From: Acidovorax sp. NO-1
GTDB taxonomy: Bacteria; Pseudomonadota; Gammaproteobacteria; Burkholderiales; Burkholderiaceae_C
Length of the DNA stretch: 64,000 nucleotides
Direction: 5' to 3'
Assembly: GCF_000238595.1 (NCBI RefSeq)
Contig: NZ_AGTS01000100.1
Span: 62,001 to 126,000 of the forward strand
The notes below the pieces were generated by a model. It was not told where the DNA came from and ran no database searches. It saw only the letters and a program-made list of their open reading frames with translations. Position numbers and translations under genes: made by a program. Shown in pieces: positions 1 through 64,000 of the stretch. Every line of letters begins with the position of its first letter. Position 1 is the stretch's first letter.

Positions 1-1
1 C

Positions 2-610
2 GCGCACTGCCGCCGGACCGGCACGTGGATTCTGGCGGACGAGGTGTATGAGCGGCTTTACTACGCGGGCGACACGGCCAATGGCGCGGCCCCCAGCTTT
101 CTGGACGTGGCTGAGCCCGAGGACCGGCTGATCGTGACACACAGCTTTTCCAAGAGCTTCCTGATGACCGGCTGGCGCCTTGGGTGGCTGGTGCTGCCGC
201 CATCGCTGACGCATGCCGTCGGCAAGCTGATCGAGTTCAACACCTCGTGCGCGCCGGTGTTTGTGCAGCGCGGGGCCACGGTGGCGCTGCAGCGCACGGA
301 TGAGGTGACACCCGCGTTGGTGGCGCACCTGAAAACCTGCCGCGACACGCTGGTGCCGCTGCTGGCCGAGGTGCCGGGGGTGTCGGTGGCCACGCCACGT
401 GGGGGCATGTATGCGTTCTTCCACATCGACGGTTACGACGACTGCCTGACGCTGGCCAAGCGGCTGGTGCGGGAGGCGGGGCTGGGGCTGGCGCCGGGCA
501 GTGCGTTTGGAGGTGAGGCGTCAGGCTGGCTGCGGTGGTGTTTTGCGAGCCAGGATGTGGTGAGGCTGGAGGAAGGAGTCGGGAGGTTGCGGGGGTGGTT
601 GAAAGGTTGA
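2..610 (+). CDS. Pyridoxal-phosphate aminotransferase, class I/II (5' truncated)
   Basis: The C-terminal part of a fold-type I PLP aminotransferase; the gene begins left of the window and the reading frame is open from base 2. The fragment opens with ILADEVYERLYY, the conserved strand carrying the Asp that contacts the pyridine nitrogen and the Tyr that contacts the cofactor oxygen. It continues with HSFSKSFLMTGWRLGW, the SxSKxxxxTGWRxG signature holding the Schiff-base lysine. A late PGSAFG...LRWCFA stretch matches the region with the substrate-carboxylate arginine. The family transfers amino groups between amino acids and 2-oxo acids in the cytoplasm. The substrate cannot be told from this fragment. 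A copy of the family repeat follows the stop. Confidence 0.9.
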   Translation, partial: AHCRRTGTWILADEVYERLYYAGDTANGAAPSFLDVAEPEDRLIVTHSFSKSFLMTGWRLGWLVLPPSLTHAVGKLIEFNTSCAPVFVQRGATVALQRTDEVTPALVAHLKTCRDTLVPLLAEVPGVSVATPRGGMYAFFHIDGYDDCLTLAKRLVREAGLGLAPGSAFGGEASGWLRWCFASQDVVRLEEGVGRLRGWLKG

Positions 611-632
611 TGCAGAGCGATTTTTCGAACGA

Positions 633-687
633 TTTTGGCCGCTGGCGCTTGCTGGGCAAGCGCTAGAAGCTATTGTTTTTATAGCTT
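633..687. repeat. Short palindromic intergenic repeat (copy 1)
   Basis: After the aminotransferase stop the sequence carries a GGCGCTT / AAGCGCT inverted pair followed by an AGCTAT...ATAGCT pair around a T-rich stretch. The same two-part design (an AGCGCTT palindrome beside AGCTAT/ATAGC) recurs at six other places in this window. It is probably a REP-like family of this bacterial group; this copy is diverged in the loop. Confidence 0.6.
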
Positions 688-721
688 ATCTCGCCCCTGC
701 CCGTTTGGGCTGCAGCGGCCG

Positions 722-1603
722 TCAGGACGACACCGGACTTTGCGTGGCTGCAAAAAAATGCCGGAACTGCTCCTGCGCACCCGCCGCAGACTGGCATTCG
801 TGCGGGCCGGTCTGCAGCAAGGCATCGGGCCACTGTGGGTTCTTGGCGAACACATGGCGGGTGACCGGCAGGCCCGCAGCCTCCAGCCGGGCCGCGTAGG
901 CCAGCGCCTCGTCGTGCATGGGGTCGGTGTCGCCCACCAGGATCAGCGTGGGGGGCAGCCCCGCCAGGCGCTGCGCACCGGCGGGCACGGCATAGGGGTG
1001 CTCGGCATCGCGCGGGCAACGCAGAAAGTTGCGCCAACCCTCTGTCCACTTGCACCCGGTGGCGTCGCCCGTGGCCTCGCGCACCGAGGCGGTGCCCACG
1101 CAGGGGTCCAGCATGGGCGACAGCAGAATCTGCCCGGCCAGCGGGGGGTGCGACTGGTCGCGCGCCATCAGTGCCACGGCCGCTGCCAGGTTGCCGCCGG
1201 CCTCCTCGCCCGCCAGGTAAACCGCGGCGCCCTGCCCGCCGAGCCTGGTGCGGTGCTTGTGCACCCACTTGAGCACACCGTAGCCCGTGTCCACCGGCTG
1301 CGGAAAGGGCGTGAGCGGATACGCCACCGACACCACCACGGCCCCCGCACCCTCCAGCATCGAGGCCACCGTGCAGCCGATGTCCAGGTTGCCCGACGTG
1401 AAGGCACCACCATGAAAGTGCACCACCACCGGGGACGCCTGGCCGGTCTTCTTGCGACCGTACATGCGCACCGCCACGTCCTGCCCCTGGGCCACCTCAA
1501 TGGTGGAATCGGTGCAGACAGAAGAAGCCGCCCCGGACGCCCTGGCAGACGCTGCCGCGGGCTGCGATGGCGAAGATGACGACGATGGCCGGTCGGGCTG
1601 CAT
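722..1603 (-). CDS. Alpha/beta hydrolase of the hormone-sensitive-lipase type, nucleophile Ser replaced by Glu
   Basis: A 293-residue protein with the layout of HSL-type (esterase family IV) hydrolases. It has an HFHGGAF oxyanion-hole motif near residue 62, a nucleophile elbow, a late VGDTDPMHDEA acid region, and a His in RHVFAKNPQWPDAL. The elbow, normally GDSAGGN, reads AGEEAGGNLA near residue 131; the codon at the serine position is GAG, so the catalytic nucleophile is missing. The N-terminal 30 residues are a low-complexity Ser/Ala/Pro segment rather than a clear signal peptide. The gene is divergent from a LysR regulator, the usual arrangement for a regulator and its target. It may be a non-catalytic ligand-binding or pseudo-enzyme member. 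Family assignment is firm; activity is doubtful. Confidence 0.8.
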   Translation of the reverse strand: MQPDRPSSSSSPSQPAAASARASGAASSVCTDSTIEVAQGQDVAVRMYGRKKTGQASPVVVHFHGGAFTSGNLDIGCTVASMLEGAGAVVVSVAYPLTPFPQPVDTGYGVLKWVHKHRTRLGGQGAAVYLAGEEAGGNLAAAVALMARDQSHPPLAGQILLSPMLDPCVGTASVREATGDATGCKWTEGWRNFLRCPRDAEHPYAVPAGAQRLAGLPPTLILVGDTDPMHDEALAYAARLEAAGLPVTRHVFAKNPQWPDALLQTGPHECQSAAGAQEQFRHFFAATQSPVSS

Positions 1604-1774
1604 GGCAGATACCCATCAAGTAGGTGGAGCGTCGGTTGACGATGGATGAAATGTAGTGGCTCCTGGCCAGCAGATAAACCGGCAAAACACCGCCGCAGTG
1701 TTTCCAAACAGCCAACAATCATCGCGCGCCTGGCGTGTGAGAATTCTTCCGAGTTCCAGATTCAAGGAGAAGCC
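1604..1774. promoter_or_regulatory. Divergent promoter region between hydrolase and LysR genes
   Basis: These 171 bases separate the head-to-head starts of the hydrolase and the LysR regulator. Divergent LysR/target pairs usually share operators here, with a T-N11-A core. The region contains an AAGGAGA ribosome site just before the regulator's ATG. I could not single out a convincing LysR box by eye, so this is a positional call. Confidence 0.4.
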
Positions 1775-2692
1775 ATGGACCAGATACAGGCCATGCGCAT
1801 ATTCGTGCGGGTGGTGGAGGCCGGCACGTTCACCCGGGCGGCCGATTCGCTGAGCCTGCCCAAAGCCACGGTGACGAAACATGTGCAGGCGCTGGAGGAG
1901 CGCCTGCGCGTGAAGCTGCTCAACCGCACCACACGCCGAGTGACGGTGACGCCCGATGGCGCGGCCTACTACGACCGCACGGTTCGGCTGCTGACCGATC
2001 TGGACGACATCGAGGCCAGCATGACCAACGCCCGGGCCAACCCGCGCGGGCGGCTGCGCGTGGATGTGGGTACCTCGGTGGCACAGCTGCTCATCATTCC
2101 GCACCTGGCGGAGTTTCATGCCCGCTATCCGGACATCCAGGTGGACCTGGGCGTCAGTGACCGCATGGTGGATCTGATCGGGGACAACGTGGACTGCGTG
2201 ATCCGTGGGGGCGAGTTGACCGACCAATCGCTCGTGGCACGCCGCATTGGCAATCTGGATTTCATCACGGTCGCCTCGCCCGACTACCTCCAGCGCAAGG
2301 GCACCCCCAGCCATCCGGTCGAGATCGAGGAGAAACACACCAGCGTGATCTACTTTTCTGCGCAAAGCGGCAGACACTATCCGCTGGAGTTCCGCCAGGG
2401 CGACGAATCGATCGACATCACCGGCCCCTACCAGTTGAGCGTGAACGAGAGCAATGCCTATGTGACATCCCTCGTCGCAGGCCTTGGCATTGGCCAGATC
2501 ACCGCCTTTCAGGCCCAGCGGCACTTTGACCAGGGCACCCTGGTGCAACTGCTGCCCGAATGGACCCAGCCGCCCTTGCCCGTGTACGTGGTGTACCCCC
2601 CCAACCGGCATCTGAGCGCCAAGGTGCGGGCGTTTGTGGACTGGGCGGCAGAACTCTTCCAGCGTGAAACCGATCTGCGCCAGTCTGCCTGA
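1775..2692 (+). CDS. LysR-family transcriptional regulator
   Basis: A 305-residue LysR-type regulator of the usual length. The N-terminal winged helix-turn-helix (residues about 1-60: MRIFVRVVEAGTFTRAADSL, then KATVTKHVQALEERL and LLNRTTRRVTVT) is followed by a periplasmic-binding-protein-like effector domain starting near residue 90. The ATG at 1775 was chosen because AAGGAGA lies seven bases upstream and the product starts exactly at the conserved HTH; an upstream ATG would add 43 unsupported residues. The sequence resembles the CrgA/DsdC-like group often annotated as acting on an adjacent divergent gene, so it probably controls the hydrolase on the minus strand. The effector is unknown. 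Confidence 0.92.
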   Translation: MDQIQAMRIFVRVVEAGTFTRAADSLSLPKATVTKHVQALEERLRVKLLNRTTRRVTVTPDGAAYYDRTVRLLTDLDDIEASMTNARANPRGRLRVDVGTSVAQLLIIPHLAEFHARYPDIQVDLGVSDRMVDLIGDNVDCVIRGGELTDQSLVARRIGNLDFITVASPDYLQRKGTPSHPVEIEEKHTSVIYFSAQSGRHYPLEFRQGDESIDITGPYQLSVNESNAYVTSLVAGLGIGQITAFQAQRHFDQGTLVQLLPEWTQPPLPVYVVYPPNRHLSAKVRAFVDWAAELFQRETDLRQSA

Positions 2693-2726
2693 CCCTGCGC
2701 TGCCCGGCGGCTTTATGCTTGCGCCC

Positions 2727-3041
2727 ATGAACGCCACCGAGCCCACCCCCACACCCGGTTCATCCGCCACTGAAGCCCAGCCCTCTGCTCCGGGCACCAC
2801 ACCAACCCGGCAGCCCCGCAACCCGCTGCACGGGGTGACGCTGGAGGCCATGGTGGTGGCGCTGGCCGACTACTTTGGCTGGGAAGAGCTGGGGCGGCAG
2901 ATCCCCATCCGCTGCTTCCAGATCGACCCCAGCGTGGGATCCAGCCTGAAATTTCTGCGCAAGACCCCCTGGGCGCGGGAGAAGGTCGAAAGCCTCTACC
3001 TCTTCATGCTGCGCGACCAGCGGCGCAACGCGCGGGACTGA
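2727..3041 (+). CDS. VF530-family (DUF2132) protein
   Basis: A 104-residue protein whose C-terminal 65 residues match the VF530 family: NPLHGVTLEAMVVALADYFG, then WEELGRQIPIRCF, then SSLKFLRKTPWAREKVE. The family is named after a Vibrio protein known mainly from its structure and is described as double-stranded-DNA binding, with no established cellular role. The first 38 residues are a Pro/Thr/Ser-rich, probably disordered tail. Two in-frame ATGs exist (2715 and 2727). A TATGCT -10-like hexamer at 2714-2719 would put transcription start almost on the second ATG, so a near-leaderless message starting at 2727 is favoured. The gene converges with the alpha-E gene. Confidence 0.8.
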   Translation: MNATEPTPTPGSSATEAQPSAPGTTPTRQPRNPLHGVTLEAMVVALADYFGWEELGRQIPIRCFQIDPSVGSSLKFLRKTPWAREKVESLYLFMLRDQRRNARD

Positions 3042-3088
3042 GACCTTCAGCGTCCACCTGCGCGCGCAAGAAGCCCAGGCCTCGGGTG

Positions 3089-4048
3089 TCAGTCGCCCGC
3101 GGCCACCAGAAAGTCGCGGCTGATACCGCCCCCCAGGTCGTTCACACGGTCGAGGAATTGCGTGAGAAACGCATGCAGGCCGGTCGCCAGTATTTCGTCA
3201 ATGCGGCCGTATTGCAGATCGGCCAGCAGGCGCCCGGCCCTGCGCTGCGTTTCGGCAGACTGCTCGTTGGCCAGCACCGCGAGGTTGTCCACCACTTCGC
3301 GCAGGCAGGCGTGCAGCGAGCGCGGCATGTCACGGCGCAGAATCAGCAGGTCTGCCACGCGGCCGGGGGTGATGACGTCGCGATACACCTTGCGGTACAC
3401 CTCGAACGCCGAGACGCTGCGCAGGATGGCGCTCCAGTGATAAAAGTCATTTTCCTGGTGGCGCTCGCTGGCACGTCCGAAAAAGTCGTTCTCGACGGCG
3501 TGGAATTTCACATCCAGCAACCGCGCCGTGTTGTCTGCCCGCTCCAGAAACGTGCCCATGCGCAGAAAGTGGAACGCCTCGTCTTGCAGCATGGTGCCCA
3601 ACACCACACCCCGCGACAGGTGTGAGCGGTATTTCACCCATTCAAAGAACTGCCCCGCATCGCGCTCGAAAGCACCTGCCTGAAGGTGCCGGTTGAGCTC
3701 CAGCCAGGTCTGGTTCTGCGTCTCCCAGACTTCGGTGGTGAGCGCGCCCCGCACTGCCCGCGCGTTTTCGCGCGCGGCCCGCAGGCACGAGAGGATGGAG
3801 GAAGGGTTGTCTCCATCACGAACCATGAACTCCAGCACGTTCTGCGGTGTGACCTTGCCGTGCCGGGCGGTGTAGGCAGGAATCAGTTCACTGATGGACA
3901 GCAACCCCTCCCAGCTCTCCTGTGCCACAACGGCAGACTGCGGCAACAGCGAGGTTTCGTAGCTCACGTTGAGCATGCGGGCGGTGTTCTCTGCCCTTTC
4001 GGTGTATCGAGACATCCAGAACAGATGGTCGGCGGTACGGCTCAGCAT
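3089..4048 (-). CDS. Alpha-E domain protein (DUF403)
   Basis: A 319-residue, mostly helical protein beginning MLSRTADHLFWMSRYTERAE, the hallmark N-terminus of the alpha-E (DUF403) family. These proteins are encoded next to circularly permuted ATP-grasp enzymes and are thought to act with them in making or processing a peptide-like product; no reaction is established. The start at 4048 is supported by the family N-terminus and by GGAGGCC just upstream on the coding strand. The gene follows the ATP-grasp gene but is separated from it by 152 bases containing a second copy of its own first 59 bases. In many genomes a transglutaminase-like gene follows; here the next gene is an unrelated convergent VF530 gene. 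Confidence 0.9.
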   Translation of the reverse strand: MLSRTADHLFWMSRYTERAENTARMLNVSYETSLLPQSAVVAQESWEGLLSISELIPAYTARHGKVTPQNVLEFMVRDGDNPSSILSCLRAARENARAVRGALTTEVWETQNQTWLELNRHLQAGAFERDAGQFFEWVKYRSHLSRGVVLGTMLQDEAFHFLRMGTFLERADNTARLLDVKFHAVENDFFGRASERHQENDFYHWSAILRSVSAFEVYRKVYRDVITPGRVADLLILRRDMPRSLHACLREVVDNLAVLANEQSAETQRRAGRLLADLQYGRIDEILATGLHAFLTQFLDRVNDLGGGISRDFLVAAGD

Positions 4049-4200
4049 ACGGCCTCCTTGATCGACGATGCGGGCAGAGAACACCGCACGTGCTGCGCAC
4101 GCAAGCGATGTTGTGTCGAAACACCGCCTTCGGCGGCGTTTTCTGCCCTTTCGGTGTATCGAGACATCCAGAACAGATGGTCGGCGGTACGGCTCAGCAT
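4042..4200 (-). pseudogene. Duplicated 5' end of the alpha-E gene forming a 52-codon leader ORF
   Basis: Bases 4142-4200 are identical to 3990-4048, the first 59 bases of the alpha-E gene, and similarity extends about eight bases further with two mismatches. Read from 4200 the copy starts MLSRTADHLFWMSRYTERAE, then diverges into unrelated sequence and stops at 4042. Its TGA overlaps the first seven bases of the intact gene, so translation could be coupled. Its ATG lies one base after the ATP-grasp stop, which suggests this was the original junction before the duplication. The intervening segment also holds 4072-4087, an exact inverted copy of 3981-3996. Whether the short peptide is made is unknown. 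Confidence 0.75.
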
Positions 4201-4201
4201 C

Positions 4202-5719
4202 TCAAAATCTCCCTTGCGTTTGCGTCATGCCATCCATCGTCTGCGACTGCGACTGAACCGATGGCCCCGCCGCGTGCTCGCCCAGCACCCAGGTGTCCTT
4301 GGTGCCCCCGCCCTGTGACGAGTTGACCACCAGCGATCCTTCCTGCAGCGCCACGCGCGTGAGGCCACCGGCCACCATCTGCACTTCACGACCACTGAGC
4401 ACGAAAGGCCGCAGGTCGATGTGGCGCGGGGCGATGCCGCTTTCCACAAAGGTGGGGCAGCTGGACAGGCTGAGCGTGGGCTGGGCGATGTAACCCGCCG
4501 GGTTGGCCAGCAGCGCGCGGCGGAAGTCCTCGATCTCGGCCTGCGTGGCGGCCGGGCCGATCAGCATGCCGTAGCCACCCGCGCCGTGCACTTCCTTCAC
4601 GACCAGATCTTTCAGATGGGCCAGCACATGCTGCAGGTCGTCCTGCTTGCGGCACATCCAGGTAGGCACGTTCTTGAGGATGGGCTCCTGCCCCAGGTAG
4701 AACCGGATCATCTCGGGCACGTAGGGGTACACCGACTTGTCGTCGGCCACGCCGGTGCCCACGGCGTTGCAGATGCCCACGTTGCCGGCGCGGTAGGCCT
4801 CCATGAGGCCATGGCACCCCAGCGTGGAATTGCGGCGAAACACCTGCGGGTCGAGGAAGTCGTCGTCCACGCGGCGGTAGATTACGTCCACCCGCTGCAG
4901 GCCCCGCGTGGTGCGCATGTAAACGAACTTGTCCTTGACCACCAGGTCCTGCCCCTCCACCAGCTCCACGCCCATCTGCTGGGCCAGGAAGGCGTGTTCG
5001 AAGTAGGCACTGTTGTGCATGCCGGGCGTGAGCACCACCACCGTGGGCTCGTCGGCCGCTGCGGGCGCGCTGGCGCGCAGGGTTTCGAGCAGCATGTCGG
5101 GGTAGTGCGCTACCGGCGCGACCTTGTGCAGGCTGAACAGCTCCGGGAAGAGCCGCATCATCATCTTGCGGTTTTCGAGCATGTAGCTCACGCCGCTGGG
5201 CACGCGCAGGTTGTCCTCCAGCACGTAGTAGTCGCCTTCGCCCTGCGCATTGGGTGCGCGCACGATGTCGATGCCGGCAATGTGCGCATAGATGTTCTGA
5301 GGCACCTGCAGCCCGGCCATCTCGGGCCGGTATTGGGCGTTGTGCAGGATCAGGTCGGCGGGAACGATACCCGCCCGGATGATGTCCTGACCGTGGTAGA
5401 CGTCGTGGATGAACCGGTTGAGCGCCGTCACGCGTTGCACCAGCCCCTGCTGCATGCTGCTCCACTCGTGGGCGGGAATGATGCGCGGGATCAGGTCAAA
5501 CGGTATCAGGCGCTCGTTGCCTGCGCCGCCCTCGTCCTTTGCGCCGTAAACGGCGAAGGTGATGCCCACCCGGCGGAAGATCATCTCGGCCTCGGCCCTG
5601 CGGGCCTGCATCGCGTCCTGGGGCTGTTTGCCCAGCCACTGCGCATAGCGCTTGTAGTGGTCGCGCACATCGCTGCCATCAAAAGGCAGCATGGCGTACA
5701 TCTCATCGAATTTCTGCAT
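4202..5719 (-). CDS. Circularly permuted type 2 ATP-grasp protein (DUF404/DUF407)
   Basis: A 505-residue protein of the circularly permuted ATP-grasp family, which is predicted to form peptide-type bonds using ATP and is typically encoded beside alpha-E proteins. Family features visible are FAVYGAKDEGGAGNERLIPF, the IPFDLIPRIIPAHEWSSMQQ segment near residues 85-105, and the basic/acidic runs DLVVKDKFVYMRTT and LVVKEVHGAGGYGMLIGPAA near residue 390. HIDLRPFVLSG lies near the C-terminus. The start at 5719 is chosen because an AGGAGG site lies just upstream; an upstream ATG at 5806 would add 29 unsupported residues overlapping comEC. It lies downstream of comEC on the same strand. Substrate unknown. 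Confidence 0.9.
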   Translation of the reverse strand: MQKFDEMYAMLPFDGSDVRDHYKRYAQWLGKQPQDAMQARRAEAEMIFRRVGITFAVYGAKDEGGAGNERLIPFDLIPRIIPAHEWSSMQQGLVQRVTALNRFIHDVYHGQDIIRAGIVPADLILHNAQYRPEMAGLQVPQNIYAHIAGIDIVRAPNAQGEGDYYVLEDNLRVPSGVSYMLENRKMMMRLFPELFSLHKVAPVAHYPDMLLETLRASAPAAADEPTVVVLTPGMHNSAYFEHAFLAQQMGVELVEGQDLVVKDKFVYMRTTRGLQRVDVIYRRVDDDFLDPQVFRRNSTLGCHGLMEAYRAGNVGICNAVGTGVADDKSVYPYVPEMIRFYLGQEPILKNVPTWMCRKQDDLQHVLAHLKDLVVKEVHGAGGYGMLIGPAATQAEIEDFRRALLANPAGYIAQPTLSLSSCPTFVESGIAPRHIDLRPFVLSGREVQMVAGGLTRVALQEGSLVVNSSQGGGTKDTWVLGEHAAGPSVQSQSQTMDGMTQTQGRF

Positions 5720-5802
5720 GAACCGGCCTCCTGCCCTCAGGATAGCAAGTTGTACGCCCGGCGAACGGAAACGCCGGTGGCTGCGCGGCCGCGCCGGCCG
5801 GG

Positions 5803-8349
5803 TCAATCCACCGTGGGCACTACCCGGTGCTGCCAGTAGCGCCGGCCCGTGTCGCGCTCACACGCTACCACCGCGGGGGATGAAGACGCCCACGTGGCGG
5901 CGCCGCAGCGTGCGGATTCCACTACCTCAATGCCGCGCACGCGATAGCGTTGCATCACGTCTTCGGCGGGGTGACCAAAGCGGTTGCGGTAGCCCGCCTG
6001 CACCAAAGCCGTGCGTGGCTGGACGGCATCCAGAAATCCCGGCGAAGACGATGTTTTGCTGCCGTGGTGCGGCACGAGCAGAAGATCTGCCTTCAGGTTC
6101 GCTCCGCGCTCCAGCAGGGCATGCTCTTGCAGGGTTTCGATGTCGCCCGCGAGCATCGCGGCAGGGGCGTTGCCTCCTGGCGCCACGATGCGCAGCACGC
6201 AGCTCAGTGCGTTGGGGCGCAGGGCACGGATACCTTCGTCACCAGGCCGGGGGTGCAGCACTTCAAAAACGACGCCGTCCCACTCCCAGCGCTGGCCCGC
6301 AAGACACGGGCGGACAGGCCGCACGGCATGCAGGGCATTCTCTGCGTCGAGCGAGCCCACCAACTGGGCCTGTGGCTGCTGTGCAAGCACCGCTGCAGCC
6401 CCTCCCGTGTGATCCGCATCGCGGTGGCTGAGCATGAGGATGTCCACCCGCTCGCCCAGCGAGCGCAGCAGCGGCACCAGCACGCGGTGGCCCGCATCGC
6501 TCTCGCGGCTGAAACGCGGCCCCGCGTCGTAGAGCAGGGTGTGGCTGGCCGTGCGCACCAACACGGCGTTGCCTTGGCCGATGTCGGCGGCCAGCACTTC
6601 AAACTGCCCGGGCACGGGCCGCACCGGATACCACCCCAGGGCGGGCCACAGCAGCATCAGTGCAGCCACCCGAAGCCCCCTGGGCAGGCGCATTGCCAGC
6701 AAGCCGCCCCCGGCTACCGCCAGCAACCCGGCCCAGAGCGGCGCCGCAGGCAGGAACACCACGGCCCACGGCCACTGCGCAAGCCATTGCAGCATGGCGG
6801 CAAGAGGCTGCAGGCTGAGTGCGGCCAGGCTCCACAACGGCGGCCACAACACCCCGCCCAACGCCAGCGGCGTGACGACCAGCGTCACCCACGGAATCGC
6901 CACCAGGTTCGCCCCAAACCCTACAAGAGACACCTGCCCAAACAACAACAACGACAGCGGCGTGAGTGCGAGCGTGACGACCCACTGCTCCCGAAATAAG
7001 GCATAAAAATGCCTTCCAGCGCTTGACTGATAAGCGCCAGCAGCTACTGAATTTGTAGCAAACAACATCCCCACCGCCACAAAGCTCAGCCAGAACCCCG
7101 CCTGGCCCAGCGCCCACGGGTCTGCCACCACCACGGCAGCACACGCCAAAAGCCACACCTGCGGCCAGGGCCACCGGTTTCCGCTGAGCTGCAGCAGTGC
7201 CACGGTGGCCAGCATGATCACCGTGCGCTGTGCAGGCACACCCCAACCACTGAACAGCGCGTAGGCAGTGGCCAGCACCACACCAGCGGCCAGCGCTGCG
7301 GACGGCGCGGGCACTGCCAGGCACAACCGCGTGGAGCGCCGCCACAACGCTCGCACCACCAGCGCTGCCAACCAGGCAAACAGGGTGATATGCAAGCCCG
7401 AAATGCTCATCAGGTGCGCCACGCCCGTGGCACGAAACACATCCCAGTCGGCACGGTCGATGGCCCGCTGATCGCCGGTCACCAGCGCTGCCACCACGCC
7501 CGCCAGGCGCGTGCGCGCAGGGTCCGCATCCTCCGCACCGTGCACCAGGCGCTCGCGGATCGCATCGCGCACGGCCTGGCGGGCCCTTTCCACAGGGTGC
7601 CGCCAGGTTGCCGCCATCCACGCGGGCGGTTCATCCCGCGGCCCCGCTCGCACGTAGCCCGTGGCCTGCACGCCCTGCTCCCACATCCAGAGTTCAGCGT
7701 CAAAACCGTGCGGGTTTCGCAGCCCGTGCGGGGCCTTGAGGCGCACTGTCATCGCCCAGCGCTCCCCCGCAATCAGTGCCGGCGCTGGGCGTTGCAGGTC
7801 CACCACCCCCGCAGCATCGCGAAAGGCACCCCCATACCACGCCACCTCGATGCGTGGGGGCAGCTGCACCGGTGTGCCGTAGAGGTGTGCGGACTCGACG
7901 TTGATGCGGATGCGGGAGCCGGCCTCATTGCTCTGCGGCATGGTCGCGACCACGCCGGTCACCCGGATGTCCCGCCCCTCCAGCGCAGGTGCGAGCCCCT
8001 GCTCGGCAAACGCCACCGCGCGCAGGCCGCACACCGCGAACATGGCGAGGGCGGCCGCACCCAGGGTGAGCGCCGTGGTCGCCGCGGGTCGCCATCGCAG
8101 GCGGGTGCTGGCCCACCGCACACCCCAGCCCAGCAGACAGGCCCCCACCAGACACATGCCATACACCGCACCTGCCCACAGCCAGGGCTGCTGCAGCTGG
8201 AGGGCCGCCCCCAGCACCAGGCCCATCAGGCACGCCGGCACCCGCCAGGCCGCGGCGGCGGTGTGCCCCGCAGCGTGCCCGCCGACCACGCCCCGGCCCA
8301 TGCACCCCGAATCAGGGACGGCGGCATTAGGCGTGCTTATGGTGGGCAT
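5803..8349 (-). CDS. comEC: ComEC/Rec2 DNA-uptake channel protein
   Basis: An 848-residue inner-membrane protein with the full ComEC layout. An N-terminal membrane segment with a soluble DUF4131 region comes first, then a central multi-helix competence domain (SGLHITLFAWLAA near residue 310), then a C-terminal metallo-beta-lactamase domain with the metal motif SHRDADHTGG near residue 640 and HHGSKTSSS near residue 770. ComEC carries single-stranded DNA across the inner membrane during natural transformation. Between residues about 425 and 450 the reading frame runs through a copy of the family repeat (6999-7062), which encodes a loop rich in Ala, Ser and Gly between two hydrophobic stretches. 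The frame is intact, so the gene is probably functional. No other competence gene is nearby. Confidence 0.93.
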   Translation of the reverse strand: MPTISTPNAAVPDSGCMGRGVVGGHAAGHTAAAAWRVPACLMGLVLGAALQLQQPWLWAGAVYGMCLVGACLLGWGVRWASTRLRWRPAATTALTLGAAALAMFAVCGLRAVAFAEQGLAPALEGRDIRVTGVVATMPQSNEAGSRIRINVESAHLYGTPVQLPPRIEVAWYGGAFRDAAGVVDLQRPAPALIAGERWAMTVRLKAPHGLRNPHGFDAELWMWEQGVQATGYVRAGPRDEPPAWMAATWRHPVERARQAVRDAIRERLVHGAEDADPARTRLAGVVAALVTGDQRAIDRADWDVFRATGVAHLMSISGLHITLFAWLAALVVRALWRRSTRLCLAVPAPSAALAAGVVLATAYALFSGWGVPAQRTVIMLATVALLQLSGNRWPWPQVWLLACAAVVVADPWALGQAGFWLSFVAVGMLFATNSVAAGAYQSSAGRHFYALFREQWVVTLALTPLSLLLFGQVSLVGFGANLVAIPWVTLVVTPLALGGVLWPPLWSLAALSLQPLAAMLQWLAQWPWAVVFLPAAPLWAGLLAVAGGGLLAMRLPRGLRVAALMLLWPALGWYPVRPVPGQFEVLAADIGQGNAVLVRTASHTLLYDAGPRFSRESDAGHRVLVPLLRSLGERVDILMLSHRDADHTGGAAAVLAQQPQAQLVGSLDAENALHAVRPVRPCLAGQRWEWDGVVFEVLHPRPGDEGIRALRPNALSCVLRIVAPGGNAPAAMLAGDIETLQEHALLERGANLKADLLLVPHHGSKTSSSPGFLDAVQPRTALVQAGYRNRFGHPAEDVMQRYRVRGIEVVESARCGAATWASSSPAVVACERDTGRRYWQHRVVPTVD
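6999..7062. repeat. Short palindromic repeat (copy 2) inside comEC
   Basis: This copy lies within the comEC coding sequence. It contains a GGCATAAAAATGCC hairpin, then CCAGCGCTT...AAGCGCC, then AGCTACTGAATTTGTAGC. The other clear copies are mainly intergenic, so this looks like an insertion that kept the frame. It would encode roughly 20 residues between two membrane segments. Confidence 0.65.
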
Positions 8350-8508
8350 GGGGTGATGCTAATGCGGCGCCAGCAGCCGCCGGGCTGGATTCTGCGAACC
8401 GGGCTGTGTAACACTTCCGGCCACCCGCGCAGTGTTGGCCCGTCGGGCCCGGCCCAGCCCCGCCAACGGCTGCACTCCCGCATCTCTCACGTCACACCAA
8501 GGAAGACC

Positions 8509-8967
8509 ATGAGCGTTTACGACAAGCTGAAAGAACTCAACATCACACTGCCCCCCGTGTCGGTGCCTGCGGCGGCCTATGTGCCCTACGTGCAGACGGG
8601 CAACCTGGTGTTCCTCTCCGGCCACATCGCCCGCAAGGATGGCAAGCCCTGGGCGGCGCAGTTTGGCCGCGACATCGGCACCGAGGAAGGCAAGCAGGCG
8701 GCGCGCGCGGTGGCCATCGACCTGATGGGCACACTGCAGGCGGCCTGCGGTGGAGATCTGAACCGCGTCAAGCGCATCGTCAAGGTCATGAGCCTGGTGA
8801 ACTCCACGGGCGACTTCACCGAGCAGCACCTGGTGACCAACGGCGCCAGCGAACTCCTCGGCCAGGTTTTTGGCGAGAAAGGCGTGCACGCCCGCAGCGC
8901 CTTCGGTGTGGCACAGATTCCGATGGGCGCCTGCGTTGAAATCGAGCTGATCGCAGAACTGGCCTGA
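8509..8967 (+). CDS. RidA-family protein (YjgF/YER057c/UK114)
   Basis: A 152-residue RidA-family protein. Relatives hydrolyse reactive enamine/imine intermediates released by PLP enzymes, or have related deaminase roles, as trimers in the cytoplasm. Visible features are the N-terminal LKELNITLPPVSVPAAAYVP, GNLVFLSGHIARKDGKP, and near residues 100-145 KVMSLVNSTGDFTEQH and ARSAFGVAQIPMGACVEIE; the Arg in ARSAFGV corresponds to the conserved substrate-carboxylate Arg. The product is longer than archetypal RidA (about 130 residues) and matches the subgroup with the VPAAAYVPYVQTGNLV start. The ATG at 8509 follows AAGGAAGA. The gene is transcribed away from comEC and ends at a strong terminator. 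Confidence 0.92.
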   Translation: MSVYDKLKELNITLPPVSVPAAAYVPYVQTGNLVFLSGHIARKDGKPWAAQFGRDIGTEEGKQAARAVAIDLMGTLQAACGGDLNRVKRIVKVMSLVNSTGDFTEQHLVTNGASELLGQVFGEKGVHARSAFGVAQIPMGACVEIELIAELA

Positions 8968-8990
8968 CCGCCATCCTGCCCACCAGGCAA

Positions 8991-9022
8991 AAACCCATGG
9001 CAGAAATGCCATGGGTTTTTTT
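8991..9022. terminator. Bidirectional intrinsic terminator
   Basis: A 12-base perfect stem (AAACCCATGGCA with TGCCATGGGTTT) around a GAAA loop is followed by a run of Ts on the plus strand and As on the other. It sits between the convergent RidA and chemotaxis-receptor genes and can serve both. Confidence 0.9.
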
Positions 9023-9046
9023 ACGGCTGGCGGCGGGCCTGCAGGG

Positions 9047-10852
9047 TCAGAAAGACTCCCAGTCGTCCTCCGACGCAGCGGTGGCTGCAGCCTTGCGGCT
9101 GGCTTGGGCGGGCAGTGCAGCGGGTTTGCCGGATGGAGCAGCACTCGCCCCAGCCACACGGGGCGTCGCTGTGGGAGATGCGGGAGCTGCGGGGCTGCTC
9201 TTTGCCGCACCCTGCGCGCTACGGGCGGTGTCCGCAGTGGGCATGTTGGGGCGCAGGGCCGCCGTGGCGCGCGCCGCACCCATGGCGGCCTGCGCGGGGC
9301 CATAGCTCGCAGCGTTCACCTTGAACATCGAAACTTCGCGTGCCAGGTGGTCGGCCTGCTCGCGCAGGCTCTGGGCCGCAGCCGCGCTTTCTTCTACCAA
9401 TGCGGCGTTCTGCTGGGTCATCTGGTCGAGGTTGCTGATGGCCTTGTTGACCTGGGAGACCCCCGCGCTCTGCTCGGACGATGCCGCCGTGATCTCGCCG
9501 ATCATGTCCGTCACGCGCTGTACCGACTGCACGATATCCGTCATGGTGGTGCCCGCGTCAGTGACCAGGCGCGAGCCGGTCTCCACCTTTTCCACCGACG
9601 CGCTGATGAGCTGCTTGATCTCCTTGGCGGCGTCTGCACTGCGCTGGGCCAGGCTGCGCACCTCGCTGGCCACCACGGCAAATCCCCGGCCCTGCTCACC
9701 GGCGCGCGCGGCTTCCACCGCCGCGTTCAAGGCCAGGATGTTCGTCTGGAACGCAATGCCGTCGATCACACCGATGATGTCCGCAATCTTCTTGCTGCTG
9801 TGGTTGATGTCCTCCATGGTGGCCACCACCTGGGTCACCACCTCGCCGCCCCGGCGCGCCACCCCCGTGGCGCCCGCCGCCAGGCTGCTGGCCTGCTGGG
9901 CGCTGCCCGCGCTCTGCTGGATGGTGCTGGTGAACTCCTCCATCGCAGCCGCCGTCTCCTGCAGGTTGCTGGACGTCTGCTCGGTGCGGGCCGACAGATC
10001 GTGGTTGCCCGTGGCAATCTCGGCGCTGGCGATGGCAATGCTGTCGGTGCTCTGGCGTACCTGGTGCACCATGCGGCCGAGGGCATTGCTCATGGCGTAA
10101 AGCGACCTCAGAAGGTCACCGAACTCATCGCCGCGCGTCACGGTCTCCTGCATGCTCAGATCACCTCCCGCAATGCGCTCGGCCAGCCCGCTGGCCTGCT
10201 CCAGGGGACGCTGGATGCTGCCAATCAGGTAATGGGCTCCCACAATGATCGCCAGCAGCAGCAGGCCCACCGCCACTGCAGCAATCTTGACGGTCAGCAT
10301 GCGCTCGGCCGCCATGGCTTTCTGGGTGTCTTCGGCGTTCTTTTGCTGCTGCTGCACGAAATCGCGCAGGGTGGTGATGTAGGCCACCACCGAAGGGTTG
10401 TACTTCTGGTTGATCAGCGTCACCGCCTGGTCCTGCTGGCCGTCGCTCTTGAGCTTGCGCGCTTCGCCGCGCAGGTCGATCATGGTCTTGCGTGCCGCCG
10501 CGATCCTGGCCATCTGCGCCTTGTCGGCGTCGGAGAGTGCCATGGATTCCAGCGACTTCTGCACCTCGCTGATCTGGGCCGACGTGGCGGCAATCACGTC
10601 CTTGAATTCCGCCTCCACGGCCGGGTCACTGCTGACAATGAGCGCCTGGGTGCGCGCCGCATTCGTCTCCGTGAGCCCTGACCAGCGCAATGCGGCCTGC
10701 ACGCGCGATTCCATTTCCTTGGCGACAGCGTCGGCCTGGACCTGGACCTTGGCAGAGCGGTACGCCGCAAAACCCACCACAGCCACCAGCATGACCACGA
10801 TCAGAATCACCGCCGCCCACAGCTTGTGGGCAATCCGGAGTTGGTTAAGCAT
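9047..10852 (-). CDS. Methyl-accepting chemotaxis protein
   Basis: A 601-residue receptor. A first transmembrane helix (about residues 11-31, [20 protein letters not shown]) is followed by a periplasmic helical sensor of about 160 residues, a second transmembrane helix (about 190-212), a HAMP domain, and a long signalling coiled coil whose hairpin tip reads [20 protein letters not shown]. The last residues are DDWESF, resembling the xWxxF pentapeptide that tethers CheR and CheB on high-abundance receptors, at the end of an Ala/Pro-rich linker. The start at 10852 is preceded by AGGAGG and gives a short basic cytoplasmic tail before the first helix. The ligand is unknown and no che genes are adjacent. 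Confidence 0.95.
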
Positions 10853-11064
10853 GAAGGCCTCCTGCGATGTTGTGCTTGTATGCAAATGTTGCGCGTTTTT
10901 TCACAATTGCACAAATCGCCGTGCACCGCACGAGGGTGATCCCCAGCATGGCGGGCTCTGCAGCACCCACCCTTGCACGCTACCTGCACGTCCGTGCATC
11001 ACTGCAAAAAGGCAGTGCGCCGCAGCAGCCCGTTGCGCTGCGGCGATGGGCCTCGGCAGCGGAC

Positions 11065-13422
11065 TTATTCCACCCGCGTCACCGCGTTGGGCTTGAAGCC
11101 CAGGTCCGCGGCCTTGCCCTTGCGGCCTCGCGCGGCGCGGGCATTGTTCAGGCTGCGGATCTCCAGCGTCTCATCGCGCTGCTTGCCGCCCCGGCCGATG
11201 CCATCGAGGCGAATGCTGCGCGTGTAGGCCGCAGCGCCGGCCAGCGTGTCCTTGTCTTCCAGGTCGATCAGCATCAGCCCCCGGCCGCCGTTGGCCATGG
11301 TTTTGAGCTCGGTGATCTCGAACGTGAGGATGCGCCCGCCCGTGGAGGCGCAGGCCACGTGCGTGGCAGGTAGCACCGGCTTGCTGCCTGTACTGCCTGC
11401 GGCATGCGAAGGCACGCACACGGTTTCGCCCTCGCCCAGCGTGAGGAAGGCCTTGCCGCCCTTCTGGCGCGAGACCATGTTCTCCACCGCCGCCAAAAAG
11501 CCATAGCCGCCCGAGTTGGACAACAGCAGCGTGGCGTTGGCAGGACCCGCAAAGTAGTGCAGCAGTTGAGTGCCCGATTCCAGTTCGATCAGCGTGGTCA
11601 CCGGCTGGCCGTCACCACGCGCGCCGGGCAACAGCGACACCGCCACCGAGTACACGCGGCCGTTGCTGCCAAAGGCCAGCAGGGTATCCACCGTGCGGCA
11701 TTCAAACGTGCCGTACAGCCCGTCCCCTGCCTTGAAGGCGAAGCTGGCGGCCTCGTGGCCATGGCCCGTGCGGGCGCGCACCCAGCCTTTTTGCGAGACG
11801 ATCACCGTGACGGGCTCGTCCACCACCTTCACCTCGGCCACGGCCTTCTTCTCGGCCTGGATCAGCGTGCGGCGCGCGTCGGCAAAGGTCTTGGCGTCGG
11901 CCTCGATCTCCTTGACCATGGTGCGGCGCAGCGAGCCAGGGTTGTTCAAAATGTCTTCGAGCTTGCCCTGGCTTTCGCGCAGTTCTTTCAGTTCCTGCTC
12001 GATCTTGATGGCTTCGAGCCGCGCGAGCTGGCGCAGGCGGATTTCTAGAATGTCTTCGGCCTGCCGGTCGCTGAGGTTAAAACGCGCAATCAGCGCCGCC
12101 TTGGGCTCGTCGGCCTGACGGATGATGGCGATCACCTCGTCGATGTTAAGCAGCACGGTCTGCCGCCCTTCCAGGATGTGGATGCGGTCCAGCACCTTGT
12201 CCAGCCGGTGCTGGCTGCGGCGGGTGATGGTGGTCTGGCGGAAGGCGATCCACTCCTCCAGCATCTGGCGCAGCGACTTCTGCACGGGCTTGCCGTCCAG
12301 ACCCACCATGGTGAGGTTGATGGGCGCCGAGGTCTCCAGGCTGGTGTGCGCCAGCAGCGCGGTAATCAGCTCCTGCTGCGGGGTCTTGCCCGTCTTGGGC
12401 TCGAACACCAGGCGCACGGGGGCATCTTTGCTCGACTCGTCACGCACCACGTCAAGCACCGCCAGCATGCTGGCCTTCAGTTGCGTCTGGTCCTGGCTCA
12501 GTGCCTTTTTGCCCGCCTTCACCTTGGGGTTGGTGATTTCTTCAATCTCTTCGAGCACGCGCTGCGTGCTCACGCCGGGCGGCAGTTCGTTGACGACCAG
12601 CTGCCATTGGCCACGCGCAAGGTCCTCGATCTTCCAGCGTGCGCGCACCTTGAGGCTGCCGCGGCCCGTGCGGTAGGCGTCGGCAATGTCCCCAGGGGTG
12701 CTGATGATCTGTCCGCCGCCGGGGTAGTCCGGCCCGGGCACGATGGCCAGCAGATCCTCGGCGCTGAGCGAAGGCGTCTTGATGAGCGCAATGCAGGCGT
12801 CGGCAATCTCGCGCAGGTTGTGGCTGGGGATTTCGGTGGCCAGGCCCACCGCAATGCCACTGGCTCCGTTGAGCAGCGCAAACGGCAGGCGCGCAGGCAG
12901 CTGGCGCGGCTCGGTGGTGGAGCCGTCGTAGTTGGGCATGAAATCAACCGTGCCCTCGTCGATCTCATCCAGGAGCAGGCTGGTGATGCGCGACAGGCGC
13001 GCTTCGGTGTAGCGCATGGCGGCAGCGCCGTCGCCATCACGGCTGCCGAAGTTGCCCTGGCCGTCGATCAGTGGGTAGCGCTGGGCAAAGTCCTGCGCCA
13101 TGCGCACCAGCGCGTCGTAGGCCGACTGGTCGCCGTGGGGATGGAAGCGGCCCAGCACATCGCCCACCACGCGGGCGCTCTTGACCGGCTTGGCGGCCGT
13201 ATTGCGCGTGGGGCCGCTGTAGCCCAGGCCCATGCGGTCCATCGAATACAGAATGCGCCGCTGCACGGGCTTGAGGCCGTCGCACACATCGGGCAGCGCA
13301 CGGCCCTTGACGACCGAAAGCGCGTATTCAAGGTAGGCGCGCTGGGCGTAGCCCGCCAGGCCCAGGGAGTCGCCCCCGTCGTCGCCTGCGGTGGTGAAAT
13401 CGAGAGTGGGTTGGTCGCTCAT
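11065..13422 (-). CDS. parC: DNA topoisomerase IV subunit A
   Basis: A 785-residue ParC. With ParE it decatenates daughter chromosomes. The N-terminal breakage-reunion domain contains the catalytic tyrosine in [10 protein letters not shown] (near residue 123) and the quinolone-contact helix [19 protein letters not shown]. The residue matching the usual quinolone-interacting Ser is Gln, with Ser one place later. The C-terminal half holds beta-pinwheel blades for DNA wrapping. Its ATG overlaps the stop of the upstream transglycosylase gene by four bases (ATGA), so the two are probably translationally coupled. parE lies just beyond that gene on the same strand, completing the topoisomerase pair. 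Confidence 0.97.
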
Positions 13423-14261
13423 TCGTTGGATACAGGTTCTGCTTGATTCACGTTCTGTGGGCCGTTTGGTGTCTGCGCCACGCGGGTGGGCGGCAGGTTG
13501 CCCCGGTTCTGCGCGCCGCCCGAAAGCTCCATGCGAACGCGGCCGGGCGCTGCGCGCTGGGCCAGCACGGGCGCTGGCGGCTTGAGCTGGGTGTACAGAC
13601 CCATCACGGTGCGCACGTAGTTCTGCGTTTCTTTGTATGCGGGTATCTGGTTGCCCGCGCGCTGCACGGCGCCTTCACCCGCGTTGTAGGCGGCAAGCGC
13701 CAGGTCGATGCGACCGGGAAACAGGTCCAGCAGGTAGCGCAGGTAGCGCGTGCCGGTAGGCACGTTCACCGCCGGGTCAGCCAGCTTTTGCTCCACGGTG
13801 CGCTTGGCATCGGCCCGCACACCAAACCGGCTGGCCGTGCTCGGCATTACCTGCATCAGGCCGACGGCACCCTTGGGCGACACCGCAGCGGCGTCAAAGC
13901 CAGATTCGGTGGCGATCACGGCCTGCAGCAGCTCGTAGTCCACGCCGTGTTGGCCAGAGGCTGCGCGCAGGTGGTGCTTTACGCGCTTGTAGTCTGGTGC
14001 GATGTCAAAAAATGCCAGCAAGCGCGCACCATTGGCAGGCAACGCGTAGGGCATGGCGGGCGCTTGCTCTGGAGCATCGCGGGTGGAGTCAAAGTCGGTG
14101 CCGCGAAAAAACAGCTGGTAGCGGGAATCCAGCTGCTCGGCCGCAAAGTGCGTCACGCCGCGCTCGTCCACATGCGCCCACAGGTCTGCATGGGCCGAAT
14201 GCTGCATAAAACATAGCAACAAACCCAATACAGACAAGCGCAGGGCACTGTTTTTATTCAT
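13419..14261 (-). CDS. Lytic transglycosylase, SLT family, secreted
   Basis: A 280-residue exported protein with a signal peptide (residues about 1-25, ending HSAHA before DLWAH). A short DUF4124-like segment ([15 protein letters not shown]) follows, then a C-terminal soluble-lytic-transglycosylase domain. The catalytic Glu lies in [20 protein letters not shown], followed by [12 protein letters not shown] and the [14 protein letters not shown] motif. Enzymes of this family cleave the glycan strand of peptidoglycan, forming 1,6-anhydromuramyl ends. The C-terminal 60 residues are Pro/Gln/Asn-rich and probably disordered. It sits between parE and parC and its stop overlaps the parC start, an unusual partner for topoisomerase genes, perhaps an ordinary shared operon. 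Confidence 0.92.
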
Positions 14262-14300
14262 ATTTTGATCACAAACACCGGGCGGAGCGCGTCGATGCGG

Positions 14301-16283
14301 TCAGATATCTATCTCGACCGCGTCGCCATGCAGCTCCATCAGCTCACGGCGGGCGGCGGCTTCGCCCTTGCCCATGAGCTTGGTGATGAGCCCCTCTGTG
14401 GCGGCAAAGTCCATGTCGCCCAGCTGCACGGGCAGCAGGCGGCGGGTGTCGGGGTTGAGCGTGGTTTCCCACAGCTGCTCGGCGTTCATCTCGCCCAGGC
14501 CCTTGAAGCGACTGATCTGGCACTTCTCGCGTGGCACGCCGTCCTTTTCGGCCTTGTCCAGGATGGCGGTCAGCTCGCCGTCGTCCAGTGCATACATCTT
14601 GGCGGCGGGCTTCTTGCCGCGCGCGGGCACATCCACACGGAACAGCGGCGGGCGCGCCACGTAGATGTGACCGGCCTCGATAAGCTTGGGAAAGTGGCGG
14701 AAGAACAGCGTCAGCAGCAGCACCTGGATGTGCGAGCCGTCCACGTCGGCATCACTCAGGATGCAGACCTTGCCGTAGCGCAGGCCGCTCAAATCCGGCG
14801 TGTCGTTGGGGCCGTGCGGGTCCACGCCAATCGCTACCGAAATGTCGTGGATTTCGTTGTTGGCAAACAGGCGGTCGCGCTCGACCTCCCAGGTGTTGAG
14901 CACCTTGCCCCGCAGCGGCAGGATGGCCTGGCTTTCCTTGTCGCGGCCCATCTTGGCGCTACCACCGGCCGAGTCGCCCTCGACCAGGAAGACCTCGTTG
15001 TGGGCGATGTCCCTGCTTTCGCAATCGGTGAGCTTGCCCGGCAGCACTGCCACGCCCGAGCCCTTGCGCTTTTCGACCTTCTGACCGGCCTTCTGGCGGG
15101 TTTGCGCGGCCTTGATGGCCAGCTCGGCGAGCTTTTTACCGTAGTCGACGTGCTGGTTCAGCCACAGTTCGAGTGACGGGCGCACAAAGCCGCTCACCAG
15201 CCGTACCGCGTCGCGCGAGTTCAAGCGTTCCTTGATCTGGCCCTGGAACTGCGGGTCGAGCACCTTGGCTGAGAGCACATAGCTGGCGCGCGCAAACACG
15301 TCCTCAGGCAGCAGCTTCACACCCTTGGGCAGCAGGCTGTGCAGTTCGATGAAGCTCTTGACGGCATTGAACAGGCCATCGCGCAGGCCACTTTCATGGG
15401 TGCCGCCCGCGCTGGTGGGAATCAGGTTGACGTAGCTCTCGCGCACGGGCTGGCCGTCTTCCGTGAAGGCCACGCACCACGATGCGCCCTCGCCTTCGGC
15501 AAAACTTTCGTTGTTGCGGTCGGCAAAACCCTCGCCTTCAAACAGCGGGATCACCGGGTCGCCGTTGAGCGTCTGCATGAGGTAATCGCGCAGGCCGCCC
15601 TTGTACTGCCAGGTTTGCGTGTCGCGGGTTTTCTCGTTCACCAGTTGCACGGTCACGCCCGGCATGAGCACGGCTTTGCTGCGCAGCAGGTGGGTGAGTT
15701 CGCCCATGGGCAGCGCGCTCGACTCGAAATACTTGGCGTCGGGCCACACGCGCACCGAGGTGCCCTGCTTGCGCTCACCCGCCTCCAGCGGGCGAGCCAC
15801 CAGGGGCTCGATCACGTCGCCAGCCGAGAACACCAGGCGCGCCGCCTTGCCTTCGCGGTAGCTCGTCGCTTCGAGCCGGGTGGCCAAAGCGTTGGTCACA
15901 CTCACGCCCACACCGTGCAGGCCGCCCGAAAAGCTGTAGGCGCCGCCCTTGCCCTTGTCGAACTTGCCGCCCGCGTGCAGGCGGGTGAACACCAGTTCGA
16001 TCACCGGGGCGTTTTCCTCGGGGTGCATGCCAAAGGGGATGCCCCGGCCGTCGTCTTCCACGCTGACCGAGCCATCGGCATGCAGCGTGACCCGGATTTT
16101 TTTTCCATAACCGGCGAGTGCTTCATCGGCCGCGTTGTCCAGCACTTCCTGGATGATGTGCAACGGGTTGTCGGTGCGCGTGTACATGCCCGGGCGTTGC
16201 TTGACGGGCTCCAGGCCCTTGAGCACGCGGATCGAGCCTTCGGAATATTCGCTGGCAGAGGCAGAAGACGGTTTGGCAGACAT
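14301..16283 (-). CDS. parE: DNA topoisomerase IV subunit B
   Basis: A 660-residue ATPase subunit of topoisomerase IV. The GHKL ATP-binding domain shows EVLDNAADEALAGYGKK (with the Asn that binds Mg-ATP), VEDDGRGIPFGMHPE and GGLHGVGVSVTNAL. The transducer is followed by the TOPRIM region EGDSAGGSAKMGRD, PLRGKVLN and SDADVDGSHIQ. Length is typical of ParE rather than GyrB of this group. The start MSAKPSSAS gives a short tail before the conserved GLEPVKQRPGMY. It is first of the parE-transglycosylase-parC set on the minus strand and diverges from the MFS transporter gene. Confidence 0.97.
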   Translation of the reverse strand: MSAKPSSASASEYSEGSIRVLKGLEPVKQRPGMYTRTDNPLHIIQEVLDNAADEALAGYGKKIRVTLHADGSVSVEDDGRGIPFGMHPEENAPVIELVFTRLHAGGKFDKGKGGAYSFSGGLHGVGVSVTNALATRLEATSYREGKAARLVFSAGDVIEPLVARPLEAGERKQGTSVRVWPDAKYFESSALPMGELTHLLRSKAVLMPGVTVQLVNEKTRDTQTWQYKGGLRDYLMQTLNGDPVIPLFEGEGFADRNNESFAEGEGASWCVAFTEDGQPVRESYVNLIPTSAGGTHESGLRDGLFNAVKSFIELHSLLPKGVKLLPEDVFARASYVLSAKVLDPQFQGQIKERLNSRDAVRLVSGFVRPSLELWLNQHVDYGKKLAELAIKAAQTRQKAGQKVEKRKGSGVAVLPGKLTDCESRDIAHNEVFLVEGDSAGGSAKMGRDKESQAILPLRGKVLNTWEVERDRLFANNEIHDISVAIGVDPHGPNDTPDLSGLRYGKVCILSDADVDGSHIQVLLLTLFFRHFPKLIEAGHIYVARPPLFRVDVPARGKKPAAKMYALDDGELTAILDKAEKDGVPREKCQISRFKGLGEMNAEQLWETTLNPDTRRLLPVQLGDMDFAATEGLITKLMGKGEAAARRELMELHGDAVEIDI

Positions 16284-16413
16284 AGCGGCGGATTGTAGTG
16301 CGGCAACGCATCAATAGCTGGATATAAAACCAGTTAACCCCTGCCCCTGTTGCCGACTGTATTGGTCCCCGGTGTATCAGCACGTTTCACACAATCTGGC
16401 TACATTCCTGCGT

Positions 16414-17631
16414 ATGCATATCAATCCTCCGAAACTGTCCATGTTCCAGGTGCTGGCCTGCGGTGCGGCCATCGTGACGCTGTCGATGGGCATCCGCCAT
16501 GGGTTCGGCCTGTGGCTGCTGCCGATCACCCAGGAGATGGGCTGGACGCGCCAGTCGTTTGCGCTGGCCATCGCCATCCAGAACCTGTCCTGGGGCCTGA
16601 TCGGCATTTTTGCGGGCATGGTGGCCGACCGGTTCGGCGCCTTCCGCGTACTGATCGGCGGGGCCGTGCTGTACGGCCTGGGCCTGGCAGGGATGGCCCT
16701 GTCACCCACGCCCACGCTGTTTGCGCTCACGGCGGGCGTACTCATCGGCGCTGCGCAGGCGGGCACCACCTATGCGGTGATCTACGGGGTGCTGGGGCGG
16801 CAGATTGCGCCGGAACGCCGGTCGTGGGCCATGGGTGTGGCGGCTGCGGCAGGGTCCTTTGGCCAGTTTCTCATGGTCCCGGTAGAAGGTTGGCTGATTG
16901 CAGGCCTGGGCTGGCAACAGGCGCTGCTGGCACTGTCGCTCATGGTGCTGCTCATTGTGCCGCTGGCCTTTGGCCTGCGCGAGCCGGGGTTCCAGGGCTC
17001 AGCGCCCGTCAAACGTGAGCAAACCATCCTGCAGGCGCTGGGCGAGGCCTTCCGCTACCCCAGTTTCAACCTGCTCATGGCGGGCTATTTTGTGTGCGGG
17101 TTTCAGGTGGTTTTCATCGGCGTGCACATGCCCAGCTACCTCAAGGACCATGGCCTGTCGCCCCAGGTGGCCAGCTATGCACTGGCTCTGATCGGGCTGT
17201 TCAACGTGCTGGGCACGTATGTGGCGGGCACGCTGGGCCAGCGCATGCCCAAGCGGTTCATCCTGGCTTTTATCTACTTTGCGCGGGCCGTCGCCATCAG
17301 CGTGTTCTTGCTGGTGCCGCTGTCGCCGCTGTCGGTGTATGTGTTCTCGGCGGTGATGGGCACGCTGTGGTTGTCCACCATTCCGCCCACCAACGCCACC
17401 GTGGCGCAGATTTTCGGCGTGCAGCATTTGTCCATGCTGGGCGGTTTTGTGTTTTTCAGCCACCAGATCGGGAGCTTCCTGGGCGTGTGGCTGGGAGGCT
17501 ATCTGTATGACGCCACCGGCAGCTACGATATCGTCTGGTACATCGCCATCGGGCTCGGAGTGTTTGCGGGCCTGGTGAACCTGCCCGTCAAGGAAAGCCC
17601 CATCCAGCGCCATGCGCCGCAACCGGCCTGA
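16414..17631 (+). CDS. MFS transporter
   Basis: A 405-residue major facilitator superfamily protein with alternating hydrophobic helices consistent with twelve membrane spans. The loop after helix 2 reads GMVADRFGAFRV, the typical GxxxDRxG signature of the family. The overall pattern (MGIRHGFGLWLLPITQEMGW at the start, IPPTNATVAQIFGV late) resembles the monocarboxylate/oxalate-formate antiporter-like group, but the substrate cannot be fixed. The ATG at 16414 was preferred over one at 16372 because it places only about ten residues before the first helix. A half copy of the family repeat lies upstream at about 16309-16330. A tiny membrane-protein gene follows. Confidence 0.9.
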   Translation: MHINPPKLSMFQVLACGAAIVTLSMGIRHGFGLWLLPITQEMGWTRQSFALAIAIQNLSWGLIGIFAGMVADRFGAFRVLIGGAVLYGLGLAGMALSPTPTLFALTAGVLIGAAQAGTTYAVIYGVLGRQIAPERRSWAMGVAAAAGSFGQFLMVPVEGWLIAGLGWQQALLALSLMVLLIVPLAFGLREPGFQGSAPVKREQTILQALGEAFRYPSFNLLMAGYFVCGFQVVFIGVHMPSYLKDHGLSPQVASYALALIGLFNVLGTYVAGTLGQRMPKRFILAFIYFARAVAISVFLLVPLSPLSVYVFSAVMGTLWLSTIPPTNATVAQIFGVQHLSMLGGFVFFSHQIGSFLGVWLGGYLYDATGSYDIVWYIAIGLGVFAGLVNLPVKESPIQRHAPQPA

Positions 17632-17661
17632 CATCGCTGCACACAGCATCCCAAGACCACC

Positions 17662-17820
17662 ATGAACCCACCATCTTCCCCATGGTCCACGTCGGCAAAG
17701 CCCGCGCTGCGCTGGCTTGGCTGGGCCGTGGCGGTGCTGGCCTGCCTTGCGGTGTTTGGCATGTACACGGTGCCAGACTTCATGGTGATGGTTGCCGACC
17801 AGGTCTGGGCATGCTTCTAA
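17662..17820 (+). CDS. Small single-span membrane protein, unknown function
   Basis: A 52-codon ORF starting at an ATG 30 bases after the transporter stop and ending TAA. The product has a Pro/Ser-rich start, one hydrophobic helix (about residues 19-36, WLGWAVAVLACLAVFGMY), and an ordered-looking tail VPDFMVMVADQVWACF. There is no strong ribosome site, only a purine-rich AAGACCACC. Coding is suggested by the composition and clean membrane topology. It may be co-transcribed with the transporter; no function can be assigned. Confidence 0.5.
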   Translation: MNPPSSPWSTSAKPALRWLGWAVAVLACLAVFGMYTVPDFMVMVADQVWACF

Positions 17821-17829
17821 GCCGCTGAA

Positions 17830-17895
17830 TTTTTAGTCTTTTTGGCCTCCAGCGCTTATCCAAAAAGCGCCTAAAGCTATCATTAACATAGCAAA
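17830..17895. repeat. Short palindromic intergenic repeat (copy 3)
   Basis: The sequence has TTTTTGGCCTCC, then AGCGCTTATCC with a matching AAGCGC arm, then AGCTATCATTAACATAGC. It ends directly against the ATG of the methyltransferase gene, so any promoter or ribosome site for that gene lies inside the repeat. Confidence 0.75.
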
Positions 17896-18450
17896 ATGCA
17901 CGGTACCGAAGCCCCTTCCGAATGGGTGCAACGTTGGGCTCACCTGATCCCCGGCAGCACCACGGCCCTGGATGTGGCCTGTGGCGCGGGCCGCCATGTG
18001 CGATATCTGCACGCCCGGGGCCTGCGCGTGGCGGGTGTGGACCGCTCTGAAGAAGCCCTTGCCGCCTGTGCGGGTCTGGGCGAAATGGTCTGCGCTGACA
18101 TCGAGTCGGGCCCCTGGCCGTTTGCCGGGCGCGTGTTTGGCGCCGTGGTGGTGACCAACTACCTGTGGCGCCCCTTGCTACCGGTGATTGCAGGCAGCGT
18201 GGCGCCCGGTGGTGTGCTTATCTATGAAACCTTCGCGCACGGCAATGAAACCGTGGGGCGCCCCGCGCGGCCCGAGTTTCTGCTGCAACCCGGTGAACTG
18301 ATCAGGGCTTGCGAGGGTTTGCGGGTGGTGGCCTACGAAGACGGCTTTTTGCCCGAACCCGCCCGATTTGTGCAACGCATCACGGCGGTGCGGGAACTCC
18401 CGCCCTCCGGCGCACCCTCACGACATCTTTTGCCCGTGTCGGCTAGTTAG
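17896..18450 (+). CDS. Class I SAM-dependent methyltransferase
   Basis: A 184-residue protein with the Rossmann-type methyltransferase fold. Motif I reads ALDVACGAGRHVRYLHARG (residues about 24-42), the acidic motif II is VAGVDRSEEAL, and the motif near GAVVVTNYLWRPLL follows; the region after APGGVLIYETFAHG matches strands 5-6. The substrate is unknown; proteins of this size resemble the tellurite-resistance TehB-like and small-molecule group. The ATG touches the end of a family repeat and has no obvious ribosome site. The stop codon TAG forms the start of a TAGAAT element that may serve dapA downstream. Confidence 0.85.
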   Translation: MHGTEAPSEWVQRWAHLIPGSTTALDVACGAGRHVRYLHARGLRVAGVDRSEEALAACAGLGEMVCADIESGPWPFAGRVFGAVVVTNYLWRPLLPVIAGSVAPGGVLIYETFAHGNETVGRPARPEFLLQPGELIRACEGLRVVAYEDGFLPEPARFVQRITAVRELPPSGAPSRHLLPVSAS

Positions 18451-18453
18451 AAT
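18448..18453 (+). promoter_or_regulatory. Candidate -10 box for dapA
   Basis: TAGAAT overlaps the stop codon of the methyltransferase gene and lies about 27 bases before the dapA ATG. The hexamer matches the -10 consensus in four central positions. No good -35 is visible at 17 bases, so the call rests on the -10 and its position. Confidence 0.4.
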
Positions 18454-18480
18454 GCTCTTTTACCGTTTACCCCTGCGGAC

Positions 18481-19377
18481 ATGACCTCTTCCTCCGTCCC
18501 CCTTACCGGCAGCATCGTCGCCCTCGTCACTCCCATGCACGAGGACGGTAGCGTGGACTACCCGGCACTGCGCAAACTCATCGACTGGCACATCGCCGAA
18601 GGCACCGACTGCATCGGCGTGGTGGGCACCACGGGCGAGTCGCCCACGGTCAATGTCGAGGAACACTGCGAAATCATCCGCGTGGCTGTGGAGCAAGCCG
18701 CCAAGCGCGTGCCCATCATGGCCGGCTGCGGCGCCAACTCCACCGCCGAAGCGATCGAGCTGGCCAAGTTCGCCCGCGGTGTGGGGGCCGACAGCCAGCT
18801 GCAGGTGGTGCCCTACTACAACAAGCCCACGCAAGAGGGCCAGTACCAGCATTTCAAGGCCATTGCCGAAGCGACGGGTGACCTGCCCATCGTGCTGTAC
18901 AACGTGCCCGGCCGCTCGGTGGCGGACATGCAGCACGACACCGTGCTGCGCCTGGCCCAGGTGCCTGGCGTCATCGGCATCAAGGAAGCCACGGGCAATA
19001 TCGAGCGCGCGCAATGGCTCATTCGCGATCTGCCGAAGAACTTCGCGGTGTATTCGGGCGACGACCCTACGGCCGTAGCCCTCATGCTCTGCGGCGGCCA
19101 CGGCAACATCAGCGTCACGGCCAACGTGGCGCCCCGCCTGATGCACGAACTGTGTGTGGCGGCCCTTGCAGGCGATGCGCGGCGCGCCATGGAAATCCAG
19201 TTCAAGTTGATGCCCGTGCACAAGCACCTGTTTGTCGAAGCCAACCCCATTCCCGTGAAGTGGGCCATGGCCCGCATGGGCTTGTGTGGCGGCTCCATGC
19301 GCCTGCCCATGACGCCGCTGACCAGCGGCAACGAGGCTGTGGTCGAATCCGCGCTGCGCACCAGCGGCCTGATCTAA
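18481..19377 (+). CDS. dapA: 4-hydroxy-tetrahydrodipicolinate synthase
   Basis: A 298-residue DapA, the enzyme that condenses pyruvate with aspartate semialdehyde in the diaminopimelate/lysine pathway. The fold is a TIM barrel. Visible are [14 protein letters not shown] (substrate Thr pair), [17 protein letters not shown] (active-site Tyr), the [12 protein letters not shown] strand, and the Schiff-base lysine in [12 protein letters not shown] near residue 167. [16 protein letters not shown] closes the active site. The neighbour downstream is bamC, as in many proteobacteria (dapA-nlpB). The product supplies lysine and peptidoglycan cross-links. Confidence 0.97.
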
Positions 19378-19422
19378 TCCGGGCTGCGCCCGCTCCCCGA
19401 GACACTCTCCAAGGATTTCCGC

Positions 19423-20520
19423 GTGAAAGCTGCTACCACCCGCCTGAGCCTGCTGGCCCTTGCCATGGCCCTGTCCGCCTGCTCCACCAGCCTTCTGGAA
19501 GGCGACAAGATCGACTACAAGAGCGCCGCCAAGGGCGCCACGCTCGAAGTGCCTCCAGACCTCACCCAGTTGTCACGGGATTCGCGCTATGCCATCCCCG
19601 GCGGCACCGTTTCGGCGGCTGCCATGCAGGCGGGGCTGGCCGCGCAGCCCTCGGGCACGGCCAATGCCGCTGCATTGCAGCTGGGCGATGTCCGCATCGA
19701 GCGCGATGGCAACCAGCGCTGGCTCGTGGTCAACCGCCCCGCCGACAAGCTCTGGGAGCCTGTGCGTGACTTCTGGCAGGAAAACGGCTTCAACCTCGAG
19801 CAGGCCGATGCCAATGTGGGCATCATGGAAACCGATTGGGCCGAAAACCGTGCCAAGCTGCCGCAGGACATCATCCGCGCCACCCTGGGCAAGCTGCTCG
19901 ATTCCGTGTACTCCACCGGTGAACGCGACAAGTTCCGCACTCGCCTGGAGCGCAACGCCAATGGCGGCACCGAGATCTACATTTCCCACCGCGGCATGGT
20001 GGAGGTCTACACCACCAAGGTGCAGGACACCACCGTCTGGCAGCCCCGCCCCGCCGATGTCGAACTCGAGACCGAATTCCTGCGCCGCCTGATGGTCAAG
20101 CTGGGCGTGAGCCAGGAACAGTCCAAGGCCGTTGTGGCTGTGCCCGCATCGCGCGCTCAGGGGGCCCGCATGGCCACCGTCAACAACGTACCCGTGGTAC
20201 AGCTCGACGAGGGCTTTGACCGCGCCTGGCGCCGATTGGGCCTGGCGCTCGACCGCACCGGTTTCACGGTGGAAGACCGCAACCGCAACGAAGGCACGTA
20301 CTTCGTCCGCTATGTGGCGCCGAATGCCGACAAGAAGGATCCAGGGTTCTTCGGAAAATTGTTCAACACGACCAGTTCCACACCCCCGCTGAAGTACCGC
20401 ATCGTGTTGCGCAGCGAGGGCGAGTCGAGCACGGTGTCCGTCCTCAATGAGGCTGGCGCACCCGAATCCTCGGCCAACGCGGAACGCATCGTGCGCGTGA
20501 TCGCCGACGACCTGAAATAA
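19423..20520 (+). CDS. bamC: Outer-membrane assembly factor BamC (NlpB/DapX lipoprotein)
   Basis: A 365-residue lipoprotein beginning with a GTG codon 45 bases after dapA. The signal peptide (residues 1-19) ends in the lipobox LSAC, and the mature protein starts CSTSLLEGDKIDYKS. The segment AAKGATLEVPPDLTQL resembles the extended N-terminal region that contacts BamD. Two helix-grip domains follow (VNRPADKLWEPVRDFW near residue 107 and LDEGFDRAWRRLGLAL near residue 267), the known BamC layout. It belongs to the BAM complex that inserts outer-membrane proteins. The dapA-bamC order supports the name. Confidence 0.92.
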   Translation: MKAATTRLSLLALAMALSACSTSLLEGDKIDYKSAAKGATLEVPPDLTQLSRDSRYAIPGGTVSAAAMQAGLAAQPSGTANAAALQLGDVRIERDGNQRWLVVNRPADKLWEPVRDFWQENGFNLEQADANVGIMETDWAENRAKLPQDIIRATLGKLLDSVYSTGERDKFRTRLERNANGGTEIYISHRGMVEVYTTKVQDTTVWQPRPADVELETEFLRRLMVKLGVSQEQSKAVVAVPASRAQGARMATVNNVPVVQLDEGFDRAWRRLGLALDRTGFTVEDRNRNEGTYFVRYVAPNADKKDPGFFGKLFNTTSSTPPLKYRIVLRSEGESSTVSVLNEAGAPESSANAERIVRVIADDLK

Positions 20521-20610
20521 GCGGCCTGCCCGCCCCCCCCAGCCAGCAGTCCCAGGGCGCACGCCCCGGGACCCAGACGGCTGCCAAGGCGCGCTTTCAT
20601 TCGAACCTTC

Positions 20611-21393
20611 ATGCTGCGCTTCAAGAACCTGGGCAGCGGCAGCACAGGCAACGCCACGGTGGTGGAGGGTCGCTGCGGCACGCTGACCCGGCGTCTGCTC
20701 ATCGATTGCGGATTCGGAATCCGGCAGCTTCAGGCTCGTCTGGCACAGGCACAGTTGCAACCTGACGACCTCGATGGCATCTTCATCACGCACGAACACT
20801 CGGACCACATTGGCTGCGCGCAGGCACTGGCCGTGCGCTACCGTGTTCCAGTGTGGATGAGCCAGGGCACCTACTCCGCCTTGGGAGCCCCGGATTTTGA
20901 TGGCCTTCTTCAGGTTGCGCATGACATGCACGCCATCGACATGGGGGCCTTCAACGCAGTTCCTTTCACGGTGCCACACGACGCCCGCGAACCGCTGCAA
21001 CTGCGATTTACCGACGGTGCATCCCATCTGGGCTTACTGACCGACCTGGGCCACGCCAGCGATCACGTTCTGGAGCAACTGAAAGGCTGCAATGCGCTCA
21101 TGATTGAAGCCAACCATGATCCCGCACTGCTCGACGCCTCCAGGTACCCACTGTTCCTCAAACGCCGGGTTGCCGGGCCCTACGGACACCTGGCCAACGA
21201 AGCGACCGGCAGCATCCTGCGGGCGGTCCGGCATTCGCGCCTTCAATGCGTGGTGGCCGCTCATCTGAGCGCACGCAACAACACCCCCACCCTCGCGAAG
21301 CAGGCCTTGGGCCGCGCCCTCGATACCAGCCCCGACGACATCACCGTGGCCAGTCCGACAGCCGGTACACCGTGGCTGACCGTCACGGGCTGA
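20611..21393 (+). CDS. MBL-fold metallo-hydrolase, WalJ/YycJ-like
   Basis: A 260-residue metallo-beta-lactamase-fold protein. It begins FKNLGSGSTGNATVVEG, the start typical of the YycJ/WalJ subgroup, and carries the metal-binding motif FITHEHSDHIG near residue 67, the second His/Asp ligands around LTDLGHAS, and HLSARNN near residue 216. Relatives are 5'-3' DNA exonucleases or uncharacterised phosphodiesterases. The gene follows bamC after 90 bases on the same strand. Catalytic metal residues are intact. No partner suggests a specific substrate. Confidence 0.88.
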   Translation: MLRFKNLGSGSTGNATVVEGRCGTLTRRLLIDCGFGIRQLQARLAQAQLQPDDLDGIFITHEHSDHIGCAQALAVRYRVPVWMSQGTYSALGAPDFDGLLQVAHDMHAIDMGAFNAVPFTVPHDAREPLQLRFTDGASHLGLLTDLGHASDHVLEQLKGCNALMIEANHDPALLDASRYPLFLKRRVAGPYGHLANEATGSILRAVRHSRLQCVVAAHLSARNNTPTLAKQALGRALDTSPDDITVASPTAGTPWLTVTG

Positions 21394-21458
21394 GCAGTTG
21401 CACAGCCCGAATGACCGTCACTCACGGGCTACTGAAAAAGCCATCGCACCCAAAAAGC

Positions 21459-21489
21459 AAAAAGCTCCGGCCTTGCGGGCGGAGCTTTT
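21459..21489 (-). terminator. Intrinsic terminator of the lipoprotein gene
   Basis: AAAAGCTCCG pairs with CGGAGCTTTT around a ten-base loop. Read on the minus strand the hairpin is followed by T-rich sequence, 48 bases after the stop of the Ala/Pro-rich lipoprotein gene. It can also stop the convergent metallo-hydrolase transcript. Confidence 0.8.
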
Positions 21490-21536
21490 GGGCAAAAGCG
21501 GCAGGTCTTGCAACCTGCCACCACTGCACGCCGGGA

Positions 21537-21803
21537 TTACTTGGCTTCGGAAGCGCCAGTTGCAGCGGCTGCAGCTGCGTCGGCAGCGGCCTTGGCAGCG
21601 TCAGCAGCAGGAGCTGCTGCGTCAGAGGCGGCTGCAGCTGCGTCCGATGCGGCAGGAGCGGCTTCAGAAGCTGCTGGCTCTGGAGCAGGAGCGGGTGCTT
21701 CGACAGGAGCGGGCGCTGGTGCAGGAGCGGGTTCTTCCTTCTTGCCACAGGCGGCGAGTGCAGCAGCAGCGATCAGGGCGGCCAGAACGAGAGAGTTCTT
21801 CAT
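21537..21803 (-). CDS. Small Ala/Pro-rich lipoprotein
   Basis: An 88-residue lipoprotein. The signal peptide MKNSLVLAALIAAAALAAC ends in the lipobox LAAC with the lipidated Cys followed by GKKEEP. The mature part has a run of PA/AP repeats (about residues 25-43) and then an Ala/Ser/Asp low-complexity tail rich in ASDAA and ADAA units. Such tails resemble flexible periplasmic spacers, but no function is established. The start at 21803 was chosen for the signal peptide; an upstream ATG would add 33 unrelated residues. It has its own terminator and a long leader with a palindrome upstream. Confidence 0.8.
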   Translation of the reverse strand: MKNSLVLAALIAAAALAACGKKEEPAPAPAPAPVEAPAPAPEPAASEAAPAASDAAAAASDAAAPAADAAKAAADAAAAAATGASEAK

Positions 21804-21921
21804 TTCGATTTTCCTAGTTGAACAGACAGAATCTTGAAAAGCCACGGCGCAAGGCTTATGGGAAGCCCCGGTACGCTTTGGCACAATGCGCTTGGGTTGC
21901 ACCTTTTTGGCACAGCCGCCG

Positions 21922-21952
21922 ATTATATTGGTATTTAGTCAATACTGACTAA
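21922..21952 (-). promoter_or_regulatory. Candidate -10 and perfect operator-like palindrome upstream of the lipoprotein gene
   Basis: On the minus strand TATAAT lies at 21922-21927, and just upstream is a perfect inverted repeat, TTAGTCA-N4-TGACTAA, at 21935-21952. The palindrome covers the expected spacer and -35 area, so a bound protein could block or activate transcription. The leader to the lipoprotein start would be about 110 bases. The regulator is not known. Confidence 0.45.
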
Positions 21953-22005
21953 CACTGACGAATCCTTTACGACCGCTTGACTCTGCGCAATACGCCGATT
22001 GAGGC

Positions 22006-22527
22006 TCAAAGCCCCAGGGTCGAAGCAGGAAAGCCAGGCGCGCTCTTGCCACGAACCCACTCGTTGAGTGTCTCGCGCAGCAACACCCTCCGATCGGGTT
22101 CATTGCCCGTCACGCCCACACACCGCTCAGGGTCCAACCGCTGCATCACCCATTGCGGAGACCACAGAGCGCTGGGAATGTCCAGCGGGTCGGCGCCAGG
22201 GCTGCGGCGGCAATTGAGGATGTGATCCCATGTGCCACGCCACCGCACAAAACGGGCATGCCGTCGAATCACGTCGTCATAGCTGCAGGCCAGCATCGTG
22301 AACCGCCGACTCCCGTGTGCCCATTCCTGGAGGGCCTCCACCACAGCGCGTTCGCCCAGCGGCCAGTCATGAAAATTCGCATCGCTGATGACGATCTCCT
22401 TCCACCCATCGCGTGCGGCCGTGGCAATTGCGTCGCGAACCAGTTGCTGGAACGCCTCCCGCCCACTGAAACGGCCAGAGGGCAAGTCGGGGAGCGACTG
22501 CGGGCTAGTGGCAGAAATCTCGGTCAT
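22006..22527 (-). CDS. Hypothetical protein following the roxA-like gene
   Basis: A 173-residue soluble protein with no family I can name. It has a well-formed core: GREAFQQLVRDAIATAARDG, then EIVISDANFHDWPLGERAVV, then RRFTMLACSYDDVIRRHARF and RWRGTWDHILNCRR. There is no signal peptide or membrane helix. Codon 2 of a GTG-ATG pair was chosen as start because GAGGAG lies seven bases before the ATG. It begins 25 bases after the roxA-like gene on the same strand, so the two are probably co-transcribed. No function is inferred. Confidence 0.75.
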   Translation of the reverse strand: MTEISATSPQSLPDLPSGRFSGREAFQQLVRDAIATAARDGWKEIVISDANFHDWPLGERAVVEALQEWAHGSRRFTMLACSYDDVIRRHARFVRWRGTWDHILNCRRSPGADPLDIPSALWSPQWVMQRLDPERCVGVTGNEPDRRVLLRETLNEWVRGKSAPGFPASTLGL

Positions 22528-22552
22528 CACGTGGCTCCTCGGTCTTCACTGG

Positions 22553-23677
22553 CTAGCCTGCCCAGGCGTGCGCCCAGCCTGCGTCACACCAGTTTGACAA
22601 CAATTCCAGCGCATCGTCACTGGCCCGTGCAAGCTCCCGCGCCGTCAACTGGCGTTCATCTGCCAAACGGCGCATCAGTGTTGCATCCCGGCCAGCAGCG
22701 CGGTAGCTCTCGCCATTGATGAACAGGTGGTGCGTGTCATACATCATGCGGCTACGGCGATCCAGGCGCACGCCTTCCAGCATCACGCCCACATCTCCGG
22801 CTTCAAACCATACACTGGGCTTGGGCTCGGTCAGGTATTCACCCAGCGCGCGCTCCAACACCAGCGGCTGCGACAGCGCTCGGGCCAGGGCCTCGCGCGC
22901 GAAATCCTGTAACCCCGAAGGAATGGCTGCGGGCTGAAACACTGCTTCCTGTTTTGCGTCGCGGTACAGCAGCGCACCTTCCTGTTCAGAAGCGTCCTCT
23001 GCCAACCGCACCAAAAGCTCCTGCGCCAGCTCCTGCCGGGCCGGTGCCCTGAAGCCAATCGAGTACGTCATGCATTCGCCTTCGGCAACGCCGTCGTGGG
23101 CGTAGCGGGGCGGCAAATACAGCATGTCACCGGGCTCGAGGACGAACTCCTCTTCTGGTTCGAACTGCGCCAGCACCTTGAGCGGAATGCCGTCGCGCAG
23201 CGTGAGGTCCTTCTGGCGTCCAATGCGCCAGCGGCGTCGCCCGTGCGCCTGAAGCAGAAAAACGTCATAGCTGTCGAAATGTGGACCGACGCCGCCGCCG
23301 TTGGACGCGTAGCTGATCATGAGATCGTCCAGTCGCGCCTCGGGCACGAACCGGAACTGTTGCATCAACGCATGCACGGCATCGTCATGCAGATCCACGC
23401 CCTGCACCAGCAAGGTCCAGTCAGGCTGCTGCAGCGAAGGCAGCGCACGCCGCTGAAAAGGACCATGGCGCAGCTTCCAAGCCCCTTTGGCCAACTGCAC
23501 CAGACGCGATTCCACGCCCTCTTGGGCGGCCAGCGCAAAAAGCTCGGATCGGAGCACCGGAGGCGAAAACTGTGGAATCGCCTGGCGCACCAGCAGCGGC
23601 TTTTTCTGCCAATGGCGGCGCATGAACTGCGCGGGGGTCAGGCTGCCGAGCAGGGGGAGGGGTTGCTGGATATCCAT
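22553..23677 (-). CDS. roxA: Ribosomal-protein L16 arginine hydroxylase-like JmjC/cupin oxygenase
   Basis: A 374-residue Fe(II)/2-oxoglutarate oxygenase of the RoxA (YcfD) type. E. coli RoxA hydroxylates an arginine of ribosomal protein L16. The start LLGSLTPAQFMRRHWQKKPL is characteristic. The iron-binding HxD lies in GGGVGPHFDSYDVFLLQ near residue 130, and the distal His in YLPPRYAHDGVAEG near residue 192. The C-terminal 150 residues form the winged-helix dimer extension seen in this group. The start at 23677 gives MDIQQPLPLLG and removes twelve unsupported residues. It is divergent from the FKBP isomerase gene; their starts are 53 bases apart. Confidence 0.85.
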   Translation of the reverse strand: MDIQQPLPLLGSLTPAQFMRRHWQKKPLLVRQAIPQFSPPVLRSELFALAAQEGVESRLVQLAKGAWKLRHGPFQRRALPSLQQPDWTLLVQGVDLHDDAVHALMQQFRFVPEARLDDLMISYASNGGGVGPHFDSYDVFLLQAHGRRRWRIGRQKDLTLRDGIPLKVLAQFEPEEEFVLEPGDMLYLPPRYAHDGVAEGECMTYSIGFRAPARQELAQELLVRLAEDASEQEGALLYRDAKQEAVFQPAAIPSGLQDFAREALARALSQPLVLERALGEYLTEPKPSVWFEAGDVGVMLEGVRLDRRSRMMYDTHHLFINGESYRAAGRDATLMRRLADERQLTARELARASDDALELLSNWCDAGWAHAWAG

Positions 23678-23730
23678 GAGAACGAATTGCCCCTTTTCGG
23701 AGCCGTTGGTCAAACTGCGACAATTCTCCT

Positions 23731-24255
23731 ATGGAAATTACCGAACACTGTGTAGTCGCGCTGACCTGGATACTCAAGGACACGCTGGGCGAAGAGCTGG
23801 ACGTCCTCGATGAGCCTGTGGAGTTTCTCGTCGGCGGGGACGACCTTCTGCCACGCATCGAAGAAGCCCTGCAAGGACACGGCCCCGGGGCCACGCTCGC
23901 CCTGCATCTGGAGCCGGAAGACGCCTTCGGAGACTTTGATGACCAACTGCTTTTTCTGGAGCCTCGCAATCTCTTTCCCGCAGAGACCGAGGAAGGGATG
24001 ACTTTTGACGGTGCCGCCCTACCGCAAGGGTGCAATCCCGATGCACCACGCACGGGGCTCTACACCGTCACCGAGATCTATCCCGAGCATGTTGTTCTGG
24101 ACGGGAATCACCCACTGGCGGGGATTGCGCTGCGACTTCAGCTGACTGTGCAGGGCGTCAGAGAGGCGACGGAAGAGGAAGTAGGCCGCAAAAGCGCGGG
24201 AACAGGCTTCTTCCGGGTGCAACCCCAAGCGCCCGGAAACCACCTGCTGCACTGA
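23731..24255 (+). CDS. SlyD-type FKBP peptidyl-prolyl isomerase
   Basis: A 174-residue FKBP-type isomerase of the SlyD class: an FKBP strand LTWILKDTLGEELDVL, the LPRIEEALQGHGPGATLALHL segment, and the inserted flap domain EPEDAFGDFDDQLLFLEPRN, followed by LDGNHPLAGIALRLQLTV near residue 125. The family speeds proline isomerisation and acts as a chaperone in the cytoplasm. The C-terminal His/Cys-rich metal-binding tail of E. coli SlyD is absent; the protein ends in a short neutral tail. It is divergent from the roxA-like gene and converges with a glycine-zipper lipoprotein gene. Confidence 0.88.
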   Translation: MEITEHCVVALTWILKDTLGEELDVLDEPVEFLVGGDDLLPRIEEALQGHGPGATLALHLEPEDAFGDFDDQLLFLEPRNLFPAETEEGMTFDGAALPQGCNPDAPRTGLYTVTEIYPEHVVLDGNHPLAGIALRLQLTVQGVREATEEEVGRKSAGTGFFRVQPQAPGNHLLH

Positions 24256-24310
24256 AGGCAATTGCGGAAGTCCCGGGATGCCAGGACTTCATTGATGCTT
24301 TTCTTCGACC

Positions 24311-24817
24311 TTAGAGACGCGAAATCTGCCCGTTATACAGGCGGACGCGGTCGCCAATGCGCAAATCGCCGGGGCTGCTCACGTCATAAACGCGGTAGCC
24401 CCCCTGATCGAGTTGCACCGACAAACGGTAACCTTGGGCGTAATCTTGGCTGCTGTTGCGGCCCTCGATGGCATTGCCGGCTACAGCACCACCCACAATG
24501 CCCACGCCTGTGGCAGCGGCCCGGCCCGAGCCTTTGCCAATCTGGTTCCCCAACACCCCTCCGACCACCGCGCCGATCACGGCACCTGCACCGGACGTCT
24601 GACCCTGTGATCGGCCCTGCAGTACCTCGATGTTGGAAACGCGGCCGTATTCTGTGCCGGCTGGGCTGTTGGGGTAGGCGGGTGCCGTCTGGTAACCGCC
24701 CGAGTAGCCACCGGAATACGGCGCGGAAGGGGCGGAGCGGTTGTGGCCACATGCCGCCAGAGCGCTCACGAGAACCACAGTGCCAGCAACGGCGAAAGAA
24801 CGGTTGAATTTCAGCAT
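24311..24817 (-). CDS. Glycine-zipper lipoprotein (SlyB/17-kDa antigen type)
   Basis: A 168-residue outer-membrane lipoprotein. The signal peptide ends in SALAAC with the mature start CGHNRSAP. A Gly/Tyr/Pro-rich stretch follows, then GRVSNIEVLQGRSQGQ and a glycine-zipper double helix (AGAVIGAVVGGVLGNQIGKG and VGIVGGAVAGNAIEG, about residues 85-125). A C-terminal strand-rich domain ends RIGDRVRLYNGQISRL. This is the SlyB/Pcp layout, thought to stabilise the outer membrane. The start at 24817 fits the signal peptide; an upstream ATG would add 39 residues. Confidence 0.9.
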   Translation of the reverse strand: MLKFNRSFAVAGTVVLVSALAACGHNRSAPSAPYSGGYSGGYQTAPAYPNSPAGTEYGRVSNIEVLQGRSQGQTSGAGAVIGAVVGGVLGNQIGKGSGRAAATGVGIVGGAVAGNAIEGRNSSQDYAQGYRLSVQLDQGGYRVYDVSSPGDLRIGDRVRLYNGQISRL

Positions 24818-25008
24818 TTCCAGGCTCCTAAAGTCATGGGTTACGCACGGCAGACGGAGTGTCTGGCCTTGTTTGCATAGCTTGATTGGAACAACGTTGC
24901 AGCCCCCTGGTCCGTAGACGCAGGAGCAACCCATTGGTCAGTAACAAACCCATCGAAAGGTAAGCATCGTCTTACAACGCAACTGACCAAACCGGGCAAT
25001 ACGTGGAT

Positions 25009-25455
25009 TCAGGCTTTGCCGGTTGAGCCGTAGCCGCCCTCACCCCGCTTTGTGGCTGCAAATTCCGTGACCACATTGAACTGCGCCTGAACCACGGGAA
25101 CGATCACCAACTGGGCCAGCCGCTCCATGGGCTCCAGGGTGAACGCAACGCTGCTGCGGTTCCAGGCACTCACCATCAGCTGACCCTGGTAATCGCTGTC
25201 AATCAGGCCGACAAGATTGCCGAGCACGATACCGTGCTTGTGCCCCAGCCCGGAGCGCGGCAGGATGAGCGCCGCGTAGCCCGGGTCCTTGATGTACAAC
25301 GAGATGCCCGTGGGGACGAGTTTCCATGCATTGGGCTGCAAGGTCAGCGGTGCATCCAGGCAGGCGCGCAGGTCCAGGCCAGCGCTGCCCGGGGTGGCAT
25401 AGGTGGGCAACTGATCCGCCATGCGCGGATCCAGAATCTTCACATCAATCTTCAC
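25009..25455 (-). CDS. dut: Deoxyuridine 5'-triphosphate nucleotidohydrolase
   Basis: A 148-residue trimeric dUTPase that hydrolyses dUTP to dUMP. All five motifs are visible: [34 protein letters not shown] (with the catalytic Asp), [10 protein letters not shown], and the C-terminal [10 protein letters not shown] that closes over the substrate. The start codon is GTG and overlaps the TGA of the upstream membrane-protein gene, so translation is likely coupled. The coaBC-unknown-dut order resembles the common coaBC-dut pairing with one gene inserted. Confidence 0.96.
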
Positions 25456-25931
25456 GGCAGTTTCTTCTTTCCTGTTGTGCGTTGCTGCGCGACCTGCCGC
25501 AGACGCTCCTGCAGCGGCCCCAGTGCTGGTGTGGACGCACCGCTTTCAGATGATAGGGCTCCAGGAGCTGCCTGCATCAACCAGCCAAGCGCCCACCACA
25601 GAACCCCCATCACCACCAATCCCGGCAACGAGCCCTGCCCCAGCAAAAAAAGCGCCGCGCCATGCAATGCCAGCAGCACCACCAGCAGCATACGTACAGC
25701 ACGCAGCACGCCGAACAGTGGCATCAGAACCTGGGCCAGATCGGGCGGAACACCCGGTGCCACAGGGCGGGCGACCCTTGAACCAGGCTGCTTCGGACTG
25801 GCCGCAGGCGAGGCGTAGGACGACGGTGGGGTCTTCGCTGGTGGCACAGAGGCGGTCAGCTGCTCCACATAGCGCGCAAAATCGCCGTCTGGCGGGGTGT
25901 CCCATTCAGGCTTGGTGGAGCCAGTTCTCAT
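25452..25931 (-). CDS. Membrane protein of unknown function between coaBC and dut
   Basis: A 159-residue protein. Residues 1-65 are Pro/Ala/Ser-rich and hydrophilic; residues about 75-125 hold two hydrophobic helices ([20 protein letters not shown] and [17 protein letters not shown]); the tail is basic ([11 protein letters not shown]). I recognise no family. It begins 21 bases after the coaBC stop and its own stop overlaps the dut start, so it sits inside a tight operon. Its role in pantothenate or nucleotide metabolism is not evident. Confidence 0.75.
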
Positions 25932-25952
25932 ACGACCTCCCGTTAGTAGCCG

Positions 25953-28949
<2,997 letters not shown>

Positions 28950-28960
28950 GGGGAGTCACG

Positions 28961-29818
28961 ATGCAGCTGTGCGGATTCAATGTTGGCCTGGACCAGCGCT
29001 TCTTTTTGATCGCAGGCACCTGCTCCATCGAAGGCCTGGAGATGTCGCTGGACGTCGCAGGCCAGCTCAAGGATGCCTGCGCGCCGCTGGGCATTCCGCT
29101 GATCTACAAGGGCTCGTTCGACAAGGCCAACCGGTCGTCGGGCACCAGCAAGCGCGGTGTCGGCATCGACGCCGGTTTGAAGATCCTCGATGAAGTGCGT
29201 CGCCAGCTGCAGCTGCCCATCCTGACCGATGTACACGACACCTCGCACGTGGCCGAGGTGGCCAGCGTGGTGGACGTTCTGCAAACGCCTGCGTTCCTGT
29301 GCCGCCAGACAGATTTCATCCGCGCTGTGGCGCAATCGGGCAAGCCGGTGAACATCAAGAAGGGCCAGTTTCTTGCACCCTGGGACATGAAGAACGTCAT
29401 CGACAAGGCCCGCGCCGCCGCAGCCGAAGTCGGCCTGTCAGAAGACCGGTTCCTCGCCTGCGAGCGAGGCGTGAGCTTTGGCTACAACAACCTGGTGGCC
29501 GACATGACCAGCCTGGCCGAGATGCGCAACTCCGGCGCGCCCGTGGTGTTCGACGTGACCCACTCGGTGCAAAAGCCCGGTGGCCTGGGCGCCGTGAGCG
29601 GTGGTGCGCGCGACATGGTGCCGGTGCTTGCGCGCGCCGGCGTGGCCGTGGGCGTGGCGGGCCTGTTCATGGAAACCCACCCCCGCCCCGCCGAAGCCTG
29701 GTCGGACGGCCCCAACGCCGTGCCGCTCAAGCACATGAAGGCATTGCTTGAAACGCTGGTGGCGCTGGACGACGTCACCAAGAAAAGTGGATTCCTCGAA
29801 AACAACTTTGGAGCCTGA
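28961..29818 (+). CDS. kdsA: 3-deoxy-8-phosphooctulonate (KDO-8-P) synthase
   Basis: A 285-residue KDO-8-P synthase, joining phosphoenolpyruvate and arabinose 5-phosphate in lipopolysaccharide synthesis. Motifs seen are [34 protein letters not shown] (phosphate loop), [28 protein letters not shown] and [20 protein letters not shown] Cys near the N-terminus (AGTCS) is consistent with a metal-dependent form, though the full metal set was not checked. The gene starts 11 bases after pyrG with GGGGAG upstream of ATG. Confidence 0.96.
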
Positions 29819-29822
29819 AGAC

Positions 29823-30113
29823 ATGAGCAGTGGTTACGTCATCGCATCCGTCACCGTCACCAACCCCACGCAGTACGAGGAGTACCGCAAATGGAGCACC
29901 CTGGCCATGCAGGCCCACGGCGCTGAAGTGTGCGTGCGCGGCGGCAAGGTCGAGGTGCTGGAAGGCGACTGGAACCCCGGCCGCACCGTGATTCTCAAGT
30001 TTCCGAGCTTTGAAGCCGCCCGCGCTTTCTACGACACGCCCGAGTACCAAAAGGCCAAGGCAGCCCGCGAAGGCGCCGCCATCATGCGCATGGTGTGCGT
30101 CGAAGGCGTCTGA
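29823..30113 (+). CDS. DUF1330 protein
   Basis: A 96-residue protein of the DUF1330 family, a small dimeric ferredoxin-like alpha/beta-barrel fold. It has the family signature YVIASVTVTNPTQYEEY, GGKVEVLEGDWNPGRTVILK and FPSFEAARAFYDTPEYQKAK, then a short C-terminal strand. No reaction is established. It starts four bases after kdsA, so it is co-translated in the pyrG-eno row, a placement common in related genomes. There is no export signal. Confidence 0.9.
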   Translation: MSSGYVIASVTVTNPTQYEEYRKWSTLAMQAHGAEVCVRGGKVEVLEGDWNPGRTVILKFPSFEAARAFYDTPEYQKAKAAREGAAIMRMVCVEGV

Positions 30114-30130
30114 GCGCACACACCCGATTC

Positions 30131-31499
<1,369 letters not shown>

Positions 31500-31522
31500 T
31501 GCCCCCCACGGTCGCCCACTGC

Positions 31523-31612
31523 GTGTGGCTCCCTGCCCCCCCAAGGGGCCACGTTTCCCTTTCGGGGCTGACCGCCAAGCGGTTCAGAGCGCCTTGGGGC
31601 GGCCCGGCGGCG
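31523..31612. repeat. GC-rich inverted repeat downstream of eno
   Basis: After the eno stop, a CCCCCCAAGGGGCC segment and a later GCGCCTTGGGGCGGCC segment form a large imperfect inverted repeat separated by about 50 bases, with an inner CCGCCAAGCGG. It differs from the AGCGCTT repeat and resembles another short family seen in related genomes. It could act as a structured transcript end for eno, but there is no T tract. Confidence 0.5.
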
Positions 31613-31642
31613 AAACATCGTTGCAACAGTAAAGGTTGACCC

Positions 31643-31921
31643 TTGGTCTCACGCACCGTCACCGTGGTTCTGCTGGCACTGCTGGTGGGGCTGCACGCCC
31701 AGCTCTGGCTGGGGCGTGGCAGCGTGCCGCGTGTCAACGAGATGCAGCGGCAGATTGATGTGCAGAAGGCCGCAAACGACCAGGCCCGCCAGGCCAACGA
31801 GCGCCTGGCGTCCGAGGTGCACGACCTCAAGGAAGGCCTGGACATGGTGGAAGAAAAAGCACGCAGCGAACTGGGCATGGTCAAGCCCAACGAGATCTAC
31901 GTGCAGTTCACACCGCGCTGA
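31643..31921 (+). CDS. ftsB: Cell-division protein FtsB
   Basis: A 92-residue bitopic membrane protein. A short cytoplasmic tail, one transmembrane helix (about residues 6-22, VTVVLLALLVGLHAQLWLG), and a leucine-zipper-like coiled coil (about 33-72, with NEMQRQIDVQKAANDQARQA) match FtsB, which forms the FtsQBL complex at the septum. The start appears to be TTG at 31643, preceded by AAAGG, because a stop codon lies two codons upstream and the next GTG would cut the helix. Its position after eno supports the name. Confidence 0.88.
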   Translation: MVSRTVTVVLLALLVGLHAQLWLGRGSVPRVNEMQRQIDVQKAANDQARQANERLASEVHDLKEGLDMVEEKARSELGMVKPNEIYVQFTPR

Positions 31922-31934
31922 GGCGCGGTTTTTT

Positions 31935-32429
31935 GTGCACCCCGTGTCTGCGCCGCCGCCGACCATTGCCCTGATCGGCGCACCCGGCACCGGGGCCGCA
32001 GCCCTCGCACACGATTTGCAACAGCGGTTGGCACGAGGCGCTGCGCGCCTTGTCTGCACGACGACCGCGGACGACTGCACGGCGGCTGCCCTCACGTTGC
32101 TGATGGGGCTGGACCTGCCCTGCCCGCCCGCGCAGCAACCCGACCGCGAAGCCGCGGACGCCCGGCTTCGGGCTGCGCTGGCCCAAGCCGGGCTGCGTTA
32201 CCAGGTGGTCTATGGCCAAGGTGAACGGCGGATCGAGAACGCACTAAACGCTATCAATAAGATAGCTATTGGCGCTTATCCAGCAAGCGCTAGCGGCAGT
32301 TTTGAATCAAAAAATGGGGCCCGAATGCCCCGGTTGCGCGACTGGAACTGCGAGAAATGCAGCGACCCTCAATGCGAGCACCGCCTGTTCACCTCGCTTG
32401 TCGCCCAGCGAGAAGCACGGCAACCCTGA
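31935..32429 (+). CDS. Unknown protein with a degenerate P-loop and C-terminal Cys motif
   Basis: A 164-residue product with a GTG start at 31935 (another GTG at 31944 is possible; no ribosome site decides). The N-terminus IALIGAPGTGAAALAHDLQQ looks like a P-loop strand-loop-helix, but the Lys and Ser/Thr of Walker A are replaced by Ala. The C-terminus has DWNCEKCSDPQCEHRLFTSL, a compact Cys/His cluster that might bind metal. Between them, residues about 105-127 (AINKIAIGAYPASASGS) are encoded by a copy of the family repeat. I do not recognise the family. It follows ftsB on the same strand. Confidence 0.65.
   Translation: MHPVSAPPPTIALIGAPGTGAAALAHDLQQRLARGAARLVCTTTADDCTAAALTLLMGLDLPCPPAQQPDREAADARLRAALAQAGLRYQVVYGQGERRIENALNAINKIAIGAYPASASGSFESKNGARMPRLRDWNCEKCSDPQCEHRLFTSLVAQREARQP
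32250..32314. repeat. Short palindromic repeat (copy 5) inside the P-loop-like gene
   Basis: GCTATCAATAAGATAGC is followed by GGCGCTTATCCAGCAAGCGC and a TTTTGAATCAAAA end. The copy lies within the coding frame of the degenerate P-loop protein and is translated through without a stop. Confidence 0.75.
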
Positions 32430-32451
32430 GGGCCGTGCCAAATCTGGCGGA

Positions 32452-33444
32452 TTACTGGATGCCCGTGGGCCCGGGCGGCTGGCTGACAGCGGGCGAGACA
32501 AAAATCTGCGCGGCGTCCACTGCATCAAACCGGTACTGCTGGCCGCAGAACTCGCAGCCCACCTCGATGTCCTCGCGCTCGGCGAGGATGCTCTCGGCTT
32601 CTTCCGCGCCCAGGTTGCGCAGCATGTTGCTCACCCGCTCGCGGCTGCAGGTGCAGGCAAAGCGCGGTCCGCTGGCGCCTTGCTGGGGCTCAAAGCGCAG
32701 CAGCTTTTCCTCCCAGAACAGGCGGTGCAGGATGGTGTCCACGTCCAGCGTCAGCAACTCCTCGCGCGTCAGGCTGGCGGCCAGGTGGGCGATGCGGTTG
32801 TAGTCCTCGTTGTGGCCGATCTGGTCTTCGTTCTCGCGGTGCGAGAGACCTGCGGCCAGGTTGCCTTCACCCTTGATGGGCATGCGCTGGATCAACAGGC
32901 CCGCCGCCACCTGCTCGTTGGCGCCGAGCACCAGAATGGTGTCGAGCTGCTCGGACTGCAGCATGTAGTGCTGCAGCACGTCGGACAGGCGGTCCAGCTT
33001 CTCGTGGTGGTCGCCGTGCAGCGGCACCACGCCCTGGTAGGGCTGCTGGCCAGGGTGGCGGTCCTTGGGGTCCAGCGTGATCGCGCAGCGGCCGCCGCCG
33101 CCCACATTCACCATCTGGCTCAGGCGCGCGCCGTCGGGCACGTCGCCGTTGATGGTGGCCGTGGCGCGCAGGCTCAGGTCCGACTGCACCTCGGCCACGG
33201 CCAGCTTGACCGGGCCATCGCCAAACACCTGCAGCACCAGCGCACCGTTGAACTTGATGTTGGACTGCATCAACACACCGGCCGCCGCCATCTCGCCCAG
33301 CAGCTCGCTCACCGGTGCGGGATACGCGCCCGTGGCGGAATTGCCTGCACGCACGCGCAGGATTTCCGTCCAGGCATCGGTCAGGCGCACGATCATGCCG
33401 CGCACGGGAAGGCCATCAAAAAGAAACTTGTGAAGTTCAGACAC
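32452..33444 (-). CDS. hslO: Hsp33 redox-regulated chaperone
   Basis: A 330-residue Hsp33 holdase, switched on by oxidation. The N-terminal domain starts SELHKFLFDGLPVRGMIVRL and contains GARLSQMVNVGGGGRCAITL. The C-terminal redox switch has the zinc cysteines CTCSRERV and CEFCGQQYRF (residues about 268 and 299), the CxC-CxxC set of the family. The start is taken as GTG at 33444, where the family sequence begins; the frame is open further upstream and overlaps the carbonic-anhydrase gene. It lies 26 bases after the gamma-carbonic-anhydrase gene on the same strand. Confidence 0.93.
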   Translation of the reverse strand: MSELHKFLFDGLPVRGMIVRLTDAWTEILRVRAGNSATGAYPAPVSELLGEMAAAGVLMQSNIKFNGALVLQVFGDGPVKLAVAEVQSDLSLRATATINGDVPDGARLSQMVNVGGGGRCAITLDPKDRHPGQQPYQGVVPLHGDHHEKLDRLSDVLQHYMLQSEQLDTILVLGANEQVAAGLLIQRMPIKGEGNLAAGLSHRENEDQIGHNEDYNRIAHLAASLTREELLTLDVDTILHRLFWEEKLLRFEPQQGASGPRFACTCSRERVSNMLRNLGAEEAESILAEREDIEVGCEFCGQQYRFDAVDAAQIFVSPAVSQPPGPTGIQ

Positions 33445-33470
33445 GCAGGGGTTCCAGAAAATGTCGGCAA

Positions 33471-33995
33471 TCAGCCGATTTTGCGCAGGCCGTTTCGAAA
33501 ACGTCGCGCGTTGTCCATGTAGTGCAGGGCGCTCTGGCGCAGCCCTTCGATCTGCTCGGGCGTCAGTTCGCGCACCGCCTTGGCGGGGCTGCCAATGATC
33601 ATGGAGCCATCGGGAAACTCCTTGCCCTCGGTGACCAGCGCACCGGCGCCCACCAGGCAATGCTTGCCGATCTTCGCCCCGTTGAGCACCACGGCGCCAA
33701 TGCCGATCAGCGATTCGTCGCCAATCGTGCAGCCATGCAGCATGACCTGGTGGCCCACCGTCACGCGCTCGCCCACCACCAGGGGTTTTCCGAAGTCGGC
33801 GTGCAGCACAGTGGCGTCCTGGATGTTGGAGCCCGCGCCAATGGTGATGCTCTCGGTGTCGCCGCGCACCACCGTGCCAAACCAGACGCTGGCGTCTTCG
33901 CCCAGCACCACGTTGCCCATCACCTGCGCGCTGTCTGCCACCCAGGCCGATGCGGCCACCTGCGGCGCCACGCCATCGAGTTCATAAATTGCCAT
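33471..33995 (-). CDS. Gamma-carbonic-anhydrase-family protein
   Basis: A 174-residue left-handed beta-helix protein with hexapeptide repeats (VMGNVVLGEDASVWFGTVVR, ITIGAGSNIQDATVLH). The zinc-ligand positions are present as HADFGKP and VGHQVMLHGCTIGDES, with three histidines. Relatives (YrdA, PaaY, CaiE types) are carbonic anhydrases or CoA-thioesterases; the true activity is not settled here. The gene precedes hslO and is divergent from the DUF455 gene. Confidence 0.9.
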   Translation of the reverse strand: MAIYELDGVAPQVAASAWVADSAQVMGNVVLGEDASVWFGTVVRGDTESITIGAGSNIQDATVLHADFGKPLVVGERVTVGHQVMLHGCTIGDESLIGIGAVVLNGAKIGKHCLVGAGALVTEGKEFPDGSMIIGSPAKAVRELTPEQIEGLRQSALHYMDNARRFRNGLRKIG

Positions 33996-34065
33996 GCACC
34001 ACTCCAGAAAAAGAAAAGGCCAGCGCGCGCAAGGCCACAGAAGCTGCCAGGCGTTACAGCGCCCC

Positions 34066-34071
34066 TAGAAT
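34066..34071 (+). promoter_or_regulatory. -10 box of the DUF455 gene, near-leaderless
   Basis: TAGAAT lies eight bases before the ATG of the DUF455 gene, so transcription would start almost on the start codon. A short AAGGA lies within this gap. The -35 is not recognisable. Confidence 0.45.
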
Positions 34072-34078
34072 TGTAAGG

Positions 34079-34882
34079 ATGGAGCTTCGCCAACGTGCAC
34101 TGCAGGTCTTGTGCCTTTCAGACCCTGAACAAAAAGCGGCCGCAGCGCTTGCCCTGCATGCGCAAGCAGCTACGCTTTCAATAGCAAACGACACGCACCC
34201 AATCCCCGGCGACGCCCACGACCTGCCAGGCCGCCCTGCGCGCCCCGAGCTTCGGCGTCATACCGACATGGCCCGGCGCTCGCCCGCCACGCCCGAGGGG
34301 CGCGCCGTGCTGATTCACGCCATCGCGCACATCGAGTTCAATGCCATCAACCTGGCGCTGGATGCCGTCTGGCGCTTTGGCGGCATGCCGCAGCGTTACT
34401 ACCTCGACTGGATGCTGGTGGCGGCCGAGGAGGCCGGCCATTTCAGGCTGCTGCGCGACCACCTGCGCAGCCAGGGCCATGACTACGGCGACTTCCCGGC
34501 CCACCAGGGCCTGTGGACCATGTGCGAGAAGACTGGGCACGACATCCTTGCCCGCATGGCGCTGGTGCCCCGGACCCTGGAGGCCCGGGGGCTGGACGCC
34601 ACGCCCCAGATCCAGGCCAAGCTGCGCCAGGTGGGCACGCCCGACGCACTCGCGGCCGTGGCCATTCTGGACACCATCCTGCGCGACGAGGTGGGTCATG
34701 TGGCGATTGGCAACCACTGGTATCGCTGGCTCTGTGAACGGGCGGGGCTGGACCCCGAGACCCACTACGCCACGCTGGTGGCGCAATACGAGGCCCCGCG
34801 CCTCAAACCCCCGTTCAACGAAACGGCCCGCAAAAAGGCCGGCTTCACCGACAACGAACTGCGCTGGCTCCAGCAGCTGTGA
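34079..34882 (+). CDS. Ferritin-like DUF455 protein
   Basis: A 267-residue protein of the DUF455 family, helical with a ferritin-like fold. Metal-binding candidates are in IAHIEFNAINLALDA (ExxH-type), AAEEAGHFRLLRDHL and ILRDEVGHVAIGNHWY, giving the paired Glu/His helices expected for a di-iron site. Relatives are linked to tRNA or unclear oxidative roles; the reaction is unknown. The ATG at 34079 fits the family start MELRQRALQVLCL; the upstream open frame is not supported. Residues 30-38 (AQAATLSIANDT) are encoded by a fragment of the family repeat (34164-34190). Confidence 0.88.
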   Translation: MELRQRALQVLCLSDPEQKAAAALALHAQAATLSIANDTHPIPGDAHDLPGRPARPELRRHTDMARRSPATPEGRAVLIHAIAHIEFNAINLALDAVWRFGGMPQRYYLDWMLVAAEEAGHFRLLRDHLRSQGHDYGDFPAHQGLWTMCEKTGHDILARMALVPRTLEARGLDATPQIQAKLRQVGTPDALAAVAILDTILRDEVGHVAIGNHWYRWLCERAGLDPETHYATLVAQYEAPRLKPPFNETARKKAGFTDNELRWLQQL

Positions 34883-34975
34883 AATTCTGGTTACATGGCG
34901 CATTGCCGCCGCTCCTACAATCCGCCGCGCCAGCCCGGCACTGACACCGGCCCCTGTTTCTTCGATACTCCCTCC

Positions 34976-36241
34976 ATGAGCACAAACACCGCCCCCGGCA
35001 CTTCTTCTGCACCTGCCACCGACAACCAGACCTCGGTCGCCATGATCGCGCGGCAGGCCATCGTCAACGCGCAACAGGTGGTGGTGGGCTACGAACTGTT
35101 CAACCGCTCGCGCAGCGGCGCGGCGCACACGGCCGCCACCGATGTGATCCTGGTCTTCACGGCGCTGTCGCATGCGGGCACCGAAGAGCTGGTGGGCAAG
35201 AAGCTCATCTTCGTCAACTGCACCCACGAGAGCCTCTCGGGCGGGCACCTGGAACTGGTAGACCCTGACAAGGTGGTGCTGGAGATCCCGCCGCTGGGCC
35301 ATGCGGCCAGTGAAGAGGTGGCCACGCGACTGCCCATCCTCACGGAGCTGCGCGATCGCGGCTTTCACCTGGCGTTCAACCACACTGTGCTGGAGTCGGC
35401 CTATGCGCCCTGGCTGCCGCTGGCCGACTACATCAAGCTGGACCTGTCGGTGCTGGCCCCCGACCAGCTCGCCGTGCTCATCAGCTATGCGGGGCGCCAT
35501 TCGCAGGCTGAACTGATCGCCGAAAAGGTGGAAACCGCCCAGCAGTACGACATGGTCTCCAGCCAGGGCGTGCAGATGTTCCAGGGCTACTGGTTCGCGC
35601 GCCCAGCCCTCGTTGAGGCCAAGCTGCTCACGCCCTCGCAGGCCAGCATCATCGAACTCATCAACCAGGTGCGCAAACAGGCCAGCACCGACGACATCGA
35701 AGAAACGCTCAAGAAAGACGCTGGCCTGGCATTCAACCTGATGCGCCTGATCAATTCTGCCGGCTTCGGGCTCTCGCGCGAGGTGTCATCCTTCCGCCAA
35801 GCCGTCATGCTGATGGGGCTGAAAAAGCTTTTCCGCTGGGCCGCCCTGCTGCTGACCGCTTCGCGCACCAGTGGCACGCCGTCGTCCGTGGGGCAGACGG
35901 CCGTGGTGCGGGGCCGCCTGATGGAGCTACTGGCGCTGGAAACGCTGCCCCCCGAAGAGGCCGACCAGGCCTTTGTCGTCGGCATTTTCTCGCTGCTGGA
36001 CGTCATGCTCTCGATGCCCATGGAATCGGCGCTGGGCCTGCTCAACGTGCCCGAGCCGGTGGCTGCAGCGCTGCTGCGCCGAGAGGGCTTTCTGGGCGAC
36101 CTGCTGACACTGGCCGAGGCCTGCGAGTCCAGCGACGATGTGGTGTTCAACCGCACGGCAGGGCTGCTGCACCTGTCCAGCCAGCAGATCAACCTGGCCC
36201 ACCTGCAGGCGCTGGCCTGGGCAGACCAGCTCGGCGACTGA
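34976..36241 (+). CDS. EAL-HDOD domain protein (paralogue 1)
   Basis: A 421-residue two-domain protein. Residues about 23-210 form an EAL-like domain: MIARQAIVNAQQVVVGYELF, FVNCTHESLSGGHLELVDPD, VVLEIPPLG, then the usual DDFG position reads AFNHTV, and IAEKVETAQQYDM with FQGYWFARP. The loss of the Asp pair and the EITE glutamate suggests no cyclic-di-GMP hydrolysis. Residues about 215-415 form an HDOD domain (NLMRLINSAGFGLSREVSSF, QAVMLMGLKKLFRWAALLL), a signalling or scaffold module. It is followed by a second paralogue in tandem. Such YuxH-type proteins affect motility or adhesion in other species. Confidence 0.88.
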   Translation: MSTNTAPGTSSAPATDNQTSVAMIARQAIVNAQQVVVGYELFNRSRSGAAHTAATDVILVFTALSHAGTEELVGKKLIFVNCTHESLSGGHLELVDPDKVVLEIPPLGHAASEEVATRLPILTELRDRGFHLAFNHTVLESAYAPWLPLADYIKLDLSVLAPDQLAVLISYAGRHSQAELIAEKVETAQQYDMVSSQGVQMFQGYWFARPALVEAKLLTPSQASIIELINQVRKQASTDDIEETLKKDAGLAFNLMRLINSAGFGLSREVSSFRQAVMLMGLKKLFRWAALLLTASRTSGTPSSVGQTAVVRGRLMELLALETLPPEEADQAFVVGIFSLLDVMLSMPMESALGLLNVPEPVAAALLRREGFLGDLLTLAEACESSDDVVFNRTAGLLHLSSQQINLAHLQALAWADQLGD

Positions 36242-36305
36242 CACCCGTCTGCCTGCGATGCAGGGCGATGCGCAGGGATTCCTGTGCGGGCGGAGCGTGC
36301 CGGTC

Positions 36306-36311
36306 TAGAAT
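36306..36311 (+). promoter_or_regulatory. -10-like box upstream of EAL-HDOD paralogue 2
   Basis: TAGAAT lies 36 bases before the ATG of the second EAL-HDOD gene, in the 105-base gap between the paralogues. It suggests that the second gene can be transcribed on its own. No clear -35 at 17 bases. Confidence 0.35.
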
Positions 36312-36346
36312 CAAGTGCGAGCCCCGCCCTTCATCACAGCAGACCC

Positions 36347-37627
36347 ATGTCGAGCACACCTGAACAAGACGCCCCCGAAGCTGCAGCGCCAGCGGTCGAA
36401 CCCGTAGACGAGAACATCGCAATCATTGCGCGCCAGGCCATCGTGGATGAATCCCGCGCTGTCTATGGCTATGAGCTGTTTGACCGCTCCACGGCCTCTG
36501 ATGCGCACACTGCGGCCAGCGATGCGGCCCTGCTGTTCAATGCCTTGTCATACGCCGGCACCGAAGCGCTGGTCGGCAAGAAGACGGTGTTCATCAATTG
36601 CACGCACGACAGCCTCTCCGGTGGCCACCTGGAGCTGATCCACCCCGAAAAGGTGGTGCTGGAAGTGCCCCCCCTGCCCGAGGGCGCCACCGCAGAACAG
36701 ATCGAAGGCCGCATCCCCACACTGGAAGCACTGCGCGCGCGTGGCTTTCGCCTGGCGTTCGATCAGCAGGCCCTCAAGCGCGCTTACACCAACTGGCTTC
36801 CGCTCGCATCCTTCATCAAGCTGGACATGCAGGCTTTCAAGCCCGAACTGGCAGGGCCGCTGGTGAAATTCTCCACCACCCACAGCAAGGCCACCCTGGT
36901 GGCCGAAAAGGTGGAAACGGCCGAGCAGTACGAGCTGATGCGCGGCCTGGGTGTCAAGCTGTTCCAGGGCTACTGGTTCGCCAAACCGTCGCTGGTGAAG
37001 GCCACCACCATCCGCCCCTCGCAGGCCACCATCATCCAGCTCATCAACCTGGTGCGCAAACAGGCGACCACGGCTGAAATTGAAGAGCTGCTCAAGAAAG
37101 ACCCCACCCTGTCTTTCAACCTGCTGCGCTTCATCAACTCGTCGGGTTTTGGCCTGTCGTGCGAGATCACCTCGTTCCGCCATGCGGTGATGATCCTGGG
37201 CCTTAAAAAGCTGTTCCGGTGGGCAGCCTTGCTCATGACCACATCCCGCGCGGGCGGCGCCCCACCGGCCGTGGGCCAGACCGCCGTGGTGCGTGGCCGC
37301 CTGATGGAGCTGCTCGCCGCCGAGCTGCTGCCGCCCGAAGAATGCGACAACGCTTTTGTGGTGGGCGTCTTCTCGCTGCTCGACACCATGCTGGGTGTTC
37401 CCATTGAAAAAGCGCTGGAATCGGTGGCGCTGCCCGAGCCCGTGATGGATGCACTGCTGCGTGGTACCGGGGTGTTTGCGCCTTTTCTGGAGCTCACCAT
37501 TGCGTGCGAAAGCGGCGATGAGGTGGCCTTTGCCAGGGCGGCTGACGCGCTGCACCTGTCCAACCGCCAAGTCAACTGGGCCCATCTGCAGGCGCTGACC
37601 TGGGCGGAAAGCCTGAACGAAGAGTGA
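36347..37627 (+). CDS. EAL-HDOD domain protein (paralogue 2)
   Basis: A 426-residue paralogue of the preceding gene, with strong similarity along its whole length: IIARQAIVDESRAVYGYELF, FINCTHDSLSGGHLELIHPE, VVLEVPPLP, IKLDMQAF, AEKVETAEQYELM, FQGYWFAKP, then HDOD NLLRFINSSGFGLSCEITSF and GLKKLFRWAALLMTTSRAGG. The DDFG equivalent reads AFDQQA, keeping one Asp but not the full set, so phosphodiesterase activity is again doubtful. The N-terminal 25 residues are acidic and Pro/Ala-rich. The pair arose by local duplication. Confidence 0.88.
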   Translation: MSSTPEQDAPEAAAPAVEPVDENIAIIARQAIVDESRAVYGYELFDRSTASDAHTAASDAALLFNALSYAGTEALVGKKTVFINCTHDSLSGGHLELIHPEKVVLEVPPLPEGATAEQIEGRIPTLEALRARGFRLAFDQQALKRAYTNWLPLASFIKLDMQAFKPELAGPLVKFSTTHSKATLVAEKVETAEQYELMRGLGVKLFQGYWFAKPSLVKATTIRPSQATIIQLINLVRKQATTAEIEELLKKDPTLSFNLLRFINSSGFGLSCEITSFRHAVMILGLKKLFRWAALLMTTSRAGGAPPAVGQTAVVRGRLMELLAAELLPPEECDNAFVVGVFSLLDTMLGVPIEKALESVALPEPVMDALLRGTGVFAPFLELTIACESGDEVAFARAADALHLSNRQVNWAHLQALTWAESLNEE

Positions 37628-37655
37628 CGCGCGCCGGGCGTTGGCCCGGCCAGGA

Positions 37656-38555
37656 TCAACCCCGCGGGTGGTGCTGCGCATGCAGCGACTTGAGCCGCTC
37701 CCGCGCCACATGGGTATAGATGGTGGTGGTGGAAATATCGGCGTGCCCCAGCAGCAGCTGCACCACCCGCAGGTCAGCGCCATGGTTGAGCAGGTGTGTG
37801 GCAAAGGCATGCCGCAGCGTATGGGGCGACAGCGGCACGGTGATGCCCGCCACCTGCGCCCATTTCTTCACAATGACCCAGAACATCACGCGCGTCATGC
37901 CGCTACCGCGCTGCGTCACAAAGAGGTCATCGGTCTGCTGGCCGCCCAGGATCGTGCCCCGCGCTTCCTGAAGGTAGCGCTCCAGCCACTGGCGGGCTTC
38001 CTCGCCAAAAGGCACCAGCCGCTCCTTGCTGCCCTTGCCCATCACTCGCAGCACGCCTTCGTTCAACCCCAGCTGGAAGGTCTTGAGGGTGACCAGCTCC
38101 GTCACGCGCAGCCCGCTGGCGTACATCAGCTCCAGCATCGTGCGGTCGCGCAGGCCCAGCGGGTTGCCCAGGTCGGGTGCGTTCAGCAGTGCCTCCACCT
38201 GCGCCTGGGACAGTGTCTTGGGCACGCGCAGCGGCTGGCGCGCGGCCTGCAGGCGCACTGTGGGGTCGGCCGCCATGCGCCGCTCGCGCACCGCCCAGTG
38301 AAAGTAGCGGCGCAGCACCGTCAGGCGCCGGTTGGCAGACGTGGCACGGGTCTGCGCGTGCCGGGCGGCAAAGTACCCCTGAAGGTGGTGCTCGGCTGTG
38401 TCATCCAGCGCCAGCGGCGGCTGCTGGCCTGCCAGCCACTGTGCATACAGCGTGAGATCGCGCCGGTAAGCGGCCAGCGTGTTGCGCGACAGGCCATCCT
38501 CCAGCCACAGGGCGTCCACAAAGGTGTCAATGGCAGTCAGGCTGGTGGGGAGCAT
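37656..38555 (-). CDS. xerD: Site-specific tyrosine recombinase XerD
   Basis: A 299-residue tyrosine recombinase that with XerC resolves chromosome dimers at dif. The N-terminal core-binding domain (AIDTFVDALWLEDGLSRNTL) is followed by the catalytic domain with Arg in YASGLRVTELVTL, Lys in GKGSKERLVPF, HTLRHAFATHLLNHGADLR (His, Arg), HADISTT (second His) and the nucleophile Tyr in TTIYTHV. The DRTMLELMYASGLRV wording favours XerD over XerC. No att-like repeats or phage genes lie nearby, so it is housekeeping. Confidence 0.93.
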   Translation of the reverse strand: MLPTSLTAIDTFVDALWLEDGLSRNTLAAYRRDLTLYAQWLAGQQPPLALDDTAEHHLQGYFAARHAQTRATSANRRLTVLRRYFHWAVRERRMAADPTVRLQAARQPLRVPKTLSQAQVEALLNAPDLGNPLGLRDRTMLELMYASGLRVTELVTLKTFQLGLNEGVLRVMGKGSKERLVPFGEEARQWLERYLQEARGTILGGQQTDDLFVTQRGSGMTRVMFWVIVKKWAQVAGITVPLSPHTLRHAFATHLLNHGADLRVVQLLLGHADISTTTIYTHVARERLKSLHAQHHPRG

Positions 38556-38571
38556 GCAAAAACGATAGCAC

Positions 38572-38603
38572 GTAAAAAAGCCGCCCGTGGCAACGGGCGG
38601 CTT
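38572..38603 (-). terminator. Intrinsic terminator of the Bug receptor gene
   Basis: AAGCCGCCCGT pairs with ACGGGCGGCTT around a four-base loop, followed on the minus strand by TTTTTT. It lies 26 bases after the stop of the solute-receptor gene and upstream of xerD. Confidence 0.9.
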
Positions 38604-38628
38604 GGTGTGGCAACAAAGCCGCGCCGGC

Positions 38629-39594
38629 TTATTCCAGCGTCAGCTTCTGCTTGGCGACCACATCCTTGTACACCGCGAATTCGGCCTTGATCTGTTCGGC
38701 AAACTGCTCGGGGGTGTTGCCCACCACGATCGAGCCGGTGTCTTCAATGCGCTTTTTCACCGCCGGGTCTTGCAAAGCGGTGCGCACGGCGGCGTTGATC
38801 TTGTCCACGATGTCCTTGGGCAGGCCCTTGGGCCCCAGGATGCCGTAGTACGCCATGCGGTTCACGGGCTCCAGGCCCAGTTCCTTGAAGGTGGGCACAT
38901 TGGGCAGTGCGGCCACGCGCTGGGGGGCTGCCACGGCAATGGCGACCAGGCGGTTGTCCTTGATAAAGGGCAGCGCCGATGGGATGTTGTCAAAGATGAT
39001 CGGCACCTGGCCGGCCACAGTGTCGTTCAGTGCAGGGCCCGCACCGCGGTAGGGGATGTGCGTGACGAAGGTGTTGGACAGGCTCTTGTACAGCTCCATC
39101 TGCAGGTGGCCGATGCCGCCCGTGCCCGACGATGCATACGAATACTTGCCGGGGTTCTTCTGCACTTCGGCCACAAACGACTTGTAGTCCTTGGCGGGGA
39201 AGCTGGGGTTCACGGCAATCAGGTTGGGCGTGGCCGCAATGTTGATGATGGGCGTGAAATCCGTCAGCGGGTTGTACGGGGTCTTGGGGTTGATGGCGGG
39301 GTTGGCGGCCGTGGTGGACACGGTGGCCACGCCCAGCGTGTAGCCGTCGGGTGCCGAGCGTGCCGTTTCCGCCGCACCCACAATGCCGCCGCCACCGGCC
39401 TTGTTCTCCACGATCACGCTCTGGCCGAGGGCCTTGCCCAGCGGGTCGGCGATCACGCGCGCAATGATGTCGGTGGTGCCACCGGGTGCAAACGGCACCT
39501 GCAGCTTGATCACCTTGTTGGGGTAGCCCTGGGCGGCTGCGGTACCTGCTGCGGCGGCCAGTACGGACAGCGCAAGCCATTGACGACGATGCAT
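38629..39594 (-). CDS. Bug-family periplasmic tricarboxylate receptor (TctC-like)
   Basis: A 321-residue periplasmic binding protein of the Bug/TctC family, abundant in Burkholderiales. The signal peptide ([20 protein letters not shown], cut after AQG) is followed by the family motifs [39 protein letters not shown] and [20 protein letters not shown], and the late KELGLEPV. The ligand is likely a carboxylate but cannot be fixed. No TctA/TctB membrane genes are adjacent, as is common for orphan Bug receptors. AAGGAGA precedes the ATG at 39594. Confidence 0.9.
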
Positions 39595-39718
39595 GGAGTT
39601 CTCCTTCGTGAGGTAACAGACAGCGCTGATGGTATGCGCAACACGCCCGCCATCAACCTGCGGATTCCACATAAGGGCTAACCCCAAGACCCTGCCTTGC
39701 ATCAAGTATTCTCGGAGC

Positions 39719-40624
39719 GTGAATTACGCCCAGCTCCTGATCCCGGATTTCTCCCTCATCCTCTGCGGTTACCTGATCTGCCGGTACACCGCCCTCAACC
39801 GCTCGGTGTGGCAGCCCGTGGAGAGCCTGGTGTACTACCTGCTGTTCCCGGTACTGCTGTTCCAGTCCATCGTCAAGAGCCCCGTGGACATCGGCGCTGC
39901 GTCGGGCCTCATTGCGGCGGGGTTGGCCATGGGCGTTTCAGGCATTGCGGTGGCCTACAGCCTGCCGCACTGGCCCTGGCTGGGCAAACACATCGACGCG
40001 CGCGACCATGCGGCCAGCGCGCAGGTGGCGTTCCGCTTCAACTCGTTCATTGGCCTGGCCATTGCCGAGCGCCTGGCGGGCGCAGAAGGCCTGCTGATGA
40101 TCGCCGTGCTGATCGGCGTGTGTGTGCCGCTGTTCAACGTGGCGGCCGTGTGGCCCATGGCGCGGCACGGGCAGCACAGCTTTGCACGGGAGCTGATGCG
40201 CAACCCGCTCATCATCGCCACGGGATCGGGTTTGATCGCCAATTTGCTGGGGTTTCAGATCCCTGAATGGGCCAGCCCCACAGTCAGCCGCATCAGCGCC
40301 GCATCGCTGGCCCTCGGCCTGATGGCAGCCGGCGCAGGCCTGCAGTTTGGCCTGCTCTCGCGCGGCAAGGCGCTGAGCGTGGCGGTGTTGTCCATCCGGC
40401 ACCTGGTGCAGCCACTGCTGGCGTTTGCGATGGCACGGCTGTTCGGGCTGAACCCGGTGCAGACGACGGTGCTTCTGGCCTTCTCGGCCCTGCCCACCGC
40501 ATCTACCTGCTATGTGCTGGCGGCGCGCATGGGCTACAACGGGCCGTATGTGGCCGGGCTGGTCACCCTATCCACCTTGCTGGGCATGGTCAGCCTGCCG
40601 TTTGCGCTGGGGTTTCTCCGATGA
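39719..40624 (+). CDS. AEC-family transporter
   Basis: A 301-residue membrane protein of the auxin-efflux-carrier (AEC) family with about ten hydrophobic helices. The N-terminal [15 protein letters not shown], the internal pseudo-repeat, and late [20 protein letters not shown] are typical. Bacterial members export or import organic acids or amino acids; the substrate is unknown. The start is GTG at 39719. Its TGA overlaps the ATG of the esterase gene by four bases (ATGA), indicating coupling. It is divergent from the Bug receptor gene. Confidence 0.88.
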
Positions 40625-41298
40625 CCGATTCCCGCAGAGCCCTGGGTTCGGACGCTGTGACCAGCCGCCGCGCGTTGATGGCAAGCCTGGGGGCACTGGC
40701 GCTGGTGGCGCAGGTGGGCTGCGGGCGCAAAACCCCGCGCGCGCAATCGTTGCCGCCCGATGCCACCGTGCTGGCCCTGGGCGACTCGCTGACATCGGGC
40801 GTGGGTGCCTCGGCCGACACCGCCTACCCGGCCGTGCTGGCACGCCTGACAGGCTGGAAAGTAGTCAACGGCGGCATCTCGGGCGACACCTCTGCCCAGG
40901 CGCTGGCACGGTTGCCAGGGCTGCTGCATAAGCACACCCCCGCGCTGGTGATCGTGAGCATTGGCGGCAACGACTTTTTGCGCCGCCAGAGCACTGCCAC
41001 AACCCGCAGCAACATCCGCCAGATCTGCGCCGATGCTCAGGCCAGCGGCGCACAGGTGCTGCTGGTGGCCGTGCCCGAGCTGACGATGTTGGCCGCAGTA
41101 GGCCGCCTCAGCGACCATGCGATGTACGAGGAAATCGCCAGCGAGCTGAAAGTGCCGCTGCACCGCAAAGGCTGGTCAGGTGTACTGGGGCAGGAGCGGC
41201 TGCGGGCGGACCAGATCCATGCCAATGCGGCGGGGTATGAAGAATTCACCCAGGGGCTGGTGTTGACCCTCAAAGACACAGGTTGGCTGGCGCGGTAG
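40621..41298 (+). CDS. GDSL-type esterase/arylesterase, exported lipoprotein candidate
   Basis: A 225-residue SGNH hydrolase of the TesA/arylesterase type. Block I is LALGDSLTSGVGAS with the nucleophile Ser, block II VNGGISGDTSAQAL with the Gly, block III VSIGGNDFLRR with the Asn, and block V DQIHANAAGYEEF with Asp and His. The N-terminus (SRRALMASLGALALVAQVGC) has a Tat-like double Arg and a candidate lipobox VGC near residue 34, so it may be lipidated. All catalytic residues are intact. It is coupled to the AEC transporter gene. Confidence 0.9.
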   Translation: MTDSRRALGSDAVTSRRALMASLGALALVAQVGCGRKTPRAQSLPPDATVLALGDSLTSGVGASADTAYPAVLARLTGWKVVNGGISGDTSAQALARLPGLLHKHTPALVIVSIGGNDFLRRQSTATTRSNIRQICADAQASGAQVLLVAVPELTMLAAVGRLSDHAMYEEIASELKVPLHRKGWSGVLGQERLRADQIHANAAGYEEFTQGLVLTLKDTGWLAR

Positions 41299-41341
41299 CC
41301 GCAAGATCCAAAGCAACACGCCGCAGCAAAGCGGTACCAAT

Positions 41342-41397
41342 GCTCTTATTTTGATAGCTGCTCGCGCTTATCCATAAAGCGCCGGGGGCCAATTTCA
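41342..41397. repeat. Short palindromic intergenic repeat (copy 6)
   Basis: TTTTGATAGCTGCTC, then GCGCTTATCCATAAAGCGC, then a GGGGGCC end and AATTTCAC. It lies between the convergent esterase and queG genes and overlaps the last codons of queG. Confidence 0.8.
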
Positions 41398-42474
41398 CCC
41401 CAAATCCAGCGCCCAGGCCACATGTTCGCGCACCAGCTCGCTGGGGTCGTCGGCGCGGGACTGCAATGCCGCACGCACCGCCGCGTCGCCCGTCGCCCGC
41501 AGCGCATTGCCCAGCGCCACAGCCACATTGCGCAGCCAGCGCTCGTGCCCGATGCGGCGGATGGGGCCACCCTCGGTCATGCGCAAAAAGGTCGGCTCGT
41601 CCCACGCAAACAGGTGCACCAGTTGCTGGCCCCCCAGGCCCTTGCGCTCGTCAAAATCCGGCAGGCGGCTCACCTGGGCAAACTTGTTCCAGGGGCAGAT
41701 CAGCTGGCAGTCGTCGCAGCCATAGATGCGGTTGCCCATCAGGGGCCGCAACTCCACGGGGATGGGCCCGGCGTGTTCGATGGTGAGGTACGAGATGCAG
41801 CGCCGCGCGTCGATGCGGTGCGGCGCAATGATGGCCTGCGTGGGGCACACGTCAATGCACGCACTGCAGCTGCCGCAGTGCGCGGTGACGGGCGCGCTTC
41901 TGGGCAGGGCCATGTCCACATAAATCTCGCCCAGAAAGAACATGGACCCCGCCTCGCGGTTGAGCACCAGTGTGTGTTTGCCGCGCCAGCCCTGGCCGCT
42001 GCGCGCGGCCAGCTCCGCTTCCAGCACGGGAGCCGAGTCGGTGAACACGCGGTGGCCAAAAGGGCCGATGGCCTCGGCGATGCGGTCGCTGAGTTTTTGC
42101 AGGCGCGCGCGCAGCACCTTGTGGTAGTCCCGGCCCCGGGCGTAGACGGAGACGATGCCTTCCTGCGGGCGGACAAGGCGCGAGAGCTCCACCACCTGCC
42201 AGCCTTCGGGCGCGTGCACGGCGGTATCGCGCGGCAAGTAATCCATGCGCGCGGTGATCACGCTCACCGTGCCGGGCACCAGCTCGGCCGGGCGTGCGCG
42301 CTTCAACCCATGGGATGCCATGTAATGCATGTCACCATGAAACCCCTGCGCCAGCCAGGCCTCAAGCCCGGGCTCTGCCGCAGACAAGTCCACCCCCGCC
42401 ACGCCGATTTGGGAAAATCCCAGTTCGCGGGCCCACTCCTGCATTTGAGGAACGAGTTGACTGTTGCACCACAT
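41395..42474 (-). CDS. queG: Epoxyqueuosine reductase
   Basis: A 359-residue QueG, which reduces epoxyqueuosine in tRNA to queuosine using cobalamin and two [4Fe-4S] clusters. The cobalamin domain has ELGFSQIGVAGVDLS and VSVYARGRDYHKVLRARLQ. The ferredoxin-like segment has CGSCSACIDVCPTQAI and GCDDCQLICPWNKFA, giving the eight cluster cysteines. A C-terminal HEAT-like region follows. The start at 42474 is preceded by TACAAT, suggesting a near-leaderless message; an ATG at 42444 is an alternative. The gene is head-to-head with tsaE and the chosen starts overlap by 18 bases. Confidence 0.95.
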   Translation of the reverse strand: MWCNSQLVPQMQEWARELGFSQIGVAGVDLSAAEPGLEAWLAQGFHGDMHYMASHGLKRARPAELVPGTVSVITARMDYLPRDTAVHAPEGWQVVELSRLVRPQEGIVSVYARGRDYHKVLRARLQKLSDRIAEAIGPFGHRVFTDSAPVLEAELAARSGQGWRGKHTLVLNREAGSMFFLGEIYVDMALPRSAPVTAHCGSCSACIDVCPTQAIIAPHRIDARRCISYLTIEHAGPIPVELRPLMGNRIYGCDDCQLICPWNKFAQVSRLPDFDERKGLGGQQLVHLFAWDEPTFLRMTEGGPIRRIGHERWLRNVAVALGNALRATGDAAVRAALQSRADDPSELVREHVAWALDLG

Positions 42475-42975
42475 ACCGGCCAGATTGTAGAAAGCGGCGA
42501 CGCCACCGCCGCCCCGGCCACGCGCCATTTCACCTGGCACAGCGAGGACGACACCACCGCTTTCGCGCAGCGCCTTGCCGCACAGCCCCTGCTGGCCAAT
42601 GCCTTCGTGACCCTGCACGGCGACCTGGGCGCGGGCAAGACCACACTGGTGCGCCACCTGCTGCGCGCCCTGGGCGTAGAGGGCCGCATCAAGAGCCCCA
42701 CCTATGCCGTGGTGGAGCCGCACGAGGCCCCGGGCCTCGCCATCTGGCACTTTGACTTCTACCGTTTTGACGACCCGCGCGAGTGGGAGGACGCGGGTTT
42801 CAGGGACATTTTTGCCAACCCCGGCCTCAAGGTGGCAGAATGGCCGGAAAAGGCCGCAGCGCTTACCCCGCTTGCGGACCTTGCTATCCACATTGAAGCA
42901 ATGGATGACACCGAAAGGAAGATCACGCTGCACGCCCACACCGCCACCGGGCGCAGCCTGCTGCAAGCCCTCTGA
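42457..42975 (+). CDS. tsaE: tRNA threonylcarbamoyladenosine biosynthesis ATPase TsaE
   Basis: A 172-residue ATPase of the t6A tRNA-modification complex with TsaB and TsaD. The Walker A is HGDLGAGKTTLVRHL, then GRIKSPTYAVVEPHEAPGLA, IWHFDFYRFDDPREWEDAGF and LKVAEWPEKAA, all family features. The start is most likely TTG at 42457, with GAGGAACGAG upstream; no ATG or GTG is in frame before the conserved sequence. It is followed closely by amiC. The combination tsaE-amiC is common in related bacteria. Confidence 0.9.
   Translation: MTVAPHTGQIVESGDATAAPATRHFTWHSEDDTTAFAQRLAAQPLLANAFVTLHGDLGAGKTTLVRHLLRALGVEGRIKSPTYAVVEPHEAPGLAIWHFDFYRFDDPREWEDAGFRDIFANPGLKVAEWPEKAAALTPLADLAIHIEAMDDTERKITLHAHTATGRSLLQAL
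42484..42489 (-). promoter_or_regulatory. -10 box of queG inside the tsaE coding region
   Basis: TACAAT on the minus strand lies nine bases before the queG ATG. It lies within the first codons of tsaE, so the queG promoter and tsaE coding sequence overlap. Confidence 0.45.
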
Positions 42976-42981
42976 GACGCC

Positions 42982-44424
42982 GTGAACGAACCCACCCTGC
43001 CCGCCCGCCCCGCTGCTGCCCCCCTGCCCTCGCGCCGCTCCGTGCTGCAGGCGGGCAGCCTGGTGCTGCTGCTGGGCACGCAGCAGATTGCACGCGGCGC
43101 CACCATCCTGGCCGTGCGCGTGTGGCCCGCCCCCGAGTATTCGCGCGTGACCATCGAATCCGACGGCGCGCTGGTGGCCAAGCAGTTTTTCGTGACCACA
43201 CCGCCCCGGCTGGCGGTGGACATCGAAGGCATTGACCTGAGCCCCGAGCTGCGCGAGCTGGTGGCCAAGGTCAAGCCCGACGACCCCAACATTGCCGGCA
43301 TCCGTGTGGGCCAGAACGCGCCTGGCGTGGTGCGGCTGGTGGTCGACCTGAAACAGGCCGCCATGCCCCAGGTGTTCACCCTGCCGCCGGTGGCCGCCTA
43401 CCAGCACCGGCTGGTGTTTGACCTGTACCCCGCCGAGCCGGTGGACCCGCTGGAGGCGCTGATTGCCGAGCGCCTGCGCGAAGCCCCTGCCAAACCCGCG
43501 CCAGCCCCCAACCCACCGCTGACAGCTGCCGCAGCCGCCGCCGCACGGCCCCCTGCGCCCCCCGCCGAGCACGACCCCCTGGGCGACCTGATTGCCCAGC
43601 GCAGCCAGCGCCCGGGCCCGCCCGAGCCCCCGCCCATGGTGGCCACCACGCCGCCACCGGAACCCGCGCGCCCTGGCAACCGCGCCACCACCACCCAGAC
43701 CGACCGGATCATCATCGTGGCGCTGGACCCTGGTCATGGCGGCGAAGACCCCGGTGCCATCGGCCCCGCAGGCACGCGCGAAAAGGACGTGGTGCTGCGC
43801 GTGGCGCACATGCTGCGCGATCGCATCAACGCCACCACCGTGGGAGGCAACCCCATGCGCGCCTACCTGACGCGCGACGGCGACTACTTTGTACCCCTGG
43901 CCACCCGCGTGCAAAAGGCGCGGCGCGTGCAGGCCGACCTGTTCGTCAGCATCCATGCCGACGCGTTCACGGTGCCCACGGCGCGCGGCGCCAGCGTGTT
44001 TGCGCTGAGCCAGGGCGGCGCCTCCAGCACGGCTGCGCGCTGGCTGGCCAACAAGGAAAACCAGGCAGATCTGGTGGGTGGCATCAATGTGCAGTCCAAA
44101 GACCGGCAGGTGCAGCGCGCGCTGCTGGACATGAGCACCACAGCGCAAATCAACGACAGCCTGAAGCTGGGGACGGTGTTGCTGGGCGAGATTGGCAATG
44201 TGGGCCGACTGCACAAACCGCGTGTGGAACAGGCGGGATTTGCAGTGCTCAAGGCCCCGGACATCCCCAGCGTGCTGGTGGAAACCGCCTTCATCAGCAA
44301 CCCGGAAGAAGAAAAGCGCCTGCGCAGCAGCGCCTACCAGGAGAAGCTGGCCGACGCGCTGATGCGCGGCATCGTGCGCTACTTCGCCAAGAACCCGCCG
44401 CTGGCGCGCAGCCGGTCGGTGTAG
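42982..44424 (+). CDS. amiC: N-acetylmuramoyl-L-alanine amidase AmiC
   Basis: A 480-residue peptidoglycan amidase that cleaves septal peptidoglycan. The start is GTG at 42982, six bases after tsaE. The N-terminus RRSVLQAGSLVLLLGTQQIA has a twin-arginine export signal. An AMIN domain (AVRVWPAPEYSRVTIESDGA, residues about 35-155) comes next, then a Pro-rich linker of about 75 residues (PEPPPMVATTPPPEPARPG), then the Amidase_3 zinc domain: VALDPGHGGEDPGAIG, LFVSIHADAF and SVLVETAFISNPEEEKRL with the catalytic Glu. All zinc residues are present. Confidence 0.95.
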   Translation: MNEPTLPARPAAAPLPSRRSVLQAGSLVLLLGTQQIARGATILAVRVWPAPEYSRVTIESDGALVAKQFFVTTPPRLAVDIEGIDLSPELRELVAKVKPDDPNIAGIRVGQNAPGVVRLVVDLKQAAMPQVFTLPPVAAYQHRLVFDLYPAEPVDPLEALIAERLREAPAKPAPAPNPPLTAAAAAAARPPAPPAEHDPLGDLIAQRSQRPGPPEPPPMVATTPPPEPARPGNRATTTQTDRIIIVALDPGHGGEDPGAIGPAGTREKDVVLRVAHMLRDRINATTVGGNPMRAYLTRDGDYFVPLATRVQKARRVQADLFVSIHADAFTVPTARGASVFALSQGGASSTAARWLANKENQADLVGGINVQSKDRQVQRALLDMSTTAQINDSLKLGTVLLGEIGNVGRLHKPRVEQAGFAVLKAPDIPSVLVETAFISNPEEEKRLRSSAYQEKLADALMRGIVRYFAKNPPLARSRSV

Positions 44425-44532
44425 GCAAGCCCGCCTTGCGCAGGGCGCCAACTGCAGGCAAAGTAAGCCCCATCACCGGCGCCCCGTGCTCGTGGATCCC
44501 CTTGGGCGCCGGGGCCGAAGAAGGAGATAGCC

Positions 44533-44865
44533 ATGGCCCTGCCCCACGCCCAATCCGGCCAGATCGTGAGCGTGCGCCCTCTGGGCGACCGCCTGCCTGA
44601 GGCTGTCACTGCCGCCATTCTCAAGGCGGGCCAGCTCGAGGTCATGCGCGTGGTACTGCCCGCAGGCAAATCCATGAAGGAGCACCAGACACCGGGGGAA
44701 GCCACCGTGCAATGCCTTGAAGGCGTGGTCGAGTTCACCACCGAGGACGGAAACCAGCAGTTGCACCCCGGCGACTTTGTGCATCTGGCCCCCCGCGCGC
44801 TGCACTCGCTCAAGGCGGTGGAGCACGCCTCGCTGCTGGTCACGATCTGCCTGCGCCCGGGTTAA
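44533..44865 (+). CDS. Cupin-domain protein
   Basis: A 110-residue single-domain cupin. The two cupin boxes are visible as LPAGKSMKEHQTPGEATVQC (partial metal His/Glu set) and LHPGDFVHLAPRALHSLKA. Such small cupins bind metal and small ligands; the role is unknown. GAAGGAGATAG lies directly before ATG, a strong ribosome site, so the start is firm. It stands alone between amiC and a small lipoprotein gene. Confidence 0.85.
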   Translation: MALPHAQSGQIVSVRPLGDRLPEAVTAAILKAGQLEVMRVVLPAGKSMKEHQTPGEATVQCLEGVVEFTTEDGNQQLHPGDFVHLAPRALHSLKAVEHASLLVTICLRPG

Positions 44866-45168
44866 GCCGCCGCAAAATAAACCCTGTGGCGCGGTCACCC
44901 ATTCGGGACGGGATGCAAGGCGCAAATCGCAGCTGCGGCCAGGATGTGCAACGCCTCAGACCGCCCAAAGCCGGAGTGCGCGGCGCGCGAGGGGTTTTCA
45001 GCGTTTGCCTTGAACGCATTCCCAAGCCCGCCCCGTCCTACACACGCACGCCAAGCCTGCCTACGCGCAGCCCTGCGGGCAGAGTCGATAGTAAAGGCAC
45101 AGGCCAAGCCCCTCCGCAAACAGCAGACGGGCATCAGGGCCTGGATCCATTCATAAAGGACTCCTGCC
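44866..45168 (+). other. Gene-free stretch upstream of the small lipoprotein gene
   Basis: About 300 bases without a supported gene. The high-GC sequence gives several short open frames on both strands with no ribosome sites. I see no palindromic repeat, terminator or good promoter pair here. AAAGGACTCC just before 45169 is the lipoprotein's ribosome site. Confidence 0.5.
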
Positions 45169-45408
45169 ATGAAAATCCGTCACATACTCCTCGCAACCAC
45201 TTGCACTGCAGCCCTGGCCCTTGGCGGCTGCGCATCGAACCCTACTGGCGCACAAGTCGGAACGGGCGTAGGCGCTGTCGTAGGCGGGGTCGCCGGTAAC
45301 GCCATCTTCGGCGGTCCGGTCGGCACCATTGGCGGTGCCGCTGCCGGTGCGCTGGTAGGCCACGAAATCGGCGAAGACCGCGACCAGCGCAAGCCGTATC
45401 GCCGATAA
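45169..45408 (+). CDS. Small glycine-zipper lipoprotein
   Basis: A 79-residue lipoprotein. The signal peptide ends in the lipobox LGGC with mature start CASNPTGAQVG. The mature part is a glycine-zipper hairpin (VGTGVGAVVGGVAGNAIFGG then TIGGAAAGALVGHEIGED) and a charged tail DRDQRKPYRR. This resembles small YmgG/OsmB-type outer-membrane lipoproteins. It ends before a strong terminator shared with acnB on the other strand. The role is probably envelope-related. Confidence 0.82.
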   Translation: MKIRHILLATTCTAALALGGCASNPTGAQVGTGVGAVVGGVAGNAIFGGPVGTIGGAAAGALVGHEIGEDRDQRKPYRR

Positions 45409-45460
45409 GCGTCTCAGGGTCTGGCATAGGGTCGCAACATAGCGACGCCCCAGCGCATGA

Positions 45461-45490
45461 AAAAAGCGGCTCCTGGAGCCGCTTTTCTTT
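45461..45490. terminator. Bidirectional intrinsic terminator
   Basis: AAAAGCGGCTC pairs with GAGCCGCTTTT around a three-base loop, with T-rich and A-rich flanks. It lies between the convergent glycine-zipper lipoprotein and acnB genes and can stop both. Confidence 0.9.
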
Positions 45491-45528
45491 TATTGGACAG
45501 GGCGCTATCCGCGCCACCGCGCCGCCAA

Positions 45529-48114
45529 TCAGGCGGTCACGCCGTCTGCCACTTCCTTGAACTCGGCGATCTGGTCGAAGTTCATGTACTTGTAGATCTT
45601 GTCGCCGTTCTGGTTGATGACACCAATGTCGGCCAGGTACTCTTCCTTGGAAGGAATGCGGCCCAGCTTGGAGCAGATGGCCGAGAGTTCTGCCGAACCC
45701 AGATACACGTTGGTGTTCTTGCCCAAGCGGTTGGGGAAGTTGCGCGTGCTGGTGGACATCACGGTAGCGCCTTCCTTCACCTGTGCCTGGTTGCCCATGC
45801 ACAGTGAGCAGCCGGGCATTTCCATACGGGCACCGGCCGCGCCGAACACGCCGTAATGGCCTTCTTCGGTGAGCTGGTGCGCATCCATCTTGGTGGGTGG
45901 GGCCATCCACAGTTTTACCGGAATGTCCTTCTTGCCTTCGAGCAGCTTGGAAGCTGCGCGGAAGTGGCCGATGTTGGTCATACACGAGCCAATGAACACT
46001 TCGTCAATCTTGGCGCCAGCCACGTCCGACAGCGTCTTGGCGTCGTCCGGATCGTTGGGGCAGCACACGATCGGCTCGGTGATCTCGGACAGGTCGATCT
46101 CGATCACGGCCGCGTACTCGGCGTCTTCGTCGGGCGCCAGCAGCTGCGGGTTGGCCAGCCAGGCTTCCATGGCCTTGATGCGGCGGCCGATGGTGCGTGC
46201 GTCGGCGTAGCCCTGGGCGATCATGTTCTTGAGCAGCACGATGTTCGAGTTGATGTACTCGATCACGGGTTCCTTGTTCAGGCGGACGGTGCAGCCCGCT
46301 GCAGAGCGCTCAGCCGACGCGTCGGACAGCTCGAACGCCTGTTCCACCTTCATGTCGGGCAAGCCTTCGATCTCAAGGATGCGGCCCGAGAAGATGTTCT
46401 TCTTGCCCTGCTTTTCCACTGTCAGCAGGCCTGCCTTGATGGCGTACAGCGGAATGGCATGCACCAGGTCACGCAGCGTCACGCCCGGTTGCATCTGGCC
46501 CTTGAAGCGCACCAGCACCGATTCGGGCATATCGAGGGGCATCACGCCCGTGGCAGCGGCAAAAGCCACCAGGCCGGAACCTGCGGGGAAGCTGATGCCG
46601 ATGGGGAAGCGGGTGTGCGAATCGCCGCCTGTGCCCACGGTATCGGGCAGCAGCATGCGGTTGAGCCAGCTGTGGATGATGCCGTCGCCGGGCTTGAGCG
46701 AGATGCCGCCGCGCGTGCTGATGAAGTCCGGCAGCTCGTGGTGCATCTTCACGTCCACGGGCTTGGGGTAAGCGGCCGTGTGGCAGAACGACTGCATCAC
46801 CAGGTCGGAGCTGAAGCCCAGGCAGGCCAGGTCCTTCAGTTCGTCGCGGGTCATCGGGCCGGTGGTGTCTTGCGAACCCACCGAGGTCATGCGGGGTTCG
46901 CAGTACGTGCCGGGCACCACGCCCTGGCCTTCGGGCAGACCGCAGGCACGGCCCACCATCTTTTGCGCCAGGGTGAAGCCCTTGCCGGTGGCAGCGGGCA
47001 CCTGGGGCAGGCGGAACAGCGTGGATGGGGGCAGGCCCAGGGCTTCGCGGGCCTTGGTGGTCAGGCCGCGGCCGATGATCAGCGGAATGCGGCCGCCGGC
47101 ACGCACTTCGTCAAACAGCACTTCGCTCTTGACTTCGAATTCGGCAATCACGTTGCCGTCCTTGAGCGCCTTGCCGGCGTAGGGCAGCAGTTCGATCTCG
47201 TCGCCCATGTGCATCTGGCTCACGTCCAGCTCGATCGGCAGCGCGCCCGCGTCTTCCATGGTGTTGTAGAAGATGGGAGCAATCTTGCTGCCCAGGCAGA
47301 CGCCGCCAAACCGCTTGTTGGGCACAAACGGAATGTCTTCGCCGGTGAACCACAGCACACTGTTGGTGGCCGACTTGCGGCTGGAACCCGTGCCGACCAC
47401 GTCACCCACATAGGCCACCAGGTTGCCCTTGGCGCGCAGGTCTTCGATGAACTTCACCGGGCCGCGCTTGCCGTCTTCTTCAGGCGTGATGCCGTCGCGC
47501 TTGTTCTTGAGCATGGCCAGCGCATGCAGCGGGATGTCGGGGCGGCTCCAGGCGTCGGGGGCGGGCGACAAATCGTCGGTGTTGGTCTCGCCGGTAACCT
47601 TGAGCACGGTGAGCTTGATGCTCTGGGGCACTTCGGGGCGGCTGGTGAACCACTCGGCGTCGGCCCAGCTCTGCAGCACGGCCTTGGCGAAGGTATTGCC
47701 CTTGTCGGCCTTTTCCTTGACGTCATGGAACTGGTCGAACATCAAGAGCGTCTTCTTGAGCGCTTCGGCGGCGACGGACGCCACCGCAGCATCGTCCAGC
47801 AGGTCGATCAGCGGCGTGAGGTTGTAGCCACCCAGCATGGTGCCCAGGAGCTGCGTTGCGCGCTCGCGGCCAATGAGGGTGCACACCTCGGTACCGTGCG
47901 CCACAGCCGCCAGGTAGCTGGCCTTCACCTTGGCGGCATCGTCCACACCGGCAGGCACGCGGTGGGTGATCAGGTCGACCAGCATGGCTTCTTCGCCAGC
48001 TGGAGGGTTCTTGAGGAGCTCGATCAGTTCGCTGGTCTGCTTGGCGCTCAAGGGCAGGGGCGGAATGCCCAGAGCAGCGCGCTCTGCAACATGGTCACGG
48101 TAGGCTTTCAACAT
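45529..48114 (-). CDS. acnB: Aconitate hydratase B
   Basis: An 861-residue aconitase B, isomerising citrate and isocitrate through a [4Fe-4S] cluster. The AcnB-specific N-terminal HEAT-like domain starts [20 protein letters not shown]. Cluster cysteine regions are [32 protein letters not shown] and [14 protein letters not shown]. The start at 48114 fits the family; the frame is open 25 codons further upstream without support. It lies at the beginning of the TCA block but is separated from mdh by two other genes. Its role is the second step of the cycle. Confidence 0.97.
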
Positions 48115-48238
48115 CAGTTTTCTCCGGTTGCGTTCTAAAGTGGGGTGGCGTGCGAAATCAGCCTCGGCACACGGGCTTTCGTGCTGCACGCACAGGGTGT
48201 TGTTTTTTTCAGGGGCGAATAGCCCCGCGGCGCGTGGG

Positions 48239-48832
48239 CTACTTGAGAGGCTCCAGCACGCTCACAGGGGGGTTCTTCTTGATGGCTTCGGCCACGATGA
48301 TCTGCTCAGGGCTCATGCACTCATCGGCCAGGCGCTGGCCAAGTTTCTGGTTCATGAGCATGGATTTGTTGGCAATCTGAAGCCACACCGCTCCGCCCTT
48401 TTTGTCCTCCAGGCGCACCGTCCCCGTGGTGGTAGCCACAGGCGCCATGAAGTACTTGAAGCCCTTGCCTTCGATGTGAAAGTGCCCCGGGCTCGCGGGC
48501 TCGGGCGACACGGTGACGAACGCACCCAGCTCACAGGGGATGCGGCCGACATGCACCCGCTCTGCAATGGCGAGTTCGTCAGGAGACAAGGCTGCTTCGG
48601 CCGCGATGATGCCGGTAGCCACCTGGTTGGCCGCGCTCTTGAGCTGCGTGCGGCTGCTGGTGCCCTCGGATTTGGCCACCGCGGACTTCTTGGCGGCGGG
48701 CGCCTTTTCCGCAGTCTTGGCGGGCTTGGCAGCCGGCTTGGCCGAAGCCTTGACCTCGGGCTTGGCGGGAGTTTGCGCCACGGCAAGCGCCGGAACGAGC
48801 AGCATCAATGCGGAAGCAATGAAGGATTTCAT
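48239..48832 (-). CDS. Exported protein of unknown function
   Basis: A 197-residue protein with a signal peptide ([20 protein letters not shown], likely cut after AVA). A Lys/Ala/Pro low-complexity stretch follows (residues about 22-58, [18 protein letters not shown]). The C-terminal 135 residues are structured: [40 protein letters not shown] and [19 protein letters not shown]. There are two cysteines that could pair. I do not recognise the family. It sits between acnB and the CoA ester lyase gene on the same strand. Coding looks real from composition and the signal peptide. Confidence 0.78.
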
Positions 48833-48863
48833 GGGTGGTCCTGCGAGAAGGATTCAGGAGTGT

Positions 48864-49934
48864 TCACGATGGAACGGAGGCCGGATCGCCAAACCAATGG
48901 CGCACGGAATCGGGAAGTGCACGCCCGGTGCTGTGGGCGCGCTCAAGCAACTGCCAGTAAAAACGGTAGCTCGCACGGTCGTGCAACACACCCTCAAAAC
49001 TGATCGGAGCCCAATCAGAATCTGCGGCGGCAGCTATTATTTTTGAAGCAACCTCAATGTCATCCTGCGCAGGTGCAAATGCCTGCAGGATGGGCCGGAT
49101 CTGGGCCGGATGGATGCTCCACATGCGGGTGTAACCCAGCTCGCGCGCAGCTTGGCTGGCGGCGCGGTGCAAGGCCGACGTATCGGAAAACTCGGTGACA
49201 ACGCAATGCGACGGCACCTTGCCATGGGCATGGCAGGCAGCGGCGATTTCCAGCTTGGCACGCACCACCAGGGGGTGCGAAAACTGTCCGGTTGAGCTCA
49301 TGCCCTGTGCCGGTATCGCGCCAGCATGGGCCGACACAAAATCCATGAGCCCAAAGCTCAGGCTCTGCACGCGGGGGTGCGCGGCGATCTCGAACGCTCT
49401 GTGCACTGCGGCCGGAGATTCGATGAGGGCATGGATCGGCACCAAAGCCGGAGAGGCCTGTTCCAGCGCGCGCTCCGCCTTGAGCACATCGTCCACAGAT
49501 TCCACCTTGGGCAGCATGATGTGGCTGAGCCGGTGGCCCGCCTCGCCCGCGATCGTGGCGACGTCATTGGCAAACGCCGGATGGTCCACCGCGTGGACCC
49601 GGGCCGCTACGCGCGCACCTGGCGCAGCGCCGCCGGCCAGGCTGGCAACCAGCCGGGCATGGTCAGCTTCGAGGCCGACGGGGGCGCCATCTTCACAGTC
49701 GAGGGTGACATCAAAGACGCAGGTACCGAACTCCTGCATCATTTCCGCCTGCAGCTGCAGGCTCTTGCGCATGCGCGCTTCGACGCCGCTGTAGTGGTCG
49801 CAGACCGGCAGGAAACCCGTCTGCGCCTGGGCGCCCAGCAACACATCGCGTGGATGGATTGGCGCAGCGCCCTGCCCCTGTGCGGGGACCCGGGCGGCCC
49901 GATCAGGGCCCGATGCCTGTGGCGTCGGCTGCAT
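48864..49934 (-). CDS. HpcH/HpaI aldolase-family CoA ester lyase (CitE-like)
   Basis: A 356-residue protein of the citrate-lyase-beta/malyl-CoA-lyase-like family, a TIM barrel that cleaves or forms acyl-CoA esters with Mg. Visible are [20 protein letters not shown] (metal acid region), [38 protein letters not shown], and [14 protein letters not shown]. It lies 14 bases downstream of mdh, so it is probably co-transcribed with it. A half copy of the family repeat (49029-49048) encodes IIAAAA. Candidate substrates are malyl-CoA or citramalyl-CoA; the true one is not shown. Confidence 0.88.
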
Positions 49935-49948
49935 GGCGCTTACCTGGT

Positions 49949-50935
49949 TTACAGCAGGTGCTTCACGCCGTCTTGCTCGCCTTGCAGCTCAGCCAGCGTG
50001 GTGTTGATGCGCTCTTGCGAGAACGTGTCGATCTCCAGACCTTCCACCACTTTGTATTCGCCGTTTTCGCAGGTGACGGGGAAGCCGAACATGGTGTCCT
50101 TGGGAATGCCGTACTGGCCATCCGAGGGCACGCCCATGGTGACCCACTTGCCGTTGGTACCCAGGGCCCAGTCGCGCATGTGGTCAATGGCGGCATTGGC
50201 CGCGGAGGCTGCCGACGACAGGCCGCGGGCTTCGATGATGGCCGCGCCGCGCTTGCCCACGGTGGGCAGGAAGGTGTTGGCGTTCCATTCCTGGTCGTTG
50301 ATCATCTTGGCGACGCTCTCACCGTTGATGGTGGCGAAGCGGTAGTCGGCATACATCGTGGGCGAGTGGTTGCCCCAGACGGTCAGCTTCTCGATGTCGG
50401 CCACGGCCTTGCCGGTCTTGGCAGCGATCTGGCTCGCGGCGCGGTTGTGGTCCAGGCGCAGCATGGCGGTGAAGTTCTTGCGGGGCAGATCTGGAGCCGA
50501 CTTCATGGCGATGTAGGCGTTGGTGTTGGCAGGGTTGCCCACCACCAGCACCTTCACGTTGCGCGAAGCCACGGCGTTCAGGGCCTTGCCCTGTGCCGTG
50601 AAGATGGCGCCGTTGACGGCCAGCAGCTCGGCACGCTCCATGCCGGGGCCACGGGGGCGCGAACCGACCAGCAACGCGTAGTCGGCATCCTTGAAGGCGG
50701 TCATGGGGTCGCTGTGGGCTTCCATGCCCACCAGCAGGGGGAATGCGCAGTCATCGAGCTCCATCATCACGCCCTTGAGCGCCTTCTGGGGGCCTTCCAC
50801 GGGCACTTCGAGCAGCTGGAGGATGACGGGCTGGTCCTTGCCCAGCATTTCGCCGGAGGCAATACGGAACAGCAGGGCGTAACCAATTTGGCCAGCGGCG
50901 CCGGTGACGGCCACGCGAACAGGCTTCTTGCTCAT
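49949..50935 (-). CDS. mdh: Malate dehydrogenase
   Basis: A 328-residue NAD-dependent malate dehydrogenase of the large, LDH-unlike type common in betaproteobacteria. The Rossmann start is [20 protein letters not shown]. The substrate Arg pair lies in [18 protein letters not shown], with [16 protein letters not shown], and the catalytic His in [15 protein letters not shown]. The start at 50935 fits the family; the frame is open 42 codons upstream. It is divergent from the GntR regulator and is followed by a CoA ester lyase. It converts malate and oxaloacetate in the TCA cycle. Confidence 0.97.
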
Positions 50936-51072
50936 GGTGAAAAACTCCAGGAAGTGAAAAACAGAAACGGTGATGAAAGCCAAGCACCTGCGTCTGTTAC
51001 CAGCAGCCCGTGCCCCGCAAAACAGCCTTGGATTGTACTGCTGATCGGCGCGTCGGGTCAATTTGTCTTATG

Positions 51073-51084
51073 TCTTATATAAGA
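51073..51084. promoter_or_regulatory. Palindrome between mdh and gntR, candidate GntR operator
   Basis: A perfect 12-base palindrome TCTTATATAAGA lies in the 213-base gap between the divergent mdh and gntR starts, flanked by a GTCTTAT direct repeat just upstream. GntR regulators often bind AT-rich palindromes at their own promoters. Position makes it a good autoregulatory and mdh operator, but binding is not shown. Confidence 0.5.
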
Positions 51085-51148
51085 TATGATTGATACCCGC
51101 TGATACCCCCGCCACGCACCCACCAGGCGTCCACTGCATTCTCCTGCC

Positions 51149-51937
51149 ATGTCATCCCTTCCGTACGCCGCTGACCCCACCGGCACGCCATCCGGCGTCG
51201 CTGGCAATGCCACGCCGGCATTCAGTCCGCTGTACCAGCAGATCAAGGGACTCATCCTCCAGAGCCTGCAGCAGGGCGAATGGAAGCCCGGCGAGGCCAT
51301 TCCCAGCGAGATGGAGCTTGCCGCGCGGTTTCGCGTGAGCCAGGGCACGGTGCGCAAGGCCATTGACGAGCTGGCGGCCGAAAACCTTGTCATGCGCCGC
51401 CAGGGCAAGGGCACATTTGTCGCCACCCATGCGGAACAACATGTTCAATACCGCTTTTTGAAGCTGCTTCCCGATACGGGCGATGCGCGGGTGGAAGGGC
51501 CGGCCCAGCGCACGGTGATCGACTGCCGCCGCGTCCGTGCGAGCGCGGATGTGGCCCGCGCACTGGCCTTGCGCAGCGGAGACGCCGTGATGCAGGCCAG
51601 GCGCATTCTTTCTTTTGCAGGTGTCCCGACCATCCTGGAAGATATCTGGCTCCCCGGGCAAGCTTTCAAAGGGCTGACGGCAGACCAGCTCGCCAACTAC
51701 CAGGGGCCGACCTACGCCATGTTCGAACTGGATTTTGGCGTGCGCATGGTGCGCGCCCAAGAGAAAATCCGGGCCGTACTCCCCGACGCTGAGCAGGCGC
51801 AACTGCTGCAGATCACCGTGAACACCCCCCTTTTGAGCGTCGAACGTATTGCCTACACCTACAACGATGTTCCGATGGAGTTACGGCGCGGGCTTTATCT
51901 CACCGATACCCACCATTACCGCAACGAACTGAGCTGA
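51149..51937 (+). CDS. GntR-family transcriptional regulator (HutC subfamily)
   Basis: A 262-residue regulator. After a 25-residue variable tail the GntR winged helix spans about residues 27-92: PLYQQIKGLILQSLQQGEWK, then GEAIPSEMELAARFRVSQGT and VRKAIDELAAENLVMRRQGK. A UTRA effector domain follows (residues about 110-255). The gene is between mdh and sdhC, in the centre of the TCA block, and has a palindrome upstream. It may therefore coordinate mdh and sdh expression; the ligand could be a carboxylate. That link is inference from position only. Confidence 0.92.
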   Translation: MSSLPYAADPTGTPSGVAGNATPAFSPLYQQIKGLILQSLQQGEWKPGEAIPSEMELAARFRVSQGTVRKAIDELAAENLVMRRQGKGTFVATHAEQHVQYRFLKLLPDTGDARVEGPAQRTVIDCRRVRASADVARALALRSGDAVMQARRILSFAGVPTILEDIWLPGQAFKGLTADQLANYQGPTYAMFELDFGVRMVRAQEKIRAVLPDAEQAQLLQITVNTPLLSVERIAYTYNDVPMELRRGLYLTDTHHYRNELS

Positions 51938-52008
51938 CACCGGGCTGGCACCTGACTGCAAACGTCAATAATTCGGGTCTGGTCAAAACCCTTATTGTTG
52001 CGTTGCAA

Positions 52009-52014
52009 TAGAAT
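52009..52014 (+). promoter_or_regulatory. Candidate -10 for sdhC
   Basis: TAGAAT lies about 58 bases before the sdhC ATG, beside an imperfect ATTG...CAAT dyad. No -35 at 17 bases is convincing. This supports separate transcription of the sdh operon from gntR. Confidence 0.35.
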
Positions 52015-52071
52015 TTTGCGTTCTTTGCATCTTCAAATTACAAAGCAGTTACATCCACGAAAGCACACAAC

Positions 52072-52506
52072 ATGACAGAACTCGCCAAAAAACGGCCTGA
52101 ATTCCGCAACATCAATGCCTTCAAGGACCTGACGACCTACCGCATGACACCCGCAGCGTGGGTGTCCATCCTGCACCGGGGCAGCGGGCTGATCATGTTC
52201 CTGCTGCTGCCTTTCATCATCTGGATGTTCGACACCTCGGTGTCCTCCGAATACTCTTTCGCACGGTTCTCTGCAGCCTTCAGCACCGGTATCGGCTTTG
52301 TTCCGGGCTGGTTCGTGAAGCTGGTGGCACTGGCGCTGATCTGGTCGTACCTGCACCACTTCACGGCCGGGCTGCGCCACCTGTGGATGGATGTGAGCCA
52401 CAGCGCCGTGAACAAGGAATTCGGCAAGACGTCGGCCCTGGTGGTGCTCGCCATCAGCATCGGCCTGACCCTGGTGCTGGGTGCCAAGCTCTTCGGCCTG
52501 TACTGA
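52072..52506 (+). CDS. sdhC: Succinate dehydrogenase cytochrome b556 subunit
   Basis: A 144-residue membrane anchor of complex II with three helices (about residues 35-52, 80-100 and 120-142). The family signature is SILHRGSGLIMF and the heme-ligand region YLHHFTAGLRHLWMD. It holds quinone and heme b with SdhD. The sdhC start is the first of the operon sdhCDAB-sdhE-gltA. The 3' gap to sdhD is 64 bases. Confidence 0.94.
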   Translation: MTELAKKRPEFRNINAFKDLTTYRMTPAAWVSILHRGSGLIMFLLLPFIIWMFDTSVSSEYSFARFSAAFSTGIGFVPGWFVKLVALALIWSYLHHFTAGLRHLWMDVSHSAVNKEFGKTSALVVLAISIGLTLVLGAKLFGLY

Positions 52507-52570
52507 TCAACCGCATTTTTGCAGACACGGCCGAGCCGTGACCGCCCACAAAAATCGAGAGGAATTTCCC

Positions 52571-52936
52571 ATGTCCGTCAATTACGGTTCCAAGCGCGTC
52601 GTCGTCGGCGCCCACTATGGCCTGCGCGACTGGCTCAGCCAGCGCGTCACGGCAGTGCTGATGGCGCTGTTCACCCTGGCCCTGCTGGCCCAGGTCATCT
52701 TTTCCAAAGGCCCCATCGGCTACGACAAATGGGCGGGCATCTTCTCGGCCCAGTGGATGAAGGTGCTGACCTTCTCCGTGATCGTCGCGATCGCCTGGCA
52801 CGCGTGGGTCGGCCTGCGCGAAGTCCTGATGGACTACATCAAGCCCGTGGGCCTGCGCCTGGCACTGCAAGTGTTCGCCATTGTCTGGCTGGTCAGCTGC
52901 GCTGGCTGGGGCATCCAGGTTCTGTGGCGTCTCTGA
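52571..52936 (+). CDS. sdhD: Succinate dehydrogenase membrane anchor subunit
   Basis: A 121-residue second anchor with three helices. It begins NYGSKRVVVGAHYGLRDWLS, followed by QRVTAVLMALFTLALLAQV, and has a heme/quinone-region IAWHAWVGLREVLMDYIKP. The start at 52571 is preceded by GAGAGGAAT and removes 30 unsupported upstream residues. It lies between sdhC and sdhA. Confidence 0.93.
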   Translation: MSVNYGSKRVVVGAHYGLRDWLSQRVTAVLMALFTLALLAQVIFSKGPIGYDKWAGIFSAQWMKVLTFSVIVAIAWHAWVGLREVLMDYIKPVGLRLALQVFAIVWLVSCAGWGIQVLWRL

Positions 52937-52958
52937 TTCCCGCGATTGAAGGTACACA

Positions 52959-54767
52959 ATGAGCTACACACAAGCCAACATCACCAAGCGCAAGTTTGAC
53001 GTCATCATTATCGGAGCCGGTGGCTCCGGCATGCGGGCATCCCTGCAACTGGCCCGCGCGGGCCTGAACGTTGCGGTCCTCTCCAAGGTATTCCCCACCC
53101 GTTCGCACACCGTGGCGGCCCAGGGCGGCATCGGCGCGTCGCTGGGCAACATGTCCGAGGACAACTGGCACTACCACTTCTACGACACCATCAAGGGTTC
53201 CGACTGGCTCGGCGACCAAGATGCCATCGAGTTCATGTGCCGCGAAGCCCCCAAGGTCGTGTACGACCTGGAGCACATGGGCATGCCGTTTGACCGCAAC
53301 ACCGACGGCACGATCTACCAGCGCCCCTTCGGCGGCCATACCGCCAACTATGGCGAAAAGCCCGTGCAACGCGCTTGCGCTGCAGCCGACCGTACGGGCC
53401 ACGCCATGCTGCACACGCTGTACCAGCAAAACGTCAAGGCCCGCACCAACTTCTTTGTGGAGTGGATGGCCCTGGACCTGATCCGCGACGCCGACGGCGA
53501 CGTGGTGGGTGTGACGGCGCTGGAGATGGAAACCGGCGACCTGCACATCCTGGAAGCCAAGACCACGCTGCTGGCCACCGGTGGCGCAGGCCGCATCTTT
53601 GCCGCATCGACCAACGCCTTCATCAACACCGGTGACGGTCTGGGCATGGCCGCGCGCGCTGGCATTCCGCTGGAAGACATGGAGTTCTGGCAGTTCCACC
53701 CCACCGGCGTGGCCGGCGCGGGCGTGCTGCTGACCGAAGGCTGCCGTGGTGAAGGCGCCATCCTGCTCAACAGCAATGGTGAGCGCTTCATGGAGCGCTA
53801 TGCGCCCACCCTGAAGGACCTGGCACCGCGCGACTTCGTGTCCCGCTCGATGGACCAGGAAATCAAGGAAGGCCGTGGCTGTGGTCCCAACAAGGACTAC
53901 GTGCTGCTCAAGCTGGACCACCTGGGCGCAGAAACCATCCACAAGCGCCTGCCTTCGGTGTATGAAATCGGCGTCAACTTCGCCAACGTGGACATCACCA
54001 AAGAGCCGATCCCCGTGGTGCCCACCATCCACTACCAGATGGGTGGCATCCCCACCAACATCAATGGCCAGGTCGTGGTGCAGCAAGGCGGCAACGACAA
54101 CCTCGTGGTCAACGGCCTTTATGCAGTGGGCGAATGCTCTTGCGTATCGGTGCACGGCGCCAACCGCCTGGGCACCAACTCGCTGCTGGACCTGCTGGTG
54201 TTCGGCCGCGCTGCTGGCAACCACATCGTCGAGTTCAACGACAAGAACAAGAACCACAAGCCCCTGCCCAAGGATGCGGCCGACCGCACCCTGGAACGCC
54301 TCAACCGCCTGCAAGGCGCCAGCAGCGGCGAATACGCCCAGGACGTGGCCAACGACATCCGCGCCAGCATGCAACTGCATGCCGGTGTGTTCCGCACGCA
54401 GGCGAGCATGGACGAAGGCGTCAAGAAGATTGCCGAGCTGCGCAACCGCGTGAACAGCGTGGGCCTGAAGGACCACTCCAAGGTGTTCAACACCGCCCGC
54501 ATCGAAGCACTGGAAGTCGAGAACCTGATCGAAGCTGCGCAAGCCACCATGGTGTCTGCCGCCGCCCGCAAGGAATGCCGCGGCGCCCACACCGTGAGCG
54601 ACTACGAGCGCCCCGCAGACGACCCGGTGGCACCACTGGGCCGCGACGATGCCAACTGGATGAAGCACACCCTGTGGCACAGCGAGAGCAACAGCCTGAC
54701 CTACAAGCCCGTCAAACTCAAACCCCTGACCGTGGACTCAGTTCCGCCCAAGGTTCGCACGTTCTAA
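52959..54767 (+). CDS. sdhA: Succinate dehydrogenase flavoprotein subunit
   Basis: A 602-residue flavoprotein that oxidises succinate to fumarate. The FAD-binding start is DVIIIGAGGSGMRASLQLAR, the covalent FAD histidine lies in TRSHTVAAQGGIGASLG, and the active-site region has GEGAILLNSNGERFMERY and HGANRLGTNSLLDLLVF. Length and start are typical. SdhE encoded downstream attaches the FAD. The gap to sdhB is 21 bases. Confidence 0.98.
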   Translation: MSYTQANITKRKFDVIIIGAGGSGMRASLQLARAGLNVAVLSKVFPTRSHTVAAQGGIGASLGNMSEDNWHYHFYDTIKGSDWLGDQDAIEFMCREAPKVVYDLEHMGMPFDRNTDGTIYQRPFGGHTANYGEKPVQRACAAADRTGHAMLHTLYQQNVKARTNFFVEWMALDLIRDADGDVVGVTALEMETGDLHILEAKTTLLATGGAGRIFAASTNAFINTGDGLGMAARAGIPLEDMEFWQFHPTGVAGAGVLLTEGCRGEGAILLNSNGERFMERYAPTLKDLAPRDFVSRSMDQEIKEGRGCGPNKDYVLLKLDHLGAETIHKRLPSVYEIGVNFANVDITKEPIPVVPTIHYQMGGIPTNINGQVVVQQGGNDNLVVNGLYAVGECSCVSVHGANRLGTNSLLDLLVFGRAAGNHIVEFNDKNKNHKPLPKDAADRTLERLNRLQGASSGEYAQDVANDIRASMQLHAGVFRTQASMDEGVKKIAELRNRVNSVGLKDHSKVFNTARIEALEVENLIEAAQATMVSAAARKECRGAHTVSDYERPADDPVAPLGRDDANWMKHTLWHSESNSLTYKPVKLKPLTVDSVPPKVRTF

Positions 54768-54788
54768 ACGGATACAGGAGCACCCACC

Positions 54789-55493
54789 ATGGCAAAACGC
54801 ACCTTCCAAATCTACCGCTACGATCCTGACAAGGACGCCAAGCCCTACATGCAGACCGTCGAAGTGGAACTCGACGGCAGCGAACGCATGCTGCTGGACG
54901 CCCTGATGAAGCTCAAGGCGCAAGACCCCACCCTGTCGTTCCGTCGCTCCTGCCGCGAAGGTGTCTGTGGCTCGGATGCCATGAACATCAACGGCAAGAA
55001 TGGCCTGGCCTGCCTGACCAACATGAACACGCTGCCCGGCACCGTGGTCCTGAAGCCCCTGCCCGGCCTGCCAGTCATCCGCGACCTGATCGTGGACATG
55101 ACGCAGTTCTTCAAGCAGTACAACTCCATCAAGCCGTACCTCATCAACGACAACGTACCGCCCGAAACCGAGCGCCTGCAGTCGCCCGAGGAGCGCGAAG
55201 AGCTCAACGGCCTGTACGAGTGCATTCTGTGCGCCAGCTGCTCCACCAGCTGCCCCAGCTTCTGGTGGAACCCCGACAAGTTCGTGGGCCCCGCCGGTCT
55301 GCTGCAGGCCTACCGCTTCATCGCCGACAGCCGCGACGAAGCCACCACGGAGCGCCTCGATAACCTGGAAGACCCGTACCGCCTGTTCCGCTGCCACACC
55401 ATCATGAACTGCGTGGACGTGTGCCCCAAGGGCCTGAACCCCACCCGGGCGATTGGCAAGATCAAGGAACTGATGGTGCGTCGCGCCATCTGA
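54789..55493 (+). CDS. sdhB: Succinate dehydrogenase iron-sulfur subunit
   Basis: A 234-residue subunit carrying three clusters. The [2Fe-2S] site is [10 protein letters not shown] (Cys55, Cys60, with Asp63) and Cys75 in NGLACL. The two other cluster motifs are [17 protein letters not shown] and [17 protein letters not shown]. Electrons pass from SdhA to quinone. The start follows GGAGCACCACC. It is 18 bases before sdhE. Confidence 0.97.
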
Positions 55494-55511
55494 CCGCGGA
55501 CCACGACCGTC

Positions 55512-55832
55512 ATGGGTGCCACCGTCACCACCGCCCCCTCGGCAGCCTCGCCGCTGCTGACGGAACGCGAACTCAGCAAGCTGCACTGGCGTTGCCGGCG
55601 TGGTTTGCTGGAAAACGATCTGTTCATCGAACAGTTCTTTGCACGTTTCGAGCCCGAACTGAACCAGCGCCACGCCCAGGGCCTTGCCGCCCTGATGGAC
55701 CTTGCGGACAACGACCTCCTGGACTTGCTGCTGTGCCGCAAGGAACCCGACGAGGCGCTGGACGCGCCCGAGGTGCATGAAGTGCTGGGCATGCTGCGGC
55801 GAAGCGGCGGCACCCCCGTGCTGGCGGCCTGA
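55512..55832 (+). CDS. sdhE: Succinate dehydrogenase assembly factor SdhE
   Basis: A 106-residue SdhE (DUF339/YgfY family), needed for covalent FAD attachment to SdhA. The conserved motif reads RRGLLENDLFIEQFF, where the RGxxE core is intact. It then continues LMDLADNDLLDLLLCRKEPD. The N-terminal 18 residues are variable. It follows sdhB and precedes gltA, the usual place. Confidence 0.92.
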   Translation: MGATVTTAPSAASPLLTERELSKLHWRCRRGLLENDLFIEQFFARFEPELNQRHAQGLAALMDLADNDLLDLLLCRKEPDEALDAPEVHEVLGMLRRSGGTPVLAA

Positions 55833-55910
55833 CAAGCGGGTTCCCCCGCTCTGAAAAGCCCCCAGCCCCACCCGACCGGATGATCATCGGCAAACCTAAG
55901 GAAAGTAACA

Positions 55911-57221
<1,311 letters not shown>

Positions 57222-57259
57222 TCGGTACGGCGCCCCGCGCGCCGTCCACACCATCAAAG

Positions 57260-57288
57260 CCCGCAGGCAGTGCCTGCGGGTTTTTTTT
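57260..57288 (+). terminator. Intrinsic terminator of the sdh-gltA operon
   Basis: CCCGCAGGC pairs with GCCTGCGGG around an AGT loop, followed by eight Ts. It lies 38 bases after the gltA stop. Confidence 0.95.
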
Positions 57289-57388
57289 ATGGGCCATCGG
57301 CTGCGAGCTCGTACAAGCAACCGAATACTCTCCCTGAGTAACTGGCATTTTGATACCCCCAGCGCAAACAGAATAAGCGCTGGTCTTT

Positions 57389-57405
57389 TATACTGCCACC
57401 CAGTA
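57389..57405 (+). promoter_or_regulatory. frmR promoter -10 with overlapping inverted repeat
   Basis: TATACT at 57389-57394 is a -10-like box; overlapping it is the inverted repeat TACTG-CCACC-CAGTA at 57391-57405. CsoR/FrmR-type repressors bind such short dyads around a GC-rich centre at their own promoter. It lies 33 bases before the frmR ATG. Binding is inferred. Confidence 0.5.
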
Positions 57406-57437
57406 CACCCCAGTGAACGCCCAGCCACCACTTGCCC

Positions 57438-58867
<1,430 letters not shown>

Positions 58868-58882
58868 GCCGCAGTGAAGAGC

Positions 58883-58942
58883 GTTTGAGGCCAAATTGGC
58901 CTCCAGCGCTTATCCATCAAGCGCCAACAGCTACTATTTTCA
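58883..58942. repeat. Short palindromic intergenic repeat (copy 7)
   Basis: AGGCCAAATTGGCCT, then CCAGCGCTTATCCATCAAGC with GCC, then AGCTACTATTTTCAG. It fills the 85-base gap between frmA and fghA within one operon. Confidence 0.85.
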
Positions 58943-58952
58943 GAGCACCACC

Positions 58953-59825
58953 ATGACCATCTCCCTGGATCTGCTCAGCAGCCACACCTGCTTTGGCGGC
59001 GAGCAGCGCTTTTACCAGCACGCCTCGGCCGAGATCGGCCTGCCAATGAAGTTCTCGGTGTACCTGCCGCCCCAGGCCGCACAAGGCCCGGTGCCTGCGG
59101 TGCTGTACCTGGCGGGCCTGACCTGTAACGAAGAAACCTTCATGACCAAGGCCGGTGCCCAGCGCATGGCGGCCGAACTGGGCCTGGCCCTGGTTGCGCC
59201 CGACACCAGTCCGCGTGGCCCGCAGGTGGAGTCGCTGCCCGGCGCCACCGCCAGCTGGGACTTTGGCATTGGCGCAGGCTTTTACCTCGACGCCACGCAG
59301 GAGCCCTGGCGCACCCACTGGCGCATGGAGAGCTACATCGTGCGCGAGCTGCTGCCGCTGCTCGCACAGCACCTGCCCGTGGACGGCGAGCGCATCGGCA
59401 TCTTCGGCCACTCGATGGGCGGGCACGGCGCGCTCACGCTGGCCCTGCGCCACCCAGGGCAGTTCAAGACCGTGTCGGCCTTGGCCCCCATCTGCGCGCC
59501 CACCCAGTGCCCGTGGGGCGAGAAAGCCTTCACCAGCTACCTGGGCGCAGACCGCACCGCCTGGCAGGAGCATGACACCACCGTGCTCATGCAAAACCAG
59601 CCCATCGCGCCCTATCCCGCCGGCATCCTCATCGACCAGGGCATGAGCGACAAATTCCTGGCCGAGCAGCTGCACCCGCACCTGCTGGAAGAAGCCTGCG
59701 CCGCCATCGGCCAGCCACTCACCCTGCGCCGCCACGCGGGGTACGACCACGGCTACTACTTTGTGCAGACCTTCATGGCCGAGCACCTTCAGCACCACGC
59801 CCGGGGGCTTTTGCAGCAGCGCTGA
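58953..59825 (+). CDS. fghA: S-formylglutathione hydrolase
   Basis: A 290-residue esterase-D-type hydrolase releasing formate and glutathione, completing formaldehyde detoxification. The nucleophile elbow is IGIFGHSMGGHGALTL, the oxyanion region YLAGLTCNEETFMTKAGAQ, and the acid and His in LIDQGMSDKFLAEQL and GYDHGYYFVQTF. The start at 58953 fits the family; the upstream open frame lies in the repeat. It follows frmA. Confidence 0.95.
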   Translation: MTISLDLLSSHTCFGGEQRFYQHASAEIGLPMKFSVYLPPQAAQGPVPAVLYLAGLTCNEETFMTKAGAQRMAAELGLALVAPDTSPRGPQVESLPGATASWDFGIGAGFYLDATQEPWRTHWRMESYIVRELLPLLAQHLPVDGERIGIFGHSMGGHGALTLALRHPGQFKTVSALAPICAPTQCPWGEKAFTSYLGADRTAWQEHDTTVLMQNQPIAPYPAGILIDQGMSDKFLAEQLHPHLLEEACAAIGQPLTLRRHAGYDHGYYFVQTFMAEHLQHHARGLLQQR

Positions 59826-59916
59826 TGTACGCCGGATGCCCGCCACCGGGCAGGCCCGTGAAGCGTGGAGCGGGGTGTTAATGCAGGCTTAAGTCTGGGC
59901 CGCCACAGTGCGGTCC

Positions 59917-61662
59917 ATGCCTCTGATCCTGCAGCGCCTGCTGCTCCCCCGCCTTGCCCCGGGCACCCAGCCCTCCCCCGCCTCCACCGCTAAGCGCCAC
60001 ATCCACCCCCTGTGGGTGGTGGTGTTCATCAGCGCCTGGCTGGCCACGGCCTGCAACGTGCCGCTGTGGCGTGAAGTGGCACAACTGCCCGGCCAGGGCA
60101 GCCTGCGCGGGTGGGGCTTTGCCATCGCGTTCGCGTTCATCGTGGCGGCAGGCAACGCCGCACTGCTGAGCCTGCTGGCCTGGCGCTGGACGCTCAAGCC
60201 CGCCGCCGCCTTGCTGGTGGTGATGGCCGCGTTTGGTGCGTATTTCATGCTGGCCTACGGCGTGGCCATTGATGCCAGCATGCTGACGAACGTGCTGCAG
60301 ACCGATGTGAAGGAAGCGGGCGACCTGCTCAACTGGCGCATGCTGGCCACCGTGCTCGCGCTGGCCGTGCCGCCGCTGTGGTGGCTGCTGCGCCGCCCCG
60401 TTTTGCGGCTGAGCCTGCTGCGCCACGCGGCGCACAACGGGCTGCTGCTGGCAGGCGCCATCGCCGTCATCGTGGTGTGCCTGCTGCTGGTGTTCCAGGA
60501 CTTTGCCTCCACCATGCGCAACCACACCAAGCTGCGCTACCTGATCAACCCACTCAACAGCGTGTACGCCTTGGGCAACATCGCCACCAAGCCCCTGCGC
60601 ATGGACACCAGCAAGCTGCTGCCCGTCGGCCGCGATGCGCAACTGGGCGCCAGCTACGCAGGCCAGGCCAGGCCCCCGCTGCTGGTGCTGGTGCTGGGCG
60701 AAACCGGCCGCAGCGACAACTTCGGCATCAACGGCTATGAGCGCAACACCACACCGCTGCTCGCTGCCCGCACCGACCTGGTCAGCGCCCGCAATGCGTG
60801 GTCGTGCGGCACCAGCACCGCCGCATCGGTGCCCTGCATGTTCTCGCACCTGGGCCGCACGGGCTACGACGCACGCGCCGCGAACTTCGAAAGCCTGATC
60901 GACGTGCTGCACCACGCAGGCCTGGCCGTGCTATGGGTGGACAACCAGTCCGGCTGCAAAGGCGTGTGCGACCGCGTTGGCGAGACCCTCACCAGCGCGC
61001 AAAAAAGCCCGGCGCCAGACCCAGCCCTGTGCACCGGCAGCGAGTGCCTGGACCGCGTGATGCTGCAAGACCTGGACACCCGCATCGCCGCCCTGCCCGC
61101 CGAGCAGCGCCAGCGCGGCACCGTGGTGGTGCTGCACCAGATGGGTAGCCACGGCCCCGCGTACTACAAGCGCTCGGCGCCGGACAACAAGAAGTTTGGC
61201 CCCGAGTGCACGTCCACATCGCTGCAGGAATGCGACCGCCAGCAGGTCGTCAACGCCTACGACAACAGCATCGTCGAGACCGACCATTTTCTCGATTCAG
61301 TGCTCAAATGGCTCGCAACGCAAGACAGAAAAGCGCATACAGCTATGGTTTACGTAGCAGATCATGGCGAATCCCTGGGCGAGAACAACCTCTACCTGCA
61401 TGGCCTGCCGTATTCCGTGGCACCTGACGTGCAAAAGCATGTGCCCTGGATCACCTGGCTTTCCCCCGCCATGCAGGCGCGCACGCAGCTGGCCACCAGC
61501 TGCCTGCAGCGCGACCTGGCCGAGCGGCGCATCACGCACGACAACTACTTTCACTCGGTGCTGGGCTTGCTGGATGTAAAGACCGGCGCCTACAACCCCG
61601 ACCTGGACATGTACGCGGCGTGCAGGCACGCGTCAGCGGCCAAGCCAAAAGCTGCGGGCTGA
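59917..61662 (+). CDS. eptA: Phosphoethanolamine transferase for lipid A (EptA-like)
   Basis: A 581-residue inner-membrane enzyme with five N-terminal helices (residues about 30-195) and a periplasmic sulfatase-like domain. The catalytic region is VLVLGETGRSDNFGINGYER with metal Glu, the nucleophile Thr in WSCGTSTAASVPCMFS, HQMGSHGPAYYKRSAP, and YVADHGESLGENNLYLHGLP. This is the EptA/MCR-1 layout that modifies lipid A with phosphoethanolamine and can raise polymyxin resistance. The true acceptor is not certain. The start is ATG at 59917; an upstream GTG at 59908 is possible. Confidence 0.9.
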   Translation: MPLILQRLLLPRLAPGTQPSPASTAKRHIHPLWVVVFISAWLATACNVPLWREVAQLPGQGSLRGWGFAIAFAFIVAAGNAALLSLLAWRWTLKPAAALLVVMAAFGAYFMLAYGVAIDASMLTNVLQTDVKEAGDLLNWRMLATVLALAVPPLWWLLRRPVLRLSLLRHAAHNGLLLAGAIAVIVVCLLLVFQDFASTMRNHTKLRYLINPLNSVYALGNIATKPLRMDTSKLLPVGRDAQLGASYAGQARPPLLVLVLGETGRSDNFGINGYERNTTPLLAARTDLVSARNAWSCGTSTAASVPCMFSHLGRTGYDARAANFESLIDVLHHAGLAVLWVDNQSGCKGVCDRVGETLTSAQKSPAPDPALCTGSECLDRVMLQDLDTRIAALPAEQRQRGTVVVLHQMGSHGPAYYKRSAPDNKKFGPECTSTSLQECDRQQVVNAYDNSIVETDHFLDSVLKWLATQDRKAHTAMVYVADHGESLGENNLYLHGLPYSVAPDVQKHVPWITWLSPAMQARTQLATSCLQRDLAERRITHDNYFHSVLGLLDVKTGAYNPDLDMYAACRHASAAKPKAAG

Positions 61663-61774
61663 CGCGGGTCGCATGGGGGGTTTGCCGCGCACGCGCAGTC
61701 ACATACCGGCACAGGCGCGAGCGGCGCGTTGCGCCATACTCAGGCACCCTCCCACCTGCCTGATCCGCAAAGCC

Positions 61775-62074
61775 ATGCCGCACACCATCCAGCACCACGA
61801 CGACGGCGCGCAAGGCGCCTTCTACCTTGAAGAAAATGGACAGCGCCTCGCCGAGATGACCTACAGCCGCACCAACGCGACGACGGTCATCGTGGACCAC
61901 ACCGAAGTGGACCCGTCGCTCGGCGGCCAGGGCGTGGGCCGCGAACTGCTGGGCGCGCTGGTGCAATGGGCGCGCGCAACGCACACCAAGGTGGTCCCGC
62001 AATGCCCCTATGTGAAAGCACAGCTGGACAAGGTGGCGGCTTACCGCGACGTGCTGGCTCTCAGTGCACGCTGA
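61775..62074 (+). CDS. Small GNAT-type N-acetyltransferase (YjdJ-like)
   Basis: A 99-residue single-domain acetyltransferase of the short YjdJ/COG2388 group. It shows FYLEENGQRLAEMTYSRTNA, VIVDHTEVDPSLGGQGVGRE (acetyl-CoA pyrophosphate loop GGQGVG) and VPQCPYVKAQLDK, with the Cys/Tyr characteristic of the group. The substrate is unknown. It ends by overlapping the convergent DUF2249 gene by 14 bases. Confidence 0.88.
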   Translation: MPHTIQHHDDGAQGAFYLEENGQRLAEMTYSRTNATTVIVDHTEVDPSLGGQGVGRELLGALVQWARATHTKVVPQCPYVKAQLDKVAAYRDVLALSAR

Positions 62075-62318
62075 AGTCGATCACGATCGCGCCGGGCTCA
62101 CGCTGCTGGTACTCCACACCAATACGTCCTCCGTAGCGCTGCGCAATCTGTGCCAGCAGCGGCAAAGGGTCGTGGTCATTGGCAAAGCGCATGGTTTCAC
62201 CCGGCTGCAGGCTGTCCAGCGCGCCAAAGATGGCAGCGTGCCGAAACCGCTTTGCCACGCCACGCGCGTCGAATGGGTAGATGGTGGCGGCAGACAGGCC
62301 GGGATGGGGTTGCGTGAT
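62061..62318 (-). CDS. DUF2249 protein, start probably ATC
   Basis: A small DUF2249 protein, with family features DARGVAKRFRHAAIFGALDS, LQPGETMRFANDHDPLPLLA and GVEYQQREPGAIVIDF. This family often lies beside NsrR, hemerythrin-like or denitrification genes. The canonical start would be at 62318, five bases after a perfect AAGGAG, giving ITQPHPGLSAATIYPFDARG, but the codon is ATC. The nearest ordinary start, GTG at 62258, lacks a ribosome site and deletes the conserved DARG. I list the longer form, 85 residues; the start codon may be truly ATC, a mutation, or a base error. It is downstream of nsrR. Confidence 0.7.
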   Translation of the reverse strand: MTQPHPGLSAATIYPFDARGVAKRFRHAAIFGALDSLQPGETMRFANDHDPLPLLAQIAQRYGGRIGVEYQQREPGAIVIDFSVH

Positions 62319-62360
62319 GCAAGCTCCTTGGTTGAAGTTTGAAAAACCTGGCGCTGAGCG

Positions 62361-62930
62361 TCAGGCACAGGGGATCGGCCCGGCCGCGCGAACGGCGGGC
62401 CCTGGTGCCTCGTCACCACAAGGCACCTGCGCTTTGCGCTTTGCCACGCTGGCGGGCTTGCGAAGACTTTGCGGAAACATCACCGGAGCCTCCCCGGGGT
62501 GCATGGCGGGCCCGGTGGCCACAAGGTCGATGGGCTCTGTGATATCGGCCAGGGTCATTGCATCGAGCTCGGCAAAGTAGGCCTGGAGCGCGGCGCCGAA
62601 GAGCCCCTTGAGGCGGCACGTCAACGACAACGTGCACTGGTTGGAGTCGGGGTCAAAACACTCGACCAACCGGAAATCGGTTTCACAGGCGCGCACCACA
62701 TCCCCGATGCGCAGCTCGGCCGGGGTCTTCAGCAACCGCAGACCACCGCCCCGCCCGCGCGTGGTGGCCAGCACACCCTGCCGGGCCAGATCGTTGACGA
62801 TTTTCATCAAATGGTTTCTGGACACCGCGTGGTGCACGGCCAGCTCGCTGATGGTCACCAGCTGCTGCGGGCGCGCCGCGCAGTACATCAGAACGCGCAG
62901 TGTGTAGTCGGTGTACTCAGCAAGTCGCAT
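62361..62930 (-). CDS. nsrR: NsrR-type nitric-oxide-sensing Rrf2 repressor
   Basis: A 189-residue Rrf2-family regulator. The winged helix (MRLAEYTDYTLRVLMYCAAR, then SRNHLMKIVNDLARQG and TTRGRGGGLRLLKTP) is followed by the iron-sulfur cysteines Cys91, Cys99 and Cys105 in LVECFDPDSNQCTLSLTCRL, the NsrR pattern. NsrR loses its cluster on binding NO and derepresses defence genes. A C-terminal extension of about 40 residues is longer than usual. It is divergent from nnrS, with candidate operators between, and the DUF2249 gene follows 42 bases downstream. Confidence 0.9.
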   Translation of the reverse strand: MRLAEYTDYTLRVLMYCAARPQQLVTISELAVHHAVSRNHLMKIVNDLARQGVLATTRGRGGGLRLLKTPAELRIGDVVRACETDFRLVECFDPDSNQCTLSLTCRLKGLFGAALQAYFAELDAMTLADITEPIDLVATGPAMHPGEAPVMFPQSLRKPASVAKRKAQVPCGDEAPGPAVRAAGPIPCA

Positions 62931-62941
62931 GGATGCCCCTA

Positions 62942-62983
62942 AAGATGCATGAACTATATTCTTTTAAAGATGCTTTGGATATA
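62942..62983. promoter_or_regulatory. Candidate NsrR operators between nsrR and nnrS
   Basis: Two AAGATGCAT-like half-sites appear: AAGATGCAT at 62942-62950, paired imperfectly with ATATTCTTT, and AAGATGCTT at 62967-62975, followed by ATATAAGAT. The known NsrR site is an AAGATGCAT dyad. Their position between nsrR and nnrS fits autoregulation and control of nnrS. Confidence 0.6.
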
Positions 62984-63050
62984 AGATTCATATCACGTGC
63001 CTATTAAAAGGTTTTTGCAAGGTCCCTCCAACCTGCATTGCCCAACCATC

Positions 63051-64000
63051 ATGTCCAGCCTGCCCTTGCACACCTCGCCCGCCGAGCCCACCGCAGCGCC
63101 ACAGCTTTCGGGCTGGCCGCTGCTGAGACTGGGCTTCAGGCCCTTCTACGTGGGGGCAGCGGCTTTCGCGCTGCTCTCGATTCCGCTGTGGGTGGCCGTG
63201 TACCTGGGCCAATGGAATCTGGCCATGGCGCTGCCACCGCTGCTGTGGCACGCGCACGAAATGCTGTTCGGCTTTGCGGTCGCGGTGATCCTGGGTTTTC
63301 TGCTCACTGCGGTCAAAGCCTGGACAGGGCTGGCCACGCCGCGCGGCGCTGCTTTGGGCGCTCTTGCACTGCTGTGGCTCGCGGCGCGGGTAGCGGCCGT
63401 GACGGGGCCCTACACGTTGTATGCCGCGCTGGACCTGGCGTTGCTGCCCCTGGTGGCGGCGATGCTCACGCGCCTGCTTCTGCGCGCGCGCAACCGGCGC
63501 AACCTGCCGCTCGCCGCGATGCTGATGCTGCTCGCCTTGGCCAACGGTGTTTTTCACCTCGGTCTGATTGGCGTTCTGGATGTCTCCCCGCTGGCCCCTC
63601 TGTATGCGGCCCTCGCCCTGATCGTGATGATCGAATGCGTGATTGCAGGCCGGGTGATCCCGGCGTTCACCATGAGCGCAACCCCGGGTCTGAAGCTCAA
63701 GGTGCGCGCGCCCGTGGAACGGGCCGCGCTGGCGCTGACCGCGCTGGCCTTGCTGCTGTGGGTGTTTGCTCCGGCAGAGGCAGGCTGGAACATGTTGGGT
63801 GGTTTTACATTGGTGCTTGCAGCACTGGCCCAGGTCGGGCGGCTGCTGCAATGGCAGCCTGCCATCACACGCCATCGCCCGATCCTGTGGATCCTGCACC
63901 TCTCGTATGCATGGATTCCCGTGGGTCTTGCCTTGCTCGCGGCGGCCCGTTTCGGCGTGCTGAGCATGTCGGCGGGCGTGCATGCGCTGGCCATCGGCGC
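63051..64000 (+). CDS. nnrS: NnrS-family membrane protein (3' end outside window)
   Basis: The first 316 residues of an NnrS-type protein; the frame is open to the right edge. It begins GWPLLRLGFRPFYVGAAAFA, then PPLLWHAHEMLFGFAVAVIL and GFLLTAVKAWTGLATPRGAA, and later IVMIECVIAGRVIPAFTMSA, all NnrS hallmarks, with multiple membrane helices and conserved His that may bind heme. The family protects against nitrosative stress. The ATG at 63051 fits the family but has no strong ribosome site. It is divergent from nsrR. Confidence 0.9.
   Translation, partial: MSSLPLHTSPAEPTAAPQLSGWPLLRLGFRPFYVGAAAFALLSIPLWVAVYLGQWNLAMALPPLLWHAHEMLFGFAVAVILGFLLTAVKAWTGLATPRGAALGALALLWLAARVAAVTGPYTLYAALDLALLPLVAAMLTRLLLRARNRRNLPLAAMLMLLALANGVFHLGLIGVLDVSPLAPLYAALALIVMIECVIAGRVIPAFTMSATPGLKLKVRAPVERAALALTALALLLWVFAPAEAGWNMLGGFTLVLAALAQVGRLLQWQPAITRHRPILWILHLSYAWIPVGLALLAAARFGVLSMSAGVHALAIG

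Follow-up and report, generated by a model that had tools for sequence, protein, structure and literature searches.

The window, a stretch of 64,000 nt from contig NZ_AGTS01000100.1 of Acidovorax sp. NO-1, carries on its minus strand an operon in which the start of one gene is present twice. The operon begins with a gene for a circularly permuted ATP-grasp type 2 protein (4202..5806; Pfam PF14403, E 1.1e-166), which is followed after one base (TTTTGA-G-ATG) by a leader ORF of 52 codons (4042..4200) and then by the alpha-E gene, which encodes 319 amino acids if read from its second start (3089..4048; Pfam PF04168, E 1.9e-102). An earlier sequence-only reading had described this arrangement as a partial duplication of the alpha-E start combined with an inverted repeat, and our analysis agrees with the coordinates: The 59 nt at 3990-4048 and 4142-4200 are identical, the extra copy begins one base past the ATP-grasp stop, and the 16 nt at 4072-4087 match the reverse complement of 3981-3996 exactly. 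With a few mismatches allowed, the direct repeat covers 69 nt at 97% identity (3980-4048 and 4132-4200), and 95% identity holds over 19 nt of the inverted repeat. In one respect the description needs to be corrected: the TGA of the leader was thought to overlap the ATG of alpha-E. It does lie at the alpha-E start, inside the motif ATGCTGA (4044-4042); it is the last codon of the leader (TGC), not the TGA, that overlaps the ATG, and the TGA itself is located slightly downstream. In the ATP-grasp protein of the window (C-terminus at about 4202-4260) and its relatives, a Gln-Ser-rich tail (QSQSQ...) of highly variable length is present in many species.

Since the exact 59-nt repeat ends at a junction after the second base of a glutamate codon (GA|), the inserted unit can be delimited as the 152 nt from 3990 to 4141. 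Read along the minus strand, the first alpha-E start (codons 1-19 and GA, 4142..4200), which now forms the beginning of the leader, is followed by the unit itself: hairpin H1 (AAACGCCGCC-GAA-GGCGGTGTTT, 4119..4141) and hairpin H2 (the GCGTGC-GCA-GCACGT region, 4087..4103), both supported by covariation, an arm that is an inverted copy of the alpha-E gene's own target GGGCAGAGAACACCGC (4072..4087), a Shine-Dalgarno-like AAGGAGG (4053..4059), and the second alpha-E start up to GA|. The target at alpha-E reads CGGGCAGA|GAACACC, and the element sits after the GA of the glutamate codon. In general terms, a core of about 60 nt with two hairpins comes first, then 16 nt that repeat the target in inverted form, then a Shine-Dalgarno site and finally the second start of the gene; the unit length is 115-152 nt in the common forms.

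The same structure is found in related genomes. In 28 aligned units (only those of 135-155 nt, identical ones taken once, with L016, L022 and remnants left out), the stretch from leader codons 15-20 to the end of the arm is exactly 87 nt long, gapless and bounded by the same junction. According to RNAalifold it folds into two hairpins and an outer stem. The paired positions show compensatory changes, with 54 double-change cells in the helices of these units as compared to 17.5 in shuffled alignments. Both hairpins also covary across gene families, with 141 double-change cells against 55.0 after shuffling, a value that was reached in none of 500 shuffles. The distances between successive starts at alpha-E are 140, 149, 152, 101 or 206 nt and, remnants excepted, all equal 2 modulo 3. 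Several loci contain two to three units in tandem. Irregular forms occur as well: the alpha-E unit of L016 (genome G012) is shortened and has lost H1 with the frame intact, and that of L038 (G026) is shortened to a state in which only remnants of leader and arm are left. In L022 (G003) and L163 (G353), which belong to two species, the leader contains, directly in front of the core, a further hairpin-forming insertion that measures several tens of bases and leaves the leader frame open; this insertion may be attC-like.

The element is widespread and at the same time patchy. A search for the junction in 47 Acidovorax genomes revealed three states of the alpha-E gene: the start is single and adjoins the ATP-grasp stop, is accompanied by a spacer and one further start, or is accompanied by two further starts. 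Operons that are free of the element have their only start 1-2 nt behind the ATP-grasp stop or overlapping with it. A genome of the same species as the window strain that was assembled as a single contig (G015) has two units in a row as compared to one in the window, and two loci of one genome (L020 and L069) lack a full alpha-E gene. When a covariance model of the 87 nt was run on the 47 Acidovorax genomes, it matched alpha-E and also genes for biotin carboxylases; for two of the latter the Pfam domain Biotin_carb_N was found. The anatomy of the biotin-carboxylase loci is that of alpha-E: the first codons up to GGCGA or GGTGA, the core, the arm, a second start and the full gene. Here, the target is roughly CGNGGNGA|RATYGCC, and the arm is inverted from the target of the respective gene (GCGGCGAGATCGCCTGC in L108). 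Models of the core were then run on 399 genomes that sample the family evenly, and gave 64 matches at E <= 1e-3 in 47 genomes, covering 24 of 141 genera. Reading of the loci assigned 30 of these matches to alpha-E starts, 32 to biotin-carboxylase starts of several kinds, one to a murG variant and one to a chance terminator; doubled starts of alpha-E or biotin-carboxylase genes thus make up 62 of the 64 strong matches. As the models were trained on alpha-E and biotin carboxylases, other hosts with diverged cores could have been missed. With stricter filters and E <= 1e-4, 399 genomes of the order, some of them of this family, yielded matches in six genomes, five from the family and one by chance: the sole match outside the family is a terminator. 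The weak match in G479 and the candidates L114-L123, L194, L197, L198, L202-L209 and L306 were rejected as terminators or chance matches in coding DNA.

These distributions bear directly on the idea of a private and recent event, which had been part of the sequence-only reading and which has to be given up: core and junction recur in many Acidovorax species, in genes of an unrelated kind, and in 24 of the 141 genera that were sampled from the family. The reading had also stated that the same arrangement in all relatives would speak against it; the arrangement is present in many species and absent from some relatives, which is only half of that outcome because not every relative carries the element. 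The 59 identical bases in the window are what a one-off duplication in this strain or an error in assembly would leave behind. Yet the many species and genera that carry the element, most of all the single-contig genome of the same species with two units in a row and the many other species with one, refute this explanation on the scale of the 399-genome family survey, and we regard it as next to impossible.

Searches in other collections gave no indication of a different carrier or of a known RNA. There was no match among viral contigs to the two exact core patterns searched, none among phage records to the alpha-E stretch of the window, and no plasmid record covered 80% of either of two queries; in the plasmid places listed (20 of 199 records, and 14 of 14) the matches correspond to the gene start or the adjoining arm. 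No curated covariance model of Rfam matched the window between 3900 and 4400, and the two matches obtained with L108, L113, L172 and L266 were far below their gathering scores and outside the core, so that the assignment to a known Rfam family was rejected.

The reading frame of the leader is kept almost throughout. Of the 88 instances that could be resolved, 87 have a leader ORF with its end at -12 to +25 nt from the next ATG, and in 74 of them its stop overlaps or abuts this ATG; the other two frames extend that far in only 3/88 and 17/88. For this count, 89 instances were entered, all but L163 being resolved, and it was made after removal of duplicates (L108, L109, L110, L112, L201, L210, L062-L068), of chance matches (L194, L197, L198, L202-L209) and of the murG variant L190. 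L299-L307 stand outside the count. So do L111 and L113, which represent another kind of biotin carboxylase in Acidovorax and would raise it, since both their leaders end at -4. The instances share ancestry and are not independent; a single accident is nevertheless unlikely because the stops differ by gene (ATGCTGA, ATGTTTAA, ATGA). The core is read in the same frame in different host genes, and the leader stays open through it. A stop at the downstream start that is kept in relatives is the arrangement expected of a translationally coupled leader ORF; the coupling, as already proposed by the earlier reading, is read from sequence. In the biotin carboxylases, the second start has its own signature: the form ATG TTT AAR is present in 9/9 second starts, in 0/21 unoccupied genes and in 0/9 leaders, as seen in a comparison based on 30 of the biotin-carboxylase loci found. 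This form may be carried with the element, or it may have been selected after insertion, given that it supplies the leader with its TAA.

The same leaders allow us to evaluate the idea that a decoy or signal peptide resembling the alpha-E N-terminus is the selected product. The N-terminus of the leader is mostly kept, as this idea would demand. The residues nevertheless drift (R-to-C, W-to-R, Y-to-T), whereas frame and stop are conserved; the C-terminal part is dictated by constraints of the hairpins and the ribosome site, and the leaders of biotin carboxylases have a different N-terminus. The decoy peptide of the earlier reading is thus not upheld, and selection for a peptide of any such kind appears very improbable.

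How the element came to its places can in part be read from the genes themselves. A tree was made of 46 Acidovorax alpha-E genes, of which 20 are filled and 26 are empty. The distribution requires 12 changes on it, and well-supported branches force at least 9 of these; with shuffled labels about 15 changes are required, and 32-38 of 500 shuffles were as low. The tree omits the second paralogue and gene bodies under 500 nt, and its changes may each be a gain or a loss, the two being indistinguishable. The remnant locus L038 was scored as empty, here as well as in the nearest-body comparison described below. The clearest sign of gain is L013 (G002): Its second start is that of L007 (G017) over the first 65 nt and then continues with the sequence of its own lineage, and its leader is native-like and resembles unoccupied alpha-E genes. 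Between the two loci, the unit differs by 2.1%, the gene body by 8.9% and the leader by 12.3%. Such a likeness is not the rule: in 146 comparable pairs the medians of unit and gene-body divergence are 0.174 and 0.1765, with no general excess likeness of the units. The question of which start is the native one has a similarly mixed answer. When compared with the unoccupied alpha-E gene of the nearest body, the leader is nearer in 9/25 cases and the second start in 5/25, with ties in 11/25; with a margin of at least 4, the leader is nearer in 6 and the second start in 1. For nine biotin carboxylases, the comparison with any unoccupied gene favours the leader in 6 cases and the second start in 1 (2 ties), and that with the unoccupied gene of the nearest body gives 3 and 4, respectively (2 ties). 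In the window the two alpha-E starts are identical. A native leader with an imported second start is therefore supported in some cases, and we would suggest it for those loci only.

The murG variant differs from the other hosts. At the ftsW-murG junction of G358, G792 and G789, a core-like right half is combined with a second Shine-Dalgarno site and ATG, and the first hairpin has an arm that reads as the host's native ftsW end in inverted form. To judge from this arrangement, the variant looks like a product of templated copying; it was counted apart. For this junction, 20 loci of 29 genomes were read. A related insertion at the start of murG, again with a first hairpin arm inverted from the ftsW end of the host, is present in L266, L267 and L268 and missing from most other loci examined in this genus. 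Between ftsW and murG, L272 (G778) and L278 (G794) have a longer insertion of another kind.

Anatomy, recurrence in two gene families, covariation, the kept frame, patchy presence and tandem copies, all of them observed directly, point to a recurrent small start-duplicating insertion element of Acidovorax and its relatives, the leader of which would hand translation on to the gene by coupling; we consider this the probable explanation. According to this model, the unit would insert into a conserved target, behind the GA of a glutamate codon. The old gene start would then become the leader ORF, and a second start of the same gene would be supplied behind it. As the leader stop lies on or near the new ATG, ribosomes that enter at the old start could re-initiate on the gene. 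As to movement, the unit might insert site-specifically, or a templated insertion might be passed on by homologous exchange. To judge from the inverted arm, new addresses may come about when the target is copied, as in template switching, and later spread might again proceed by insertion of the unit or by homologous exchange. Any effect of the element on the expression of the gene is at this stage our inference. If the model holds, a small element can reside in core metabolic genes without destroying them, with the old start turned into a leader and a new one provided. Nature would then provide a clean setting in which to test re-initiation and coupling and to identify the movers of very small structured elements, and there would be a warning for annotation: some short upstream ORFs are displaced gene starts.

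How such a unit might move divides the remaining explanations. It is tempting to speculate that we deal with a new class of miniature mobile elements, a gene-specific start cassette in which the two-hairpin core is mobile and the 16-17-nt target-complementary arm addresses site-specific insertion; such a cassette would be nearly harmless because ribosomes are handed from the old start to the supplied new one, and it would have acquired new addresses in two or more unrelated gene families. We regard this far-reaching version as unlikely. A cursory look linked no transposase or recombinase to the element, and short-tract homologous exchange could mimic the insertion of units among orthologues. 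Another view is that ancient template-switch duplications, one per gene, have been spread exclusively by homologous exchange and lost between direct repeats, with no dedicated mobility at all. Several of our results fit in well: the arm corresponds to the target in inverted orientation, the hairpin arm of the murG variant in G358, G792 and G789 was built from the host's ftsW sequence, direct repeats permit easy loss and changes of copy number, the nearest-body test for biotin carboxylases does not favour a native leader, and units are generally as diverged as the gene bodies. This view has to accommodate, however, that the homologous core of alpha-E, the biotin carboxylases and possibly murG must have crossed between unrelated genes, and that the imported segment in L013 stops within 6 nt of the junction. 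We consider it conceivable, but less likely than not. Template switching, as already invoked in the sequence-only reading, is a fair account of the first origin of the inverted arm and the second start, but not as a private, recent event.

The same arm could serve a regulatory purpose. It repeats the target of the same gene in inverted form, which makes both the leader and the gene possible pairing partners. In a cis-regulatory RNA leader, an attenuator or switch, translation of the leader would decide between the two pairings and thereby set expression. The predicted duplexes in the window reach -42.0 kcal/mol for arm and gene and -32.8 kcal/mol for arm and leader, the RNA of the window folds better than its shuffles (z -4.55), the hairpins covary strongly, and the leader ORF is kept. 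Patchiness among close orthologues, tandem copies and unrelated hosts nevertheless fit an insertion better, the arms are degraded or rearranged in several members, and no ligand or regulatory logic is visible. Regulation as the primary role seems doubtful to us; it is compatible with insertion and could still occur as a side effect of the element.

In comparison to known systems, the start-duplicating element shares individual traits with several of them. Some integrative elements rebuild the end of their target gene since they carry a replacement for the part that is displaced; they are kilobases long and encode an integrase. The likeness lies in the carried replacement of a gene end, whereas a unit of 115-152 nt has no room for an integrase. 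MITEs, ERIC, Correia/NEMIS and BOX elements are small, structured and probably moved by another factor. The terminal inverted repeats and target-site duplication that characterize MITEs are absent from our unit: its ends are the left half of the target and the core, its inverted copy is internal, and its direct repeat is the 59-nt gene start, so that the duplicated DNA is the start of the host gene, unlike the usual target-site duplication of MITEs. A search by title and abstract found no published start-duplicating element, which is weak evidence as most subscription papers lay outside the search.

Small dispersed repeats are also treated in a review (PMC10969869), which describes the Rickettsia palindromic elements as hairpin elements of about 150 bp that lie in frame in unrelated genes and encode a conserved peptide. 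They resemble the element presented here as small hairpin insertions in unrelated genes. As far as can be judged from this description, on which the comparison is based, they belong to a different taxon and form in-frame fusions with the host gene, whereas our element stops the frame and restarts the gene from a second copy of its start. Closer in taxonomy is the beta-proteobacterial repeat element BRE of Hot et al. 2011, a GC-rich repeat of 75-91 bp in variable-number tandem that occurs in Bordetella and in Comamonadaceae including Acidovorax, with some copies within coding sequences (PMC3110155). According to that report, BRE is mostly intergenic and forms head-to-tail arrays with little or no spacer, with up to 29 copies per genome (PMC3110155). 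By this description alone, our core is set apart from a repeat of many intergenic head-to-tail copies: its matches at E <= 0.1 number no more than 5 in any genome, with 15 candidates scored in each, it sits at gene starts, and a gene start lies inside each unit.
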